Shown: in pieces, positions 1-61,097 of the stretch
Position numbering within the stretch: the stretch's first letter is position 1
Layout: each line of letters opens with the position of its first letter
Assembly (NCBI GenBank): GCA_028865345.1
Contig: JAGWKL010000010.1
Location: 1-61,097 of the forward strand
DNA: 61,097 nt
Direction of reading: 5' to 3'
Source: Candidatus Omnitrophota bacterium
GTDB lineage: Bacteria; Omnitrophota; Gorgyraeia; Zapsychrales; Fredricksoniimonadaceae
Notes under the pieces: model-generated
Database searches by the model: none
Told to the model about the DNA's origin: nothing
The model's input: only the letters and a program-made list of their open reading frames with translations
Position numbers and translations under genes: made by a program

Positions 1-2
1 CT

Positions 3-968
3 TCGGCCTGGGCCGGCCAAATCCAGATCACCGGGGCAGGTTCGACCTTCATTTATCCTGCCATCACAAAATGGTTTGAAGTGTATTCCACCATTGATCC
101 GAACATCCAGTTCAACTACCAGGCCATTGGTTCCGGCGCCGGCATCAAGCAGATCACGGCCAAGACCGTGGACTTCGGCGGTACGGACGGCCCCATGACC
201 GAGGCCCAGATGGCTGCGGCCCCGGGCAAGATCTACCATATTCCGCTGGTCATGGGCGCGGAAGCCATTGCCTACAATATCCCCGGCATCGGTCCCGGTT
301 TGAAATTCACACCGGATGTTTTGGCCGGCATTTGGCTGGGAGAGATCACCAACTGGAATGATCCCAAAATCACGGCCCAGAATCCGGGGGTCAATCTTCC
401 CAATATGCCGATCCTCGTGGCGCACCGTTCCGACGGCAGCGGCACCACCTTCATCTTTACGCATTATCTGAGTTCCGTGAGCTCGGAATGGGCATCCAAG
501 GTGGGCTATAGCACGTCCGTTTCGTGGCCGGTGGGTCTGGGCGGCAAAGGCAACCAGGGTGTTTCCGGTATCCTGACGCAAAACCCCGGCGCTATTGGGT
601 ACGTTGAATTGGCTTATGCCATTCAAAATAAAATCCCCTATGGCGTGGTGGAGAATTCCAGCGGTAATTTCGTGCAACCGACCGTTGAAGCGACTTCTCA
701 AGCTGCTTCAGGAGTGCCGATTCCTGCGGATTTCCGGGCCTCCATCGTCAACAGTTCGAACCCTCAAGCGTATCCCATCTGCGGGTTCAGCTGGATGCTG
801 ATCTATAAGAACATGATGGGCGAAGGGGCCAAGGGCAAGGCCATGGTAGATTTCGCCAAATGGGCGGTCACAGACGGGCAGAAATATTCCCAGCAGTTGG
901 ATTATGCGCCGCTGCCTTCTGACCTGATTGCGAAAATCATAAAGACCCTGGATAAAATCAGTTATTAA
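3..968 (+). CDS. pstS: Phosphate ABC transporter substrate-binding protein PstS (5' end missing)
   Basis: Periplasmic phosphate-binding protein that hands phosphate to the PstC/PstA channel. The left window edge cuts the gene; the open frame runs from base 3. The first visible residues (SAWA, then GQIQITGAGSTF) look like the end of a signal peptide cut after AWA, so almost the whole mature protein is present. The family phosphate-contact regions are visible: GAGSTF at the mature N-terminus, SGAGIKQ, and RSDGSGTT near base 430. It is followed 15 bases later by pstC, in the usual pstSCAB-phoU order. The promoter and any Pho box lie outside the window. Confidence 0.95.
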   Translation, partial: SAWAGQIQITGAGSTFIYPAITKWFEVYSTIDPNIQFNYQAIGSGAGIKQITAKTVDFGGTDGPMTEAQMAAAPGKIYHIPLVMGAEAIAYNIPGIGPGLKFTPDVLAGIWLGEITNWNDPKITAQNPGVNLPNMPILVAHRSDGSGTTFIFTHYLSSVSSEWASKVGYSTSVSWPVGLGGKGNQGVSGILTQNPGAIGYVELAYAIQNKIPYGVVENSSGNFVQPTVEATSQAASGVPIPADFRASIVNSSNPQAYPICGFSWMLIYKNMMGEGAKGKAMVDFAKWAVTDGQKYSQQLDYAPLPSDLIAKIIKTLDKISY

Positions 969-983
969 GGTAAAATAATCGGC

Positions 984-1913
984 ATGAGTCGCCATGATAC
1001 CAGCGACTTGATATTCAGAAGGGTATTGGCCGTATTCCCAATCTCGGTTCTGATATTAGTCGCTGGTATTTTTTTTGAACTGGTTTATTCTTCCCTGCCG
1101 TCTTTGCAGAAATTCGGCATAGGGTTCCTTTACCATAGTGTTTGGAACCCTGTGGTGGAAAATTTCGGTGCCCTGCCGTTTATTTACGGCACCTGTGTCA
1201 CGTCCTTTGTGGCGCTATTATTGGCCGTTCCCATCGGTGTGGGAGCGGCCATTTATTTGGCGGAATACGCGCCGGTCAAGGTTGCCAAGATGGTATCCAT
1301 GCTGGTGGACCTGTTGGCCGCCATCCCCAGCGTCATTTACGGCCTATGGGGCATCTTTGTCCTGGTTCCTTTCATGAGAACCGTCATCCAGCCGTTTCTG
1401 GGGAAATATTTAGGCTTCCTGCCTTTGTTCCAGGGGCCTAATTACGGCATCGGCATGCTGGCCGCAAGCGTGATGTTGGCCATCATCATCGTGCCGTTCA
1501 TTATTTCCGTTGCGCGCGAGGTCATTATGGCCGTTCCTTTTGTTTACAAGGAAAGCGCTTATGCCCTGGGCGCCACCCGCTGGGAGGCGCTGAGCAACAT
1601 TGTTTTAAGTTACGGCAAGGTGGGGATTCTGGGCGCCGTGATCCTGGCCCTGGGCCGGGCCATCGGCGAGGTCATGGCCGTGACCATGATCATCGGCAAT
1701 GATCCCAAAATCGCCCTTTCATTGTTCTCGCCCGGATATACGCTGGCAAGCGTCCTGGCCAATGAGTTCGCGGAAGCGGATTTTCCCATGTATCTGTCGG
1801 CCTTGATCGAGATCGCCCTGGTCTTATTATTGGTCTCATTTATCGTGAACATTCTGGCCCGGCTTTTGATCTGGTCGGTGACCAAAGGCCAGGCCGCGGA
1901 GGGCGCCAAATGA
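984..1913 (+). CDS. pstC: Phosphate ABC transporter permease PstC
   Basis: Inner-membrane permease subunit (309 aa, usual length about 300-320) forming the phosphate channel with PstA. About six hydrophobic segments are visible. The cytoplasmic loop that docks on the ATPase is recognisable in the ALGATRWEAL region (about residues 194-203), followed by GRAIGEVMAVT, typical of PstC. The ATG at 984 lies 15 bases after the pstS stop, and the stop overlaps the pstA start (ATGA at 1910-1913), so pstC and pstA are probably translationally coupled. Confidence 0.95.
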   Translation: MSRHDTSDLIFRRVLAVFPISVLILVAGIFFELVYSSLPSLQKFGIGFLYHSVWNPVVENFGALPFIYGTCVTSFVALLLAVPIGVGAAIYLAEYAPVKVAKMVSMLVDLLAAIPSVIYGLWGIFVLVPFMRTVIQPFLGKYLGFLPLFQGPNYGIGMLAASVMLAIIIVPFIISVAREVIMAVPFVYKESAYALGATRWEALSNIVLSYGKVGILGAVILALGRAIGEVMAVTMIIGNDPKIALSLFSPGYTLASVLANEFAEADFPMYLSALIEIALVLLLVSFIVNILARLLIWSVTKGQAAEGAK

Positions 1914-2788
1914 AAGAGACGGTCTTGAAATCTTTTGCCGCCACGCGCAGGCGCAGGGAAATCTGGGACAAGGCCATGGTGACGGTGCTTTTTTTATGCG
2001 CCGCTTCCGTGCTTTTTATCCTTTTTGTCATTCTTTGGCATTTGATCGCCCGCGGACTTTCTTCGTTGAACCCGGCTTTTTTCACCCAACTGCCAAAGGC
2101 CGTCGGTGAAAAGGGCGGGGGCATGGCCAATGCGATCATCGGCACCTTTGTCCTGTTGATCCTGGCGGTCTGCGTGGGCGTGCCTTTGGGGCTTGGGGCC
2201 GGGGTTTATTTGGGCGAATACGCCCACCACCGTTTTGCCCAGACCGTGCTTTTCGTGACCGATGTCATGAACGGCATTCCTTCCATCGTCTTCGGTATTT
2301 TCGCGTACACGATTTGCGTGCTTCCCATGAAAGCTTTTTCCGCGCTTTCCGGAGGTCTTGCGCTGGGGTTTATGATGATCCCCATGATCACGCGCACCAG
2401 CGAACAATTTGTGAAGATGGTGCCCAACCAATTGAGGGAAGCGGGCCTGGCCTTGGGATTGCCCAAATGGAGGGTGGTCACCGGCATCATCGTGCCTTCG
2501 GCCATCGGCGGCATCATGACCGGCATCATGGTGGCCCTGGCCCGTGTGGCAGGTGAGACGGCGCCCTTGCTGTTCACCGCCTTCGGCAATCTCCATTACT
2601 CGCAATCCCTTACACAGCCCATTTCGGCCATACCATTGCAGATTTTCAACTATGCCGTTTCGCCTTATGAGGACTGGCACCGCCAGGCCTGGGCCGGGGC
2701 CCTGGTCTTGATCGTCATGGTTTTTCTCATTAACATTTGGGCCCAGTATTTTGTGTACAGCCGCAAGCGCTGGTCAGCGGGGAAATAG
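1910..2788 (+). CDS. pstA: Phosphate ABC transporter permease PstA
   Basis: Second membrane subunit of the phosphate transporter (292 aa). It starts inside the pstC stop codon (ATGA overlap). It has several membrane segments and the PstA-type coupling loop and tail [16 protein letters not shown] followed by [14 protein letters not shown]. Together with PstC it should form the heterodimeric channel energised by PstB. Order and overlap fit a single transcript; nothing looks broken. Confidence 0.95.
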
Positions 2789-2859
2789 ATCTCATGGATG
2801 TCATGACAAGGCCCTCGCGCCCGAAGGCGGGTGAGTCAATAACCTTAAAAGAGGTTCCT

Positions 2860-3621
2860 ATGGATTCTACCGGACGCATCGAAGTCAAGGACTTGAATTT
2901 TTATTACGGCACCCACCAGGCGCTTAAAAATATTTCCATAACCGTTGAGCCGCACCAGGTGGTGGCCATGATCGGGCCGTCGGGTTGCGGCAAGTCGACC
3001 CTGATACGTATCTTCAACCGTATGAATGACCTTATTCCGTTTACCCGTGTGGAAGGAAAGGTTTTGGTGGATGGGAGCGATATTTATGATAAAAATACGG
3101 ATGTGGTGAGCCTCAGGCGCAAGGTGGGCATGGTGTTCCAGAAATCGACGCCTTTCCCGAAGTCCATTTACGACAACATCGCCTATGGGCTTAGGATTTT
3201 GGGCATCAAGGACCGCCGCATCCTGAATGAGACGGTGGAAAAATGCCTGAAGCGCGCGGCCTTGTGGGAAGAGGTCAAGGACAGTCTTGGTAAAAGCGCC
3301 CTGTCGCTTTCCGGCGGCCAGCAGCAGCGCCTGTGCATTGCCCGGGCCATTGCCATTGACCCGGAGATCATCCTCATGGACGAGCCCTGCTCGGCGCTGG
3401 ACCCCATCGCGACCTCCCGCATCGAGGAGCTTATCGCGGACTTGAAAGACGAATACACCATCGTCATCGTCACGCACAATATGCAGCAGGCGGCCAGAGT
3501 CTCGGAGAGGACCGCATTTTTGATGCACGGCCAGCTCATCGAATACAACAAGACCACGGATTTCTTTACGAAACCGTCGAACAAGATCACGGAAGACTAT
3601 ATCACCGGCAGGTTCGGTTAG
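2860..3621 (+). CDS. pstB: Phosphate ABC transporter ATP-binding protein PstB
   Basis: Cytoplasmic ATPase of the Pst transporter. From the ATG at 2860 the protein is 253 aa, the normal PstB length, and this ATG follows a good ribosome site (AAAGAGG at about 2848-2854). Visible: Walker [10 protein letters not shown] (residues 39-47), signature LSGGQQQR, Walker B IILMDEP followed by the PstB-type CSALDP, and the switch histidine in VTHNMQQA. The frame stays open upstream into pstA, and an ATG at 2794 would add 22 residues, but those resemble no conserved PstB sequence. Confidence 0.95.
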
Positions 3622-3632
3622 GAGAAAAACCC

Positions 3633-4295
3633 ATGCTCAGAGAGAAAATAACGGAATTAAAACACCAGTTGATCCAGGACGCCGGCCTCGTGGAGGACAT
3701 GATCAGCCGCAGCATGCGCGGGCTTTTGGAGAAAAACGCCGACATGCTTTACCAGGTGGTCAAACACCAGGAACCGCGGGTCAATGCCTTTGACCGCTCC
3801 ATTGACGAGTTGTGTGTGGAAACCATCGCCCGCTTTGAACCGGTGGCGCGGGATTTGCGGCTGGTCATCATGATCATCAAGATGAACAAGGACTTAGAGC
3901 GCATGGCAGACCATGCCGTGAACATATCGGAAAGCGGCCTGTATCTGATCGCCAATCCTTTCATAGGCTCCTATTCGGACCTGTTTAAAATGGGCGAAGA
4001 GGCGGTGGCCATGCTCAAGGACGCCATCAATGCCTTTGTCAATGAGGACGTGGCCACGGCCAAGTCTGTCCGCGGCCGGGACAATATCGTGGATGAGGCC
4101 GGGGACGTGATCCTTAAAGAGCTCACCGTTGTCATGCGCGGCAAAAAAGACACTATTCCCAGGGCTTTAGCGCTCATGCGCATTGCCCATAACCTGGAGC
4201 GCATCGCGGATCTGTCCACCAATATAGCCGAAGAAGTCGTCTATATAGTGGAAGGCCGGGATATCAAGCACCATAAAGATGAAGGTCCATCCTAA
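3633..4295 (+). CDS. phoU: Phosphate signalling protein PhoU
   Basis: All-helical cytoplasmic regulator (220 aa) that links the Pst transporter to the phosphate two-component system and limits phosphate uptake. Two PhoU repeats are visible, each with the acidic metal-site pattern (DRSIDELCVE in the first, DNIVDEAGDV in the second) and the DLERMADHAVNI / NLERIADLSTNI pair that is diagnostic of the family. A ribosome site AGGAG sits 8 bases before the ATG. It is last in the operon and is followed at once by a terminator. No phoR/phoB genes are in the window. Confidence 0.96.
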   Translation: MLREKITELKHQLIQDAGLVEDMISRSMRGLLEKNADMLYQVVKHQEPRVNAFDRSIDELCVETIARFEPVARDLRLVIMIIKMNKDLERMADHAVNISESGLYLIANPFIGSYSDLFKMGEEAVAMLKDAINAFVNEDVATAKSVRGRDNIVDEAGDVILKELTVVMRGKKDTIPRALALMRIAHNLERIADLSTNIAEEVVYIVEGRDIKHHKDEGPS

Positions 4296-4342
4296 AAAGG
4301 GGGTATCTTCCCCCCGAAATGCGGGCTTAGGCCCCCTTTTTA
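4294..4342 (+). terminator. Intrinsic terminator of the pst-phoU operon
   Basis: AAAAAGGGGG at 4294-4303 pairs with CCCCCTTTTT at 4332-4341. The loop of about 28 bases contains a smaller CCCG/CGGG pairing. It begins at the phoU stop codon and the A and T runs make it work in either direction. Confidence 0.85.
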
Positions 4343-4384
4343 TATTGGAAAGCCCTTTCTAATATTAAATTTTCTTAATTCTTC

Positions 4385-4414
4385 TTGACAAGGCCTGTCG
4401 GATCGTGGCAAAAT
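4385..4414 (+). promoter_or_regulatory. Putative promoter of the porin gene
   Basis: TTGACA at 4385-4390 is a perfect -35 hexamer. After 18 bases comes CAAAAT at 4409-4414, a 4 of 6 match to the -10 consensus. It would give a leader of about 150 bases before the porin start. The -35 is convincing, the -10 is weak. Confidence 0.5.
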
Positions 4415-4436
4415 AGCCGCAGTTTTATTCCACCCG

Positions 4437-4531
4437 GATGATTTTAAGCATGACTGAGAAAGGAGGGATGCGATAGAACGGTCAAAAATCATCAATGGGG
4501 TCTATTATTGTCATTTCCTAGGCCAATAGAC
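4437..4531 (+). promoter_or_regulatory. Structured leader of the porin mRNA
   Basis: Two possible hairpins lie in the leader: GATGATTTT (4437-4445) with AAAATCATC (4485-4493), and GTCTATT (4500-4506) with AATAGAC (4525-4531). The loop of the first holds an eight-codon reading frame (ATG 4450 to TAG 4476) and a strong ribosome-site-like AAAGGAGGG. No known riboswitch class is recognised. A regulatory role is a guess from the length and structure. Confidence 0.3.
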
Positions 4532-4574
4532 ACCTAGATATATTCATATAAACCCAAATTCTTGGGAGATAGCA

Positions 4575-5966
4575 ATGAGAAAACTATTAGTTGCAGGATT
4601 GATGGTGGTGTTGTCCACACCGGCTTTCGCGGCCATCCAAAACGTGAAGGTCAGTGGCAATATCACCTCTTCGTTTGTGGATCGTAGTAATTTTGACCTG
4701 GGCAGTACCACAGCCCCGCTTTATACTGCAGGACTTAAGAAGCAGAACGTGTTCTTGACCCAAACCGAAGTGCGCATTGACGCTGATTTAAGCGACAATG
4801 TTTCTGCACAGGTTGGTTTGATCAACGAACGCGCTTGGAACAATCATAATGGCCTTGGTAACAGCAATGCCTATAATGATACCAATGTTGATCTGTACCT
4901 GGCCAATTTGACCTTGCGTGAGTTCTTGTATTCACCGCTCACCTTGACCATTGGCCGTCAGGTGTTCTTTTATGGCAACGGCCTTATCTTAGGTAACGGC
5001 CCGGCCAATCAGACCAACGGCGGTTTGGAGTACATTGATCAAGATCTTGGCTGGTCAACAGCTGAAGATGGTATCAAGGCTGTTTTGGATTACAAGCCTT
5101 TGACTATCGACTTGATCTACTTCCGGAATGATGAGACCAATGCTGGAATTCAAGGTCTATGGTCCGGCAGCAATTACAATCGGAGTTCAGAAGTTTTCGG
5201 TTATAACGCTAATTACCAGTTGAGCGATCCCTGGAATACGGTGGTCGAACAGTATATGTTCAACCGTATCGATGAATCCGGTTATACTGGCACTGGCAAG
5301 GGGGGCAATACGCTCTATGTTCCTGGCTTGCGCGCCAGCACCAATCCTATTAAGGGATTGAATGTGCAGGGCGAAATTGCCTGGCAGTTGGGACAAAATG
5401 TAGTATCAGGTTATACCGAGCACCGCGATGCCATGGCCATTCAGGCCTTGGCCAGCTATTCATTGCCGGTCTTGCCGAAATACAAGCCGACTGTGAATGC
5501 GTCTTACACCTATTTTTCCGGTGATAAGACCGGGGCTGTCAGTTCCTCGGGCCACAAGTACAGCGCTTGGGACGTGTTCATGGGAGACCTTGGTGCTGGT
5601 ACTATCTACAGCTCCATCTATCCTTTGACCAACATGAACATCGTTTCAGCGGGCGCTTCAGTCAACCCGTTGGAAGATCTGACTGCTGCTTTCACATGGA
5701 GCAATCTGTGGGCTGCAGACAGCTATTCTTCCAAGAATCCTCTGCAAATTTACCAACCGAATGAGGGTTCAACTCTGTATACGATGGCCACAAAGACCAG
5801 CAATAGAAGCCTGGGTAATGAGTATGATGTTAACCTGACCTATAACTACACTGAAGACGTTACCTTCGGTGTCAGTTTAGGTTGGTATGTTCCAGGTTCC
5901 GCGTTATCCAACACGAACCGTGATACAGCCAGCCAGGCCATCGCAAGTTTGGGCGTGAAGTTCTAA
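4575..5966 (+). CDS. Outer-membrane beta-barrel porin, alginate-export-like
   Basis: A 463-aa secreted protein with a clear signal peptide (basic MRKLL, hydrophobic stretch, cleavage after TPAFA near residue 19). The rest is rich in alternating polar and aromatic strands typical of a beta-barrel. It ends in phenylalanine (SLGVKF), the usual C-terminal signal for the outer-membrane assembly machinery. The segment LTLTIGRQVFFYGNG resembles alginate-export-type porins. The substrate is unknown; lying after the pst operon it could pass phosphate or organic anions, but it has its own promoter and is separated by a terminator. Ribosome site GGGAG before the ATG. Confidence 0.75.
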   Translation: MRKLLVAGLMVVLSTPAFAAIQNVKVSGNITSSFVDRSNFDLGSTTAPLYTAGLKKQNVFLTQTEVRIDADLSDNVSAQVGLINERAWNNHNGLGNSNAYNDTNVDLYLANLTLREFLYSPLTLTIGRQVFFYGNGLILGNGPANQTNGGLEYIDQDLGWSTAEDGIKAVLDYKPLTIDLIYFRNDETNAGIQGLWSGSNYNRSSEVFGYNANYQLSDPWNTVVEQYMFNRIDESGYTGTGKGGNTLYVPGLRASTNPIKGLNVQGEIAWQLGQNVVSGYTEHRDAMAIQALASYSLPVLPKYKPTVNASYTYFSGDKTGAVSSSGHKYSAWDVFMGDLGAGTIYSSIYPLTNMNIVSAGASVNPLEDLTAAFTWSNLWAADSYSSKNPLQIYQPNEGSTLYTMATKTSNRSLGNEYDVNLTYNYTEDVTFGVSLGWYVPGSALSNTNRDTASQAIASLGVKF

Positions 5967-5992
5967 ACTTGAGTTGGTCAAAGAGCAGTTTC

Positions 5993-6028
5993 AAAAACCC
6001 CCGTTCGATGTTTGAACGGGGGTTTTTG
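5993..6028 (+). terminator. Intrinsic terminator after the porin gene
   Basis: A perfect 14-bp stem, AAAAACCCCCGTTC (5993-6006) with GAACGGGGGTTTTT (6014-6027), and a 7-base loop. The T run overlaps the start of the brnT promoter, so the two units are packed back to back. Confidence 0.95.
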
Positions 6029-6069
6029 TTGACATGCGTTCTTAAAAGTTGTATATTTACATTGTACAT
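6029..6069 (+). promoter_or_regulatory. brnTA promoter with likely operator
   Basis: TTGACA at 6029-6034, a 17-base spacer and TATATT at 6052-6057 make a strong sigma-70-type promoter. The -10 lies in TGTATATTTACA (TGTA, four bases, TACA), followed by the palindrome TGTACA at 6064-6069 directly before the ATG. Such nested palindromes suit the autoregulation by antitoxin or complex known for BrnTA; the assignment as operator is inference. The transcript would have almost no leader. Confidence 0.65.
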
Positions 6070-6363
6070 ATGGATGAGATCAGGTTTGATTGGGACAAAA
6101 GCAAGGCCGCTTTAAATAAGAAAAGACACGGTATTTCTTTCGATGAAGCGATTACGATATTTTATGACGATGATGCTTTGGAGTTTCATGATCCCGACCA
6201 TTCGGATAGGGAAGACAGGTTCTTGATAGTAGGATTAAGTTTTAAAACGAGAATTTTGATCGTTTCTCATTGTGTGAAAGAAGCTGGATCTGCGATCAGG
6301 ATCATTTCAGCCAGAAAAGCAACCAAACAAGAAGCCCAAAGGTATTGGGAGGAAAAGCCATGA
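6070..6363 (+). CDS. brnT: BrnT family toxin
   Basis: Ribonuclease-type toxin of a type II toxin-antitoxin pair (97 aa from ATG 6070; the family is about 90-100 aa). Hallmarks: FDWDKSKAALNKKRHGISFDEA at the N-terminus, broken here into FDWDK, N-x-KKHG-type RHGISF and EA; then DREDRFLIVG, and the C-terminal RIISARKATKQEAQRYWE. An in-frame TTG at 6049 lies within the promoter and is unlikely. It overlaps the antitoxin by four bases (ATGA). BrnT is known to cleave RNA and to be blocked by BrnA. Confidence 0.9.
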   Translation: MDEIRFDWDKSKAALNKKRHGISFDEAITIFYDDDALEFHDPDHSDREDRFLIVGLSFKTRILIVSHCVKEAGSAIRIISARKATKQEAQRYWEEKP

Positions 6364-6575
6364 GAGCAGGATATGATCTATCGAAAATGAAATTTCGTCG
6401 CAACCCTTATGCCAGCCGTTTAAAGAAGCCTGTGACCATCCGTTTAGGGACGGATATTGTGCAATATTTTAAATCAATGGCCCAGGAAATGGGTGTGCCT
6501 TACCAGAATTTAATTAATTTGTATCTAAGGGATTGTGTGCAAGCCCGCCGTAAAATCGAATGGGTGGCCGGTTAA
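6360..6575 (+). CDS. brnA: BrnA-type antitoxin
   Basis: A 71-aa partner of the toxin, starting at the ATG that overlaps the brnT stop. The frame is open further upstream, but that part lies inside brnT. KKPVTIRLGTDIVQYFKSMA followed by GVPYQNLINLYLRDC is the beta-strand plus two-helix layout of a ribbon-helix-helix DNA-binding domain, as in BrnA. It should neutralise BrnT and repress the shared promoter. The toxin-first order is normal for this family. Confidence 0.85.
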   Translation: MRAGYDLSKMKFRRNPYASRLKKPVTIRLGTDIVQYFKSMAQEMGVPYQNLINLYLRDCVQARRKIEWVAG

Positions 6576-6650
6576 CAAGTTTTTATCTCCGACGGAAATC
6601 CCTGCCGTAACAATATTTTAGAAATCCCCCCAAAATTTTTGACATTATTA

Positions 6651-6678
6651 TTTGCATTTACATTTTCTTTGTTATGAT
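6651..6678 (+). promoter_or_regulatory. Possible promoter of the 6749 gene
   Basis: TTTGCA (6651-6656), 16 bases, TATGAT (6673-6678) in an AT-rich stretch. It would give a leader of about 64 bases. No strong terminator is seen for brnTA upstream. Confidence 0.4.
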
Positions 6679-6748
6679 AATTTAAAAGATCATAAATCGT
6701 TAAGATTTAAGCCGTTAGGCTTCCTTTCTTAGAAAGCAGTCCAGACGT

Positions 6749-7327
6749 ATGACCCGTGATGAAATATACGACCATCTTGCCAAGGTCTATTTAGGCAAGC
6801 GTGAAGGGGTTTCACAAAAAAAGGGCAGGCCCAAGAAAGCCAACCGCCCGCTGTTGGTGATCAACATCGTTATCACCCTGGTCATCGTGCTTTCGATGGT
6901 GTACGGGTTTACGGCCTTTTTGGCGCGCCGCGATGACTTGAAGTCCCAGATCTTTTACGCTCTCAACAATGAGCCCATCCATATCGACTATAATCTCAAT
7001 GACCCGTATCCGGAAACAAAAACATTTTCGATCGACATCCCCAATAAAGACGTTTCCAAATACAGCGCCCTGAACGTTTCGTTGCGCGGCATGGACGGCG
7101 CTTACCCGGGGATCGTCAAAGTCGTGGTGGCCAACCAGAAGAACGAACGGGCGACCTATTATATCCAGAATGTCGACTCCAAATGGCAGAAGACCAGCAT
7201 CCCTTTCGACAAATTGAATTTGACGGACTGGACAACGATCACGAGCGTTTCCTTTGTCCTGGAAGCCTGGAACGTGGATTTCCGCCGGGGGACGCTCCTC
7301 ATTGACGGGGTGAGTTTCTCAAACTAG
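6749..7327 (+). CDS. Membrane-anchored protein with a carbohydrate-binding-like beta-sandwich
   Basis: A 192-aa protein not assigned to a named family. Residues 1-35 are basic and cytoplasmic (GKREGVSQKKGRPKKANR), residues about 36-58 form one membrane helix (LLVINIVITLVIVLSMVYGF), and the rest is probably outside the inner membrane. The outer part, with FSIDIPNKDVSKYSALNVSL, YIQNVDSKWQKTSIPFDKL and GTLLIDGVSF, has the strand pattern of galactose-binding or CBM11-type sandwiches; this fold call is tentative. It ends 12 bases before the ParA/glycogen-binding fusion, suggesting a joint role. Confidence 0.6.
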   Translation: MTRDEIYDHLAKVYLGKREGVSQKKGRPKKANRPLLVINIVITLVIVLSMVYGFTAFLARRDDLKSQIFYALNNEPIHIDYNLNDPYPETKTFSIDIPNKDVSKYSALNVSLRGMDGAYPGIVKVVVANQKNERATYYIQNVDSKWQKTSIPFDKLNLTDWTTITSVSFVLEAWNVDFRRGTLLIDGVSFSN

Positions 7328-7339
7328 GAGAATGTTTTT

Positions 7340-8467
7340 ATGAAGATCATTTCCATTGCGAACCAAAAAGGCGGTTGCGGCAAAACCACAACGGCGATCA
7401 ACCTGGCCTCGACGCTTTCCTTCAACGGCCAGAAAACGCTTTTGATCGACCTCGACCCGCAGGCCCACGCCACCCTGGGTCTCAATGTGAATGACAACAA
7501 CAGCCTTTATAACTGCATCTCCAAGCTGACCCCCCATAAATTAAAGATCAAGGACATCATCCAGAAAGCCGGCAGGAGTTTTGACATCGTCCCTTCCAAC
7601 GTGCTGGTGGGGACGCTGGAACAGGAACTGGCGGACGAGATCGGCCGCGAACTCAAGTTGGTCGAGATCATCGATGAGATCAAGGGTCTGTACGATTACA
7701 TCCTCATCGACTGCCCGCCGTCCTTGGGGTTCTTGACCGTCAACGCCATCCGCGCCAGCGACGAGCTTATCATCCCCCTGGAAACCAGCCGCTTTTCCAT
7801 GCAGGGCGTCGACCATCTGATGGACATCGCCCATTTGATCCGCGAGAGGCTGGGCCATCCGGTGGGCGCCAAGGTGCTCGTCACCATGTTCGACTCCCGG
7901 CTGCGCCATTCCTTTACGATGCTGGGCAAGATCAAGGAGAAGTTTTCCGGCATGCTTTTTGACACCATCATCCACGTCAACGTCAAGCTCAAGGAAGCGG
8001 CCGTCATGGGAGAGGCCGTCATCAAATACGATAAATACTGCCGGGGCGCTAAAGATTATCTGGGCCTGGCCCGCGAGATCATGACCGCCGACCGCCGGCC
8101 GGTAGTCCCTGAAACCAGGTCCAAGCCCGAGGCGCCTGCCCGGCCGGAAGGCTATGAACCATCGCAGCGCATGCAGGAATTGATCCAGAAGGAGACCCAG
8201 GAGCTTTTAAAAGCAACAGCCTTCTGCCTCCAGGCGCCGGACGCCCGTTCCGTTTATGTGACGGGCTCTTTCAATGACTGGTCGCTGGATGAGAACTGCC
8301 GCATGGCCAACACCGACGGCACCTGGCGCCTTTCCCTGTCCCTCAAGCCGGGGACCTATAAATACCAGTTCATCGTCGACGGCAAATGGCAGGAAGACCC
8401 GGCCAATGCCAACATGGAACGCAATTCTTTCGGGGACATCAATTCCCTCATCGAGGTCAAGGCCTGA
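7340..8467 (+). CDS. ParA-type ATPase fused to a CBM48/AMPK-type glycogen-binding domain
   Basis: A 375-aa fusion. Residues 1-250 are a ParA/Soj ATPase: deviant Walker A KGGCGKTTT (10-18), switch LIDLDPQAHATLG (35-47), and YILIDCPPSLGFL (120-132). A Pro/Glu/Arg-rich linker (255-275) follows. Residues about 293-375 match the E-set glycogen-binding module found in AMPK-beta and branching enzymes: SVYVTGSFNDWS, then GTWRLSLSLKPGTYKYQFIVDG. ParA ATPases position DNA or large complexes on a surface; a polysaccharide-binding tail suggests positioning of glycogen-like storage, which is inference. No parB is adjacent. A ribosome site AGGAGAA precedes the ATG. Confidence 0.85.
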   Translation: MKIISIANQKGGCGKTTTAINLASTLSFNGQKTLLIDLDPQAHATLGLNVNDNNSLYNCISKLTPHKLKIKDIIQKAGRSFDIVPSNVLVGTLEQELADEIGRELKLVEIIDEIKGLYDYILIDCPPSLGFLTVNAIRASDELIIPLETSRFSMQGVDHLMDIAHLIRERLGHPVGAKVLVTMFDSRLRHSFTMLGKIKEKFSGMLFDTIIHVNVKLKEAAVMGEAVIKYDKYCRGAKDYLGLAREIMTADRRPVVPETRSKPEAPARPEGYEPSQRMQELIQKETQELLKATAFCLQAPDARSVYVTGSFNDWSLDENCRMANTDGTWRLSLSLKPGTYKYQFIVDGKWQEDPANANMERNSFGDINSLIEVKA

Positions 8468-8484
8468 GGTCTTGCGCCGGTCCT

Positions 8485-8802
8485 ATGGAATCGAATTTTT
8501 CGAAAGAGGATGTCAGCGACGGTAAAATGTATGCCCTCCTGGCCTACCTGTCCATCTTTTGCATTGTCCCTTTGATCCTCAAGAAAAATAACCCTTTTGT
8601 CCTGGGGCACGGCCGCCAGGGATTGGTGCTTTTTACGGCTGAGGCGGCGGCCCTGGTCATCAGCATCGTTTTCCCCTGGGCTTTTCGGCCTCTTTTGTTT
8701 GTCCTTTTCGCCTTTTCATTTTGGGGAATGGTCACGGCCATCCGCGGCCAGGCTGTAGAATTGCCGTTCATCGCGCGGATCGCCGAAAAGATCACCATTT
8801 GA
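8485..8802 (+). CDS. DUF4870/Tic20-like small membrane protein
   Basis: A 105-aa membrane protein with three to four hydrophobic segments. KMYALLAYLSIFCIVPLI, then NPFVLGHGRQGLVLF, resembles the DUF4870 family, where an H-x-RQG/K motif sits between the first two helices. The function of that family is unknown. ATG 8485 is chosen because it gives the family-like N-terminus; the frame extends upstream into the preceding gene. It is 18 bases after the ParA fusion. Confidence 0.65.
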   Translation: MESNFSKEDVSDGKMYALLAYLSIFCIVPLILKKNNPFVLGHGRQGLVLFTAEAAALVISIVFPWAFRPLLFVLFAFSFWGMVTAIRGQAVELPFIARIAEKITI

Positions 8803-8810
8803 CATGAATT

Positions 8811-9290
8811 ATGTTCCGTAAAATCGTCGATACCCTTAAAGAGGTGTTTTGGATCAAACCCTCACGCAAAAGATCCAAACCCGCCCGCCGGAAAACTGCC
8901 AAGAAAACCGCCGTTAAGAAAAAACCCGTCAAAAAAGCCCCTAAGAAACCTTTGAAGTTGAAGGGGGCGGTCCCTTTGAAAAGCAGGGGACGGCCCGCTC
9001 CCGGAAAACCGCCGGTCAAAGCCGGGGCCAGGCCCGTTGATCCGGCCCTGACACAGGCGGGGGTCATCACCCATTACTTTGACCGCATCAGGGTCTGTGT
9101 CGTGCAGGTGACGCACGGCACTATTTTGATCGGGGACAAACTGACCGTTTTGGGGAATAAGACGAAATTTATTCAGAAAGTTTGGTCTATGCAAATCGAG
9201 GACCAGGATGTCAAGGTCGCCAAAAAAGGCCAGCTCATCGGTCTTAAGGTGGACAAGCCTGTCGCTGTGGGGGACAAGGCATACAAGTGA
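8811..9290 (+). CDS. Lysine-rich tail plus EF-Tu domain-II-like beta-barrel
   Basis: A 159-aa protein in two parts. Residues about 15-70 are a histone-H1-like tail of Lys, Pro, Ala and Arg (KKTAVKKKPVKKAPKK). Residues about 82-159 resemble the small beta-barrel seen in EF-Tu domain II and at the end of U32 peptidases: GVITHYFDRIRVCVVQV, GTILIGDKLTVLGNKT, VWSMQIEDQDV, GQLIGLKVDKPVAVGDKAYK. No GTPase or peptidase part is present. The tail suggests binding to nucleic acid or ribosomes; this is inference. Confidence 0.65.
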   Translation: MFRKIVDTLKEVFWIKPSRKRSKPARRKTAKKTAVKKKPVKKAPKKPLKLKGAVPLKSRGRPAPGKPPVKAGARPVDPALTQAGVITHYFDRIRVCVVQVTHGTILIGDKLTVLGNKTKFIQKVWSMQIEDQDVKVAKKGQLIGLKVDKPVAVGDKAYK

Positions 9291-9313
9291 CATCTTGCCC
9301 TGTTGGGGGCGAT

Positions 9314-9502
9314 ATGATATATTTAATTATGAATTCCAAGGGCCAGAATGTGATCGAATACATCGTCATGGTGACCGCCGTTCTTTTGGTCTGCGTCTAC
9401 TTTTTTCTGTCCGGCCCCATGAAACAAAGCGTCAATGCCACCCTCAACAGCATGGTCAATGAGCTCAACAGCGTCAACAGTCAAATCACCTTCGGCCCTT
9501 AA
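9314..9502 (+). CDS. Class III signal-peptide prepilin-like protein
   Basis: A 62-aa protein. After a short N-terminus it shows KGQNVIEYIVMVTAVLLVCVYFF: a KGQ site followed by a glutamate at the pilin +5 position and a long hydrophobic helix, as in Flp or archaeal class III prepilins. Cleavage before Q would leave a mature chain of about 50 aa. ATG 9314 is preferred because GGGGG lies just upstream; ATG 9329 (MNSKGQ) is the alternative. No pilus motor or peptidase genes are nearby, so it probably relies on machinery encoded elsewhere. Confidence 0.6.
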   Translation: MIYLIMNSKGQNVIEYIVMVTAVLLVCVYFFLSGPMKQSVNATLNSMVNELNSVNSQITFGP

Positions 9503-9857
9503 GGCGCATCACCGCAAGCTGGTGGGGCGTTACCTGCTGTGGGCCTATAAGACGACCAGGGAAAGTTTCGAGCGCATCGAGCGCAAAACCACCCAATTGC
9601 TCGTCGACGAATATATCCTCGGGTATTTTGCCGCGCATAAGCTCCGGGTCCCCGCAGAATTCAGGGCCTATATAGCCCAAAAACGCAAAGATGAATTGAA
9701 ACTCAGGCAAGATCCGCAGTACGTTTATTTACAAAACCGTATGAGGGCCATTGAGGCGGCGGTGAGGCATTTTTTGGGGCCGAAGGAACCGGCGCGCATG
9801 CAGGCTCTTTACGAAGAAGAATTCACCAGGCGCATTCTTGAGGCAAGAGAGCATTAA
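9459..9857 (+). CDS. Uncharacterised helical protein
   Basis: I do not recognise the family. The convincing part begins near base 9500 (ALKAHHRKLVGRYLLWAYKTTRESFERIERKTTQLLVDEYIL) and is a charged, strongly helical chain of about 115 residues without membrane segments. The start is uncertain: ATG 9435 and ATG 9459 lie inside the prepilin gene in another frame, while GTG 9522 just after that gene is also possible. None has a good ribosome site, so coupling to the prepilin gene is likely. Confidence 0.5.
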   Translation: MSSTASTVKSPSALKAHHRKLVGRYLLWAYKTTRESFERIERKTTQLLVDEYILGYFAAHKLRVPAEFRAYIAQKRKDELKLRQDPQYVYLQNRMRAIEAAVRHFLGPKEPARMQALYEEEFTRRILEAREH

Positions 9858-10105
9858 AATTTCCGGGCTTGCTCGTCTTGTATCTTCTGTTTCATCTCGT
9901 CCATCAATTCCTGCTGTTTTTCCTTGGTCTGTTCGATGGATTGCTGGGCCTGTTGTCTAACGGATGAAGAGTCGATGGCGGAAGGGGCATGCGAGAAGCT
10001 TTTGGTCAGGCCTCCGAAAAGAAGGCTTAAAGCCCACAGCCCGGCGATAAAGATGATAACGATAATTCCAAAGTTCATGCCAATAGTATATAATAAATTC
10101 CGCAT
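9854..10105 (-). CDS. Small single-helix membrane protein with a coiled-coil tail
   Basis: An 83-aa minus-strand protein of unknown function. Residues about 9-30 form a membrane helix (MNFGIIVIIFIAGLWALSLLF), and the C-terminus is a Gln/Glu/Lys-rich coiled coil (QQAQQSIEQTKEKQQELMDEMKQK in part). It converges on the preceding gene with a four-base overlap at its 3' end. The ATG at 10105 overlaps the start codon of the divergent gene; ATG 10078 and GTG 10126 are alternatives and none has a clear ribosome site. Confidence 0.5.
   Translation of the reverse strand: MRNLLYTIGMNFGIIVIIFIAGLWALSLLFGGLTKSFSHAPSAIDSSSVRQQAQQSIEQTKEKQQELMDEMKQKIQDEQARKF
10089..10094 (+). promoter_or_regulatory. -10 box of the 10104 gene, leaderless arrangement
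   Basis: A perfect TATAAT ends nine bases before the ATG at 10104, so transcription would begin at or next to the start codon. The -35 region (TTCCAA at 10066-10071) is only a 3 of 6 match. Confidence 0.4.
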
Positions 10106-10592
10106 GAAGAGAACATTGTTTTTCACTTTGTCCGTCTTTTTCGCCTGCCAAAGCGCTTGCGGGGCGGTGGAAATTTATGCCGCCGGACGGCGGTACATCT
10201 CTTTTGAAGCCTACCAGGAGGCCCAAAATGCCGCCCAGGCATCCGCCGCGGCCGTGGCATTGGACCGCAGGCAGAAATCGGACGACCGGCAGGAAAATGA
10301 TATCCGCCGGCAGGCCGGCAAATTGGGGATCAAGATGGATTTAAGCGCGCATAGATTGTATGTGTTGGGCGCTGAAAACGGGATGAATAAGGCGTTGCAG
10401 GATTTTAATCAAAAGCCGGGAGAGACCGGTCCCCGGGCTTTTCGTGCGATCTCTTCCGAAGAGCTGCAAGAAGCCATTCAACGGGCGGTTACGGTTTCCA
10501 AAACGCCCAAGCTTATCATTGCCCAACCGGGCAAGCTGCGTATCATGGACTTGAGTACGGAAGGCCCCAATACTGCGAAGGAAACGCATTAA
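10104..10592 (+). CDS. Secreted hypothetical protein
   Basis: A 162-aa protein with a signal peptide (MKRTLFFTLSVFFACQSACG, cleavage near residue 20-22) and a charged, Ala/Gln/Arg-rich mature part. No family is recognised. The frame is open upstream, but the ATG at 10104 gives the signal peptide and lies nine bases after a TATAAT box, so the earlier frame is ignored. There is no ribosome site, which fits a leaderless message. Confidence 0.55.
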   Translation: MKRTLFFTLSVFFACQSACGAVEIYAAGRRYISFEAYQEAQNAAQASAAAVALDRRQKSDDRQENDIRRQAGKLGIKMDLSAHRLYVLGAENGMNKALQDFNQKPGETGPRAFRAISSEELQEAIQRAVTVSKTPKLIIAQPGKLRIMDLSTEGPNTAKETH

Positions 10593-10622
10593 CAAGGGAA
10601 CATGCCCCTCAGAGCTTTTCAC

Positions 10623-10651
10623 TTGACTAGGTAGTGCCGTACAGGTATAAT
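10623..10651 (+). promoter_or_regulatory. rpsO-pnp promoter
   Basis: TTGACT (10623-10628), 17 bases, TATAAT (10646-10651). Nearly a consensus promoter, with a leader of about 55 bases that contains a small GCGC/GCGC hairpin (10681-10694) just before the ribosome site. Leader structures commonly mediate S15 autoregulation in other bacteria. Confidence 0.85.
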
Positions 10652-10711
10652 TTCTCCTCTTATAAGAAAAAATAAATAAAGCGCGGGGTCGCGCTAAAAG
10701 GAGGAAGTCAG

Positions 10712-10981
10712 TTGGTTCTCATCAAAGAAAAGAAAACAGAGGTCATCAACCGTTTCAAGACCCATGCCAAGGACACCGGTTCCGCACCTGTCCAGATCGC
10801 TGTCTTGACGGAACAGATCAATCAGCTTAACGAGCATTTTAAAACCCACAAGAAGGATTTCCATTCCCGCCGTGGCATGTTAATGCTCATCGGCAAGCGC
10901 CGCCGCATGCTGGATTATCTCCAGAAGCAAGATCCCAAAAAATACGAAGAAACCATCAACAAGCTCGATTTACGCAAGTAA
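10712..10981 (+). CDS. rpsO: 30S ribosomal protein S15
   Basis: An 89-aa primary rRNA-binding protein of the small subunit, full length (family 88-90 aa). The start is TTG at 10712, placed seven bases after a perfect AAAAGGAGG; no ATG fits the N-terminus. Family sequence includes [19 protein letters not shown] and [20 protein letters not shown]. It is followed 30 bases later by pnp, the rpsO-pnp pair found in many bacteria. Confidence 0.97.
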
Positions 10982-11011
10982 TCCACTCGAGAATTCAAGA
11001 AAGGGTCTTAT

Positions 11012-13117
11012 ATGGCACAAGCGCGTGTGGAAATCCCCTTTGGATCTTCCAGTTTAATCATTGAATCCGGAATATTGGCTAAACAAGCCAACGGCGCGGT
11101 AACGGTATCCGCCGGAGGCACGGTGGTGCTGGTCACCGCCTGCATGGCCAAGCAGCCCAGGGAGGGAATTGACTTTTTCCCTTTGACGGTCGAATACCAG
11201 GAAAAAACTTATTCCGCGGGCAGGATCCCCGGCGGATTTTTCAAGCGTGAAGGCCGCTCGACGGAACGTGAGATCCTGGTCTCCCGCCTGATCGACCGCT
11301 CCGTGCGTCCGCTTTTTCCCGCAGGCTGCCTGAACGAAGTGCAGATCATCGCCTCGGTATTGAGCCATGACGGGGAAAATGACCCGGACATCCTGGCCAT
11401 GATCGGCGCCTCCGCGGCGCTCATGGTTTCAGATATCCCTTACGACGGTCCCATCGGCGCCACCAGGATCTGCCTGCTGGACGGGCAATTGGCGGCCAAC
11501 CCCACCTTTGCTAAGCGCAAGGAGAAAAATACCATGGACCTGGTGGTGGCAGGCTGGGGCAGCGGCATTGTCATGATCGAAGGAGAGGCCGTTGAGGTGC
11601 CGGAGCCGCAAGTCCTGGAAGGGCTGAAAATGGCCTTAAAGGACCTGCAGGCTTCCAAGGAAGCCCAACTGAAGCTGGCCAAGCAGATCGGGAAACCGAA
11701 AACCCAGATCCCTCTTAAAGAAGTGAATGCGGATTTTGCGGCCCACGTGCGCCGGACGGCCCTGGGGCCTTTGAACGAGGCTTATACGACGATCGCGGAC
11801 AAACAAAAACGCGAGGACGCGGTCAATGCGGTATTTGCCAAACTGACTGAAAATATGGAGGCGTACGCCCCGTTCAATACCAAGGAGCAGGAGATCACCA
11901 AAGCCGACGTGGCGGCCCAATTTGAGGCGCTGCAGTATGAAGTGATCCGCAACAATGTTTTTGACAAGGGCATCCGCGCCGACGGCCGCGGACTGAAGGA
12001 CATCCGTTCCATCGATTGCCAGGCGGGTGTTTTGCCCCGCACGCACGGTTCGGCCCTGTTCACCCGCGGGCAGACCCAAAGCCTGGGCGTCATTACGCTC
12101 GGCACCAAGGACGACGAGCAGCTGGTGGAAGGCCTGGAAGAAACGACGTACAGGACCTTCATGATGCATTACAACTTTCCGTCTTTCAGCGTCGGTGAAA
12201 CCAAGCCCATGCGCGGCCCCGGCCGCCGGGAGATCGGCCACGGCGCATTGGCCGGCAAGGCCATCAGGGCGGTGCTTCCCTCCAAAGAGGAATTTCCTTA
12301 TACCATCCGCGTGGTTTCTGAAATCCTGGAATCCAACGGTTCTTCATCCATGGCCTCCGTCTGTGCGGCGTCGCTGGCCCTGATGGATGCGGGCGTTCCC
12401 ATCAAAGCCGCGGTGGCGGGCATTTCCGTCGGGCTTATTTCCGACGAGAAACGCCGGTGCCTTATCACCGACATCATGGGCCTGGAAGACCATTTCGGGG
12501 ACATGGATTTCAAGGTGGCGGGCTCGAAGCAGGGCGTCAACGCCATCCAGCTGGACCTTAAGATCAGGGAGCTGTCCATCGAACTTCTGGAAAAGGCCGT
12601 TGCCCAATCGAGGGAAGCGCGCATGGTCATTTTGGACAAGATGCACGCGGCGATCGCCTCGGCACGTCCTGACCTCTCGCCTTACGCCCCGCGCATCGTG
12701 ACCTTGCAGATCCCTCAGGATAAAATAGGCGAGGTCATCGGGCCGGGCGGCAAGACCATCCGCAAGATGATCGAAGAAAGCGGGGTCACCTCCATCGACA
12801 TCGAAGAAGACGGCAAGGTGATCGTGGCCTCTCCCGACAAAGAGGCGCTGGAAAAGGCCGTCGGGATGATAAAATCTTTGACCGAAGAGCCGGAGATTGG
12901 TAAAATCTACGAAGCCACCGTCAAAAGGATCATGAATTTCGGCGCTTTCGTGGAGTTCCTGCCCGGGCGCGAAGGACTGGTCCATGTTTCCGAGATGGCC
13001 AATAAATTTGTCAAAGACGTCAACGAGGTCGTGAAGGTCGGCGATACCTTTAAGGTCAAGCTCGTGGAAAAAGACGAGATGGGCCGGTTCAACCTGAGCA
13101 AAAAGCAGGCTGAATAA
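11012..13117 (+). CDS. pnp: Polyribonucleotide nucleotidyltransferase (PNPase)
   Basis: A 701-aa phosphorolytic 3'-5' exoribonuclease of RNA decay. Domain order is normal: RNase PH 1 (about 10-230), helical linker, RNase PH 2 (about 310-545, with FTRGQTQSLG and the catalytic-site region GDMDFKVAGS), KH (about 555-615, IGPGGKTIRKMIEESG) and S1 (about 625-695, GKIYEATVKRIMNFGAFVEF). No residue is obviously missing. Ribosome site AAAGGG before the ATG. Confidence 0.98.
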   Translation: MAQARVEIPFGSSSLIIESGILAKQANGAVTVSAGGTVVLVTACMAKQPREGIDFFPLTVEYQEKTYSAGRIPGGFFKREGRSTEREILVSRLIDRSVRPLFPAGCLNEVQIIASVLSHDGENDPDILAMIGASAALMVSDIPYDGPIGATRICLLDGQLAANPTFAKRKEKNTMDLVVAGWGSGIVMIEGEAVEVPEPQVLEGLKMALKDLQASKEAQLKLAKQIGKPKTQIPLKEVNADFAAHVRRTALGPLNEAYTTIADKQKREDAVNAVFAKLTENMEAYAPFNTKEQEITKADVAAQFEALQYEVIRNNVFDKGIRADGRGLKDIRSIDCQAGVLPRTHGSALFTRGQTQSLGVITLGTKDDEQLVEGLEETTYRTFMMHYNFPSFSVGETKPMRGPGRREIGHGALAGKAIRAVLPSKEEFPYTIRVVSEILESNGSSSMASVCAASLALMDAGVPIKAAVAGISVGLISDEKRRCLITDIMGLEDHFGDMDFKVAGSKQGVNAIQLDLKIRELSIELLEKAVAQSREARMVILDKMHAAIASARPDLSPYAPRIVTLQIPQDKIGEVIGPGGKTIRKMIEESGVTSIDIEEDGKVIVASPDKEALEKAVGMIKSLTEEPEIGKIYEATVKRIMNFGAFVEFLPGREGLVHVSEMANKFVKDVNEVVKVGDTFKVKLVEKDEMGRFNLSKKQAE

Positions 13118-13148
13118 ATAAGGGACACGCGCACCTTCTTTTTTGCGC

Positions 13149-15404
13149 ATGAAGCTTGAACATCTCAATGAGATCAAGGGTATTGTGATCCTGGCCCTCA
13201 GCCTGATTTTTCTGGTGAGCCTGGTGACCTTTACCCCGACGGATCTCTCCTGGTTTACCTCCAGCCCGAATATCCCTGCGCATAATTGGATCGGGATCGC
13301 CGGCGCTTACATGGCCGGCGTCTTTTTTTTTCTGGTGGGCTACAGTTCTTATTTTCTGGTGGTCATCGGCGTCTTTTTCAGCTGGAACAAGTTCACCTCC
13401 CGCGACCTGCCGTTCAATTTTTTTAAATTTTTAAGCGTTCTCATTTTGTTCGTCGTGGCGGCAGGCTTGTTCAGTTTCTTTGCCGGGGACAATGCCGGCG
13501 GGCGTTTCGTGAGCGGCGGGATCATCGGGACGGTTTTCAGCGGTTTTCTGGTAGGGTATTTCCAGCCGCTGGGGGCCCTGATCATTTTGTTGACCCTGGG
13601 CGCCCTGGCCCTGGTCGTGGCCGGTGAATTCCTGGTCTCGCCTTTTTTTATTTGGCTGGGCAAAAGCATCTGGCAGGCGTTGCGGAAAATTCCCCAAGGC
13701 GTGCCGTTATCGAAGATGAAGGGGGGGGATAAAGCCGCCCGGCCCGGCCCTTTTGCCTCTACCTTCGAGGGGGAGGGATTTCCCGTAAAAGAGAAATTCA
13801 GGAGCACAGCCGTCCCGCAGACGCCGCAGGCGGCCCCTGCGCCGCCGTTGCCTAAACCCGCGGCAGGCGCCGTGGTGAAACCCAATATCCATATCGTGGC
13901 CCCGCCCAAGGTGGAAACAGCGCCGGAGGCGCCTAAACCTGCGCCCAAGGCGGCAGGAGAGTATCATCTGCCCGGTGTCGAGCTGCTTAAAGATCCGCCG
14001 CCTGTGTCTGAGGGCAAGGTCCAGGAAAGGCTCATGAACGGCGCCAAGATCCTGGAAGAAACCTTGAGCGATTTCGGGGTCAATGTCAAGGTTGTGGACA
14101 TCGAACGCGGGCCGGTCATCACCCGTTATGAATTGCAGCCGGCGCCCGGCGTCAAGATCCAGAGCATTGCCAGCCTCTCCGACGACCTGGCCCTGGCTTT
14201 AAGCTCCCCGGCCGTGCGCATTTTGGCCCCCATTCCCGGCAAGAACAGGGTGGGCATCGAAGTCCCCAACGGCGGCTCCGCCGCCGTGTTCCTCAAGGAT
14301 GTCCTGACCCAGTCCCATTCGCGCAGCGCGGAATCGAAGCTGGATCTGGCCATCGGCAAGGACACCTCGGGCCATGCCGTCATCGCGGATCTGGGGGACA
14401 TGCCGCATCTTCTTGTTGCGGGCACGACAGGCTCGGGCAAGACGGTCTGCCTCAACAGTCTGATCATGTCCATCCTGTTTCGCGCATCACCGTCGGAGGT
14501 CAAGTTCATCATGATCGACCCCAAGATGGTGGAGATGATCCCTTATAATGACCTGCCGCACCTTTTGTGCCCGGTGGTGACGGACGCCAAAAAGGTCCCC
14601 GCGGCATTGAATTGGGTGGTGATGGAAATGGAGTCCCGCTATAAGCTTTTGAACAAAGAGGCCGTGCGCAACATCAAAGGCTATCATGCCAAGGGCCTCT
14701 CCATGCCTTACATTGTGGTCGTGGTCGACGAATTGGCGGACCTGATGCAGACCTCCGCCAAGACCGTGGAAGGGGCCATCACCCGCCTGGCGCAATTGGC
14801 GCGGGCGGTGGGCATCCATTTGATCCTGGCCACCCAGCGGCCGTCGGTGGATGTCATCACCGGCGTCATCAAGGCCAATTTCCCGTCAAGAATATCTTTT
14901 AAAGTGGCTTCCAAGGTGGATTCGCGCACCGTCCTGGACACCAACGGCGCCGAGACGCTTTTGGGCAAGGGCGATTTCCTTTTTATGAGGACGGGCGATC
15001 CCAAGCCCCTGCGCGGGCAATGCTGTTATGTCTCCGATGAAGAGATCAACAGTGTCATTGATTTTATCAAAAAGCAGGGCCGGCCGGAGTATAATGACAC
15101 CGTGCTTAAGTCGCAACCGGCGGCAGGAATGGGTTCCCTCGAAGACAAGGATGAAATGTACGACGAGGCGGTGAGGGTGGTGATCGAGACCAACCAGGCC
15201 TCGGTGACGATCCTGCAGCGCCGCCTGCGCCTGGGGTATGGCCGTGCCGCCAGGCTTATCGATATGATGGAACAAAACGGGATCGTGGGCCCTTACGCGG
15301 GCAGCAAGGCCAGGGACATCCTGGTGGACCGCGAAAAGTGGCTTCTGGAAAGCGCCGCACCCGACAACGCCGCGGCCAAGCAGGAGGGCCTCTCCCAACA
15401 ATGA
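13149..15404 (+). CDS. ftsK: DNA translocase FtsK/SpoIIIE
   Basis: A 751-aa hexameric motor that pumps chromosome ends through the closing septum. Four to five membrane helices occupy about residues 8-180, followed by a Pro/Ala-rich linker (about 220-275), the alpha/beta motor with Walker A AGTTGSGKTV and Walker B YIVVVVDELADLM, and a winged-helix gamma domain at the end (VTILQRRLRLGYGRAARLIDMME) that reads orienting DNA sites. TTG 13143 is an alternative start two codons earlier; no clear ribosome site is seen for either. Confidence 0.96.
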   Translation: MKLEHLNEIKGIVILALSLIFLVSLVTFTPTDLSWFTSSPNIPAHNWIGIAGAYMAGVFFFLVGYSSYFLVVIGVFFSWNKFTSRDLPFNFFKFLSVLILFVVAAGLFSFFAGDNAGGRFVSGGIIGTVFSGFLVGYFQPLGALIILLTLGALALVVAGEFLVSPFFIWLGKSIWQALRKIPQGVPLSKMKGGDKAARPGPFASTFEGEGFPVKEKFRSTAVPQTPQAAPAPPLPKPAAGAVVKPNIHIVAPPKVETAPEAPKPAPKAAGEYHLPGVELLKDPPPVSEGKVQERLMNGAKILEETLSDFGVNVKVVDIERGPVITRYELQPAPGVKIQSIASLSDDLALALSSPAVRILAPIPGKNRVGIEVPNGGSAAVFLKDVLTQSHSRSAESKLDLAIGKDTSGHAVIADLGDMPHLLVAGTTGSGKTVCLNSLIMSILFRASPSEVKFIMIDPKMVEMIPYNDLPHLLCPVVTDAKKVPAALNWVVMEMESRYKLLNKEAVRNIKGYHAKGLSMPYIVVVVDELADLMQTSAKTVEGAITRLAQLARAVGIHLILATQRPSVDVITGVIKANFPSRISFKVASKVDSRTVLDTNGAETLLGKGDFLFMRTGDPKPLRGQCCYVSDEEINSVIDFIKKQGRPEYNDTVLKSQPAAGMGSLEDKDEMYDEAVRVVIETNQASVTILQRRLRLGYGRAARLIDMMEQNGIVGPYAGSKARDILVDREKWLLESAAPDNAAAKQEGLSQQ

Positions 15405-15417
15405 AAATTAAGGAGAG

Positions 15418-15443
15418 AGGCGCCTGTCCCCAGACTCGGGGAC
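15418..15443. repeat. REP-like hairpin between ftsK and the RodZ-like gene
   Basis: GTCCCC and GGGGAC (15426-15443) form a hairpin with loop AGACTC, preceded by GGCGCCT. The reverse strand reads GGGGACAGGCGCC, and a similar GGGACACGCGCACC lies on the other side of ftsK (13122-13135). These recall REP sequences linked to Y1 (RAYT) transposases; no such transposase is in the window. There is no T run, so it is not a typical terminator. Confidence 0.35.
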
Positions 15444-15491
15444 TTCGACTCACTGGAAAAGCTTAGTGGAATTGTTTGGAAGGAGGGAATT

Positions 15492-16334
15492 TTGTCCCCG
15501 AAGGACAACAATAACGACAAGCCGTCCGTTTTAAAGACCACGCGCGAAGCCAAGGGCCTGACCCTGGAGATCGTGCACGAGGCCACCAAGATCCCCATGG
15601 ACGCCCTTCGGGCCATTGAGGAGGGTTATTCATCGCGCATTTTATCGCCTTTTTATTTCCGTGGTTTTATCAAGATCTACTCGGAATTCCTGGGGTTGGA
15701 TGTCAAGGAAATATACAAGCAATACGGCGTTGACGAGCCAAGCCACAAGCCGTTGCCCAAGCCGGGGGCGGTGGCGGCGCCGTCGCACAAGCCGCAGCGC
15801 AAAGAGCCCCAACCCAATCTGTTTTTGGAACAGGCCCAAGAGTCCTTTGCCTCTGTTTTGAAACCCAAAAATCTCAGGCTGATTTTCAAGATCGCCGGAT
15901 TTTTGGTCCTGGTCTTCGTGCTTTTTAAGATCGGCGGATGCGTCGTCTCGCACCTGCACCAAAAGGCGCCGGCCGCGGGAGTTGTGCACAGGAAATTTGA
16001 GCAGGAAACGCCCGCCGCCAGGGTGGTCGCTCCTGCAGCTAAACAAAGGGTCGTCCAGGCCCCGAGCCAAAACAAAAAGGTCGAGGTGGCGGTCAGGGCC
16101 TTCAGGAACATCTGGCTTCGCGTCAGGGCGGATGACAGGGTGGTTTATGAAACGATACTCAGCAAAGGTTCCCTGGAGTCGTGGACGGCAAACAAGCGCA
16201 TCGAACTGTCAGGCCGGGACCTTCAGAGGCTCGACATGGAAGTCAACTATAAGCACATTGGTTTTCTGGGCGGCGGCAGGCGCAGGATCAGCAGGGTCGT
16301 CATTACGCCCGAAGGATTGACGGTGAAAAAGTGA
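15492..16334 (+). CDS. RodZ-like helix-turn-helix membrane protein
   Basis: A 280-aa protein with RodZ layout: cytoplasmic HTH_25-type domain (residues about 14-78, TREAKGLTLEIVHEATKIP, SRILSPFYFRGFIKIYSEFL), a disordered Pro/Lys linker, one membrane helix (about 131-151) and an outer C-terminal DUF4115-like domain (about 190-280, FRNIWLRVRADDRVVYE). RodZ anchors MreB and helps set cell shape. The start is TTG 15492, placed after AGGAGGG. Its stop overlaps rimO (GTGA). The ftsK-rodZ-rimO-pgsA order is known in other bacteria. Confidence 0.8.
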   Translation: MSPKDNNNDKPSVLKTTREAKGLTLEIVHEATKIPMDALRAIEEGYSSRILSPFYFRGFIKIYSEFLGLDVKEIYKQYGVDEPSHKPLPKPGAVAAPSHKPQRKEPQPNLFLEQAQESFASVLKPKNLRLIFKIAGFLVLVFVLFKIGGCVVSHLHQKAPAAGVVHRKFEQETPAARVVAPAAKQRVVQAPSQNKKVEVAVRAFRNIWLRVRADDRVVYETILSKGSLESWTANKRIELSGRDLQRLDMEVNYKHIGFLGGGRRRISRVVITPEGLTVKK

Positions 16335-17629
16335 AAACAACGCTGGATTTTCAAAAAGAACGCCTGAGCGCCGGCCAGAAGGTCGGCGTTGTTAATTTGG
16401 GCTGCGCCCGCAATCTGGTGGATGCGCAGATGATGCTGGGCCGTTTGAAGAAACAAGGGCAGCGCATCGTGGAGGTGAGCCAGGCGCAGACGGTCGTCGT
16501 CAACACCTGTTCCTTTATCGAGGAGGCGCGCCGGGAATCCATTGACACCATCCTGGACATGGTCGAACTTAAGAAAAAGGGCAAGATCCAAAAGGTGATC
16601 GTAGCCGGGTGCCTGGCGCAGCGCTACGGCAGCCAATTGGCCCTCGAATTCCCGGAAGTGGATGCCTTCATGGGGACACCCACGCTCAATAGGGACAATA
16701 TGCCGCAACAACTGCAGTTGACGCCCGGGCATTTTGCCTATGTGAAGATCTGCGAAAGTTGTTTTAATGCCTGCTCGTTTTGCGCCATTCCCAAGATCAA
16801 AGGGAAATTCATCTCCCGCACCATTGAATCCATCGTCCAGGAGGTGCGCCGGCTGGACGCCCAAGGCGTCAGGGAGATCAACATTATCGGCCAGGACATC
16901 ACGGCTTATGGGATGGACATTTACCGCCGGAAATCGCTGGCACGCCTGCTTAAAGAACTGGCAGGTGTTTGCGGAAACATCGAATGGATACGCCTGCTTT
17001 ATGCCTTTCCGTCCCATGTGACGGATGAACTTATTGAAACCATCGCCGGAGAGCCTAAAGTCTGCCCATATATCGACATGCCCCTGCAGCACATCAGTGA
17101 CCATATTTTATTGGAACAAAACCGTAATATCACCACTCGACAGACCATCGAATTGGTCCAAAAGATCCGCCGCCGCATTCCGGAGGTGTTTCTGCGTACG
17201 ACCTTTATCGCAGGCCTTCCGGGAGAAACAGACGGGGATTTTGAAGAGTTGCGCCGCTTCGTCAATGATTTCCGTTTTGAGCGCGCCGGTGTTTTTGTTT
17301 ATTCGAAGGAAGAAGGGACCAAGGCCGCACAGATGAAAGAGCAGGTGCCTGAAGGTGTCAAGAAAAGGCGTTTGGATGCCTTGATGAAAGACCAGCAGGT
17401 GATTTCTTCCCAAATCCAACAGTCCTTTGTGGGCAGGAGTCTCAAGGTCTTGATCGAAGAGAAAGAAAAGGGCCAGGCCGCAACCTATATCGGCCGAAGC
17501 CAGTACGATGCGCCTGATGTGGACGGTGTCGTGTATGTGCGTTCAGAAAAGGCGCTTAAGGCCGGTGATTTTGTGCAGGTGAAGATCACCGATGCGTATG
17601 AATATGACCTGGCTGGAGTGATGGAATGA
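16331..17629 (+). CDS. rimO: Ribosomal protein S12 methylthiotransferase RimO
   Basis: A radical-SAM enzyme (432 aa) that adds a methylthio group to an aspartate of ribosomal protein S12. The N-terminal UPF0004 domain carries Cys25, Cys60 and Cys94 for the auxiliary iron-sulfur cluster. The radical-SAM triad is Cys144, Cys148 and Cys151, in a CSFCAIP context typical of RimO rather than MiaB. A TRAM domain ends the protein (from about 365). The start is GTG 16331 in a GTGA overlap with the preceding stop, and the 3' end overlaps pgsA by ATGA. Confidence 0.93.
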   Translation: MKTTLDFQKERLSAGQKVGVVNLGCARNLVDAQMMLGRLKKQGQRIVEVSQAQTVVVNTCSFIEEARRESIDTILDMVELKKKGKIQKVIVAGCLAQRYGSQLALEFPEVDAFMGTPTLNRDNMPQQLQLTPGHFAYVKICESCFNACSFCAIPKIKGKFISRTIESIVQEVRRLDAQGVREINIIGQDITAYGMDIYRRKSLARLLKELAGVCGNIEWIRLLYAFPSHVTDELIETIAGEPKVCPYIDMPLQHISDHILLEQNRNITTRQTIELVQKIRRRIPEVFLRTTFIAGLPGETDGDFEELRRFVNDFRFERAGVFVYSKEEGTKAAQMKEQVPEGVKKRRLDALMKDQQVISSQIQQSFVGRSLKVLIEEKEKGQAATYIGRSQYDAPDVDGVVYVRSEKALKAGDFVQVKITDAYEYDLAGVME

Positions 17630-18180
17630 ATTTACCCAATATATTGACCCTTTCACGCTTTGTTTTGGCCGCTGTCATGGCCTTTCTTTTGATGGAGAGG
17701 TCTTTAGCGGGCAATACCCTCGCGGTCATCGTTTTTGCGGCTGCTTCCCTGACGGATTTTTACGACGGCCATCTGGCCAAGACCAGGGGGCTGACAAGCG
17801 ATTTCGGCAAGATCATGGACCCCATTGCCGACAAGGCGCTGCTTTTGTCCGCCTTCGGCGTTCTGGCCCATTTAGGATTGGTCCGCTGGTGGATGTTTCT
17901 GGTGATCGCCGTGCGTGAGATCGGGGTGACCATATCCAGGCTTATGGCCTGCGCCCGAGGTCAGGTGCTGCCTGCCGAGCGTGCCGGTAAGGTCAAGACC
18001 GTCTCCCAGATGGTCGCGGTGTCGTCGATCCTGCTTTATTTGGTGGCTGGGGCGGCGGGGGGAGGATGGTTTTATCATGTCCGGGGGGTATGGTCTGACG
18101 TGAATTACGGCCTGATGCTTGCGGCGGTGGTTTTGACGGTTTATTCAGGGATAGACTACTTCCGGCATAAAAAGATATGA
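17626..18180 (+). CDS. pgsA: CDP-diacylglycerol-glycerol-3-phosphate 3-phosphatidyltransferase
   Basis: A membrane enzyme (184 aa) making phosphatidylglycerol phosphate, the committed step to phosphatidylglycerol. The CDP-alcohol phosphotransferase motif is present with Asp44, Asp47, Asp65 and Asp69 (TDFYDGHLAK, then GKIMDPIADK). The usual arginine after the motif alanine is lysine (Lys52) here. It overlaps rimO and pgpA by four bases each, so the synthase and the next phosphatase are probably coupled. Confidence 0.93.
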   Translation: MNLPNILTLSRFVLAAVMAFLLMERSLAGNTLAVIVFAAASLTDFYDGHLAKTRGLTSDFGKIMDPIADKALLLSAFGVLAHLGLVRWWMFLVIAVREIGVTISRLMACARGQVLPAERAGKVKTVSQMVAVSSILLYLVAGAAGGGWFYHVRGVWSDVNYGLMLAAVVLTVYSGIDYFRHKKI

Positions 18181-18647
18181 ACGGTATGGAAATGAGAAAT
18201 TTCATGATGAAGGCTTTTGCCACTGTTTTCGGCGTCGGATATTTACCGGCGGCGCCCGGCACCTGGGCCACACTCGCGGGAACGGCGGTTGCCTATTATA
18301 CAAGCTATAGTTTGCCGGTTTATACCGTTGTGGCGCTGGTTTTATTGGTCTTGGGGCTCATAAGTACGGGCATCATGGCCAAAGAGATGGGCCAGAAAGA
18401 CCCGGGCTGCCTGTGCATTGACGAGGTGGTGGGCGTGATGATCGCTTTGTGGGGGCTTCCTTTGATCTGGCCGGTGATGGTGTGCGGATTTTTCCTGTTC
18501 AGGGCCTTTGATATGTTTAAGATATATCCGATCAATAGGCTGGAAGGCCTCAACGGGGGCTGGGGGATTATGCTTGATGATTGCATGGCGGGTGTGTATA
18601 CTAATATAATCTTGCGCATAGCGTTGCGGTACGCAGGCCTTTTTTAA
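18177..18647 (+). CDS. pgpA: Phosphatidylglycerophosphatase A
   Basis: A 156-aa membrane phosphatase that converts phosphatidylglycerol phosphate to phosphatidylglycerol, the step after PgsA. Family landmarks: GYLPAAPGTWATLAG (about 22-36), CLCIDEVVGVMIAL (about 79-92), FFLFRAFDMFKIYPI and GGWGIMLDDCMAGVYTNI. It starts at the ATG that overlaps the pgsA stop. Length is normal. Confidence 0.93.
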   Translation: MNGMEMRNFMMKAFATVFGVGYLPAAPGTWATLAGTAVAYYTSYSLPVYTVVALVLLVLGLISTGIMAKEMGQKDPGCLCIDEVVGVMIALWGLPLIWPVMVCGFFLFRAFDMFKIYPINRLEGLNGGWGIMLDDCMAGVYTNIILRIALRYAGLF

Positions 18648-18674
18648 GCTAATTTCTCAAGGAGGGAAGCAACA

Positions 18675-19427
18675 ATGGGAATGCAAAGCAGTAATCCTAC
18701 ATTGAATGAAAGAACCTTTGGCGCCGCCCGTGTAGGTGTGGGCGAACCGACCATGACCATCCAGGGCACGGTCAATAAGACCCTGATCCTGCTGGCTATT
18801 TTGATCGCCGGAGCCATGTGGACATGGTCCCAGGCGTCCAATCCGGCCAGCGCGGGGATGTTGGGCATCGTATTTTTTGTGTCCATGATCGGCGGGTTTA
18901 TCCTGGCCATTGCCACTTCTTTTAAGCCGACATGGTCACCGGTCACGGCCCCCATATACGCGGCTTGCGAAGGCCTGCTGTTGGGCGTGCTTTCCGCGTA
19001 TTTCGAGGCGCGGTATCCGGGCATTGTCATGCAGGCCGTGGGCCTGACCTTTGCCGTGGCCTTTGCCATGCTCATGGGATATAAATCAGGATGGCTGCAA
19101 GCCACCCCGGCGCTTCGCAAGGGTTTGATGATCGCCATGGGCGGGTTGATGATATTTTATGTCGTGGTCTGGATCGCCTCCATGTTCGGCATCCATCCGC
19201 CGGGCTTTATCAACGGCGGCGGCCCGTTGGGGATTGCGTTCAGCTTATTTGTGGTGGGGATCGCCTCCATGTCCCTGATCCTGGATTTTGATATGATCGA
19301 ATCAGCCGCACGGGAGGGTGTCGCCCAATACATGGAATGGTACGGCGCTTTTGCCTTGATGGTAACGTTGATCTGGCTCTACATGGAGATCCTGCGTTTG
19401 TTGTCCAAGATCAACCGCAGGGATTAA
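18675..19427 (+). CDS. Bax inhibitor-1/YccA family membrane protein
   Basis: A 250-aa protein with seven predicted membrane helices from residue about 33. The N-terminus NPTLNERTF and the core AAPIYAACEGLLLGVLSAYFE-like region (seen as TAPIYAACEGLLLGVLSAYFE in shorter form) match the bacterial subgroup of the Bax inhibitor-1 family. Members are membrane stress or calcium-leak proteins; the substrate here is unknown. AAGGAGGG lies before the ATG, and a terminator follows. Confidence 0.85.
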   Translation: MGMQSSNPTLNERTFGAARVGVGEPTMTIQGTVNKTLILLAILIAGAMWTWSQASNPASAGMLGIVFFVSMIGGFILAIATSFKPTWSPVTAPIYAACEGLLLGVLSAYFEARYPGIVMQAVGLTFAVAFAMLMGYKSGWLQATPALRKGLMIAMGGLMIFYVVVWIASMFGIHPPGFINGGGPLGIAFSLFVVGIASMSLILDFDMIESAAREGVAQYMEWYGAFALMVTLIWLYMEILRLLSKINRRD

Positions 19428-19454
19428 AACCAGTAAAATAGCGATAGGTGCAAT

Positions 19455-19489
19455 AAAAAAGGGATGCCCCTAAAAGGCGTCCCTTTTTT
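19455..19489. terminator. Bidirectional intrinsic terminator
   Basis: AAAAAAGGGATGCC (19455-19468) pairs with GGCGTCCCTTTTTT (19476-19489) with one G-T wobble and a 7-base loop. It lies between converging genes and overlaps the stop codon of the minus-strand gene, so it can serve both. Confidence 0.9.
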
Positions 19490-20162
19490 ATTGAAATTTT
19501 TTCTTGTTAAACTCAAAGGCAATGTCGAGGAGGATAAGAAATACGGCCATCAGGATCAGCAACCAGGAAGCGGCATTGAGGCTTTTATGCTCGATAAGCA
19601 GGTGTGTCTTAAGGTAGAAAACCACCAGCAGTATAATGACCCAGAAAAAAGGTTTGTGTTCCTTGGAATGGATGAGCCTTGGCAGGCTGAAAGGCCACTT
19701 TTCGCCTTTGCCGTAGGGAATGAGGCTTGGGACCATGGCCGGCACCTGTTTGCAATAATCACTGTAGGCGTCTTTGAATCTGGCCGACAGCATCCCTTGT
19801 TCGCCTTGGATCGTACGGTAATATGCAAAACCCAAGGCCAATAACAACAGGGCTCCGGCAATCCGTTCCAAAACAGGAGGATCGCTGGTCAGCACGATGA
19901 CAAATCCTACGGCGATCAAGAACGTGCCCACATACAGCGGGTTGCGCACAAAGGCATAAGGGCCGCAAGTCGTTAACTGATCGTTTTTGACGGCATAACC
20001 ATTGGACCACAGGCGCAACAGCGCGCCCGCGATGATAAAACCGATACCGGCCTTAAGGGAGACTTCGTTGAGCCGGCAGAAAAACAAAAAGAAAAAACCA
20101 AAAGGATAAATAACGGCAAAACGCGGTTTCAGCCAGCGTTCCATGCGATGAGCTAGGGTCAT
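19488..20162 (-). CDS. Isoprenylcysteine/phospholipid methyltransferase-like membrane protein
   Basis: A 224-aa membrane protein of the ICMT/PEMT superfamily. The SAM-binding signature GPYAFVRNPLYVGTFL is at about 67-82, followed by the family Glu and Y..Y..V pattern (GEQGMLSARFKDAYSDYCKQVPAMVPSL). An extra C-terminal part of about 75 residues has two more membrane segments. Its substrate cannot be read from sequence. A TATAAT box ends eight bases before the ATG on the minus strand, suggesting a leaderless message. Confidence 0.75.
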   Translation of the reverse strand: MTLAHRMERWLKPRFAVIYPFGFFFLFFCRLNEVSLKAGIGFIIAGALLRLWSNGYAVKNDQLTTCGPYAFVRNPLYVGTFLIAVGFVIVLTSDPPVLERIAGALLLLALGFAYYRTIQGEQGMLSARFKDAYSDYCKQVPAMVPSLIPYGKGEKWPFSLPRLIHSKEHKPFFWVIILLVVFYLKTHLLIEHKSLNAASWLLILMAVFLILLDIAFEFNKKKFQ

Positions 20163-20170
20163 AAGCGGTT

Positions 20171-20198
20171 ATTATAGCGGATAGAATTCACTTGGCCA
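20171..20198 (-). promoter_or_regulatory. Promoter of the methyltransferase-like gene
   Basis: On the minus strand, TATAAT (20176 to 20171) is preceded after 16 bases by TGGCCA (20198 to 20193), a 4 of 6 match to the -35 hexamer. The start codon at 20162 is eight bases downstream of the -10, so the leader would be a few bases at most. Confidence 0.45.
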
Positions 20199-20646
20199 GT
20201 ATTTTTAGGGCTGTTTCGGCGGCTTGTTTTTTTATGCCTAAGCGTGTGCCTTTAAAAAGGAATTTTTTCACCAGTGTTTTTTGCCTGGTGCTTACCGCAA
20301 TAAAGACCAGGCCGACCGGTTTGGCTTGACTGCCGCCGCCCGGACCGGCAATGCCGGTCGTGCTTAATGCCACGTCGGCTTTCAGTATTTTGCGTGCCCC
20401 CTCGGCCATGGCGCAAGCCACCTGCCGGCTTACAGCCCCATATTTTTTGATGATGGCCTTGGGTACGCCCAGTATTCCGGTTTTGGCGGCATTATCATAA
20501 GCGATCACATCCGATAAAAAGTAAGCTGAGGAGCCCGCCACATTTGTCAGGCGCTCTGCGATCAAACCACCGGTACAGGACTCGGCCAAACTCAAGGTTT
20601 TACGGCCCCTGGTGAATTTTCCGAACACTTTTTTCTCAAGACGCAT
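20188..20646 (-). CDS. pncC: Nicotinamide-nucleotide amidohydrolase (CinA C-terminal domain)
   Basis: A 152-aa stand-alone CinA-C/PncC protein that deamidates NMN to nicotinate mononucleotide in pyridine-nucleotide recycling. Family motifs: SLAESCTGGLIAERLT (about 20-35), SDVIAYDNAAK, and TTGIAGPGGGSQAKPVGLVF. ATG 20646 is chosen because the promoter at 20684-20712 would start transcription about 30 bases upstream; longer frames would begin within the promoter. The CinA N-terminal (competence) domain is absent. Confidence 0.9.
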   Translation of the reverse strand: MRLEKKVFGKFTRGRKTLSLAESCTGGLIAERLTNVAGSSAYFLSDVIAYDNAAKTGILGVPKAIIKKYGAVSRQVACAMAEGARKILKADVALSTTGIAGPGGGSQAKPVGLVFIAVSTRQKTLVKKFLFKGTRLGIKKQAAETALKILAK

Positions 20647-20683
20647 ATTATTTAGAATATTAGAGTTATAGACGTTGAAACCC

Positions 20684-20712
20684 ATTATAGGGACGGGGAA
20701 TTCAATTGACAA
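20684..20712 (-). promoter_or_regulatory. pncC promoter
   Basis: Minus strand TTGTCA (20712 to 20707), 17 bases, TATAAT (20689 to 20684). Its -35 overlaps the -35 of the ribBA promoter on the other strand by five bases. Confidence 0.8.
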
Positions 20713-20734
20713 GGCATATATTATGGCATATACT
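20706..20734 (+). promoter_or_regulatory. Riboflavin operon promoter
   Basis: TTGACA (20706-20711), 17 bases, TATACT (20729-20734). The predicted leader is only about 17 bases, enough for the ribosome site (TTAGGAGA) but not for an FMN riboswitch. Confidence 0.85.
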
Positions 20735-20757
20735 TCCCTGATACTTAGGAGAAAAAT

Positions 20758-21960
20758 ATGTTTAATTCAATTTCAGAAGTTATTCAAGACCTCAAATCCG
20801 GACGCATGGTCATTGTCATGGATGATGAAGGCCGCGAAAATGAAGGCGATGTGCTTATTGCCGCCCAGTTTGTCACCCCGGAAGCCGTTAATTTCATGGC
20901 CAGGGAAGCCCGGGGGCTTATCTGTGTTCCTATGGAAGACGCGCGCCTCAGCGACCTGGACCTGCACCCGATGAAGGAAGATATCCATTCCAAACACCAG
21001 CGCTGCAATACGGCCTGGACCGTGTCCGTGGACGCGGCCTATGGCGTGACCACAGGCATTTCAGCTGCGGACCGGGCCAAGACCGTCAAGGTGCTCATCG
21101 ATCCCAAGTCAACGCCCGCGGATTTGGTCACTCCGGGGCACCTGTTTCCTTTGCGCGCCCGCCGGGGCGGTGTGCTGGTGCGCGCGGGGCATACGGAGGC
21201 CTCCGTCGACCTGATGCGCCTGGCGGAACTTTATCCGGCCGGTGTCATCTGCGAGATCATGAATGACGACGGCACCATGGCCCGCACCCAGGATTTGATC
21301 AAGTTCGCCCAGAAACACAAACTGAAGATTTGTACCATCGACAGCCTCATCGAGCACCGCCGCAAGACGGAAAAACTGGTCCAGCGTGTCGAGGAAGCGA
21401 CCCTGCCTACGGAATACGGCGAATTCAAGATGGTGGCCTATGAGTCCATGGTCGACGGGGTCATTCATATCGCCATGGTCAAGGGCGCCATTGACAGTTC
21501 CCAACCGGTCCTGGTGCGGGCCCAGTCCGAATGCCTGACCGGGGACGTGTTCGGCTCCCTGCGCTGCGACTGCAACAGCCAGTTGAAGGCCGCCATGAAG
21601 GCCATTTATGAAGCGGGCCAGGGCATTGTGCTTTATATCCGCAAGCACGAAGGACGCGGCATAGGCCTCGTCAACAAGCTCAAAGCCTATAATTTGCAGG
21701 ACGACGGTTTGGACACCGTCGAGGCCAATCAGGCGCTGGGGTTTGCCGCGGACTTGCGCGATTACGGCATCGGCGCCCAGATCCTGGTGGATTTGGGGGT
21801 CAAACAGATCCGTTTGCTGACCAACAACCCCCGCAAGATCGTGGGGTTGGAGGGCTATGGCCTTTCCGTGACGGAGCGGGTGCCTATTAAGATCCCCCAT
21901 AACCCTGCTAACGAGAATTACTTAAAAGCCAAGAAAAATAAGCTGGGCCATATTCTTTAA
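20758..21960 (+). CDS. ribBA: Bifunctional DHBP synthase / GTP cyclohydrolase II
   Basis: A 400-aa enzyme providing both precursors of riboflavin. Residues about 5-203 are RibB ([11 protein letters not shown] metal site, [21 protein letters not shown]). Residues about 210-400 are RibA, with the zinc ligands in [14 protein letters not shown] and the active-site [15 protein letters not shown]. Both halves look intact. It opens the operon ribBA-ribH-nusB-PHP-ribD-ribE-fabZ. Confidence 0.97.
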
Positions 21961-21965
21961 ACCAT

Positions 21966-22427
21966 ATGGCTATCAAGAAAAAGATTAAAAGCAATAAAGC
22001 CCGTGTCGCCATCGTGGCCTCAAGCTTCAATGATTTCATCACCAAGAGGCTTCTGGCGGCTTGTTTGTTGGAATTAAAGCTTTCGGGGGTGGCTGGAAAC
22101 CAGGTCACCACCGTCTGGGTGCCGGGAGCTTTTGAGGTGCCCCTGGCGGCTTTGAAGCTCGCCCTTCGCCGGGATATCGATGCTGTTATTTGCCTGGGCG
22201 CTGTCCTGCGCGGGGAAACCTATCATTTTGAGGTGGTGGCCAATGAAGCGGCGCGCGGAATCATGGAGGCGTCCTTGCACAGCGCCAAGCCGGTCATGAT
22301 GGGCGTATTGACGGCGGACACCGCGGCGCAGGCCATGGCGCGCTCACACACACGAGGCGGCACCAACAAGGGCCGCGATTGTGCCAGGTCGGTTTTGGAG
22401 ATGATCGCTCTTTTAAAGAAGATATAA
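21966..22427 (+). CDS. ribH: 6,7-dimethyl-8-ribityllumazine synthase
   Basis: A 153-aa enzyme joining the two riboflavin precursors into lumazine; the family forms pentamers or 60-meric shells. Landmarks: [38 protein letters not shown] (active-site histidine) and the C-terminal [13 protein letters not shown]. It lies five bases after ribBA and one base before nusB. Confidence 0.95.
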
Positions 22428-22428
22428 T

Positions 22429-22851
22429 ATGAGACGCCGTACGCTCGCGCGCGAACACGCTTTGAAAATCCTCTACCAGTTTGACCTGACCAGGCGCACC
22501 ATAGACTTGGTCGTGGAATCTTACTGGAAGGCCGAAGAGACCAAGGACCAGGAGATCATCGCCTACGCCAATCAGCTTAGCCGGGGCGTGAACACCCATA
22601 TCCAGGGCATTGACCGGAAAATTTCCGACTACGCCACCAATTGGCAGATCAAGCGCATGGCCATCATCGACCGGAACATCATGCGCATCGGACTTTATGA
22701 ATTGCAGCACACCGCGGACATTCCCCCGAAGGTGGCCATCAATGAGGCGGTGGAACTGGCCAAGAAATACGGCGACCTGGAGTCCAGCAAATTCGTCAAC
22801 GGCATCCTCGACAAGATCCACAAAAAAGAGATCGTCGAGAAGCAAAATTGA
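22429..22851 (+). CDS. nusB: Transcription antitermination factor NusB
   Basis: A 140-aa RNA-binding helical protein that works with NusE on rRNA antitermination. Typical start [19 protein letters not shown] and core [34 protein letters not shown] and [12 protein letters not shown]. The ribH-nusB neighbourhood is widespread in bacteria. Confidence 0.96.
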
Positions 22852-22877
22852 TCCCCGTATGCGCAGACAGGTGCCCC

Positions 22878-23702
22878 ATGCCATCAAACGCAGACCTTCA
22901 CATCCATACGTATTTTTCCGACAGCACAGCGTCTCCGCAGGAAGTCGTTGACGAGGCCGTGAAGGCAGGCCTTTCCCATATTGCCATCACGGACCACGAC
23001 ATCGTCCAGGGTGTGGCGGCGGCCATGGAGGCGGCCGGGCCCCGCGGGCTTGAAGTCGTCCCCGGCGTCGAACTCTCCTCGGAATTCGAGGGTTGCGACA
23101 TCCATATCCTCGGTTATTTTATCGACCATCAACAGGGGCCGCTGGCGGAGAAGATCAATGATTTCCTGGACGCCCGCCAGGACCGCATGAAGCGGATGAT
23201 CACGAAACTTAAAAGCATCGGCATCGATAATATTGAATTTGAAGAGGTCGCTGCATTGACGCATTCCCGGGCGGTGGGACGGTCGCACCTGGCCATGATG
23301 CTGCTCAACAAAGGGTGGGTGAACAACATCAGGGCCGCCTTTGAAAAATATATCGGTCCGGGCTGCCCGGGCTATGCTCCCAAATATAAACAAACGCCTT
23401 TTGAAGCCATTGACCTTATCCGCAAATCCGGCGGGGTAGCGGTAATGGCGCATCCCATGCTTACCCAAAAAGATGAATTGATCCCCCGCCTCAAGGCCGC
23501 CGGTTTAAAAGGGCTGGAAGTGTATTATCCCAATACCACGGAGACGGTGATCCGGTTTTATGAGCGCATCGCGCAGAAAAACGGGCTGACCGCCACCGGC
23601 GGCTCGGATGCCCACGGCAAGGCAAAACCGTATACCCATATCGGCAAACAGACAGTACCGTCGGAAGTCGTTGAACAACTGCGCCGGGCTAAAGATGAAT
23701 AA
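22878..23702 (+). CDS. PHP-domain phosphoesterase (RNase AM/TrpH-like)
   Basis: A 274-aa metal-dependent phosphoesterase. Metal motifs: DLHIHTYFSDS near the N-terminus, ITDHD, PGVELSSEFEGCDIHILGY, GVAVMAHP, and the C-terminal GGSDAHGK. Arrangement and length match YciV/TrpH, known to hydrolyse nucleoside 3',5'-bisphosphates and trim RNA 5' ends. ATG 22878 is chosen because PHP proteins begin just before DLHIHT and AGGTG lies before it; the frame reaches back to TTG 22848. Its role beside riboflavin genes is not evident. Confidence 0.85.
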   Translation: MPSNADLHIHTYFSDSTASPQEVVDEAVKAGLSHIAITDHDIVQGVAAAMEAAGPRGLEVVPGVELSSEFEGCDIHILGYFIDHQQGPLAEKINDFLDARQDRMKRMITKLKSIGIDNIEFEEVAALTHSRAVGRSHLAMMLLNKGWVNNIRAAFEKYIGPGCPGYAPKYKQTPFEAIDLIRKSGGVAVMAHPMLTQKDELIPRLKAAGLKGLEVYYPNTTETVIRFYERIAQKNGLTATGGSDAHGKAKPYTHIGKQTVPSEVVEQLRRAKDE

Positions 23703-24756
23703 AGATATCGTCTACATGAACCGCGCCTGGGAACTGGCCCTGCAGGGATGGGGCAGGACATCGCCCAATCCCATGGTGGGCGCGGTGATCGTCAAAAAGG
23801 CCAAGATCATCGCCGAGGGGTATCATCATTATTGCGGCGGCGACCACGCGGAAGTGGACGCTTTGAAAAAAGCCGGGTCCGGGGCCAGGGGAGGCACGCT
23901 GTACGTGACCATGGAACCCTGCGGCCATTGGGGGCGTACGCCTCCCTGCACCGAAGCTATTTTAAAGGCGGGGATAAAAAAGGTCGTGGCCGGCGCCCTC
24001 GATGCCAACAAACTCAACGGCGGCAAATCATTGAAGCTTTTGAGGCGCCGGGGCGTCGAGGTGGAGCAAGGCCTGCTGGCGGAGGAGCTGGCGCGGATGA
24101 ACGAGGCTTTTAACTGCTGGATCATCAGGCGCAGGCCCCTGGTGACGGCCAAGATCGCTCAAACTCTCGACGGCAAGATCGCCACCCTGCAAGGGCAGTC
24201 CCAATGGATCACCTCCGCCTTTGCGCGCGACTATGCCCATCGTTATAGGTTCGGCTTCGATGCCATCCTGGCGGGCATCAATACGGTGCTTAAAGATGAT
24301 CCACGCCTGAACACGCTGCCGGCCAAAAATATCAAGAAAATAATTTTAGATACCCATGGTAAAATGTCCCGGCGCGCGAAACTGTTGGAGGGCGCCCGCC
24401 CGGAAGATGTTTTTGTCTTTACCGGAGGGGCCCAAATAAAGAAAATAAAAGCGCAGGTGATCAGGGCCCCTTTATACAAAGGTAAGATCGATCTGAAATG
24501 GGTCTTAAAATTTTTAGGCGACCGCCAGGTCACCAGCGTCCTCATTGAAGGCGGCGGGAAGGTCGTGGGGGAAGCTTTGCAGCGGGGCCTCGTCGACAAG
24601 TTGATGATATATGCCGCACCCAAGATCATGGGGGAAGGCCTGGCCGGCATCCGCGGGCTTAAGCCCGCAGCTTTGAGCAAAATGGTCGGCCTTAGAGACA
24701 TGAGTGTAGATAAAATAGGCGAAGATATTTTGATCCAGGGGTATCCGTATGTATAG
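23695..24756 (+). CDS. ribD: Bifunctional riboflavin deaminase/reductase RibD
   Basis: A 353-aa enzyme for the second and third steps from GTP. The deaminase (about 1-145) has the zinc-site HAEVDAL and PCGHWGRTPPC. The reductase (about 146-353) has TAKIAQTLDGKIAT, SQWITS, LAGINTVLKDDPRLN and SVLIEGGGKVVGEAL. The ATG at 23695 overlaps the end of the PHP gene by eight bases; the upstream extension lies inside that gene and is rejected. Confidence 0.96.
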   Translation: MNKDIVYMNRAWELALQGWGRTSPNPMVGAVIVKKAKIIAEGYHHYCGGDHAEVDALKKAGSGARGGTLYVTMEPCGHWGRTPPCTEAILKAGIKKVVAGALDANKLNGGKSLKLLRRRGVEVEQGLLAEELARMNEAFNCWIIRRRPLVTAKIAQTLDGKIATLQGQSQWITSAFARDYAHRYRFGFDAILAGINTVLKDDPRLNTLPAKNIKKIILDTHGKMSRRAKLLEGARPEDVFVFTGGAQIKKIKAQVIRAPLYKGKIDLKWVLKFLGDRQVTSVLIEGGGKVVGEALQRGLVDKLMIYAAPKIMGEGLAGIRGLKPAALSKMVGLRDMSVDKIGEDILIQGYPYV

Positions 24757-24791
24757 GCCCTGTTTCTTCGACGGCGAAAGGTTTTGTCATT

Positions 24792-25397
24792 ATGTTTACC
24801 GGCATCATTGAAGGTCAAGGCACGGTCAAAAAGATCGAGACCAAGAAAAATCTGCTTGTGCTGGCTATCGATTTAGGGCCGCTGGCTGAGAAAATCCGAA
24901 AAGGGGACAGTGTCGCCGTCAACGGAGTATGCCTGACGGCGACAAACAAAAAGGGCGCGCTGGTAAGTTTTGACCTGATGAGAGAGACCCTTGAGAAGAC
25001 CTCTCTGCGGTTTTTGAAGGTCGATGACCTCGTGAATTTGGAGCCGGCCTTAAAGGCGGGAAGCCCCATAGGAGGGCATTTCGTGACCGGGCACGTGGAT
25101 GAGACGGCGGTCATCAAAGATATTGCCGAAGAACTCAACTGGGTGGTTTTGCGCCTGGGCATAAGCCGGGAGAACCGGAAATACATCGCCCCTAAAGGTT
25201 CAGTAACGGTGGACGGGATAAGCCTGACGATCGGCCGCGCGGGTAAGGATTATTTTGAAGTCTATTTGATCCCTTATACCCTTAAAGTGACGACTTTGGG
25301 GTTGAAAAACAAAGGGGACTACGTCAATATTGAAACGGATATCCTGGCTAAATATCTTTTCAATAAGAGAAAAGGCCGGAATCAAGGGGGGCATTAA
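24792..25397 (+). CDS. ribE: Riboflavin synthase (alpha chain)
   Basis: A 201-aa enzyme that dismutates lumazine to riboflavin, completing the pathway encoded here. It has two lumazine-binding barrels: MFTGIIEGQGTV with SVAVNGVCLT (first), and FVTGHVDETAVI with SVTVDGISLTI (second). Normal length. It lies 35 bases after ribD and a few bases before fabZ. Confidence 0.96.
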   Translation: MFTGIIEGQGTVKKIETKKNLLVLAIDLGPLAEKIRKGDSVAVNGVCLTATNKKGALVSFDLMRETLEKTSLRFLKVDDLVNLEPALKAGSPIGGHFVTGHVDETAVIKDIAEELNWVVLRLGISRENRKYIAPKGSVTVDGISLTIGRAGKDYFEVYLIPYTLKVTTLGLKNKGDYVNIETDILAKYLFNKRKGRNQGGH

Positions 25398-25401
25398 ACA
25401 T

Positions 25402-25842
25402 ATGAGACTGGAAACCGCAGACATTCAGAAGATCATTCCGCACCGCTTTCCTTTCTTGATGATCGACCGCATCCTGGAATGCCGGCCCAACGAAAAGCTG
25501 GTGGCGGTCAAGAACGTGTCCATCAACGAGCAGTATTTCCGCGGCCATTTTCCCCACGAACAGGTGATGCCGGGTGTTTTGATCATCGAAGCCATGGCCC
25601 AGGCCGGCTGCGTTTACGTTTATTACAGCAAGAACCTGCAGGGCCAGGACCTTACCTACTATCTGGCCAAGACCGAAGCGCGTTTCCACCATCCGGTCAT
25701 TCCCGGCGACCAGCTCGTCATTGAGGTCACGACGGTCAAATTGCTGCCCAAGGCCGGCTTTGTGAAATGTAAAGCGTTTGTCGGCGAGAAATTGATGGCG
25801 GAAGCGGACATAGGCTTTGGGATCAAGGCCTCCCGGGCCTGA
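25402..25842 (+). CDS. fabZ: 3-hydroxyacyl-ACP dehydratase FabZ
   Basis: A 146-aa hot-dog-fold dehydratase of fatty-acid synthesis. Active-site histidine in IIPHRFPFLMIDRI and glutamate in PGVLIIEAMAQAG. ATG 25402 gives the normal N-terminus; the frame extends back into ribE. Here it ends the riboflavin operon rather than an lpx/fab cluster. Confidence 0.95.
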   Translation: MRLETADIQKIIPHRFPFLMIDRILECRPNEKLVAVKNVSINEQYFRGHFPHEQVMPGVLIIEAMAQAGCVYVYYSKNLQGQDLTYYLAKTEARFHHPVIPGDQLVIEVTTVKLLPKAGFVKCKAFVGEKLMAEADIGFGIKASRA

Positions 25843-25907
25843 TGGACAAGACCGCCGGCCTTTCCCACCCGCTTGTTTTTGATTTAAATACCAGGTAAAC
25901 TTTATAT

Positions 25908-28900
25908 ATGAAGAACGCCCCATTGTTTTTCAGGACGTGGACATCCTTTATCGTCTCGTCCGCCTTTCTGCTCAATTCCTTTGGCCCTATTTGCCCTGTT
26001 GCCTGTTCGGCAGAGGGTACATTTCGTTTGCCGGCGCCCGGCGTCATGGTCCATTTAAGCCCGCCGTTCGATCCGCCTGTTCTTAAAGGCATTAAGGTCT
26101 ATGCCGCTGATCCGTTCAGGTTTGATTTCATACTCGATCCGGGTGACAGCGATGAAAGCACAAGTCAACTGAAGGAAGAGTCCGGCAAGTTGATCAAATA
26201 TTTCCTGACCGCCCTGACCATACCTGAGAAAGACCTATGGGTCAACCTTTCCCCGTATGAGAAGAACCGCATTATTCCCCAAAGTTTCGGCTTGACCGAA
26301 ATGGGCCGGGACCTTCTGGGGGAAGATTACATGCTTAAACAGATCACCGCGTCGCTGATATATCCCCAGGGCACAACAGGCAGAAAGTTTTGGAAGAAGG
26401 TTTACGAGGAGGCCCAAAAGAAATATGGAACAACCGATATACCGGTCAATACTTTTAACAAGGTGTGGATACTGCCCCAAAAGGCCGTCATTTATGAAAA
26501 TACCCGGGCGGGGACGGCCTATGTCGTGGAAGCAAAACTGAAAGTGATGCTGCAGCAGGATTATTTGTCCCTGAAGGAACATGAGGGGATAGGAGGTATC
26601 GTCCCCCCCGAAGAAAAACAGACCAGCCAAATCGGCAGCCAGGTGGTGCGGGAGGTGGTGATCCCTGAGTTGACCAGGGAAGTCAATGAAGACAAAAATT
26701 TTGCGCTGCTCAGGCAGGTTTACAATTCCCTGATCCTTGCCACCTGGTATAAGAAAAAAATCAAGGACAGTCTCCTGGCCAGGGTGTACGAGGACAAGAA
26801 CAAGGTCGCGGGTGTCAATGTCAATGATCCGCAGGAGAAAGAGAAGATTTATCAGCGCTACCTGGAGGCATTCAAGAAGGGGGTTTATAACTATATCCAA
26901 GAGGACGTCGATCCGGTCACGCATGCTGAGCTCCCCAGAAAGTATTTTTCCGGAGGGGTCGTTTTGGATTTGGAAGAAACCAATGTCAATGCGGGCAATG
27001 TCCTGCAGATGGTACACCGTGTTCCGGACGCTGCCATGCTGGGGCCCCGGGACCGAGGGATGGTCGTTGAGGCCGACATCGGCCCCGCGGACCAGGCGAT
27101 GGCCGGCGGTCCTCTTGAAGAGGCAAAGAAGAAGATCACGGATCTTGCAGACGGCCCCCTGGAGGGACGTCCGGTTTCCTATTTTGTTGATTGGATGAAC
27201 GGCATTGCCGATGCGGTCACCAGCCGGCTGTCGCAGGAGGATCTGAATTCCTTGGCCGTTCAACTCATTGAGAGTCCCAATGAACACATCACCAACCTGA
27301 TACAGAAGAAATTGGAAGGCGAAGCGCGCACCATCGCCAAATACAGCCTTTCGTTTTATAAAAGCCTGCCCCAGGACGGTAAAATCAATGTCTATCTTTT
27401 CAGGGACGCTCTTACGTTATATACGGCACAACGTACGGTGGGGACCCAGCCTCTGGCGATGGCTGTGTCCAAGGCTTCCGTGGGGATGAGTGTTTATCTG
27501 GCTGTCAAGGCCCTTATCGAAGAGTCCAAATTACGCGTGGGTTTGGGGCCGGCTTCGGAAATCCCCAAGAAAGATTTCCGGAAGTTTAAGGCGGAATTCT
27601 TTAAGTTATTCGACGCATTGATCAATGACAAGCCCATTGGGGAGATCAAATCAGGCAATACCATGATCACGAAGTATGCCCAAAACCTTAAGACGGCGAC
27701 GGACCGTTTATCGGCCTATGCCGGTCAAATCGGCCTGACCCCAGCCCTTATGAACGACCGGGGGGTGCGTTTTATCGATACCACCATGCAGGGGGCGCTG
27801 GTCCTCTTGATGGAGGCGGTGGCGCGCCAGATGATGAAAAAGGCGGGATTGAGTGAAACCCAGATGAAGGACAAGACCTCCAGCCGGATGTTTTACAGCT
27901 TTTTATCCCCAGCCTTGAGTTTTATAAAGATCAAAGACAGCCATCTTTCCCGCGCAACCGAGTTTTCAGGGTTACCGTTTAATATCAAAGAAAATAATTG
28001 GGCCCATCATGAGCCTTTGATGCATGTGCCCCACATGTCCGGATCCCAGGATAGAAAAAAATTCTTATTTTTCATGGTTGCTTTAAAAAATGAATTGCTG
28101 AAATTGGAGAACCCTCCCCCGCAGGACCGCCAAGGGGCGGGGTTTTTTGATCCCTCACTTTACAAGGAAGCGCAAGACATGCGGCAGGCCCGTCTCTCCG
28201 GGCAGCGTATGCCCAAAGGCTTTTGGGACGATGAGAGAATGGCCGCATACAGCGTGTGGGCGGCATTGGATACGATCCCGGGGTTCAAGGAAGCGCGCCA
28301 ACACAACGACATCAGGGAGATGGCAGGGTTGTACCGCAAGTACGTGATGGAGTATAAATCAAAAAAAGAAACAGGCCAGAACAACGGCCAGACGGCTTTT
28401 TTTCGTGAAGTCGGGAAGTTAGGCGGGATGATGCGCAGAACCCGGGCCTATTTGGACAAGGCCGACAGCGCGGCCTCATTATTGCGCTTTGCTTTGCCGG
28501 GCTTGGTCGATGGGGCCAATCCGGATGCCCTGGACCCTCTGGAAGTGGAATTGAATTATTGGAGCGATCCCGAGAACGTCAGGCGGCACATTTATCAGGC
28601 GCTGGATACAATCCCCGGGTTTAAGGAGGCGCGCCTGCACAACGACATCAAGGAAATGGCAGGGTTGTACCGCAAGTACGTGATCGGGTATAAATCCAAA
28701 AAAGAAGCCGGCCAGAACGGCCAGATAGCTTTTTTTCATGAAGTCGGAGTGTTAAGCGGGTTGATGGATTCCACGGTACATTTAGACAAAACCAACTCTC
28801 CGGCCTCATTATTGCGTTTTGCCTTGCCGGGTTTGATCGATGGGGCCAACCCGGATGCCTTGAACCCCCTGGAAGTAGAAATCAATTATTGGAGCGATCC

Positions 28901-30893
28901 CGAGAACGCCAGGCGGCATATTGATCAGGCGCTGGATACAATACCCGGGTTTAAGGAGGCGCGTCAACACAACGACATCAAGGAGATGGCCCAATTGTAC
29001 CGCAAGTACGTGATCGGCTATAAATCAAAAGTGAATATCAACAGGAACGGTCAACTGGCTTTTTTCACTGAAGTCGGGGGTTTAGGCGGTTTGATGGCCA
29101 ATCCCCAGACTTATTTGGAAAAAATGAACAGCGCGTCGTCGGTATTGCGTTTCGCTTTACCGGGCCTGATCGACGATCAAAATCCCGATGCCTTGCATTC
29201 CAATGAGGTTGAAAAATTTCCAAGTGACCAGGCAATGACCCATGGGAACAAACCCGCCGCCCAAGAATGGGAGGGCATTGAAAAGTCCAGGATTTTAAAT
29301 GCCGGTCCGCACGGGGCAGCAATATTGAAGAAATTGATTGAACATGGAGTGGTCAGTGAAATTTCCGGTGACAGGGTGCTGGCCAATACGGATTTAAAAT
29401 ACCCGGCTGCCGTGCAAGAGATCATCGATGAGGCCGGAGGAGACCCCGGCGAAGCCGGGATCATTGAGGCTGCTCTGTCCCAGTCCCAATTGATGCAGGA
29501 ATATGCTCCGATCCTGAAAATCCTTCCTGTTGTGCATGTCTTTCTTTACCCTTTTCAGGCGGGAGAAGTTTATCAGAGCGATGCGTTTTCTTCGTTAAAG
29601 ATCCGGGAGTTGCTTCAGGAAGGAAGATTGGAGGTGAGAAAAAGCCCTCAAACCTGGCTGCAATTATATTGGAAACCCGGTGAAAGAAACAAATGGGCTT
29701 TGGAAAAGCAGGAAGAGGTCGATCAATGGAGTTCCATCCCGCAAGGGAAATCCGATTGGCTCAGCTTCAGGAAATCCGTTAAAGTGGAAGTCGGGTATAG
29801 CGCCTATGTGATTTCGGTCAAAGACGGGAAAGTAAGATTTGAAAGCAATGGTTTTCAACCGGAAATCAAAAGCCTTTCCCTGAGAGAGTTCCATGAGATA
29901 GGGGATGCGTTCATGTTTCGGGTCGATGAGGAAGAGGCAAAGGGCAATTATAGAATGTATTTCCACAGTCAAAATCAACCTGCCACCCTAAAATGGGAGG
30001 CCGTGCCGGACTCTTCCAATATTTTGGGGGTGTTCAGACAGCCTGTAAATTTAAGAAAGACATTCGGAATGGTCGACAGGACGCAAGGGTTGTCCACCCT
30101 GGTCAGCGGCAGCGGTCCGGCATTGAGAGAAGTCTACAATGTCATAAGACACCGGGTCAATTTTAGAATGGAATTTTGGAAAAGCATCAGGGCATCCCAA
30201 GGCAGGGAGAAGGTCGAAGCCTTTTTGGCGGATGCCCTTAAAGAGGGGAATAAAGCCCTGGCGTATTATAAAATGAGCAAAGAAAACTCAAAACCTACGG
30301 TCCTTAATGTCGATCTTGCCGCTGTCTGGCAGGATAGGCAAGGCCGTCAATACGCGACAATCGTTTTTGAAGGCAGGAACCGGATTTATCTGCTCAAGAA
30401 ATCCGGAAAACTGACAGCCTACACACATGAAGAAAATACGGGAAAGATCACCATTGCGGTTGATGAAGGGGATTCCGTGATCATGACATCAGGGATCCCT
30501 GCCTTTGAAAAGGACCTTACTTTTGAAGATGATACGCCTACAGGTATCGCGGAGGCTGTTTTGAGTAAGAAATGGAATAAACATGTCAATGGTTCATTCC
30601 CGGGGGTCGTTGTTCTAAAGATTTTAGAGCCCGGAGGGGTTCCAAAGACAGACCAGGCGATGATGACCCCCAAGAGCCAGAACCCGGGCGGTATCGACCT
30701 GACTGCAGGGAACATGAATTTGCAAATCAAGGGAAACGGCGGGGCGGGGATCAGATTTCATCTTGATGCCTTCACGCTGCAGCAACTCCGGGATTTGCCA
30801 GGATTTACTCCGGTCAAAATCAATATCAGGCCGTTGACGGACCTTCGCAGGTTCTTAGGGATCCGGGAAAATCCGGCGGCCGACGCCCCGTGA
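25908..30893 (+). CDS. Giant modular secreted protein with shared terminal domains and three internal repeats
   Basis: A 1661-aa protein of unknown function. A hydrophobic N-terminus (about 8-35) looks like a signal peptide. Residues about 40-355 form a domain (LPAPGVMVHL, LIKYFLTALTIPE, WVNLSPYEKNRII, PVNTFNKVWILP, PRKYFSGG) shared with the 31458 protein. The middle is helical; residues about 786-1103 hold three tandem repeats of about 110 aa. The end (about 1590-1655, GGIDLTAGNMNLQIKG, PGFTPVKINIRPLTDLR) is also shared. DQAM motifs mark several domain borders. I recall such proteins in Omnitrophota genomes; the role is unknown, perhaps in the cell envelope. Confidence 0.8.
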   Translation: MKNAPLFFRTWTSFIVSSAFLLNSFGPICPVACSAEGTFRLPAPGVMVHLSPPFDPPVLKGIKVYAADPFRFDFILDPGDSDESTSQLKEESGKLIKYFLTALTIPEKDLWVNLSPYEKNRIIPQSFGLTEMGRDLLGEDYMLKQITASLIYPQGTTGRKFWKKVYEEAQKKYGTTDIPVNTFNKVWILPQKAVIYENTRAGTAYVVEAKLKVMLQQDYLSLKEHEGIGGIVPPEEKQTSQIGSQVVREVVIPELTREVNEDKNFALLRQVYNSLILATWYKKKIKDSLLARVYEDKNKVAGVNVNDPQEKEKIYQRYLEAFKKGVYNYIQEDVDPVTHAELPRKYFSGGVVLDLEETNVNAGNVLQMVHRVPDAAMLGPRDRGMVVEADIGPADQAMAGGPLEEAKKKITDLADGPLEGRPVSYFVDWMNGIADAVTSRLSQEDLNSLAVQLIESPNEHITNLIQKKLEGEARTIAKYSLSFYKSLPQDGKINVYLFRDALTLYTAQRTVGTQPLAMAVSKASVGMSVYLAVKALIEESKLRVGLGPASEIPKKDFRKFKAEFFKLFDALINDKPIGEIKSGNTMITKYAQNLKTATDRLSAYAGQIGLTPALMNDRGVRFIDTTMQGALVLLMEAVARQMMKKAGLSETQMKDKTSSRMFYSFLSPALSFIKIKDSHLSRATEFSGLPFNIKENNWAHHEPLMHVPHMSGSQDRKKFLFFMVALKNELLKLENPPPQDRQGAGFFDPSLYKEAQDMRQARLSGQRMPKGFWDDERMAAYSVWAALDTIPGFKEARQHNDIREMAGLYRKYVMEYKSKKETGQNNGQTAFFREVGKLGGMMRRTRAYLDKADSAASLLRFALPGLVDGANPDALDPLEVELNYWSDPENVRRHIYQALDTIPGFKEARLHNDIKEMAGLYRKYVIGYKSKKEAGQNGQIAFFHEVGVLSGLMDSTVHLDKTNSPASLLRFALPGLIDGANPDALNPLEVEINYWSDPENARRHIDQALDTIPGFKEARQHNDIKEMAQLYRKYVIGYKSKVNINRNGQLAFFTEVGGLGGLMANPQTYLEKMNSASSVLRFALPGLIDDQNPDALHSNEVEKFPSDQAMTHGNKPAAQEWEGIEKSRILNAGPHGAAILKKLIEHGVVSEISGDRVLANTDLKYPAAVQEIIDEAGGDPGEAGIIEAALSQSQLMQEYAPILKILPVVHVFLYPFQAGEVYQSDAFSSLKIRELLQEGRLEVRKSPQTWLQLYWKPGERNKWALEKQEEVDQWSSIPQGKSDWLSFRKSVKVEVGYSAYVISVKDGKVRFESNGFQPEIKSLSLREFHEIGDAFMFRVDEEEAKGNYRMYFHSQNQPATLKWEAVPDSSNILGVFRQPVNLRKTFGMVDRTQGLSTLVSGSGPALREVYNVIRHRVNFRMEFWKSIRASQGREKVEAFLADALKEGNKALAYYKMSKENSKPTVLNVDLAAVWQDRQGRQYATIVFEGRNRIYLLKKSGKLTAYTHEENTGKITIAVDEGDSVIMTSGIPAFEKDLTFEDDTPTGIAEAVLSKKWNKHVNGSFPGVVVLKILEPGGVPKTDQAMMTPKSQNPGGIDLTAGNMNLQIKGNGGAGIRFHLDAFTLQQLRDLPGFTPVKINIRPLTDLRRFLGIRENPAADAP
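28263..29216 (+). repeat. Three tandem coding repeats of about 110 residues
   Basis: Copies start at 28263, 28599 and 28929 (periods 336 and 330 bases). Each opens with ALDTIPGFKEAR, then HNDI.EMA.LYRKYV..YKSK, a FF.EVG..G stretch, LLRFALPGL(V/I)DGANPDAL, and ends with NYWSDPEN.RRHI. Copy three degenerates at its end. The nucleotide similarity is high, which suggests recent duplication. Confidence 0.9.
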
Positions 30894-30920
30894 GAGGGGA
30901 AGGACTGCTTTTTATGTTTA

Positions 30921-30949
30921 TTGACGCAGGGTCATGGGGCTGATAAAAT
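30921..30949 (+). promoter_or_regulatory. Putative tRNA-Pro promoter
   Basis: TTGACG (30921-30926), 17 bases, TAAAAT (30944-30949), preceded by TGA. Transcription would begin about 25 bases before the tRNA. Confidence 0.6.
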
Positions 30950-30981
30950 ACCGCCCTTACTTAAGCTCTGTGTTTACATTT

Positions 30982-31055
<74 letters not shown>

Positions 31056-31089
31056 CTTTTTAAACACCAAGAGCCTCCTGCCTGAACTG

Positions 31090-31117
31090 TTGAAATCTCT
31101 TTTGGAAAGGTTATACT
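31090..31117 (+). promoter_or_regulatory. Putative acylphosphatase promoter
   Basis: TTGAAA (31090-31095), 16 bases, TATACT (31112-31117), giving a short leader with AAAAGGGGG before the ATG at 31141. Confidence 0.6.
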
Positions 31118-31140
31118 AACTGCGGAGAAAAGGGGGATTT

Positions 31141-31407
31141 ATGGTCCGGGCCCATATTCATTTCTACGGCACGGTTCAGGGTGTCGGTTTCCGCTATACC
31201 ACCTTGTCTTTGGCCAAATCTTTGCAGCTTACCGGATGGGTCAGGAACCTTTCCGACGGCAGTGTGGAGTCTGTGGTGGAAGGCCCCCGCGAGGCGATCG
31301 ACGGGCTTTTGTCCCGCTTAAAAGGGGAATTCGGCAGTTTTATCCGCGACATCAAGATCGAATGGCCTGCGGCCAGGGGGGAATTCGATAAGTTTTGCAT
31401 TGTATGA
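31141..31407 (+). CDS. acyP: Acylphosphatase
   Basis: An 88-aa enzyme that hydrolyses acyl phosphates. The catalytic signature is complete: Arg18 in GTVQGVGFRYT and Asn36 in GWVRNLSDGSVE. A strong ribosome site (AAAAGGGGG) precedes the ATG. It lies 50 bases before the second large secreted protein and may be co-transcribed with it. Confidence 0.95.
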   Translation: MVRAHIHFYGTVQGVGFRYTTLSLAKSLQLTGWVRNLSDGSVESVVEGPREAIDGLLSRLKGEFGSFIRDIKIEWPAARGEFDKFCIV

Positions 31408-31457
31408 CCGTGGAGGGTCCCGACCGGCATTTTGATCAGGGTTTGTTTGGAGGAGCG

Positions 31458-34379
31458 ATGGTCCGACGTTTGATTGTCCTACTGGTTTGCCTTTCCTTTA
31501 TTTTGGGCAATCTTCAATATGCTTATGCCCTGCCCGGCACAGCGGCAGGCGGAGGCTTCAGCATCAATCAGCTGCCCGCGCCCGGCGCCATGGTGGGGGT
31601 TTCCGCCAAATTTGCGCCGGTGGCTTTGAAGGGGCTGGTCGTCGACCCTCAAAAGCCTCTGGAATTGCGGTTCATCGTCGATACGGGCAGCGATGCCGCG
31701 TATGCGCAAGCGCCGGCTACGCAGCAGCCTGTCAGGGCGCAAATCGACCGCTTGGTCAAATATTTTCTGGCCGGTTTAACGATCCCCGACGGAGACCTGT
31801 GGGTCAACCTTTCCCCGTATGAAAAAGACAGGATTGTCCCCAAGACCTTAGGACAAACAGGGCTGGGGCGGGATTTGCTGGCCCAGGACTATATTCTTAA
31901 ACAATTGACGGCTTCGCTCATCTATCCTGAAAGAAAATTAGGCGAGGAATTCTGGAGCAGGGTTTACGCTAAAGCCGAAAAGCTGTTCGGGACGACGAAC
32001 GTCCCTGTCAATACCTTTAATAAGGTATGGATTTTGCCCAAGGAGGCCCAGGTCTTTGAGCATGGCAATGCCGTTTATGTCACTAAGGCAACGCTCAAGG
32101 TCATGCTGGATGAAGATTATCTGGCTCTCAAGGACCACAGGGCCGTCACCAACCCGTCTGCCGGAATATCCTCCAGGATCATGCGTAAAATCGTACTTCC
32201 TGAAATTGAAAAAGAAGTCAATGAGGGAAAGAATTTTGCGCCGTTGCGCCAGATTTATCAGGCTTTGATCCTGGCGAAATGGTACAAGCAAACCGTCCAA
32301 AACGGGCTGTTGGATGCCGTTTATACGGACCGGCGCAAAACCATGGGGATCAATCTCCTTGACCCCGCGGTCAAAGAGCAGATCTACCGGCGTTATCTTC
32401 AGGCGTATAAAAAAGGGGTGTTTGATTATGTCAAGGAGGTCCCGGCCCGAGACGGCCGTGCCGTACCCAGGAAATATTTTTCAGGAGGCACCTCCTTCAG
32501 CGGTATCAAGCTGGAAACAAACGGTACGGCAGCCCAGGAGCGTCCTGACGGGGCCATGATCAGCGCAACGGTGGACCTGGAAAAAGCGCCTGATCTTGCC
32601 ATGGCCTCAACGAATGAAAAAATCCTTGATCTTATCAATGATTTGAAGTCGCATGGCGTTGTGCCGGCGATCCCAGGAAAGGATCTGTCGGTTTATGACA
32701 ATCCGGCGAAATTGGTCAATTATATCCGGCAGCATGGCATTATAGAAAACCCCGACGATATTGCCAGGGTATTATCGTGGCGCCTGCAGGTCCAGGAAGG
32801 GCATCCTCCCTTATCGGGCATCAGCGGTCAAAGCGTGCTGTTTTTATATGATTCTCTTTTTGCCCCGGATTTTTCTTTGGCCATGGACCGGATCAGGAAG
32901 GCGGGGTTCGTGGTTTCCGGCGGGAACCTGATCCCTAAAGCCAATGAACAACAGGACAAAGAGCGGGCCAATCTGGGGCTTTTTAATCAAGATCCCAGGG
33001 TAATAGCGTTGATCAAGGAATTACAACAACCGGAGGAATGGGACAATATTGTGCAACGCGGCGCTTTTGTGTTTGACGTGGATAAAACACTGCTTCCCAG
33101 GGGCAGCAAGGGATTGAAGGAATATGCAAGGCTGGCGTCCTTGTTCGCCGGACTTATGCGCGCAGGGGTAAGGGTGGTCATTATTTCCGGCAATTCGTGG
33201 AGCGAGCAGATGAAAAGGATATACCTGCCGATAGAAGCACAAATGGCGCCGGGGGAGAGCCTGACCTTTTATGTCAATGAAGGAGCAGAAAAGATCACCA
33301 TCGATAAGTCCAGGGGCGGTGCTGTGTTGGAAGAAACATATAATGTCGCCCATGGCATGGATGCCCATGTCATCCAGAAGGCCATCGATGAGACTTTACA
33401 AGAAATGGCTCAGGATAATTTTGGATTGAGCCCGCAACAATTGACGGCGTATAAGGAGGCGCTTGAAGCGTATCGCCAGAAGAGTTATGAAACGCTGCAT
33501 TTTGAGATGCCATGGGAGAACAAGGGCGCCTGGAAGCCCCAATGGGTGACAGAGGAAGAAGTGCAACGGGAAGAACAGGCGACGGCGACCGTCAGTGTGC
33601 CCTGGATTGGCGAGAGGGGCCGGATTTCCAGGCACGGAAAAGAGTTCTTTGCCAGTTTGGCCATCAAACCGACCCCGGTTTTCGAATTTAACGGGCAGAA
33701 GATAGATGTGCGTCCGGTCATCCAACGGCATATTGTGGAAAGATTAAGACAGATGGGACAGGACCCTGATCGGTTTGAATTAAGGTCCGGGGGATCGACC
33801 ACAACGGATATTACGCTCGCCAATGCGGATAAACCTGAGGCCCTGGCGGATTTTATAACAGCCAACGGATTGGACCCCCGCTGGGTCTTTTATTTGGGGG
33901 ATGAATTTTATGTCCGCGAGGGCAGATACAGCAATGATGAGCCGATCGCCCGCGAGGCCCGGGTTGCCGGATCCGCCCTGGATGGCGTGCGCACCCTTGC
34001 CGTCAACGAGAACAATATAGAGGGATCGCAGGTGGCCTATTGGATCGGCCGCACCCCGCAGGCGACCGAAGAATTCTTAGAGCAGGTTGTGCCCGACACC
34101 GCCAAGACAGGAGGCGCGCTGCCGGCCGAAGAGCTTCACAAAGACGCTGCCGCCCCACCCTCGGCAGAGGCAACCAACGGCGGTATCGATCTTGATCAAA
34201 TTCATGTCAGGCGCTACGGCAGGTCCGTGATGGTCCGGTTTGACCCGGCCCGGTTGCGCGAACTTCGCCGGGGAGGGTTCGAAGGGTTTACGCCCGTTAT
34301 TGTCAATATCAGGCCGTTACAAAATTTTCTTAAACCGTCTTTGGGAACTGCGGGCAGGTATGAATCAGACCCAGGCTAA
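31458..34379 (+). CDS. Secreted modular protein with an HAD-phosphatase domain
   Basis: A 973-aa protein with a signal peptide (about 1-24). Residues about 38-345 repeat the N-terminal domain of the 25908 protein. Residues about 535-890 look like an HAD hydrolase: motif I FDVDKT (Asp540, Asp542), motif II VVIISGNS, a cap region, and motif IV-like FYLGDEFY, with KIDVRPVI and GSTTTDITLAN between. The C-terminal domain (GGIDLDQIHV, GFTPVIVNIRPL) is shared with the sister protein. ATG 31458 follows TTGGAGGAG. The 3' end overlaps ligA by 20 bases. The substrate is unknown. Confidence 0.8.
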   Translation: MVRRLIVLLVCLSFILGNLQYAYALPGTAAGGGFSINQLPAPGAMVGVSAKFAPVALKGLVVDPQKPLELRFIVDTGSDAAYAQAPATQQPVRAQIDRLVKYFLAGLTIPDGDLWVNLSPYEKDRIVPKTLGQTGLGRDLLAQDYILKQLTASLIYPERKLGEEFWSRVYAKAEKLFGTTNVPVNTFNKVWILPKEAQVFEHGNAVYVTKATLKVMLDEDYLALKDHRAVTNPSAGISSRIMRKIVLPEIEKEVNEGKNFAPLRQIYQALILAKWYKQTVQNGLLDAVYTDRRKTMGINLLDPAVKEQIYRRYLQAYKKGVFDYVKEVPARDGRAVPRKYFSGGTSFSGIKLETNGTAAQERPDGAMISATVDLEKAPDLAMASTNEKILDLINDLKSHGVVPAIPGKDLSVYDNPAKLVNYIRQHGIIENPDDIARVLSWRLQVQEGHPPLSGISGQSVLFLYDSLFAPDFSLAMDRIRKAGFVVSGGNLIPKANEQQDKERANLGLFNQDPRVIALIKELQQPEEWDNIVQRGAFVFDVDKTLLPRGSKGLKEYARLASLFAGLMRAGVRVVIISGNSWSEQMKRIYLPIEAQMAPGESLTFYVNEGAEKITIDKSRGGAVLEETYNVAHGMDAHVIQKAIDETLQEMAQDNFGLSPQQLTAYKEALEAYRQKSYETLHFEMPWENKGAWKPQWVTEEEVQREEQATATVSVPWIGERGRISRHGKEFFASLAIKPTPVFEFNGQKIDVRPVIQRHIVERLRQMGQDPDRFELRSGGSTTTDITLANADKPEALADFITANGLDPRWVFYLGDEFYVREGRYSNDEPIAREARVAGSALDGVRTLAVNENNIEGSQVAYWIGRTPQATEEFLEQVVPDTAKTGGALPAEELHKDAAAPPSAEATNGGIDLDQIHVRRYGRSVMVRFDPARLRELRRGGFEGFTPVIVNIRPLQNFLKPSLGTAGRYESDPG

Positions 34380-36351
34380 AAAAGAAATCCGGGACCTGAC
34401 TAAGGCCGTCGAAGAGCATAATCACCGCTATTATGTGCTCCATGATCCTGTTATTTCCGACGAGGAGTATGACCGCCTGTTGAAGAAGCTGGTTGATCTG
34501 GAGGAAAAATTCCCCGGCTTAAAATCCCCGGCGTCGCCCACCCAGCGGGTGGGGGCCAAGGTGGAGGGGAATTTGCCGACGGTCAGGCATGAAGTTAAAA
34601 TGATGTCCCTGGACAATACTTATTCAGTCGACGAGTTGCGCCAGTGGGACAAACGTGTGGCCAAAGGTCTGAACGGACAGAGCTACCAATTGATTGCGGA
34701 ATTAAAGATCGACGGAGTCAGCTGTTCGTTGACTTATGAAAAAGGCGTTTTGACCCTGGCGGCCACCCGCGGGGACGGCCAGACCGGTGAAAATGTCACG
34801 CACAATGCCAGGATCATCCAATCACTGCCATTGCGGTTAACAGGGGCTCCGGAGCTATTGGAAGTGAGGGGAGAAGTTTATACCGACAAAGCTGATTTTG
34901 AGGCCATGAACCAGGAGCGTAAAAAAAACGGGGAAGAGGCCTTCGCCAATCCCCGCAATGCTGCGGCCGGGGCTTTAAAACTTTTGGACAGCCGCCTGGC
35001 GGCCCGGCGCAAACTGCGGTTTTTTGTCCACTCTTTCGGCCGGGTGTCGGGTGAAATGTTCGGCACACAGGCAAGATTTTTAAAGGAATGCCGCGCCTAC
35101 CGGCTGCCGGTCAATCCCGAAGCCCGCCTTTGCCGCAATATTGATGAAGTGATCAAGCTCTGCGGGGAGTTTCAGTCCGCGCGCGGGTCGTTGCCTTATG
35201 AAGTCGACGGGGTGGTCGTTAAAGTCAACGATCTAAAACAGCAGGAGGAATTGGGAGAGACTTTAAAAAGCCCCCGTTGGGCCGTGGCTTTCAAATTCCA
35301 GGCCCAGCAGGCTACGACCGCCGTCAAGGAGATCGTCGTGCAGGTGGGCCGTACCGGCGTTTTGACGCCGGTGGCGGAATTGGAGCCTGTGGCTTGCGGC
35401 GGGGTCATGATCGGCCGCGCCACCCTGCACAATTTTGATGAGATCAGGCGTTTGAAAGTCAATGCGGGGGACCGCGTCCTGATAGAACGTGCCGGGGACG
35501 TCATTCCCAAGATCGTCAAGGTCGTTGAAAAACGTTCCACAAGTGATTTTGTGGCGCCCTCGGCGTGCCCTTCGTGCGGCGGAAAAATCCAGAAGATCAG
35601 GGAAGCGGATGTGGCCTACCGCTGCCTGAACCCTTCCTGCCCCAAGCAATTGGAGCGCCTCATGGTCCATTTTGCCTCAAGAGGGGCCATGGACATCGAA
35701 GGGTTGGGCGAATCTCTGGTCGGTCAGCTCCTTAAAAAGAATCTGGCACAGAGCCTCGCGGACATTTATTTTCTGACCAAGGAGCAATTGCTGGAATTGG
35801 AACTGTTCGCAGACAGGAAAGCCGACAATGTACTGAAAGCCATAGCCCAAAGCAAAGCACGGCCCCTGTCCAGATTTTTGTTCGGCCTGGGCATCCCCAC
35901 GGTCGGCACCAAAGCGGCCCAAAATTTAGCTGGGCATTTCGGCTCTTTGGATGCTATTATAAATGCGCCAGTTTCACAACTGCGGGACATCCATGAAATT
36001 GGGCCGGTGATGGCTGAATCCGTGACGGAGTTTTTTAAGCAGCCACAGGTCAAAAAGCTGCTGGCCAAATTTAAGACGGCGGGTTTGAATTTTACAGAAC
36101 CCAGGAAGCAGGCCCCGGGGCGCCGCCTCGCGGGCAAGACGTTTTTATTTACCGGCGAGCTGGAGGGCCTTACGCGCCAGGAGGCCGGCGCGCGGGTGGA
36201 GGGCCAAGGCGGCAGGGTGGTCTCCGCGGTCAGCGGAAAACTGGATTATCTCGTCATCGGCAAAGAGCCCGGGTCCAAGCTGGCGCGGGCCAAACAGTTG
36301 GGAATACCCACAGTCAATCAGAAGGAATTCGAGGAGATGGTGCATGGATAA
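34360..36351 (+). CDS. ligA: NAD-dependent DNA ligase LigA
   Basis: A 663-aa replicative ligase. Adenylation lysine Lys116 in ELKIDG; OB fold about 320-395; zinc finger Cys403, Cys406, Cys422, Cys427; helix-hairpin-helix region about 440-575; BRCT about 585-660 (LAGKTFLFTGELEGLTR). ATG 34360 gives the family N-terminus (HNHRYYVLHDPVISDEEYD) and overlaps the preceding gene; the longer upstream frame lies inside that gene. Confidence 0.97.
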   Translation: MNQTQAKKEIRDLTKAVEEHNHRYYVLHDPVISDEEYDRLLKKLVDLEEKFPGLKSPASPTQRVGAKVEGNLPTVRHEVKMMSLDNTYSVDELRQWDKRVAKGLNGQSYQLIAELKIDGVSCSLTYEKGVLTLAATRGDGQTGENVTHNARIIQSLPLRLTGAPELLEVRGEVYTDKADFEAMNQERKKNGEEAFANPRNAAAGALKLLDSRLAARRKLRFFVHSFGRVSGEMFGTQARFLKECRAYRLPVNPEARLCRNIDEVIKLCGEFQSARGSLPYEVDGVVVKVNDLKQQEELGETLKSPRWAVAFKFQAQQATTAVKEIVVQVGRTGVLTPVAELEPVACGGVMIGRATLHNFDEIRRLKVNAGDRVLIERAGDVIPKIVKVVEKRSTSDFVAPSACPSCGGKIQKIREADVAYRCLNPSCPKQLERLMVHFASRGAMDIEGLGESLVGQLLKKNLAQSLADIYFLTKEQLLELELFADRKADNVLKAIAQSKARPLSRFLFGLGIPTVGTKAAQNLAGHFGSLDAIINAPVSQLRDIHEIGPVMAESVTEFFKQPQVKKLLAKFKTAGLNFTEPRKQAPGRRLAGKTFLFTGELEGLTRQEAGARVEGQGGRVVSAVSGKLDYLVIGKEPGSKLARAKQLGIPTVNQKEFEEMVHG

Positions 36352-36877
36352 TTTGAATCGGCATAGGTCAACAATGTTGGCCCTGGCGGGCCTTTTGGCG
36401 TTGAGTCTGACGTTGAGTTCTTGTGATACGCTGAAGGAGAAATTCATCCGTAAACCGAAACACGAAGTGCAGCAATTTACTCCTGTCCTTGAGCCTGAAG
36501 TATACCCTACGCCGAAAACAGACCCCAGGATCGCTTATCAGGGGCATTATGACCTGATCAAAGCCTGGTACAGGGATTTATGGGATGACATCGATGACAA
36601 GGGCTACGGGATGCACCTGCATTATGTTCTTTCTCAAGTTTCCGACCATATTGCCAAGATGGAACAGCTGGTGGACGCCCCGACCAGGGCGAAATTGGTC
36701 AAATTGGACGGTTTTTTGGATTATTATAAAGCTTCTTTGGACATCCCCTGGCAGGCGCGCAGCAGATCACGCATCGAAAGCGACATGATCGGCTTCGACA
36801 GATTTCTGCGGGACAACCTGCGTGCCGACAGGATCAAGGGACATTTTGTCAAGCAGATGCCGCCTTCTGTTGAATAG
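36344..36877 (+). CDS. Hypothetical lipoprotein
   Basis: A 177-aa protein with a lipoprotein signal: hydrophobic LALAGLLALSLTL, then lipobox LSSC (Cys27). The mature part is charged and mostly helical (YDLIKAWYRDLWDDID, HYVLSQVSDHIAKMEQLV). No family recognised. It overlaps the ligA stop by eight bases and is followed nine bases later by xerD. Confidence 0.7.
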   Translation: MDNLNRHRSTMLALAGLLALSLTLSSCDTLKEKFIRKPKHEVQQFTPVLEPEVYPTPKTDPRIAYQGHYDLIKAWYRDLWDDIDDKGYGMHLHYVLSQVSDHIAKMEQLVDAPTRAKLVKLDGFLDYYKASLDIPWQARSRSRIESDMIGFDRFLRDNLRADRIKGHFVKQMPPSVE

Positions 36878-36886
36878 TGAATATTC

Positions 36887-37786
36887 ATGAAAGAATTCAT
36901 CGATGATTTCATGGATTATCTTTCCGTCGAGCGCGGGCTGTCCCCCAATACCATTTTGGCCTACCGCCGGGATCTGAACAAATACATCGATTATCTTTCC
37001 CGAAAGGGCGTTCAAAAGGCCCCGCAGGTCAACCGTGAGCATGTTTCTGCGTTCATGTTGGACCTCAAGAAACATGACATGTCGCCGGTGAGTATTTGCC
37101 GGAATTTGGCGGCGGTCAAAATGTTCCACCGTTTCCTGGTGCGGGAGAATTTGAGCAAGGAGGACCCCACGACCCTGGTGGACACGCCGAAGCTTTGGAA
37201 GAGGGTCCCGTCGGTGTTGACGTTAGGGGAGATCGAGTCGATGATCGCGGCCGCGGCGGGGCGGAAGGTCCAGCAGATCAGGGACCAGGCGATATTGGAG
37301 ATTTTTTATGCCAGCGGCCTGCGGGTCTCGGAATTGTCGGATTTGAAGACGGACAGCGTCAATTTCGACGTGGGGTTTGTGCGCGCCGTGGGCAAAGGAG
37401 CCAAAGAGCGCATCATCCCGCTGGGGCACAAAGCGCGCGAGGCCCTGCAGAAATACCTGCAGAAGGCACGGCCCCGGTTGCTGAAGGGCCGGGCCGGGGG
37501 GCAGGCCGATGATTCCTTGTTTTTGAGCCGGCTGGGCAAAAAGATCAGCCGGGTCAGCTTGTGGTCCCTGATCAAATCGTACGCGCGCAAGGCCAATATC
37601 AAGAAAGAGATCAAGCCCCATACGCTGCGCCATACGTTTGCGACCCATTTATTGGAACACGGAGCGGACCTGCGTTCGGTCCAGGAAATGCTGGGGCATG
37701 CGGACATTTCCACCACACAGATCTATACGCATGTGGACAAGGAACGTTTGAAAAGCGCGCACAAACAGTTCCATCCGAGGGGATAA
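36887..37786 (+). CDS. xerD: Tyrosine recombinase XerD/XerC type
   Basis: A 299-aa recombinase, the usual length for Xer proteins resolving chromosome dimers. The SAM-like DNA-binding domain is at 1-85. All catalytic residues are visible: Arg146, Lys170, His245, Arg248, His271 and nucleophile Tyr280. The position among housekeeping genes and the lack of a nearby att site point to Xer rather than a phage integrase. XerC versus XerD cannot be settled by eye. Confidence 0.88.
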   Translation: MKEFIDDFMDYLSVERGLSPNTILAYRRDLNKYIDYLSRKGVQKAPQVNREHVSAFMLDLKKHDMSPVSICRNLAAVKMFHRFLVRENLSKEDPTTLVDTPKLWKRVPSVLTLGEIESMIAAAAGRKVQQIRDQAILEIFYASGLRVSELSDLKTDSVNFDVGFVRAVGKGAKERIIPLGHKAREALQKYLQKARPRLLKGRAGGQADDSLFLSRLGKKISRVSLWSLIKSYARKANIKKEIKPHTLRHTFATHLLEHGADLRSVQEMLGHADISTTQIYTHVDKERLKSAHKQFHPRG

Positions 37787-37811
37787 TTTCTAAAGTGGTA
37801 GAGTGGTGTTT

Positions 37812-38534
37812 ATGGATCTTCTGTCCCGTTTAAATCCTGAATCTTCCTTCTTGGTGCGTTCTATCGGGCGGCTGGCCGAAGAGCAGGGGATGAGGGCCTA
37901 CCTGGTCGGCGGGCCGGTGAGGGACCTGCTGTTGAAGTCTTCCAATACCGATCTGGATATTACGGTGGAAGGCAGCGGCATCCGCCTGGCCCGGGCTTTC
38001 GGCGCGGCATTCGGGGGTTCAAAGGTGACCGTTTATCCTGCTTTTAAGACGGCGACGGTGCTTTTGCCCGACGGGCGCCTGGTTGATTTTGCCACCGCAC
38101 GCCAGGAGACCTACGCGCGCGGCGGCGCTTTTCCGGCGGTCAAACCCGCGGGGATCAGGCAGGATCTTTTGCGCCGGGACTTTACGATCAATGCCATGGC
38201 CGTGGCCATCGGCCCGAAAACGTGGGGAAAGATCACGGACCCCTACGGGGGCGCCGGGGACTTAAAGGCCAAAAGGATCCGCGTCCTGCACGATCACAGT
38301 TTTCTGGACGATCCCACGCGTATTTTGAGGGCGGCCAGGTTTAAGGCCCGTTTGGGTTTCAAAATGGAAGCCAAAACATTGAGGTTGTTGAAATCCGCGG
38401 TCGCAATGAAAGTGCTTGATACAATCAGGCCGCAGAGGTATCTTAAAGACTTTAATAAAATCCTTAAAGAGCCCACATCTCTTGAGGCGATCGGATGTTT
38501 AAAAGAATGGGATGCTTTTAAAGCGCCCGCGTAA
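37812..38534 (+). CDS. Short tRNA nucleotidyltransferase/poly(A) polymerase-like protein
   Basis: A 240-aa protein of the class II CCA-adding family. Head-domain motifs are intact: LVGGPVRDLL (about 31-40), metal aspartates in TDLDI (Asp47, Asp49), RRDFTINAMA (121-130) and DDPTRILRAARFKARLGF. Normal enzymes are about 400 aa or more; the body and tail domains that fix the tRNA are missing. The stop codon lies in a 7-bp hairpin (38530-38547) and no continuation is seen in other frames. It may be a partial-activity enzyme or use a partner. GTG 37803 is an alternative start. Confidence 0.75.
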   Translation: MDLLSRLNPESSFLVRSIGRLAEEQGMRAYLVGGPVRDLLLKSSNTDLDITVEGSGIRLARAFGAAFGGSKVTVYPAFKTATVLLPDGRLVDFATARQETYARGGAFPAVKPAGIRQDLLRRDFTINAMAVAIGPKTWGKITDPYGGAGDLKAKRIRVLHDHSFLDDPTRILRAARFKARLGFKMEAKTLRLLKSAVAMKVLDTIRPQRYLKDFNKILKEPTSLEAIGCLKEWDAFKAPA

Positions 38535-38569
38535 GCGCCGGCTTACGAACTCAAAGGAACAGGGAATAT

Positions 38570-38920
38570 ATGCGTATCGAGAAAGTCAATTCAACCATTA
38601 AACGGGAACTGGGCATGATCCTGCAGTACGGTGAGATCAGCGATCCCAGGATCTCTTTTGTCACCATCATGAGCGTGGAGACCAGCAAGGACCTTCAGCA
38701 CTCAAAAGTCAAATTCAGCATACTTTCGGATGACCCCAAGGACATTGAGGCGGCCCTTGCGGGTTTTGAGAGTTGCCGGGGGCATATCCGCAGGCTGATA
38801 GGTCAGCGTGTCGAACTGCGGTACACGCCGCAATTCCAGTTCATTTATGATAAGAGCGTCAAATACGCGGCTGACGTCGACAAGACCCTGGAAGAGATCA
38901 AGAAATTAAAAACGGCTTAA
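38570..38920 (+). CDS. rbfA: Ribosome-binding factor A
   Basis: A 116-aa KH-fold protein that helps mature the 30S subunit at the 5' end of 16S rRNA. It has IKRELGMILQYGEISDPRI and LRYTPQFQFIYDKSV, typical of the family. It is followed by nrnA, truB and ribF, the order common in many bacteria (normally after infB, absent here). Confidence 0.93.
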   Translation: MRIEKVNSTIKRELGMILQYGEISDPRISFVTIMSVETSKDLQHSKVKFSILSDDPKDIEAALAGFESCRGHIRRLIGQRVELRYTPQFQFIYDKSVKYAADVDKTLEEIKKLKTA

Positions 38921-38933
38921 GGAAGGGCAATAC

Positions 38934-39908
38934 ATGAATTCTTATAAGGACGTTTTAAATATCATCCGCCTCCACGAGCGGTTTTTGGTGACCACCCATC
39001 ATAATCCCGACGCGGATGCAGTGGCCTCTGCGCTTTCCTTAGGCCTTTATTTAAAAAGCCTGGGGAAAAAAGTCCACGTGCTTAATGAAGATGCCTGCCC
39101 CCAATGGTTGAAATTCCTGCCCGCAACGGCTATGTTCAAGAAAGCAAGTTGTGTGAGACGGGCGGACCATGACGCAGTCATCATATTGGATTGCGGCGAC
39201 TTGCAGCGCGTGGGGCCCGAGGTCAAGGAATTCATGAGGGAGGGCAGGCCTGTGGTCGTCATAGACCATCATGTGACCAACGAAAGGTTCGGGGACGTCA
39301 ATGTGGTCAAGCCCAAGGCGTCTTCCACCTGCGAACTGATATTCGATCTTTTTAAAGAAGCGAAATACCCTCTGAACCGGAATGTGGCCATCCTTCTTTA
39401 CGCGGGCATCATGACGGACACGGGATCGTTCCGTTTCGAGAACACCACCGCCTATTGCCACGCCGTGGCCGAGGAATTGTTGGCATTCAAATTTTCCGCC
39501 TCCCGCATGTATGACCGCCTTTATACGGGCATCCCCGTGGGAGACATGAAAAAGTTTACGGACACGATCCATGAGGCCCGGTTGCTGGACAATAACAGGG
39601 TCTTTTGTGTGGCGCTGTCCAGAAAAACCGTGGACGGCTTTTCTAAAAGTTTTGACTTGAAGGAAAAATTGTTCTCGTTTTTGCGTTCGATAGAAGGCAT
39701 CGAGGTCGCGGTGATCCTGACGGAATTGAATCCCCAGGAGGTGCGGGTCAATCTGCGCAGCCAAAACCATTTTGACGTCGCCCGCCTGGCCCAAGATTTC
39801 GACGGCGGCGGGCACCAAAAAGCCGCCGGCTGCAAGATTTGCGGTTCTTTGCAGCAAGCGCAGAAAATCATTGCCAAAGCCATTCATGAAAGGCTTAAGG
39901 AAATATGA
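38934..39908 (+). CDS. nrnA: Bifunctional oligoribonuclease/PAP phosphatase NrnA
   Basis: A 324-aa DHH-DHHA1 phosphoesterase degrading nano-RNA and 3'-phosphoadenosine-5'-phosphate. Motifs: THHNPDADAVAS (21-32), DCGD, IDHHVTN, and the substrate loop FDGGGHQKAAG near the C-terminus. GGAAGGG precedes the ATG. It overlaps truB by ATGA. Confidence 0.93.
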   Translation: MNSYKDVLNIIRLHERFLVTTHHNPDADAVASALSLGLYLKSLGKKVHVLNEDACPQWLKFLPATAMFKKASCVRRADHDAVIILDCGDLQRVGPEVKEFMREGRPVVVIDHHVTNERFGDVNVVKPKASSTCELIFDLFKEAKYPLNRNVAILLYAGIMTDTGSFRFENTTAYCHAVAEELLAFKFSASRMYDRLYTGIPVGDMKKFTDTIHEARLLDNNRVFCVALSRKTVDGFSKSFDLKEKLFSFLRSIEGIEVAVILTELNPQEVRVNLRSQNHFDVARLAQDFDGGGHQKAAGCKICGSLQQAQKIIAKAIHERLKEI

Positions 39909-40597
39909 GGCCCCACGCCGCCGTACAAAACTCTCTCCAGGGCATTGCCCTGGTCAATAAGCCCAAGGGGCTGACCTCCCACGACGTCGTGGGTTTTGTC
40001 CGCCGCACTTTTAAGATGCGCCGGGTGGGGCATGCCGGGACGCTTGATCCCATGGCCACGGGGGTCCTGGTCATTTTGCTTGGGGCTTCGACAAAACTTT
40101 TCGATGAATTCTCGGCCTTTGATAAGTCTTACCGGGCCACCTTGAAGCTGGGCCTGAAAACCACCACGGCGGACATCACCGGACAACCCCTGCTGGAAAG
40201 GCCCTATGACGGCATCACCGAGGAGACCGTCAGGAGGACTTTTCTTCAATTCACAGGCGACATCGAGCAAAAACCGCCGATGGTCTCGGCCGTCAAACAC
40301 CAGGGCGAGCGCCTCTACCGGATCGCCCGGCAGGGCAAGACCGTGGCGCGTGAGGCCCGGCGCGTCCGCATCGATGAATTAAGGATCTTAAAATGCTGCC
40401 TGCCCGACGTGGAATTCTTTATGAGCTGCTCAAAGGGGACCTATGTGCGCCAGCTGGCGGAGGACGTGGGCGAGGTCTTGGGCTGCGGGGCGTGCATTTC
40501 CCAGATCGAACGCACCAAGGTCGGCCCCTTCGACATCAAAGATTCCGTGACGCTGGAAAATTTGAATGAAAATCATATATTTAAGTGGCCCTACTAA
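39905..40597 (+). CDS. truB: tRNA pseudouridine-55 synthase TruB
   Basis: A 230-aa enzyme that isomerises U55 in the tRNA T loop. Catalytic Asp48 in GHAGTLDPMATG; other motifs LVNKPKGLTSHDV, KPPMVSAVKHQGERLYRIAR, and SKGTYVRQLAEDVG. The C-terminal PUA-like part is short, as in many bacteria. It overlaps nrnA by four bases and ribF by 32. Confidence 0.95.
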   Translation: MRPHAAVQNSLQGIALVNKPKGLTSHDVVGFVRRTFKMRRVGHAGTLDPMATGVLVILLGASTKLFDEFSAFDKSYRATLKLGLKTTTADITGQPLLERPYDGITEETVRRTFLQFTGDIEQKPPMVSAVKHQGERLYRIARQGKTVAREARRVRIDELRILKCCLPDVEFFMSCSKGTYVRQLAEDVGEVLGCGACISQIERTKVGPFDIKDSVTLENLNENHIFKWPY

Positions 40598-41501
40598 ATT
40601 GTCTTTGAAAAGGACCTGCGTGGCCATCGGCATATTCGACGGCGTGCACCGCGGGCATCAATACCTGATCAGGCAGATGCTTAAGCGTGCCGGGCGGCTC
40701 AAACTTAGGCCCCTGGTCATCACTTTTTTCCCCCATCCGGCCCATGTCCTCTCCTCCGGCATTTCATTGGAGTATATCACGTCATTGAAAGACCGCCTGC
40801 GATGGCTTGAACGTTTGGGCGTTGAAGCCTTCCTGGTCGTGAAATTCAACAAGTCCTTTGCCAGGATGCCGCCGCAGCAGTTCATCAGCGATATTTTGAT
40901 CAAGAAACTGGACGCCAGGGCCGTTTTTGTCGGCGCCAATTTCCGTTTCGGCAAGGACAGGAGCGGCGGCGTTGAACTGTTTGAACGTCTGGCCGGCCCG
41001 TACGGTTATGAAATGCACGCGGTGGCCCCCCTGAAACAGGGCGGGGAAGCCATCAGTTCCACACGTATCCGCCGCTCGATCGCAGAAGGCAAATTGGCCC
41101 AGGCCGGGCGGTTATTGGGCAGGCCGGTCTCTGCCGGCGGCAGGGTGGTCCAAGGCTCCCGGCGGGGAAAGAAATTAGGTTTTCCGACGGCAAATGTGGC
41201 TTATGAAGCCGACCTGCTGCCGCCGCGGGGCGTGTACGCAGCGCGGGTACATCTTGGGAAAAAAGAGTATCAGGCCGCGGCGAATATCGGCCGTAGACCT
41301 TCTTTTGAAAATAACGCGCAACATTTGATTTTGGAAGTCCATATCTTCGATTTTTCCGGAAATATTTACGGCCGTCATGTAGAAGTGGAGTTTTTAAAGA
41401 AGATCCGCAACGAAAAGAAATTCCCAAGTCCGCAACACCTCATCCGGCAGATCCAAAAAGACGAGGCCTTCGCCCGGAAATATTTCAAAGCACACAAGTA
41501 G
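40566..41501 (+). CDS. ribF: Bifunctional riboflavin kinase/FAD synthetase
   Basis: A 311-aa enzyme converting riboflavin to FMN and FAD. The N-terminal adenylyltransferase has GIFDGVHRGHQ (about 22-32) and STRIRRSI. The C-terminal kinase has KLGFPTANV and RGVYAARV. It uses the product of the operon at 20758-25397 but is placed with truB, a common arrangement. Confidence 0.96.
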   Translation: MKIIYLSGPTKLSLKRTCVAIGIFDGVHRGHQYLIRQMLKRAGRLKLRPLVITFFPHPAHVLSSGISLEYITSLKDRLRWLERLGVEAFLVVKFNKSFARMPPQQFISDILIKKLDARAVFVGANFRFGKDRSGGVELFERLAGPYGYEMHAVAPLKQGGEAISSTRIRRSIAEGKLAQAGRLLGRPVSAGGRVVQGSRRGKKLGFPTANVAYEADLLPPRGVYAARVHLGKKEYQAAANIGRRPSFENNAQHLILEVHIFDFSGNIYGRHVEVEFLKKIRNEKKFPSPQHLIRQIQKDEAFARKYFKAHK

Positions 41502-41507
41502 ATTTAT

Positions 41508-41707
41508 TAACTTAACGCCGGTTCGACATACGCCTTGAAAAGCATTTTTCAACCACGGCTGGCCTTATTCCGCCCGTCTTTGCTGGAATGTCAGCCATAC
41601 AACGCGCCTGCGGCGCTGTATGGCAGAATCGGCGTTGTAGACGGGCGGGGCCAGAGTGGTATTCAAAATGCTTTTCAAGGCTTATGTCGAACTCACGTTA
41701 ACTTAAC
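41508..41707. mobile_element. MITE-like hairpin element with direct repeats
   Basis: A 180-bp imperfect inverted repeat (41518-41697) sits between two identical copies of TTAACTTAAC (41508-41517 and 41698-41707). The arms begin GTTCGACATA, differ at one base, then continue GCCTTGAAAAGCATTTT; inner blocks CTGGCC and CGCCCGTCT also pair. The centre is a hairpin of GCCATACA/TGTATGGC enclosing GCGCC/GGCGC (41594-41624). It has no coding capacity. The direct repeat looks like a target duplication. A structured RNA is the alternative. Confidence 0.65.
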
Positions 41708-41711
41708 AACT

Positions 41712-41747
41712 AAGGGGACGCTTTATGAAGCGTTCCCTTTTGTATTT
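41712..41747 (+). terminator. Intrinsic terminator before mraZ
   Basis: AAGGGGACGCTT (41712-41723) pairs with AAGCGTTCCCTT (41728-41739), loop TATG, followed by a T-rich tail. It probably ends the rbfA-ribF transcript; the hairpin element lies between it and ribF. Confidence 0.85.
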
Positions 41748-41754
41748 TTGTGTA

Positions 41755-41783
41755 TTGACAAGCCCCCGGCATAGGGCTATACT
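41755..41783 (+). promoter_or_regulatory. dcw cluster promoter (PmraZ)
   Basis: TTGACA (41755-41760), 17 bases, TATACT (41778-41783). Both hexamers are near consensus. Confidence 0.9.
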
Positions 41784-41792
41784 TTGCATTAA

Positions 41793-41818
41793 GTGGAGCA
41801 TCGTGGAGGGAAGTGGAG
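41793..41818 (+). promoter_or_regulatory. MraZ-box operator repeats
   Basis: GTGGAG occurs at 41793, 41803 and 41813, exactly ten bases apart, between the promoter and the mraZ start. MraZ is known to bind tandem TGG-containing repeats with ten-base spacing upstream of its own gene, so this is most likely the autoregulatory site. Confidence 0.8.
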
Positions 41819-41821
41819 AGT

Positions 41822-42262
41822 ATGTTTTACGGCGAATACAGCCACGGCATCGATAACAAAGGCCGTTTGATCCTGCCTGCGCGTTTTCGCGAGGTGGCCC
41901 GTGAAAACGGCATTGATAAATTTTTCGTCACCCGCGGGTTGGACAAATGCATTTTTATGTTCGCGGAAGGCGAGTGGCGCCTGCAGGAAGCCCGTTTTAA
42001 AAACCTTTCGTTCACCAAGGGCGAGGCGCGCTCTTTTAACCGCATGTTCTTCTCAGGTGCCGTCGATGTCATGCCCGACAAGCAGGGGCGCTTCATCATC
42101 CCCCAATACCTTAAAGATTTTGCCGGCATCAGGAAGGACGCCGTGGTGATAGGCCTTTCCAACCGTATCGAGATTTGGGAGACCTCGGCCTGGCGGGAGT
42201 TCTTTAACAAGACCAGCGGCGATTTCGAGAAGACCGCGGAGCATATGCTGGATATAGATTGA
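41822..42262 (+). CDS. mraZ: Transcriptional regulator MraZ
   Basis: A 146-aa protein with two AbrB-like half-domains: MFYGEYSHGIDNKGRLILPARFRE at the N-terminus (recognised as MFYGEYSH and DNKGRLILPARF) and MPDKQGRFIIPQYLKDF in the second. It represses or tunes the dcw promoter. ATG 41822 gives the family N-terminus; GTG 41813 within the operator is possible but less likely. Confidence 0.95.
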   Translation: MFYGEYSHGIDNKGRLILPARFREVARENGIDKFFVTRGLDKCIFMFAEGEWRLQEARFKNLSFTKGEARSFNRMFFSGAVDVMPDKQGRFIIPQYLKDFAGIRKDAVVIGLSNRIEIWETSAWREFFNKTSGDFEKTAEHMLDID

Positions 42263-42265
42263 GTG

Positions 42266-43168
42266 ATGGCCCCTGATGCCGCCCATATTCCGGTGATGCC
42301 CCAGCAGGCGCTTGAGTTGTTGAACCTTTCGCCGGGGGCAACGGCGGTGGATGGGACCTTGGGGATGGGAGGGCATGCGTCATTGATGGCCCGGGCCCTG
42401 GGGGCGGACGGACATTTGATCGGCATCGACCGCGACGACGCTTCTTTAAGGCAGGCTGAAAGAAAATTAGGCCCCTTGAAATTAAAGATTGATTTGTTAA
42501 AAGGGCGTTTCAGCACGCTTGATACAATTTTGGCCGGCCTTAAAGTAAGCGCCATCGACGGTATATTACTGGACTTGGGGATTTCGAGCTTTCAGTTGGA
42601 TGATCCGGGCCGCGGATTCGCCTTTAAGTCCGAAGGGCCCCTGGACATGAGGATGGATACGCAGTCGCAGGGTCCTACGGCGGCGGATTTGGTCAATGGG
42701 CTTAAAGAGGCCCAGCTGGAAAAAATAATTTCGGAATTCGGCGAAGAACGCTTCGCCCGCAGGATCGCCGCGGCCATTGTGATGCACAGGGCCGGGGCCA
42801 AAATCACGACGACTCAAAGCCTGGCCGATATCATTTTGCGTTCGCTGCCCCGGGGGTACACGCGGGGGCGCATCCATCCGGCCACCAGGACTTTTCAGGC
42901 CTTGCGCATCGCCGTTAACGGGGAATTGGACGAGTTGGCCTCAGGCCTGGACGTATGTTTCAGGATGTTAAGAAAAGGCGGGCGCCTGTGCGTGATCGCA
43001 TTTCATTCGCTGGAAGACCGCCTGGTCAAGAACAAGTTCAAATCGTGGGCAAGCGCGGAAGAAGGCCTGATTTTGACCAAAAGGCCTTTGACGGCGTCTG
43101 ATGAAGAATGTGCATCCAACCCGCGCAGCCGCAGCGCCAAAATGAGGGCTGTTGAAAGGTTAAAATGA
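42266..43168 (+). CDS. rsmH: 16S rRNA m4C1402 methyltransferase RsmH
   Basis: A 300-aa SAM-dependent enzyme methylating C1402 of 16S rRNA. Motifs: HIPVMPQQALELL, DGTLGMGGHASLM (SAM loop), GIDRDDASL, LDLGISSFQLDDPGRGFAF and VIAFHSLEDRLVK. The reading frame starts immediately after the mraZ stop with GTG-ATG; ATG 42266 is chosen. It overlaps the ftsL-like gene by ATGA. Confidence 0.96.
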   Translation: MAPDAAHIPVMPQQALELLNLSPGATAVDGTLGMGGHASLMARALGADGHLIGIDRDDASLRQAERKLGPLKLKIDLLKGRFSTLDTILAGLKVSAIDGILLDLGISSFQLDDPGRGFAFKSEGPLDMRMDTQSQGPTAADLVNGLKEAQLEKIISEFGEERFARRIAAAIVMHRAGAKITTTQSLADIILRSLPRGYTRGRIHPATRTFQALRIAVNGELDELASGLDVCFRMLRKGGRLCVIAFHSLEDRLVKNKFKSWASAEEGLILTKRPLTASDEECASNPRSRSAKMRAVERLK

Positions 43169-43524
43169 GCTTAAAAGTCTATTTTAAAATCGCCTCATTT
43201 GTCACTATAATAGCTTTATTGTATATTCATATGCAGACGAAGATTTTTGAGTTATCCTATAAAGATAAAGATAAAGAAAAGATCATCCATGAATTGAATG
43301 ACAGCAACGGGGTTTTGGACCATCAAATACTGACTTTAAGGTCCGCCAACAACCTGGGCAACCTGCTTTTGGACCACAACAGCGGTTTTCAGTTTATGGA
43401 CAACCAGCGGGTGATGACCGTGGCGGCTTCCGCGGGGAAAATAGAGCGTTGGCGCCAACCCCAGCCTAAGAACGTCAACCCCGTGTGGGATTGGTTCTCC
43501 TTTTTTGGCGCTAAGGCAAGCTAA
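43165..43524 (+). CDS. FtsL-like divisome protein
   Basis: A 119-aa bitopic protein in the ftsL position between rsmH and ftsI. Membrane helix about 7-23 (FKIASFVTIIALLYIHM), then a charged helical, zipper-like part (DKDKEKIIHELNDSNGVLDHQILTL). Sequence similarity to FtsL is always low; the call rests on position, topology and size. FtsL would bind FtsB/FtsQ and activate FtsWI. Confidence 0.7.
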   Translation: MSLKVYFKIASFVTIIALLYIHMQTKIFELSYKDKDKEKIIHELNDSNGVLDHQILTLRSANNLGNLLLDHNSGFQFMDNQRVMTVAASAGKIERWRQPQPKNVNPVWDWFSFFGAKAS

Positions 43525-43559
43525 AGCCGGGAATGTTATAAGAAGAGCCAGAGGTTAAA

Positions 43560-45248
43560 TTGTTTCTGCGCAAGTATCCGCTCCGTTTTGCCGTCGTGTG
43601 CATATTCTTATTTGCAGGGTTTGCTTACTCCATCGGATTTTTGATCTACATCCAAATATTCCGCTCTTCTTATTTAAGCACTCTCGCCCGGCGCCAGCAT
43701 GAGCATTCCATCGTCCTGGAGCCGCGCCGGGGCACCATTTACGACCGCAACATGAGGCCATTGGCGATCAGCCTGCCGGTCTATTCCATTTATGCCAACC
43801 CCAAGATCATGCGCAGGCCGCATGATGTGGACCTGGCAGTGGAAAAATTGTCCGCCGTTCTGAAAACCGATCCTAAATTTATCCGTGAAAAGCTGGGTAA
43901 AAATAAATATTTCGTCTGGATCCGGCGCAAGGTCCCGCAGGAAGTCTATCTGCAGGTGAGCAATTTAAAGCTGACGGGGATAGGCTTTATCAAGGAAAGC
44001 CAGCGTTATTATCCCAACCAGGAGCTGGCTGCGCATGTGATCGGTTTTACCGGCATCGACAACAAGGGGCTGGCCGGCCTGGAGCTCGATTACGACAAGT
44101 ATTTGGAGGGAAAGCCCGGCCGCGCGATCATTTTGCGGGACGCCCGCTCCAGGGAACTGATGTTCGACAAAGGTTATGTCCCGCCGCAGGACGGGCTTAA
44201 TATCGTCCTGACCATTGACGAAACGATCCAGTTCATCGCCGAGCGGGCCCTGGACGAGATGTATAAGAAATACCATTGCAAGGGCGCCAGCATCATCGTG
44301 ATGAACCCGAAAACCGGGGCAATCCTGGCCCTTGCCAACCGGCCCACGTATAATTTGCAGGAAGCATCCAAAAGCACGCCGGAGTCGCGCACCGACCGCG
44401 CCGTTGTTTACACCTATGAGCCCGGTTCGGTATTCAAGATCGTCACGGCCTCGGCGGCGCTGCAGGAAGGGGTGGTCAGGGAAGGGGACGTGATCAATTG
44501 CGAGCACGGCGCCTGGCACGTCGCCGGCCGCGTCCTGCACGACGCCGAAAAATTCGGCATGCTGACATTCAGGCAGGTCATCGAGCAATCGAGCAATATC
44601 GGGACCACCAAGGTGGCCATGCGCCTGGGGCCACAGAGGGTTTATAATTACGCGCACCGTTTCCGTTTCGGGATGAGGACCGGCATTGACCTGCCCGGCG
44701 AGGCGCCGGGGATATTGAAACCGGTGAGAGAGTGGTCCGGGACTTCGATCACGGCGGTGCCCATAGGCCAGGAAGTGACGGTGACCCCCATCCAGCTGGT
44801 CTGCGCCATGTCCGCCATCGCCGAAAACGGGGCTTACATGAGGCCTTTCGTGGTGAAGTACATCGAAGACAGCGAGGGGCACATCCTTTATGAGCATACT
44901 CCCCAAATTCTGGACAAGGTCATTACACAAACCACCGCCCGCCGGGTGAAGGCCATCTTAGAAGGCGTTGTCAAAGAGGGGACCGGAACAAAAGCGGCCA
45001 TTGCGGGCGTGGTTGTCGCGGGCAAGACAGGGACCGCCCAGAAGGTGGTCAAGGGCGCTTATTCGCATTCGCATTTTTACGCGACTTTTGACGGCTTTGC
45101 TCCGGCGAACGACCCTCGCCTGGCCGCGGTGGTGGTCTTTGACGATCCCCATCCGGCTTATTACGGGGGGACGGTTGCGGCGCCTGTTTTTTCTGAAGTG
45201 GTCGGGGATTCCCTGAAATATTTGGCTTCAAGGACAAGCGGTGATTGA
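43560..45248 (+). CDS. ftsI: Septal peptidoglycan transpeptidase FtsI (class B PBP)
   Basis: A 562-aa penicillin-binding protein cross-linking septal peptidoglycan. N-terminal membrane helix (about 9-31), pedestal with RRGTIYDRNMRPLA, and transpeptidase with Ser290-x-x-Lys293 (GSVFK), SSN (EQSSNIGTT) and KTGT (AGKTGTAQK). The start is TTG 43560 after GAGG at 43551. No PASTA domains. Pairs with the FtsW encoded at 50439. Confidence 0.94.
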   Translation: MFLRKYPLRFAVVCIFLFAGFAYSIGFLIYIQIFRSSYLSTLARRQHEHSIVLEPRRGTIYDRNMRPLAISLPVYSIYANPKIMRRPHDVDLAVEKLSAVLKTDPKFIREKLGKNKYFVWIRRKVPQEVYLQVSNLKLTGIGFIKESQRYYPNQELAAHVIGFTGIDNKGLAGLELDYDKYLEGKPGRAIILRDARSRELMFDKGYVPPQDGLNIVLTIDETIQFIAERALDEMYKKYHCKGASIIVMNPKTGAILALANRPTYNLQEASKSTPESRTDRAVVYTYEPGSVFKIVTASAALQEGVVREGDVINCEHGAWHVAGRVLHDAEKFGMLTFRQVIEQSSNIGTTKVAMRLGPQRVYNYAHRFRFGMRTGIDLPGEAPGILKPVREWSGTSITAVPIGQEVTVTPIQLVCAMSAIAENGAYMRPFVVKYIEDSEGHILYEHTPQILDKVITQTTARRVKAILEGVVKEGTGTKAAIAGVVVAGKTGTAQKVVKGAYSHSHFYATFDGFAPANDPRLAAVVVFDDPHPAYYGGTVAAPVFSEVVGDSLKYLASRTSGD

Positions 45249-45250
45249 TC

Positions 45251-46720
45251 ATGAGGTTAAGTGAGTTACTCGACGGGATTTATACGGGGCCGATAGGTCC
45301 CCGGTGGCGGGACTTTGAAGTCTTGGGCCTTTCCTGCGATTCGCGCGAGGAGCAGAAAAACGGATTGTTTGTGGCCCTGCCCGGCCTTAAATTCGACGGC
45401 CGGGATTTTATCAAGGGCGCCCTTGAGCATGGGGCCAAAATCATCGTTGCCTCAGGGGCTCCTCCTTCAGGCCTTGGGCAGGAAGGCGATGCCTGTTATT
45501 TGAATGTCGATGACCCCAAGCATTTTCTGCGCCGCATTGCCGGGCGGTTTTACGGAGCCCCTTGCCGCAAGGTCAGCACGGTCGGCATCACCGGCACCAA
45601 CGGCAAGACCACCGTCACCTATCTGATAGAGTCCATCATCCATGCTGCGGGCAGGCGCTGCGGCGTCATCGGGACGGTCAACCACCGCATCGGCGAAAAG
45701 ATCATACCGTCAAAAAACACCACTCCCGGATTTCTGGACAATCAAAGGTATCTGGCCCAACTGGCCGCCGGGGGCGCGGATTATTGCGTGATGGAAGCCT
45801 CCAGCCATGCCCTGCACCAGGGCAGGCTCGACGGCGTGGAATTTTCAGCCGGCATCTTCACCAATTTGACCCAGGACCACCTCGATTACCATAAAGACAT
45901 GGATGATTATTTTCAGGCCAAGTCCCTGCTGTTTACCCGCTTGACTGCGCCGGCCGCGGCCGTCATCAATACGGATGATGTCTACGGCAGGAAACTCCTG
46001 CGCCTTTGCGGCAGCCCGATCATCACCTATGCGATCGATGTTCCGGCGGATGTCCGTGCCAAGAATATCGCTTATGATTTAAACGGCAGCCGTTTCGACA
46101 TTGTTTTCGGCGGGGGTTTGGTCGAGCTCCGTACGCGGTTTATCGGCAAACACAATGTTTATAACATCCTGGCGGCCTTTGCCTGGGGGTTGTCGCAGGA
46201 ATTCGAGCCCCAGACCATCTGCGGCGGCATTGAAAATCTGACGGCCGTGCCCGGCCGGCTGGAGAGGGTTGATAACGGCCAAGGGGCCTTTATATTCATC
46301 GATTATGCCCATACCGAAGACGGGCTGGTCAATGTGCTTAAGTCTTTAAAGGGAGCGGGCCCGCAGAAGATCATCCTGGTTTTCGGCTGCGGCGGGGACC
46401 GGGACCGCGCCAAGCGGCCTAAAATGGGACAGGCGGCGTGCAGCTTGGCGGACCATTCAATCGTCACCAGCGACAATCCCCGCAGCGAGGAGCCGCAGGC
46501 GATCATCGACGAAATCACCGCCGGCTTCTCCAAAAAGAATTATGAAGTTTGCGTGGACCGCCGCGAAGCCATCGGCCGCGCACTGAAAACGGCCCGGCCG
46601 GGTGAGATCGTTTTGATCGCCGGCAAAGGCCACGAGAATTACCAGATCTTCAAAGACCGCACCATTGTGTTCAATGAACGGGACATTGTGAAGGCATGTT
46701 TACAATCGCTGAAATCCTAA
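45251..46720 (+). CDS. murE: UDP-MurNAc-tripeptide ligase MurE, meso-DAP type
   Basis: A 489-aa cytoplasmic ligase adding the third residue of the stem peptide. ATP loop GITGTNGKTT (113-122 region) and the amino-acid selector DNPR at 408-411, which marks meso-diaminopimelate specificity rather than lysine. TTG 45245 two codons earlier is possible. It overlaps murF by 25 bases. Confidence 0.95.
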   Translation: MRLSELLDGIYTGPIGPRWRDFEVLGLSCDSREEQKNGLFVALPGLKFDGRDFIKGALEHGAKIIVASGAPPSGLGQEGDACYLNVDDPKHFLRRIAGRFYGAPCRKVSTVGITGTNGKTTVTYLIESIIHAAGRRCGVIGTVNHRIGEKIIPSKNTTPGFLDNQRYLAQLAAGGADYCVMEASSHALHQGRLDGVEFSAGIFTNLTQDHLDYHKDMDDYFQAKSLLFTRLTAPAAAVINTDDVYGRKLLRLCGSPIITYAIDVPADVRAKNIAYDLNGSRFDIVFGGGLVELRTRFIGKHNVYNILAAFAWGLSQEFEPQTICGGIENLTAVPGRLERVDNGQGAFIFIDYAHTEDGLVNVLKSLKGAGPQKIILVFGCGGDRDRAKRPKMGQAACSLADHSIVTSDNPRSEEPQAIIDEITAGFSKKNYEVCVDRREAIGRALKTARPGEIVLIAGKGHENYQIFKDRTIVFNERDIVKACLQSLKS

Positions 46721-48072
46721 AAGCCACCGGAGGCGCATTGGTCCGGGGGCCCGCGCTTGGGAGGGCACGCCGGGTCTGCATCGACTCCCGCAGCGTCCAA
46801 AAGGGGGAGTTGTTCATCGCCATCAAGGGTGAAATTTTTGACGGGCATGATTTTGTCGACGATGTGGCGGGCAAAGGCGCGCGGGTGGTGGTTGTCCAGA
46901 GGCCCGTTGACATCAAAGACCGCAATGTCAGCGTCATCCGCGTGGCGGATACGGCGCGGGCGTTGGGGGACATCGCGCGTTTTCACCGCCTGCGTTTTAA
47001 AATCCCTGTCATTGCGCTGACCGGTTCCGCCGGCAAGACCACGACCAAGGAGATGATCGCCGCGGTGCTTAGCCGCAAATACAAGGTCTTGAAGAATGAA
47101 GGCACGCAGAACAACCATATCGGGGTGCCTTTGACCCTGTTGAAGTTAAAGCCCTCCCACCAAATCCTGGTTTTGGAATGCGGCACCAACCAGCCCGGCG
47201 ACATCGCCTGGTTGGCGGATGTGGCCCGCCCGACGGCGGCAGTGTTCACCAATATCGGCGCCTCCCACCTGGAGAAATTAAAGACCGTCGGCGGCGTTTT
47301 CAAGGAGAAATGGATGCTGACCTCGTCCATGGGACCCGGGGATGCCGTTATCATGAACGCGGATGATGCGTTTTTGTCCCGGCAGGTGGGCCGGAAGAAT
47401 ATTTTCAGGACCGTGACCTACGCCCTCAAGTCCAGGGCCGATTGGACGGCGCGGGACATCCGGGTCCAGGCCGGCAGGGGCCTGCGTTTCCGGGCGGGCG
47501 GAAAAATCATTGAATTGAATGCCTGCGGTGCCAGCAACGTTTATAATGCCCTTGCCGCTTTGAGCTGCGGCGCGCTTTTTAGGGTGCCGCTTAAAGATAT
47601 CGCCTGTGCCCTGAGATCTTTTGAATTACCCCAGGGGCGGGGGGCCATCGTGCGTCTGGGCAAGGGCTGGATGATCAACGACACCTATAATGCCAATCCC
47701 GTGTCCATGGCTTCGGCCCTGCAGACCCTGCAAACCATAGAGACGCGGGGGCAAAGGATTTTTGTCGCCGCCGATATGCTGGAACTGGGCCGGCGGTCAC
47801 AAGAGCTGCATGAAGCCATGGGCACGCTCATCGCCAAAAAGGGCGTGGATGTGTTGATTACGGTCGGCCCCGGGGCCGGGCTGATGGGCGCGAAAGCCGG
47901 GAGGCTCAATAAAAAATTACAGGTATTTGCTTGCAGAGACGCCTGCTTGGCGCAAAAATATCTAGCCAGAGTATTTCGTAACGGGGACGCGGTTTTGATC
48001 AAAGGCTCCAGGCGCATGAAGATGGAGCAGGTGGCTGAATTCTTGTTGGCTTCTCCTAAGGGAAATTTGTAA
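46696..48072 (+). CDS. murF: UDP-MurNAc-pentapeptide ligase MurF
   Basis: A 458-aa ligase adding D-Ala-D-Ala. Motifs: CIDSRSVQKGELFIAI, ALTGSAGKTTTKEM (ATP loop), NNHIGVPLTLL, and NDTYNANPVSM. All three Mur ligase domains are present. It works with the Ddl encoded at 54965. Confidence 0.95.
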   Translation: MFTIAEILKATGGALVRGPALGRARRVCIDSRSVQKGELFIAIKGEIFDGHDFVDDVAGKGARVVVVQRPVDIKDRNVSVIRVADTARALGDIARFHRLRFKIPVIALTGSAGKTTTKEMIAAVLSRKYKVLKNEGTQNNHIGVPLTLLKLKPSHQILVLECGTNQPGDIAWLADVARPTAAVFTNIGASHLEKLKTVGGVFKEKWMLTSSMGPGDAVIMNADDAFLSRQVGRKNIFRTVTYALKSRADWTARDIRVQAGRGLRFRAGGKIIELNACGASNVYNALAALSCGALFRVPLKDIACALRSFELPQGRGAIVRLGKGWMINDTYNANPVSMASALQTLQTIETRGQRIFVAADMLELGRRSQELHEAMGTLIAKKGVDVLITVGPGAGLMGAKAGRLNKKLQVFACRDACLAQKYLARVFRNGDAVLIKGSRRMKMEQVAEFLLASPKGNL

Positions 48073-48118
48073 GGCATTTTCTCAAGCGTTTGACGACCAA
48101 GTAGCAGGGAATATATCC

Positions 48119-49207
48119 ATGTTTTATTTTTTGTCGCAGTATTTCACCGATTCCAGGCATTTTAATATTTTCCATTACATCACTTTCCGCGCCGGCATGG
48201 CCGGAGTCACGGCCTTTTTGCTGTGCATGATATTGGGGCCGGTGTTCATCCGTTTGACCAAACGCCGCCGTGTCCGCGAATCGGCCAGACGGCATGATGC
48301 GCCGGCCCTGGACCCCTTCCAGGCCAAGAAAGAAGGCACGCCCACCATGGGCGGCGTTTTCATTATCGGCAGCATTCTGGCGTCCATCGCCTTGTGGGGC
48401 AACTGGACCAACAGTTTCATGGTCATGACCACCTGGGTCTGCGTTTCTTTCGCGTTTTTGGGCGGCTGGGACGATTATGTCAAATTGAAAGGGATCGGGC
48501 CCCACCGGGGGGTTTCGGCCAGGGTCAAATCCTTCTGGCAGGTGGTCATCGCATTTATCGTCGGGGTGTTCGTGTATCTGTACCCCGATATCACCACCAA
48601 CCTGGATGTGCCGTTCTTTAAGGATTTGGTCATCAACCTGGGGCCGTTCTTTGTGTTTTGGGTCGTCCTGGTCGTGGTGGGCTCATGCAATGCGGTCAAC
48701 CTCACCGACGGCCTGGACGGCCTGGCCATCGGCTGCACCCTGATGGTGGCCTTTACCCTGGCCATCTTAAGTTATGTCACGGGCAACACGGAAATGAGCA
48801 ATTACCTGTATGTCCCTTATGTGCCGGGGGCGGGGGAATTGACGGTATTTTGTACCGCCATCGTCGGAGCAAGCCTGGGGTTTCTATGGTTTAACTGTTA
48901 TCCGGCCACTGTTTTTATGGGGGACGTGGGGTCTTTGGCCCTGGGCGGGAGCCTGGGGATGATCGCGGTTTTGATCAAAAAGGAAGTGTGGCTGGTCGTT
49001 TTAGGGGGCGTTTTTGTCATCGAGGCCGGGTCCGTCATCCTGCAGGTTTTTTCTTTTAAACTGACGGGCAGGCGCGTTTTCAAAATGTCGCCCTTTCATC
49101 ATCATTTGCAGTTGTCCGGCTGGAATGAGAACAAGATCATCGTCCGCTTCTGGATCGCGGCCATCATCATGGCCATGCTGACGATAACGACGCTGAAAAT
49201 ACGGTAA
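48119..49207 (+). CDS. mraY: Phospho-MurNAc-pentapeptide transferase MraY
   Basis: A 362-aa, ten-helix enzyme making lipid I at the inner membrane. Catalytic regions: GTPTMGGVFII, the NAVNLTDGLDGLAIG metal site, FMGDVGSLALGG, and PFHHHLQLSGWNE. Length and order are typical. Confidence 0.97.
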   Translation: MFYFLSQYFTDSRHFNIFHYITFRAGMAGVTAFLLCMILGPVFIRLTKRRRVRESARRHDAPALDPFQAKKEGTPTMGGVFIIGSILASIALWGNWTNSFMVMTTWVCVSFAFLGGWDDYVKLKGIGPHRGVSARVKSFWQVVIAFIVGVFVYLYPDITTNLDVPFFKDLVINLGPFFVFWVVLVVVGSCNAVNLTDGLDGLAIGCTLMVAFTLAILSYVTGNTEMSNYLYVPYVPGAGELTVFCTAIVGASLGFLWFNCYPATVFMGDVGSLALGGSLGMIAVLIKKEVWLVVLGGVFVIEAGSVILQVFSFKLTGRRVFKMSPFHHHLQLSGWNENKIIVRFWIAAIIMAMLTITTLKIR

Positions 49208-49208
49208 C

Positions 49209-50435
49209 ATGTATTTTGATCTTAAGAACAAGAAGGTGACGGTGATTGGCGCGGCGAGAAGCGGAATTGCCGCGGCTAATGCGGTTTTGCGTCTGGGGGG
49301 TATTGCGAAGGTATCGGAGAGCCAGGCGATGGCCGAGCCTCCTGCAGGCGTCCTCATTGAGCAGGGCGGGCATACTCAAAAATTTATTGAAGACAGTGAT
49401 TACGTGGTCTTAAGTCCCGGTGTCCGTTTGGATGCGCTGCCGGTCAAGTGGGCGCGTGAGGCCGGCATCGAGGTCATGGGTGAGGTGGAGTTTGCTTTCC
49501 GCCTGTGCCCTTGCCCCATCGTCGCCGTCACCGGCAGCAACGGTAAAACCACAACCTCCACGGTGATCGCGGAAATCATCAAGCGCGCTGGGCGGGGGGT
49601 CAGGTTGTGCGGCAATATCGGGGACCCCTTTTCCAGGCATGTGCTGGATTTAAAACCAACGGACACCGTGGTGCTGGAAATCAGTTCTTTCCAACTGGAG
49701 AGCACCATCCGATTCAGGCCGTTGGTCGCGGTATGGACCAATTTCAGCCAGAACCACCTGGACCGGCACAAGGACCTGGATGAATATTTCCGGGCCAAGT
49801 GCAGGATCGTTGCAAACCAGGGCCCCCGGGACTTTGCCGTGCTTAATGTACAGGACCCGGAACTAAAGAAATTAGCGCCGGGGCTGAAGGCCAGGGTGTT
49901 GTTTTTTGGGGAAGGACAGGAAGGCAACCCGAATTACCTGGCCGCAACCCAGGCGGCCCGTGCTTTGGGCATCGGCGAAGACATTTGTCTTAAGACGTTT
50001 TCAGAATTCAAAGGGGTCGAGCACCGGCTTGAATTCGTCCGCCATTTAGGCGGGGTCGATTTCATCAACGATTCCAAATCCACGACGGTGGAGGCCGGCC
50101 GCTGGGCCCTGGAGCGCGCCCTTAAGCCGACGGTGATGATCTGCGGGGGCCTGGACAAGCATCTGGATTATTCCCCCCTGAAACCTCTGGTGGCCCGGAA
50201 GATCAAGCGCATGATGGCCATCGGCCAGGCGAGGGAGATCATGAAGGCGACCTTCGGCGATGTCGTGGCCGTGGACACGTACGCTTCCCTTGAAGAAGCG
50301 GTCCGGGACGCGCGGGCGGCGGCACAGGCAGGGGGATGCGTCCTGTTTTCGCCCATGTGCGCCAGCTTCGACATGTTCAAGGATTATGAACACCGGGGCC
50401 GGGTGTTCAAAGAAATTGTCAACGGTCTAAAATAA
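49209..50435 (+). CDS. murD: UDP-MurNAc-L-alanine D-glutamate ligase MurD
   Basis: A 408-aa ligase adding D-glutamate. ATP loop AVTGSNGKTTTSTVI, LEISSFQLE, TNFSQNHLDRH, GVEHRLEFV and DFINDSKSTTVEA are clear. Slightly short (usual about 430-450) because of a compact N-terminal domain. Confidence 0.95.
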   Translation: MYFDLKNKKVTVIGAARSGIAAANAVLRLGGIAKVSESQAMAEPPAGVLIEQGGHTQKFIEDSDYVVLSPGVRLDALPVKWAREAGIEVMGEVEFAFRLCPCPIVAVTGSNGKTTTSTVIAEIIKRAGRGVRLCGNIGDPFSRHVLDLKPTDTVVLEISSFQLESTIRFRPLVAVWTNFSQNHLDRHKDLDEYFRAKCRIVANQGPRDFAVLNVQDPELKKLAPGLKARVLFFGEGQEGNPNYLAATQAARALGIGEDICLKTFSEFKGVEHRLEFVRHLGGVDFINDSKSTTVEAGRWALERALKPTVMICGGLDKHLDYSPLKPLVARKIKRMMAIGQAREIMKATFGDVVAVDTYASLEEAVRDARAAAQAGGCVLFSPMCASFDMFKDYEHRGRVFKEIVNGLK

Positions 50436-50438
50436 AAT

Positions 50439-51527
50439 ATGCGGCAGGAACGGATCAATTTAACCATCACCGTCTCAACCTTGATCTGCATCGGCATTGT
50501 GATGATCTATTCGGCCAGCTGCGTCAATGCCATGCAAAATTTCGCAGACAGCCTGTATTTTCTTAAGCGCCATGTTTTGTTTTTGGCCATAGGGCTTGTG
50601 GTCTCGTTTTTTATTTTACGCATGGATTACCGCCAGATACAGCCCCATGCCCGCCTGCTGATCGGGGCTTGTGTCGTGCTTCTTTTGCTCGTCCTCATTC
50701 CCCATATCGGCAATGAAAGTTACGGTGCCCGGCGGTGGTTCAAGCTGGGAGTTTTCCATTTCCAACCCTCGGAACTGGCCAAGCTCGCCATGATCATTTA
50801 TACCGCGGATTTCCTCGCCCGCCGCCAGCAATCCATCAAGAGTTTCAGGCGGGGATTCCTGCCGCCTTTGATCGTCATGGGCGTTTTTTGCGTCCTCACC
50901 GTCAAGCAGCCGGATCTGGGGACGACCATCGAGATCGCGGTCGTGACCCTGACCATGCTGTTCTTAGGCGGCGCCAAGCTGTGGCATTTGGCGCTTGTTT
51001 TCGGGTCGTCGGTGCCTGTGCTGGCGTATCTGATCATCAAAGAACCGTACCGTGTGGCGCGCATCATTGCTTTCCTGGACCCCTGGCAGGACCCCCAGGG
51101 CATCGGTTTCCAGTTGACCCAGTCACAGATCGCTTTAGGCTCCGGCGGCATCTTCGGGGTGGGCTTGGGCAGGAGCGTTCAGAAACTTTTTTACCTGCCG
51201 GCGGCGCACACGGATTTCATCCTGTCGATCATCGGCGAGGAATTGGGCCTGGTGGGGACCTTGGGCGTGATCGTGCTGTTTTGCCTTTTCATCTGGCAGG
51301 GCACGCGCATCGTCCGCCAGACAAATAACGCCTTCGGCTATTTTTTGGGGATGGGCGTTGTCATGATGCTGGGATTGCAGGCCATGGTCAACGTGGGGGT
51401 GAGCATCGGTGCTTTTCCCACCAAGGGCCTGCCGTTGCCGTTCATCAGCTACGGCGGGTCGGCCCTGATCTTTCACCTGGCGTCGGTCGCCTTGCTGTTG
51501 AACATTTCAAAAATAGAGGACTACTGA
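50439..51527 (+). CDS. ftsW: Septal peptidoglycan glycosyltransferase FtsW
   Basis: A 362-aa SEDS-family polymerase with about ten membrane helices. Family motifs: MIYSAS near the N-terminus, GARRWFKLG, FQPSELAKLAMI, KQPDLGTTI, and GLPLPFISYGGSAL. Position after murD and before murG identifies it as FtsW rather than RodA. Overlaps murG by one base (TGATG). Confidence 0.94.
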   Translation: MRQERINLTITVSTLICIGIVMIYSASCVNAMQNFADSLYFLKRHVLFLAIGLVVSFFILRMDYRQIQPHARLLIGACVVLLLLVLIPHIGNESYGARRWFKLGVFHFQPSELAKLAMIIYTADFLARRQQSIKSFRRGFLPPLIVMGVFCVLTVKQPDLGTTIEIAVVTLTMLFLGGAKLWHLALVFGSSVPVLAYLIIKEPYRVARIIAFLDPWQDPQGIGFQLTQSQIALGSGGIFGVGLGRSVQKLFYLPAAHTDFILSIIGEELGLVGTLGVIVLFCLFIWQGTRIVRQTNNAFGYFLGMGVVMMLGLQAMVNVGVSIGAFPTKGLPLPFISYGGSALIFHLASVALLLNISKIEDY

Positions 51528-52591
51528 TGAAGATCCTGATCGCCACCGGCGGAACAGGCGGGCATATTTTTCCGGCCATTGAGACGGCCAAGGCCTTGCG
51601 CACGAGGGGCCACCAGGTCATTTTTGCCGGGGTCCTGGGAGGCAATGAGGCAAAGATCAGGGAACTGGATTTTCCGGTGTTTTCCCTATCGGCGCGGGGA
51701 CTTAATGACACAAGTTTCAAAGGCTGGCTCACCTTCGGCCGCGTCATGTCCCAGGCCATATTCCGTTCCTTCGGGGTGGTGCAGAAATGCGCGCCCGACA
51801 AAATTGTGGGTTTCGGCAGTTACGGCGCTTTTCCCGTCGTGATGGCCGGCGCCCTGATGCGCCGTCCTCTTTTGATCCACGAACAAAACGTGGTCCCCGG
51901 ACGGGCCAACGCGCTGCTTTCCCGGGTGGCCGGGAAAATCGCCATCAGTTTTGAAGGCAGCCGCAAATATTTTGCCCCGGCCAAGGCGGTGTGGACAGGC
52001 TGTCCCTGCCATTACAAGTCCCTTCCATCGAGGGCGCAGGGCTTGATCGCCTTTGACTTGAAGCAGAATAAAAAGACGATCGTGTTGATCGGCGGCTCCC
52101 AGGGCAGCCAGCGGCTTAACGAAGTGTTTTTTGAAATGGTGAAGGACCTGCCGCCGGCCAATTTTCAGGCGGTGCATATGACCGGCCCCAAAGAATTCGC
52201 GACGTATGAAGCCCGCTACGCCAAAGAAAACCTGCCGGTGAAGGCGTGCGCCTTTATCGACGACATCACCCAGGCGTATGCCGCGGCGGACATCGTCATC
52301 GCCCGGGCGGGCGCTGCGACCGTCAATGAGCTGGGGTTGTTGGGGATCGCGGCCGTTCTGGTGCCGTATCCTTTTGCGGGCGATCATCAAAAGCATAACG
52401 CGCGGGTGCTGGCTGATGCGGGTGTCGCCATCGTCATCGAGCAGAAGGACCTGACCAAGTCTTCGCTCAAGGAAGCCGTGACCCGCATGCTTTTTTCCAA
52501 TTATTCCAGGCAGGACATCCTGAAGAAAACGCAAGGCCTGTTCCAGACGGACGCGGCGTTGCAATTGGCGCTGGTGACGGAAGGATTATGA
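51527..52591 (+). CDS. murG: Lipid II-forming N-acetylglucosaminyltransferase MurG
   Basis: A 354-aa GT28 enzyme converting lipid I to lipid II. N-terminal GGTGGHIFPAIETAK, FGSYGAFPV, HEQNVVPGRANALLS, and in the C-terminal half GGSQGSQRLN and RAGAATVNELGLLGIAAVLVP. Ends in an ATGA overlap with the metallopeptidase gene. Confidence 0.96.
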   Translation: MKILIATGGTGGHIFPAIETAKALRTRGHQVIFAGVLGGNEAKIRELDFPVFSLSARGLNDTSFKGWLTFGRVMSQAIFRSFGVVQKCAPDKIVGFGSYGAFPVVMAGALMRRPLLIHEQNVVPGRANALLSRVAGKIAISFEGSRKYFAPAKAVWTGCPCHYKSLPSRAQGLIAFDLKQNKKTIVLIGGSQGSQRLNEVFFEMVKDLPPANFQAVHMTGPKEFATYEARYAKENLPVKACAFIDDITQAYAAADIVIARAGAATVNELGLLGIAAVLVPYPFAGDHQKHNARVLADAGVAIVIEQKDLTKSSLKEAVTRMLFSNYSRQDILKKTQGLFQTDAALQLALVTEGL

Positions 52592-53592
52592 AGAAGGATA
52601 AATTTGTTCTTCGAGCGACACTTCGATTTTTAGCTGCCGCACGCCGAGCGAATGAGGGAATCGCGAGCCGAAGGGCGAGCGATGCCGAGGCTGTTCGAGC
52701 CCTGAATTTCCAGAGAAATTCAGGGCGAGTTGCCGAGGCACCGAGTGAGCGAGGATCGGCAGCGGCCGCCGAAGGCGGTAAAAATCGACCGTGGAGCGAG
52801 AGGAACAAATTTGTCCTTCTGGTAATTTTCTCGGCACTATGGGCGGGGGCGTCTTTTGCCGGACAGACGCCGGATGCCTGGCAGACGCTCAAGGGAGAGC
52901 ATTTCGTCGTTTATTACCGGCCGGACGTGCCTGACGATTTTGCCCAGACCACCATGGATTCGGCGGAGAACGCATTGCAGAGGATCACGGACAACATGGG
53001 GATCATCGACGATCTCGAGTGGGCGGCGGAGAAACGCATCAAGATCTATGTTTACAGCGACCATGACGATTTTGTCACCAACGGCCATCAGGCGCTCTGG
53101 TCGCACGGGGCGGCCCTGGTGCGTTTGGCAAAGATCGTGACCTATCCCGAGGCCGGCGGGTTTTTCGATGCCATCCTTCCGCACGAGCTGGGACACATCG
53201 TTTTCCGGCATGACATCGGTTTGAGTGCCGCGGTCCCTTTGTGGTTTGAAGAAGGGGTGGCCATTTACCAGGAAAAGGCCAAACGCTTAGGCTCGGACAA
53301 GCTTGTACGGGAGGCGATTAAAAATGGTCAATTTATTCCTTTATCCCGCCTGACAGGTATGCGATTATATAGAAATTCAAATAGTCAGATAGTGGATCTG
53401 TTTTATACGGAATCCGCCAGCGCCGTCCACTATCTGATCACGCAATGGGGAAGCCTTGAATTTACCATGCTTTTAAACGAGCTTAAAAGCGGGACGCCTT
53501 TTGACAAGGCCCTGCACAAGGTTTATTTAAGGTTCGAGACGATTGATGACCTTAACCAGGCGTGGGTGGATTATTTGCAGGTGCAATCATGA
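52588..53592 (+). CDS. Gluzincin-type metallopeptidase (peptidase MA-like) with an in-frame element insertion
   Basis: A 334-aa zinc peptidase-like protein. HELGH at 199-203 provides zinc ligands and the catalytic Glu; FEEGVAIYQE (220-229) offers the third ligand, as in the peptidase MA family. Residues about 9-77 come from a palindromic element. Removing 69 codons would join KFVL at residues 5-8 directly to LVIFSALWAGASFAG, a normal signal peptide. As it stands the hydrophobic segment is internal (about 75-91). The ATGA overlaps with murG and murC show the gene belongs to the dcw operon. Substrate unknown. Confidence 0.8.
   Translation: MKKDKFVLRATLRFLAAARRANEGIASRRASDAEAVRALNFQRNSGRVAEAPSERGSAAAAEGGKNRPWSERNKFVLLVIFSALWAGASFAGQTPDAWQTLKGEHFVVYYRPDVPDDFAQTTMDSAENALQRITDNMGIIDDLEWAAEKRIKIYVYSDHDDFVTNGHQALWSHGAALVRLAKIVTYPEAGGFFDAILPHELGHIVFRHDIGLSAAVPLWFEEGVAIYQEKAKRLGSDKLVREAIKNGQFIPLSRLTGMRLYRNSNSQIVDLFYTESASAVHYLITQWGSLEFTMLLNELKSGTPFDKALHKVYLRFETIDDLNQAWVDYLQVQS
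52600..52819. mobile_element. In-frame palindromic element with 13-bp direct repeats
   Basis: AAATTTGTTCTTC (52600-52612) recurs as AAATTTGTCCTTC (52807-52819), 207 bases apart, a multiple of three. Between them lies an imperfect palindrome: the outer ends pair (around AAATTTGTTC and CGATTTTTA), and the centre is a perfect 12-bp stem GCCCTGAATTTC/GAAATTCAGGGC (52699-52726, loop CAGA). The body is rich in GAGCGA and GCCGAGG words unlike the gene around it. Read as protein it gives a stop-free Arg/Ala-rich stretch. Confidence 0.75.
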
Positions 53593-54968
53593 CGGGAAAA
53601 CATTATCATTTGATCGGCATCGGCGGCATCGGCATGGGGACCCTGGCTTCTTTGCTGTTGGACCAGAGGCATTCCGTCAGCGGTTCGGACTTGAAGGACA
53701 ATGAAATGACCTCGGAGCTGCGCAAAAAAGGCGCGACCATCCACATAGACCATCGCGCCGGGAATGTCCCCAAGGACGCCGGCTACGTGGTTTATTCGTC
53801 CGCCGTGCGCGTCACCAATCCTGAACTTATCGAAGCCCAAAGCCGCAACATTCCGGTCCTGCAGCGCGCCCAGGTGCTGGCCGGGCTCGCCAACCAGCAG
53901 ACGGCCATCACCATCGCCGGCGCGCACGGCAAGACCACGACCACATCCATGGTCTCAAGCCTTTTGATCAACGCGGGATTAAAGCCCACCACGGCCATCG
54001 GCGGGATCATCAACGGACAGGCGGCCTATAATGCCCATGTGGGAGAAGGCAAATATTTTGTGGCTGAGGTGGATGAAAGCGACGGCACCTTCCTTTATTT
54101 TAACCCGCACTATTCGATCATCACCAATATGGATTTCGAGCACGTGGATTTTTATAAGGATTGGGAAGGCATCGCCAAAGCCTACGGCAAGTTCATCAAC
54201 GCAACGCGCCGGGGAGGCTGTGTGATCGCCTGCGGCGAGGATGAGCGCCTGGTGGGGCTCGTGCGCGCCCAAAAAGTCATGGCCCTCACCTACGGCACGC
54301 GGGGGGGCGAAGATGTCCGCGCCTGCCAAATCGTGACGGACGGATTTCAGTCCTCGTTTATGTGCATGACCCCCGACGGAAAATTGGGCGATTTTAGGCT
54401 CAACGTCCCGGGCAGGCACAACGTCCTCAATGCGCTGGCCTGCATCAGCCTGGGATTGCGCTTAAGCGTCCCTTATGAAGTCATGTTTGAAACCCTTAAG
54501 AAGTTTTCCGGCGTCAAACGGCGTTTCCAACTCAAGGGCAAGGTGGACGGCGTGACGGTGATCGATGACTACGGCCATCATCCCACCGAGATCGCGGCGA
54601 CCCTGAATGCCGCGCGTTTATTCTCGCCTAAGCGCTTGATCACGGTGTTCCAGCCCCACCGGTATTCCAGGACCAAATTTCTCCTGAAGGAATTTGTCGA
54701 GCAATTGTCGCTGTGCGATGAGCTGATATTGACGGACATTTATGCCGCCAGCGAGAAGATCACGGAAGGGGTCGGGGTGGGAGTGCTCCTGGAAAAGCTG
54801 CAGGAGAGGATGGCGGAAAGGGTCACGTTCTTAAAAAAGGAGGACATCTTAAAATATCTCCAGGACCGCGTTGCCGGCGGCGACATGGTGATTTTTCTGG
54901 GGGCGGGGGACATTTATCATCTTTCGGATGAATTGGTCAAAATCTTAAGCACGGAAAGGGTTTCATGA
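53589..54968 (+). CDS. murC: UDP-MurNAc L-alanine ligase MurC
   Basis: A 459-aa ligase adding the first stem residue. GIGGIGMGTLASLLL at the start, ATP loop AGAHGKTTTTSM, EVDESDGTFLYF, NMDFEHVDFY and DDYGHHPTEI are diagnostic. ATG 53589 overlaps the preceding stop; the in-frame extension to 53562 lies inside that gene. murB, often next to murC, is not present. Confidence 0.96.
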   Translation: MTGKHYHLIGIGGIGMGTLASLLLDQRHSVSGSDLKDNEMTSELRKKGATIHIDHRAGNVPKDAGYVVYSSAVRVTNPELIEAQSRNIPVLQRAQVLAGLANQQTAITIAGAHGKTTTTSMVSSLLINAGLKPTTAIGGIINGQAAYNAHVGEGKYFVAEVDESDGTFLYFNPHYSIITNMDFEHVDFYKDWEGIAKAYGKFINATRRGGCVIACGEDERLVGLVRAQKVMALTYGTRGGEDVRACQIVTDGFQSSFMCMTPDGKLGDFRLNVPGRHNVLNALACISLGLRLSVPYEVMFETLKKFSGVKRRFQLKGKVDGVTVIDDYGHHPTEIAATLNAARLFSPKRLITVFQPHRYSRTKFLLKEFVEQLSLCDELILTDIYAASEKITEGVGVGVLLEKLQERMAERVTFLKKEDILKYLQDRVAGGDMVIFLGAGDIYHLSDELVKILSTERVS

Positions 54969-55933
54969 AATCTCGACAGTTCGGTACCATAGGGGTGTTG
55001 ATGGGAGGATATTCCTCGGAGAGGGAAATTTCTTTGCGTTCGGGGGCCGCCGTGGCTGAGGCTTTATCCCAGGAGGGCCACCGTGTTTTGCCGCTGGATT
55101 TGGCCGACAACGATGCCGCCAAAATCATCCGGCAGGTTGAAAAAATACCTTTGGATATTGCCTTTATCGCCCTGCACGGCCGGCTGGGGGAAGACGGCAC
55201 CATCCAGGACATTTTGGAGAAACTCGGCATCCCTTATACCGGATGCGGGGTGAGCACAAGCCAGCTGGCCTTTAATAAGATCCTCACTCAAAAGGCGCTT
55301 GCCGCGGCCGGACTGCCGGTGCCGGGGAATTTTTGCATCACCGACGGCGTCGCGCTGGATTTTAAAAGCGCCTGGGCCCAGATCAAATCAACCCCGATCG
55401 TCGTCAAACCCGCCTGCGAGGGTTCCAGCATCGGGGTTTCCGTCGTGCGCCACCCTTCCGAGTGGGAGCCTGCTTTAAAAGGCGCCTTGAATTACGGGCC
55501 GCAGGTCATCATTGAGGAATTTATCAGGGGCCGGGAATTCACGGCCGGTATTCTTGACGGCGAGTGCCTGCCTTTGGTGGAGATCCGCCCCAATGCCAGT
55601 TTTTTCAACTTTACCGCGAAATACCAAAAAGGGGCCACCCAATACGTTTGCCCGGCGGTGTTGCCGGAGGAGTGGAGCGCCAAGATCAGGGAGATCTCCT
55701 TAAGGGCCGCGGAAACCATAGGCTGCCAGAAATTCTGCAGGGTGGATGTGCGCGTCGATGAGGGCAGGGGGCCTTTTATCCTGGAGATCAACACCATCCC
55801 GGGGTTTACGGGCACGAGCCTTTTTCCCAAGGCGGCCCTTGAAGCCGGATTAAGCTTTGTGCAGGTTTGCGAAAAACTGTTGAGTTTGGCCCTGGAAGGA
55901 GAAGGGAATCTTGGCAAAAAAGTCCAGCGTTAA
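54965..55933 (+). CDS. ddl: D-alanine-D-alanine ligase
   Basis: A 322-aa ATP-grasp ligase making D-Ala-D-Ala for MurF. GVLMGGYSSEREISLRSG at the N-terminus, ALHGRLGEDGTIQ, VKPACEGSSIGVSVV and FILEINTIPGFTGTSLFP are typical. ATGA overlap with murC and a 23-base overlap with ftsQ. Confidence 0.96.
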   Translation: MKSRQFGTIGVLMGGYSSEREISLRSGAAVAEALSQEGHRVLPLDLADNDAAKIIRQVEKIPLDIAFIALHGRLGEDGTIQDILEKLGIPYTGCGVSTSQLAFNKILTQKALAAAGLPVPGNFCITDGVALDFKSAWAQIKSTPIVVKPACEGSSIGVSVVRHPSEWEPALKGALNYGPQVIIEEFIRGREFTAGILDGECLPLVEIRPNASFFNFTAKYQKGATQYVCPAVLPEEWSAKIREISLRAAETIGCQKFCRVDVRVDEGRGPFILEINTIPGFTGTSLFPKAALEAGLSFVQVCEKLLSLALEGEGNLGKKVQR

Positions 55934-56675
55934 AATATCCAGGATCGCCGTCATCCGTGCCATCGTCTTTTTGTTTATCGCCTTTGTTCTGTTTTCGGCT
56001 TACGTGAATGCGCTTGATTTCCTGACGACGTCACCCTTGTTTGCGGTCAAAGACGTGCGTATCGAGCGTTCCATCCAGTTTATATCCCCGGCGGTTTTAA
56101 CGGGCATCAAGGGCGCCAACATTTTTGAAGTCGACATCGATCAACTGGGCCGCCGGATCCGCCGGCGGTATCCGTATATCGCCCAATTAAGGGTGGTGCG
56201 GCAATTGCCCAACCGGATCCTGATCCTGGCCAAGAAACGGGACCCCCTGATGCAGATCTATTACAGGAATAAATTTTTGCTTCTGGACACCGAAGGAGTG
56301 GCTTTATATTATACCCTTGAGCCCGTCCGCCTGCCGCTGGTGTACGGGGTCCCTGTTGATAACTGGCTGTTTTTGGGAGGGACTGTCCAGGGGCCGCAAT
56401 TGAGCAAGGTCATCGAAGTCCTTAATGTGTTCAAGCGTTCACCGTATTTACGGCAATGGCGCATCCACACGGTCCAGGCAGGCAACCTGGCAAAAATCGA
56501 CCTTCTGGTCGGCAGGGACTTGCATGTCATTCTCGACCAGGACAACACCGAAGAGGAAATAGCGCAGTTGCAAATGCTGGCCGCTTCCCATAAAATTGAT
56601 TTGAACAAGGTAAAGTACATTGATTTAAGGTTCAATGAACCTGTGATCGCCGATCATACGCAAGCAAAGGGATAA
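55911..56675 (+). CDS. ftsQ: Cell division protein FtsQ
   Basis: A 254-aa bitopic divisome protein: basic N-terminus, membrane helix about 11-32 (IAVIRAIVFLFIAFVLFSAY), a POTRA domain (about 40-110, FAVKDVRIERSIQFISPAVL, ANIFEVDIDQL) and the FtsQ beta domain. The start is TTG 55911 preceded by AAGGGA. Position between ddl and ftsA supports the call. Confidence 0.85.
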   Translation: MAKKSSVKISRIAVIRAIVFLFIAFVLFSAYVNALDFLTTSPLFAVKDVRIERSIQFISPAVLTGIKGANIFEVDIDQLGRRIRRRYPYIAQLRVVRQLPNRILILAKKRDPLMQIYYRNKFLLLDTEGVALYYTLEPVRLPLVYGVPVDNWLFLGGTVQGPQLSKVIEVLNVFKRSPYLRQWRIHTVQAGNLAKIDLLVGRDLHVILDQDNTEEEIAQLQMLAASHKIDLNKVKYIDLRFNEPVIADHTQAKG

Positions 56676-56678
56676 GAA

Positions 56679-57911
56679 ATGTTCAAGAGAATGGCACAAG
56701 CCCAATATTTTTGCGGCCTGGATTTGGGCACGCACACCATGAAGGCCTGCATCATTTGCGCCAAGGACGAAGAGAACCTGGACCTGATGGGCGTTTTCGA
56801 GACTAAGGCCATGGGTTTTAAAGAGGCCTCGATCAGCGATATCGCAGAGCTTGCCGACTGCATCCGGCGCACCATGCAAGGCGTCATGGAGAAGACCGGC
56901 ATCAGGGTCCATGCGGTGCAACTGGGGATCAGCGGGAGTTTCCTGACCGCCCGCCGCAGCCAGGCCGTCATCCCCCTGATCGACAGCGGCACCAAGGTGG
57001 TCTCCGCCTTTGACCTGCGCAAGGCCAACCATCAGGCCGAACTGCTGGGGGCCAACCTGGACGAGGACATTATCCATGCATTTGCGCAATGGTACAGGGT
57101 CGATGATGTCAATACCTCCATCAACCCCGCGGGATTGGTGGGGCGCAAGATCGAATCCAGCCTTTTATTGTTGACGGCCAACTCCTTAAGAATACGCAAC
57201 CTCACCAAGGCCGTGCACCAGGCCGGATTCGAGGTGGGCAGCGTCGTTTTCGGCGGGTACGCGGCCGCCGACGTGGCCGTGGACAAAGCGGAAAAAATGC
57301 AGGGTGTCGCCCTGGTCGATATCGGCGCCAATATCACCTCTGTCATATTCTTCAAGCACGGCCTCATCGGTGATGTGCAATTCATCCCCTGGGGAGGCAA
57401 TACCATCACCCGGACCATCGCCGAACGTTTGAGCCTGACGGTCGATATGGCCGAGGAGATCAAGAAAACGCAAGGCCAGGCCGGTAGGACCGTGCCGTCG
57501 GACGTCTCCGGCGAGGTCTTGGTCAGGCGGGAAAAGGGGTATATGCCCATCCGCAGGGAAGCGGTGTGCGAAGCGGTGAATTGGGAGATCGAGAATTTCC
57601 TGACCCATCTGGAGGCCGTGGTGAAGGGGTCGAATTTGTACCACCAACTCAACAGAGGCATCGTGATGGTGGGCGGCGGTTCCTTGTTGACCGGCGCCAT
57701 TGAGCGTATCGAAGAGCGCGTCAACAGGCCCGTGCGCATGGGGGGCTCCACTCCCGGGCTCAATAACGCGCCCGTGTACGCGACGGCCATTGGTTTGGGC
57801 AGGATGCATTATGTGAAAAAGAAGCAGGGGTCTTTAAGCATCAGGACGCCGCTGGACCTGAAAGACAAGATCGTCAACAGCGTCAGGGAGCTGTGCCAGG
57901 AATATTTTTAA
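56679..57911 (+). CDS. ftsA: Cell division protein FtsA
   Basis: A 410-aa actin-like protein that tethers FtsZ to the membrane. Nucleotide-site motifs: GLDLGTHTMKACI (phosphate 1), ALVDIGANITSVIFF (phosphate 2) and VMVGGGSLLTGAIE (adenosine). The 1C region is present. The C-terminus (LKDKIVNSVRELCQEYF) is a plausible amphipathic membrane helix. ftsZ does not follow; instead a convergent gene overlaps its stop codon by three bases. Confidence 0.93.
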   Translation: MFKRMAQAQYFCGLDLGTHTMKACIICAKDEENLDLMGVFETKAMGFKEASISDIAELADCIRRTMQGVMEKTGIRVHAVQLGISGSFLTARRSQAVIPLIDSGTKVVSAFDLRKANHQAELLGANLDEDIIHAFAQWYRVDDVNTSINPAGLVGRKIESSLLLLTANSLRIRNLTKAVHQAGFEVGSVVFGGYAAADVAVDKAEKMQGVALVDIGANITSVIFFKHGLIGDVQFIPWGGNTITRTIAERLSLTVDMAEEIKKTQGQAGRTVPSDVSGEVLVRREKGYMPIRREAVCEAVNWEIENFLTHLEAVVKGSNLYHQLNRGIVMVGGGSLLTGAIERIEERVNRPVRMGGSTPGLNNAPVYATAIGLGRMHYVKKKQGSLSIRTPLDLKDKIVNSVRELCQEYF

Positions 57912-58276
57912 TAATCTTTGTCTTCGCGGGGTTTTTGGTCGTTACGGCGCCTGCTCAGGTTGTATTCTATGTTTTTGATGGTGCCGCGCAGCCTGGCATT
58001 GTGGTTGATGAGGTTGAGCACTCCCAGGGAAATCAATATCAGCAGCATGATGGCCAGTATGGTGCCGTAGTCCTGGACCAGCAACAGCTGGGCGACAATG
58101 TCATTTTGAGGGACATCAAAGCCGGTGTAGATGATTTTCAGGCCGATGATAAAGGCCAGAATAAAAATGATGAAGAGGATGATCTGGAAGAATATGATAT
58201 AAAAATGGCGGCCCATCCACTGGCCGGCGCGGTTGTCCCATTGCCTGATTTTGTAGAGCAGATCATTCTGTCCCAT
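57908..58276 (-). CDS. Two-helix membrane protein, unknown
   Basis: A 122-aa protein without a recognised family. Two membrane segments at about 24-48 (HFYIIFFQIILFIIFILAF) and 66-90 (LVQDYGTILAIMLLILISLGVLNLI), then a basic tail (RRRNDQKPRED). It converges with ftsA, and its stop overlaps the ftsA stop by three bases. GGGA-type ribosome sequence is not obvious upstream. Confidence 0.6.
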   Translation of the reverse strand: MGQNDLLYKIRQWDNRAGQWMGRHFYIIFFQIILFIIFILAFIIGLKIIYTGFDVPQNDIVAQLLLVQDYGTILAIMLLILISLGVLNLINHNARLRGTIKNIEYNLSRRRNDQKPREDKDY

Positions 58277-58326
58277 AGGCGCTTCTTATTTTAGGGGGGA
58301 CCTTGGGCGTTGCCAAGATTTATTTT

Positions 58327-58836
58327 ATGAATCTAAGAAGCCTGACTTTCATCCTGTTGTTTTTAAGTTTGCCGGCCCTCTCCGGATGCATTTCGCCGCC
58401 GGGGGTCAGCGGGACCCTGGGTTACAGCCGCGAGCGCCGGGTGGTCATCGTCGGGGAGAGGGTCCCCACGGACATCGCGTTGTATTATCAACGCAGATAC
58501 AATGCCATGGTGTGGTTTACGCCGCCTCAGGGCCGACTCAAGGATTGGGCGCATAGAACCCTGCAGTTGGGGCCTTCCCAGGCCATGAGATCGCTTATCA
58601 ACGAGCTTGAAAGCACTGATTACACCATGGGCCGCTGGGAAATCATCGTCCCCGGCATGGCGGAGAAGTATGTGCTGGCGACACTCAAGCACATGATGAC
58701 AGGTTCCCTGTCCCATGCCTGGGGGGACTTTGTGCTGATCGACTCCAAAGGCAACAAGGCCATCGAAGCCCAGGTTCAGCGCGTCACCGGCGGCAGTTTT
58801 TTTGTGTCGTATGAATTTCAGAAGTACCGATATTAA
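58327..58836 (+). CDS. Hypothetical lipoprotein
   Basis: A 169-aa protein with a lipoprotein signal ending in LPALSGC (Cys21). The mature part is mixed alpha/beta with no family recognised (MVWFTPPQGRLKDWAHRTLQ, YTMGRWEIIVPGMAEKYVL, DFVLIDSKGNKAIEAQVQRVTG). TTG 58303, preceded by GGGGGGA, would add eight residues and cannot be excluded. It is divergent from the 58276 gene. Confidence 0.6.
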   Translation: MNLRSLTFILLFLSLPALSGCISPPGVSGTLGYSRERRVVIVGERVPTDIALYYQRRYNAMVWFTPPQGRLKDWAHRTLQLGPSQAMRSLINELESTDYTMGRWEIIVPGMAEKYVLATLKHMMTGSLSHAWGDFVLIDSKGNKAIEAQVQRVTGGSFFVSYEFQKYRY

Positions 58837-58907
58837 GGAAAAAGTCTCGCTTTGCGAGGCGCGCCTGGCCGCTTCTCTGGAATAAGAATTAAGGTAGCGG
58901 CACATTC

Positions 58908-58959
58908 GGCGCAAACCTTTCTGAATAAAATTTTGATTGGTTTGTGGTAGGTTTGCGCC
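58908..58959. repeat. 11-bp perfect inverted repeat touching a tRNA fragment
   Basis: GGCGCAAACCT (58908-58918) and AGGTTTGCGCC (58949-58959) are perfect reverse complements with a 30-base AT-rich loop. The right arm includes the first bases of the partial tRNA-Arg copy. Confidence 0.7.
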
Positions 58960-58974
58960 TGTAGCTCAACCGGA
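58952..58974 (+). repeat. Partial copy of the tRNA-Arg 5' part
   Basis: These 23 bases are identical to 59034-59056, covering three bases upstream plus the acceptor 5' strand and D arm of tRNA-Arg (GCGCCTGTAGCTCAACCGGA). Similarity fades after that, so it cannot fold as a tRNA. It lies 82 bases upstream of the real gene. Confidence 0.85.
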
Positions 58975-59036
58975 AAAGGCCCAATGGCTTTGCTTGGCGT
59001 AAGCTCTTTTTAATGAGGGGTGGGATTAATGTCTTT

Positions 59037-59110
59037 GCGCCTGTAGCTCAACCGGATAGAGCATTAGTCTTCGGAACTAAGGGTTAGAGGTTCGAGTCCT
59101 CTCAGGCGCG
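59037..59110 (+). tRNA. tRNA-Arg (anticodon TCG)
   Basis: A 74-base cloverleaf: acceptor GCGCCTG/CAGGCGC, D arm GCTC/GAGC, anticodon stem TTAGT/ACTAA with loop CTTCGGA (anticodon TCG, reading CGA), T arm AGAGG/CCTCT with loop TTCGAGT, discriminator G. No CCA encoded. Its 3' part is repeated at 60066. Confidence 0.95.
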
Positions 59111-59146
59111 TTTTATTCCGGGGGACGGGAACTCAAGGAGGCGGGC

Positions 59147-60068
59147 ATGTCCAAAACTTTGAAAGCGAGCGGTCAGAAAACCGCAAGATGCTGTGTGTGC
59201 GGGCAGGCCGGTTTTTTCCATCCATTCCAAATTTTGCCTGACCCACTCCCGCCTTGCCTTTCGCATGAAAATAAGAAGATTTCCGCCTCAAGCCATTGAG
59301 GCGGTGTGGAAGTATATACGCGCCCATGGCGACAATTGTTATTTCACCAAGAGGCCCCTTGAGATGGATGACACCAAAAGCCCCTGGTATTGCGTTTTCG
59401 ACCATTTGATACCCCTTGACCCAAGGACGATCGTGCTGACGTCCGCCTTGATCAATACGATAAAATCCGCCCTTTCCGAAGACGAGTTCTGGTATATGAT
59501 CGAGCAATTGGATGATTTTAAGCGCAAGGGCAAGAAGATAAAGAAAATCAATTTGGCCCATTGGAGACAGCATGTGTTTGCCTCCAAAAAAGAAGGCCTG
59601 CCTTACAAGAAGCGCCCGATTTGGCCCCACCCCCAGGACAAAAAATGCGATATCTGCGGCCGTCCGGTCTTCAGCCTCCAGTCCAAGTACTGCCTGAGAT
59701 GTTCACACTTCAACTGGCGGATGGAACACAAAGGGTTTTCGCCCGAGGCCATGGAAGCCGTACGCGAGTACTTGCGCGCCAACGGCTATGTGTGCGCATT
59801 GACCGGCCTACCGCTGGAAATGAAAGACGACAGAAGCCCGTGGTACTGTGTTTTTGACTATTTGGTCCCAGGAGACAGGTCCAGTCTGATCGTCACCTGT
59901 GCGTTATTCTGCGAGATGAAATCAGACCTGACGATTGAGGAATTCTGGTATTACATCAGGCAATTGGCCGATCATAAAAGGTACGGTACCCCTTTCAGAA
60001 AGAGAACGCCGCACCATTGGTGCAGGCTGACGGCCCAAGAGCTGCGTATGAAAAACCTGCGGGATTAA
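59147..60068 (+). pseudogene. Tandem HNH-like nuclease gene with a one-base frameshift
   Basis: AAGGAGG and ATG 59147 start a frame reading MSKTLKASGQKTARCCVCG that stops 50 codons on. The frame from 59193 continues the protein; one extra G in the run at 59200-59203 (TGCGGGCAGG) explains the break. The restored protein has two similar halves of about 140-150 aa: a C-x2-C...C-x2-(H/C) zinc knuckle, then C(Y/A)(F/L)T..PLEM, SPWYCVFD(H/Y)L(I/V)P, and a K.(A/D)L..(E)EFWY.I.QL part. The first half keeps DH...IN...K as in HNH nucleases; the second has DY and FC, so it looks inactive. The TAA stop is supplied by a tRNA fragment. A sequencing error is possible. Confidence 0.6.
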
Positions 60069-60098
60069 GGGTTAGAGGTCCGAGTCTTTGCGGCGGAG
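60066..60098 (+). repeat. Partial copy of the tRNA-Arg 3' part (att-like)
   Basis: Bases 60066-60086 match 59078-59098 of tRNA-Arg at 20 of 21 positions (TAAGGGTTAGAGGT, then CGAGTC), with weaker similarity to 60098. The pair of direct repeats brackets about 970 bases with the HNH-like gene, as expected for an element inserted at the tRNA 3' end. No integrase gene is inside. Confidence 0.75.
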
Positions 60099-60119
60099 TT
60101 CTATTAGTCGGTCGAGTTG

Positions 60120-60233
60120 AAAATCCGAACTTTTCGGAATATGGCCCCAGTTATTAATCGTAGCTGGGGCTTTTTAATCGGTTACCTGTTCCAATATAAT
60201 GAGTTATGGTTTATGAGGAAAAGTTCGGATTTT
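60120..60233. repeat. 16-bp perfect inverted repeat around a terminator
   Basis: AAAATCCGAACTTTTC (60120-60135) and GAAAAGTTCGGATTTT (60218-60233) are perfect reverse complements with 82 bases between. A third, direct copy of the core (TCCGAACTTTTTG) lies at 60261-60273. The enclosed part holds an intrinsic terminator. Could be the ends of a small element or paired protein-binding sites. Confidence 0.7.
60144..60175 (+). terminator. Intrinsic terminator
   Basis: GCCCCAG (60144-60150) pairs with CTGGGGC (60164-60170), followed by TTTTT. It would stop transcripts coming from the tRNA-Arg/HNH region. Confidence 0.85.
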
Positions 60234-60508
60234 AGGGGTGACCGAGGGGTCAATTGCCAGTCCGAACTTTTTGTTAAGAGTATAGAATTGTATTTAAAAG
60301 AAGCAAATGGACAGCAGAAAGACGGCTCAAACTGATTGTCAAAAGTCTATAGTAAAACAAAATGGCCCAAGCCTTTTTTATTGTGCTTTTACGAAAAACC
60401 GTTATTATAAATCATTAAAGCTATCTGATTCCCCCATTCAGATTAATTATAAATTCCCCCGACGTGTAAATTTTTATAACCCATGCCTGAATGGGGAGGA
60501 GGGTATTA
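60234..60508. other. AT-rich noncoding stretch before the BRO gene
   Basis: No gene is supported here. It has a TGACC/GGTCA hairpin (60240-60253) and, near the end, CCCCATTCAG (60432-60441) facing CTGAATGGGG (60487-60496), the latter joined directly to the AGGAGG ribosome site (60497-60502) of the next gene. If the arms pair, the ribosome site is next to a stem. Short frames here lack ribosome sites and family features. Confidence 0.5.
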
Positions 60509-61097
60509 ATGGACAAGAATTTTACCGTTTTTGAACAACATAAGATCAGGCGTCTTTACGACGAAAAGACAGATACATGGTATTTCTCGGTTGTGGATAT
60601 TATCCAGGTATTGATCCAGAAACAGGATTATAAAGCCTCTCGAAATTATTGGAAGGTGTTGAAAAACAGGCTGGTCAAGGAAGGCAGTCAGGTGGTTACA
60701 AAATGTAACCAACTGAAATTGGAGGCCGCAGATGGCAAGAAATATTTTACTGATGTTGCCACAGCCGAAACGCTTTTACGTCTAGTTCAATCTGTCCCAA
60801 GCCCCAAAGCTGAGCCTATCAAGCTGTGGCTGGCTAAGGTAGGCTATGAGCGCATGCAGGAAATGGCAGACCCTGCACGTTCGCTTGACCGGGCACGGGA
60901 AACCTGGAAAAAACATGGGCGCAGAGAAAAATGGATCCAACAGCGCATGATGGGTCAGGAGACTCGCAATAAGCTAACAGACTATTGGAAAGACCATGGG
61001 ATCAAGAAAGAAGATGAATTTGCCATATTGACTAATATTATACATCAGGAATGGTCAGGGATTTCTGTACAGGCACATAAGGGGATCAAAGGTCTTA
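60509..61097 (+). CDS. BRO-family phage antirepressor-like protein (3' end missing)
   Basis: An open frame from ATG 60509 to the right edge (196 codons visible). The ribosome site AGGAGG is ideal. The N-terminal Bro-N domain (FEQHKIRRLYDEKTDTWYFSVVDIIQ, DYKASRNYWKVLKNRL in shortened form, YFTDVATAETLLRLVQSV) is followed by the widespread SPKAEPIKLWLAKVGYERMQE and SLDRARETWKKHGRREKWI. Such proteins come from phages, prophages and mobile elements and act as antirepressors or damage-response factors. Marks the right end as accessory DNA. Confidence 0.85.
   Translation, partial: MDKNFTVFEQHKIRRLYDEKTDTWYFSVVDIIQVLIQKQDYKASRNYWKVLKNRLVKEGSQVVTKCNQLKLEAADGKKYFTDVATAETLLRLVQSVPSPKAEPIKLWLAKVGYERMQEMADPARSLDRARETWKKHGRREKWIQQRMMGQETRNKLTDYWKDHGIKKEDEFAILTNIIHQEWSGISVQAHKGIKGL

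Follow-up and report, generated by a model that had tools for sequence, protein, structure and literature searches.

A genus-specific family of HNH-type nuclease genes in Candidatus Omnitrophota that is enriched beside tRNA genes and may spread by homing

In the stretch of DNA analysed here (the window; 61,097 nt), a gene encoding an HNH-type nuclease lies behind an intact tRNA-Arg(TCG) gene and ends inside a displaced 3′ half of that tRNA. It is a member of a multi-copy family of freestanding genes that is specific to one genus; for this family we found both empty and filled sites, a tRNA remnant in three species, selection on the encoded protein and enrichment next to tRNA genes. Quite possibly, the family behaves as a selfish gene of the homing type that favours tRNA and tRNA-like genes.

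The window is contig C46 of a 2.14-Mb genome, labelled G000. It was compared with genomes of the same genus (G001-G005), whose matching contigs belong to Candidatus Omnitrophota MAGs. All of the genomes used are MAGs, several of them 51-70% complete, and only six carry the HNH family. The features of the locus are listed below.

58952..58974, + strand: 23-nt copy of the 5′ part of the tRNA, older than and outside the insertion (present in the HNH-free G003 and G002)
59036..59111, + strand: tRNA-Arg(TCG), intact, the left border of the cassette (ARAGORN; Rfam RF00005, 69.3 bits)
59147..59205, + strand: ATG of the true start, with the N-terminal zinc knuckle's first half (MSKTLKASGQKTARCCVCG...), out of frame with the remainder of the gene (translation compared with the G004 and G005 orthologues)
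59193..60068, + strand: principal reading frame of the HNH gene, opening with GTG, 291 aa (ORF listing; family searches)
59196..59564, + strand: domain 1, with an intact HNH motif (FDHLIPLD...ALIN.IK) and a zinc knuckle broken by a frameshift (profile match, 177.8 bits)
59640..60020, + strand: domain 2, with an intact zinc knuckle and a degenerate HNH motif (FDY for FDH, C for N; profile match, 181.6 bits)
60057..60105, + strand: displaced tRNA-Arg 3′ half that begins with the anticodon loop (score against shuffles; same place in G005, shortened in G004)

The earlier note, made from the letters of the window, had recognized a real tRNA-Arg(TCG) with partial copies on both sides, and this description holds. 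The upstream copy is identical to the 5′ part of the tRNA at all 23 positions (58952-58974 versus 59034-59056), and the match of 20 of 21 nt behind the gene proved to be the core of a longer one (60057-60105 versus 59069-59117; 76% identity over 49 nt). The 3′ copy scores 22.5, compared with a maximum of 13.5 among 100 shuffles, and occupies the same position relative to the stop codon in two relatives; by these measures it is a genuine tRNA remnant, beyond chance. A few other tRNA genes of the genus are indeed followed by short matches to tRNA ends (15-25 nt), and common tRNA-like noise had been named as a reading that would undo the proposal. Random similarity can nevertheless hardly be the source of these repeats, given scores far above those of shuffles, the same position in the orthologues of three species, and the comparison with an empty site.

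The two copies do not have a common history. The 5′ copy is also present in G003 (L156 4918-4938), with the same spacing (62 nt before the tRNA), and, in a shorter form, in G002 (L215 4908-4923); neither genome has an HNH gene at this site. It therefore predates the insertion and is independent of it, contrary to the original suggestion that it was part of the inserted unit, and the idea that the two copies represent the left and right ends of one element is ruled out. Both the 5′ copy and the tRNA are located upstream of the HNH gene, whose flanks are the tRNA and the 3′ remnant. The proposed element of about 1 kb on the 3′ side of a tRNA stands as an insertion, but not as one at an ordinary 3′-end attachment site: the 3′ copy begins in the anticodon arm and not in the T-loop or at the 3′ end. 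A search of positions 58000-61097 against Rfam gave no match to a group I intron (Intron_gpI).

Beyond the tRNA remnant, a perfect 16-nt inverted repeat, AAAATCCGAACTTTTC, was observed at 60120-60135 and 60218-60233, with a third, partial copy at 60254 (total span 60120-60271). It separates the remnant from a gene with a BRO-N domain (60491-61096; PF02498, E 5.6e-7), which is cut by the end of the contig. This gene had been cited as support for a mobile region; it is indeed adjacent, yet nothing ties it to the HNH unit.

The HNH gene of the window does not appear to be intact. The GTG at 59193 falls inside the zinc knuckle, and the frame that it opens misses the first knuckle cysteines, while the translation from the ATG at 59147 (MSKTLKASGQKTARCCVCG...) matches the starts of the intact orthologues of G004 and G005. 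Unless the assembly is in error, the comparison indicates a +1 frameshift around 59199-59206 (one extra base). The D-H and N residues are kept in domain 1 only, and this copy, being frameshifted, may be dead.

The environment of the tRNA gene provides a comparison of occupied and unoccupied sites. Upstream is a cell-division cluster, which from its ORFs we take to be ddl-ftsQ-ftsA, and in the relatives the tRNA-Arg(TCG) site is followed by gcvT-gcvH-gcvP-like genes. In G003 the site is empty, with 62 nt between the end of the tRNA and gcvT. The gap of G004 is filled exactly by an HNH gene (7542-8483), the sole gene there, and that of G005 holds an HNH gene together with small ORFs. Such an empty-site comparison had been recommended as a check on the insertion, and it bears the insertion out. 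The gap of G002 contains a TPR-type gene and no HNH gene, and that of G001 giant and TPR ORFs plus a decayed HNH gene at the contig end; the contig of G000 ends past the HNH and BRO genes, and its gcvT is placed on C10, behind other variable genes. The dS values of gcvT group G000, G001, G004 and G005, which are mutually closer, apart from the more distant G002 and G003; the simplest account would therefore be a single insertion into the tRNA-gcvT gap, in an ancestor shared by these four. The tRNA-Arg-gcvT gap collects other genes in other genomes and may be a general hotspot.

The junction between the gene and the remnant is precise. The stop codon of the HNH gene (TAA, 60066-60068) is located inside the remnant at 60057-60105, in agreement with the observation that the fragment supplies it. 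In the window as in G005 and G004, the remnant begins equally far ahead of the stop, and the codons that close the gene, S-L-R-D-stop, correspond to the anticodon arm of the tRNA, AGTCTTCGG(A/G)ACTAG. The gene ends read (i) ...K AGT CTT CGG GAC TAG GTG TTG GGG TTT in G005, (ii) ...AGT CTT CGA GAC TAA in G004, where the remnant is reduced to an anticodon-arm stub, and (iii) ...AAC CTG CGG GAT TAA GGG TTA GAG GTC CGA GTC in the window. Beyond the anticodon arm, the sequences of G005 and the window continue into the 3′ half of tRNA-Arg.

The remnants were also compared with the tRNAs of different genomes. That of G005 scores 23.0 and 21.5 against the uninserted tRNAs of G002 and G003, and 17.0 against its own resident tRNA; it is thus closer to the uninserted type, as expected of a displaced old 3′ half. 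The remnant of the window behaves differently (22.5 against its own resident tRNA, 14.0-14.5 against the uninserted type), and its resemblance to the resident tRNA requires later gene conversion or another history. The resident type is specific to the clade, yet it is also present in the outgroup G019, which has no HNH gene; its value as a clean marker of the element is weakened accordingly. These comparisons are only suggestive of an element that brought a new resident 3′ half.

A homing event that could have produced this arrangement may be outlined as follows. The nuclease would cut a tRNA gene in or near the anticodon arm, and the break would be repaired from a copy bearing the nuclease gene and a spare tRNA 3′ half. 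The tRNA would thereby be restored on the left, and the old 3′ half would come to lie on the right of the nuclease gene, providing its last codons and its stop. We infer that the protein cuts tRNA genes, that insertion is driven by this cutting and that the element brought the resident 3′ half; self-driven homing by the HNH gene is plausible.

The encoded protein consists of two copies of a 127-aa domain that combines a zinc knuckle with an HNH motif, and the family includes one- and two-domain forms. The domain follows the pattern CxxC...CxxC, then T..L......SPWY.vFDH..P.d..k.V.t.al.N.MK. Its FDH..P and N.MK elements are conserved over the family, so that the catalytic residues of an HNH (His-Me finger) domain are present. 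No Pfam or NCBIfam family matches the 127-aa domain above cut-off. Pfam HNH_4 gives weak matches, and PHROG 1035 ("endonuclease VII") matches 25 of the 29 family members (best 4e-9). An AlphaFold2 model of the domain (pLDDT 90) predicts two strands (69-74 and 83-87) and a helix (88-96) over the FDH...N..K motif. The best PDB neighbours found with Foldseek were the Gme HNH nickase and HNH domains of Cas9, and T4 endonuclease VII ranked lower; all E values were ≥0.19 and not significant alone. Taken together, the conserved motif and the model identify the predicted product as carrying an HNH-type (His-Me finger) endonuclease domain.

The domain was found in only one genus of Candidatus Omnitrophota, in which six of the seven genomes carry between 2 and 9 genes. 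Among 55 relatives searched, the family was found in six (G000-G005, all of this genus), and among 147 genomes of the class in the window's own only. A scan of 84,980 species genomes, at the sensitivity of two patterns, gave matches only in contigs of this genus; the contig scans used an 8-row subset, the 29-row family alignment being too diverse. No match was obtained in a phage search with the family, and a scan of viral contigs returned one match of 16 residues. The three orthologues at the tRNA-Arg site have dN/dS values of 0.22-0.28, which indicates purifying selection on the protein, and the dS of the HNH gene roughly parallels that of gcvT.

A repeat of about 60 nt (CCAGCCCTTGTAGATGAACGCAACGGTGGTTTTTCTCTGGTGCGGCGGTGGTTTCGC) accompanies some family members: five copies are present in an HNH gene array of G004 (C3; L088 4018-12841), and one directly follows the HNH gene on C35 of G000 (L070 8487-8547).

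Homologues at other tRNA genes, which had been suggested as a target for searches, were found. For seven of the 28 HNH family genes, the distance to a tRNA or tRNA-like gene is at most 200 nt, ten times expectation (0.67 expected, P 3e-6, under the assumption of uniform placement and with MAGs of incomplete tRNA sets pooled). A conservative count, which drops two of the three tRNA-Arg orthologues and all tRNA-like genes, leaves four of 23 (0.54 expected, P 0.002). The same gene without a nearby tRNA had been envisaged as a refutation; 19 of the 28 genes have no tRNA within 1 kb, but the association is far above chance. Searches of 15 HNH loci without a nearby tRNA against Rfam revealed no other adjoining RNA gene, except for a 5S rRNA about 2.6 kb upstream of the HNH gene of L078. 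HNH genes of different lineages were observed downstream of the 5S rRNA gene in G000 and G003 (L068 1-3291, L078 1-3583).

At the individual sites, the pattern is as follows. The tRNA-Thr(CGT) gene of G000 is separated from the preceding stop codon by 7 nt; in G003 a 1217-aa giant ORF and an HNH gene are inserted between the two, and in G005 the slot is occupied by a TauE-like gene. The two members of the tRNA-Tyr/tRNA-Gly(TCC) pair, with 9 to about 180 nt between them in relatives, are separated by about 11.6 kb in G004, where an HNH gene is located 79 nt before tRNA-Gly(TCC). An HNH gene precedes tRNA-Pro(GGG) in G001, and the same slot of G000 contains an integrase. At these three tRNAs (Thr, Gly and Pro) the HNH gene is upstream, and neither a displaced 5′ half nor a 3′ copy of the tRNA was found. 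In G000 and G004, tRNA-fMet is followed by variable genes, fMet 3′ fragments and an HNH gene. Apart from tRNA-Arg, few HNH genes adjoin a fragment of the same tRNA, namely those of the fMet sites (G000, G004) and of one Glu site. The latter (L073) was not counted as an HNH insertion, because the 51-nt copy encloses a nucleotidyltransferase/HEPN-like pair and not the HNH gene. This pair (L073 4469-5691; G001 C29), about 1.1 kb long and devoid of an integrase, is bordered by tRNA-Glu(CTC) on one side and, on the other, by a copy of that tRNA's 3′ part that is perfect over 51/51 nt, and represents a second very small tRNA insert.

In the tree of the family, the HNH genes of the G001 Pro site and of C47 of G000, the latter beside a tRNA-like gene, are sisters (support 100/100), and one HNH lineage thus occurs at unlike RNA genes. 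The copies of G003 C26 and G001 C31 are also sisters (99/98), and the three copies of the Arg site form one clade per domain.

It is improbable that the gaps beside tRNA genes are simply permissive landing places for a protein with a cellular job (e.g. in defence), the pattern reflecting hotspot ecology and not targeting. Such ecology would fit the different genes that fill the same gaps, including the TPR-type gene of G002, the TauE-like gene of G005, the giant ORFs of G003 and G001 and the toxin-antitoxin-like genes upstream of gcvT in G000 and G001, as well as the purifying selection on the HNH protein. However, passive landing does not explain why the gene end is fused to a tRNA remnant in three species, nor does it fit the strong enrichment within 200 nt of tRNAs; furthermore, one- and two-domain paralogues with decayed catalytic motifs typify selfish nucleases and not housekeeping genes.

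The combination of an intact tRNA with a displaced fragment is also the standard signature of islands, among which anticodon-centred sites are common (PMC4383910). A serious alternative, though a somewhat less likely one than homing, is that the tRNA/remnant pairs are the work of tyrosine integrases with the anticodon loop as their site, the HNH gene being cargo or the residue of an eroded island, or that small integrase-less islands were moved in trans. Tyrosine integrases adjoin tRNA genes in the same genus. One of them (G000 C1:36967-37640; L130) lies beside an intact tRNA-Arg(ACG), and an orphan 5′ half of tRNA-Arg(ACG), broken in the anticodon arm, is located at C59:11611-11650 (L140); the two are probably the ends of one island, the middle of which is unassembled. 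The exchange of integrase and HNH gene before tRNA-Pro(GGG), the HNH-free cargo at the tRNA-Glu of G001 and the several family members away from tRNAs point in the same direction. What speaks against integrases also leads us to favour homing: (i) no integrase was found near the tRNA-Arg site of the window or at this site in G003-G005, and, as the earlier note had it, the cassette has none beside it (on the window's contig, no PF00589 match is closer than the one at 37214, at a distance of about 21 kb); (ii) the unit of about 1 kb lacks an integrase gene, and in G004 the HNH gene is its only gene; (iii) in three species the stop of the HNH frame falls within the tRNA half; and (iv) one nuclease lineage adjoins RNA genes of different kinds, and can stand either before or behind the tRNA.

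Two further groups of genes were observed around tRNAs in this genus. The window contains two very long ORFs (26001-30869 and 31461-34328) that flank tRNA-Pro(CGG) (30982-31056). They belong to a multi-copy family with conserved ends (about 370 aa at the N terminus and about 48 aa at the C terminus), relatives of which adjoin several HNH genes and other tRNAs. In G004 (C31; L077 1420-1712) the anticodon loop of a tRNA-fMet is split by a small group I intron (RF00028, 57.4 bits, 1444-1639), after which patatin-like and nucleotidyltransferase genes resembling a CBASS-type defence set are found, together with fMet 3′ fragments.

We also noticed a tRNA-like RNA that ARAGORN miscalls as tRNA-Val/Gly. 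Its first five copies are located at the following positions.

L066 9813-9888, - strand: tRNA-like RNA
L068 2254-2328, - strand: tRNA-like RNA
L119 5000-5076, + strand: tRNA-like RNA
L144 5000-5074, - strand: tRNA-like RNA
L084 12764-12840, + strand: tRNA-like RNA

This RNA has a degenerate anticodon arm and its own AT-rich promoter-like region, and is followed by a hairpin with a loop complementary to the "anticodon" loop. In most copies there follow another promoter-like site, an antisense RNA of the D/anticodon arm that changes in step with the arm, and then a terminator-like hairpin. Strong covariance-model matches to it were obtained in many genomes of the taxonomic family, and three of the five first copies adjoin HNH family genes.

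Insertion into tRNA genes is usually credited to tyrosine integrases, and programs that search for islands drop elements that are shorter than 2 kb or devoid of an integrase. The more far-reaching proposal, that integrase-free mobile HNH genes cut tRNA genes at the anticodon arm, carry the mending 3′ half and have reached many tRNA and tRNA-like loci of the genus, is rather unlikely. Should a stand-alone HNH nuclease be able to settle at tRNA genes by homing, with the tRNA kept whole, a class of very small elements would have been filtered out of island surveys. The SegB case of phages and the mORF case of fungal mitochondria would gain a counterpart in bacterial chromosomes, and the family would provide a compact nuclease that may recognize tRNA genes as DNA.

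With SegB, a GIY-YIG enzyme, and the other freestanding homing endonucleases of T-even phages, the family shares the location of a freestanding nuclease gene beside tRNA genes. SegB cuts within tRNA genes, and its motif RAWTSGAAC (PMC13096335) may, in our own reading, be the reverse complement of the tRNA T-loop. Unlike SegB, the genes described here belong to an HNH/zinc-knuckle family of bacterial chromosomes, with a tRNA half left at the gene end. The T4 endonuclease VII-like PHROG 1035 and the Gme HNH nickase (PDB 4h9d) have in common with our domain the His-Me finger D-H...N..K, the strand-strand-helix order and zinc-binding Cys pairs; the present 127-aa domain differs in that it was found here only in one Omnitrophota genus and falls outside the Pfam and NCBIfam cut-offs.

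Islander-type tRNA islands likewise display an intact tRNA, a displaced 3′ fragment in the same orientation and an anticodon-centred junction (PMC4383910). The units of the window and G004, in contrast, are about 1 kb long and contain no integrase, and the Islander filters (2 kb minimum, integrase required) would discard them. The mORFs of fungal mitochondria, found in atp6 of Allomyces and in atp6, atp9, cox2 and nad3 of Glomus/Rhizophagus, consist of an endonuclease ORF within a host gene whose 3′ end is duplicated, the old 3′ end being displaced about 1 kb downstream (PMC3630166). The old 3′ end of the host gene is similarly located downstream of the endonuclease ORF in the window and G005, and as a stub in G004; here, however, the host gene is that of a tRNA and not of a protein, the nuclease is of the HNH type as opposed to the LAGLIDADG example, and the replicon is a bacterial chromosome.
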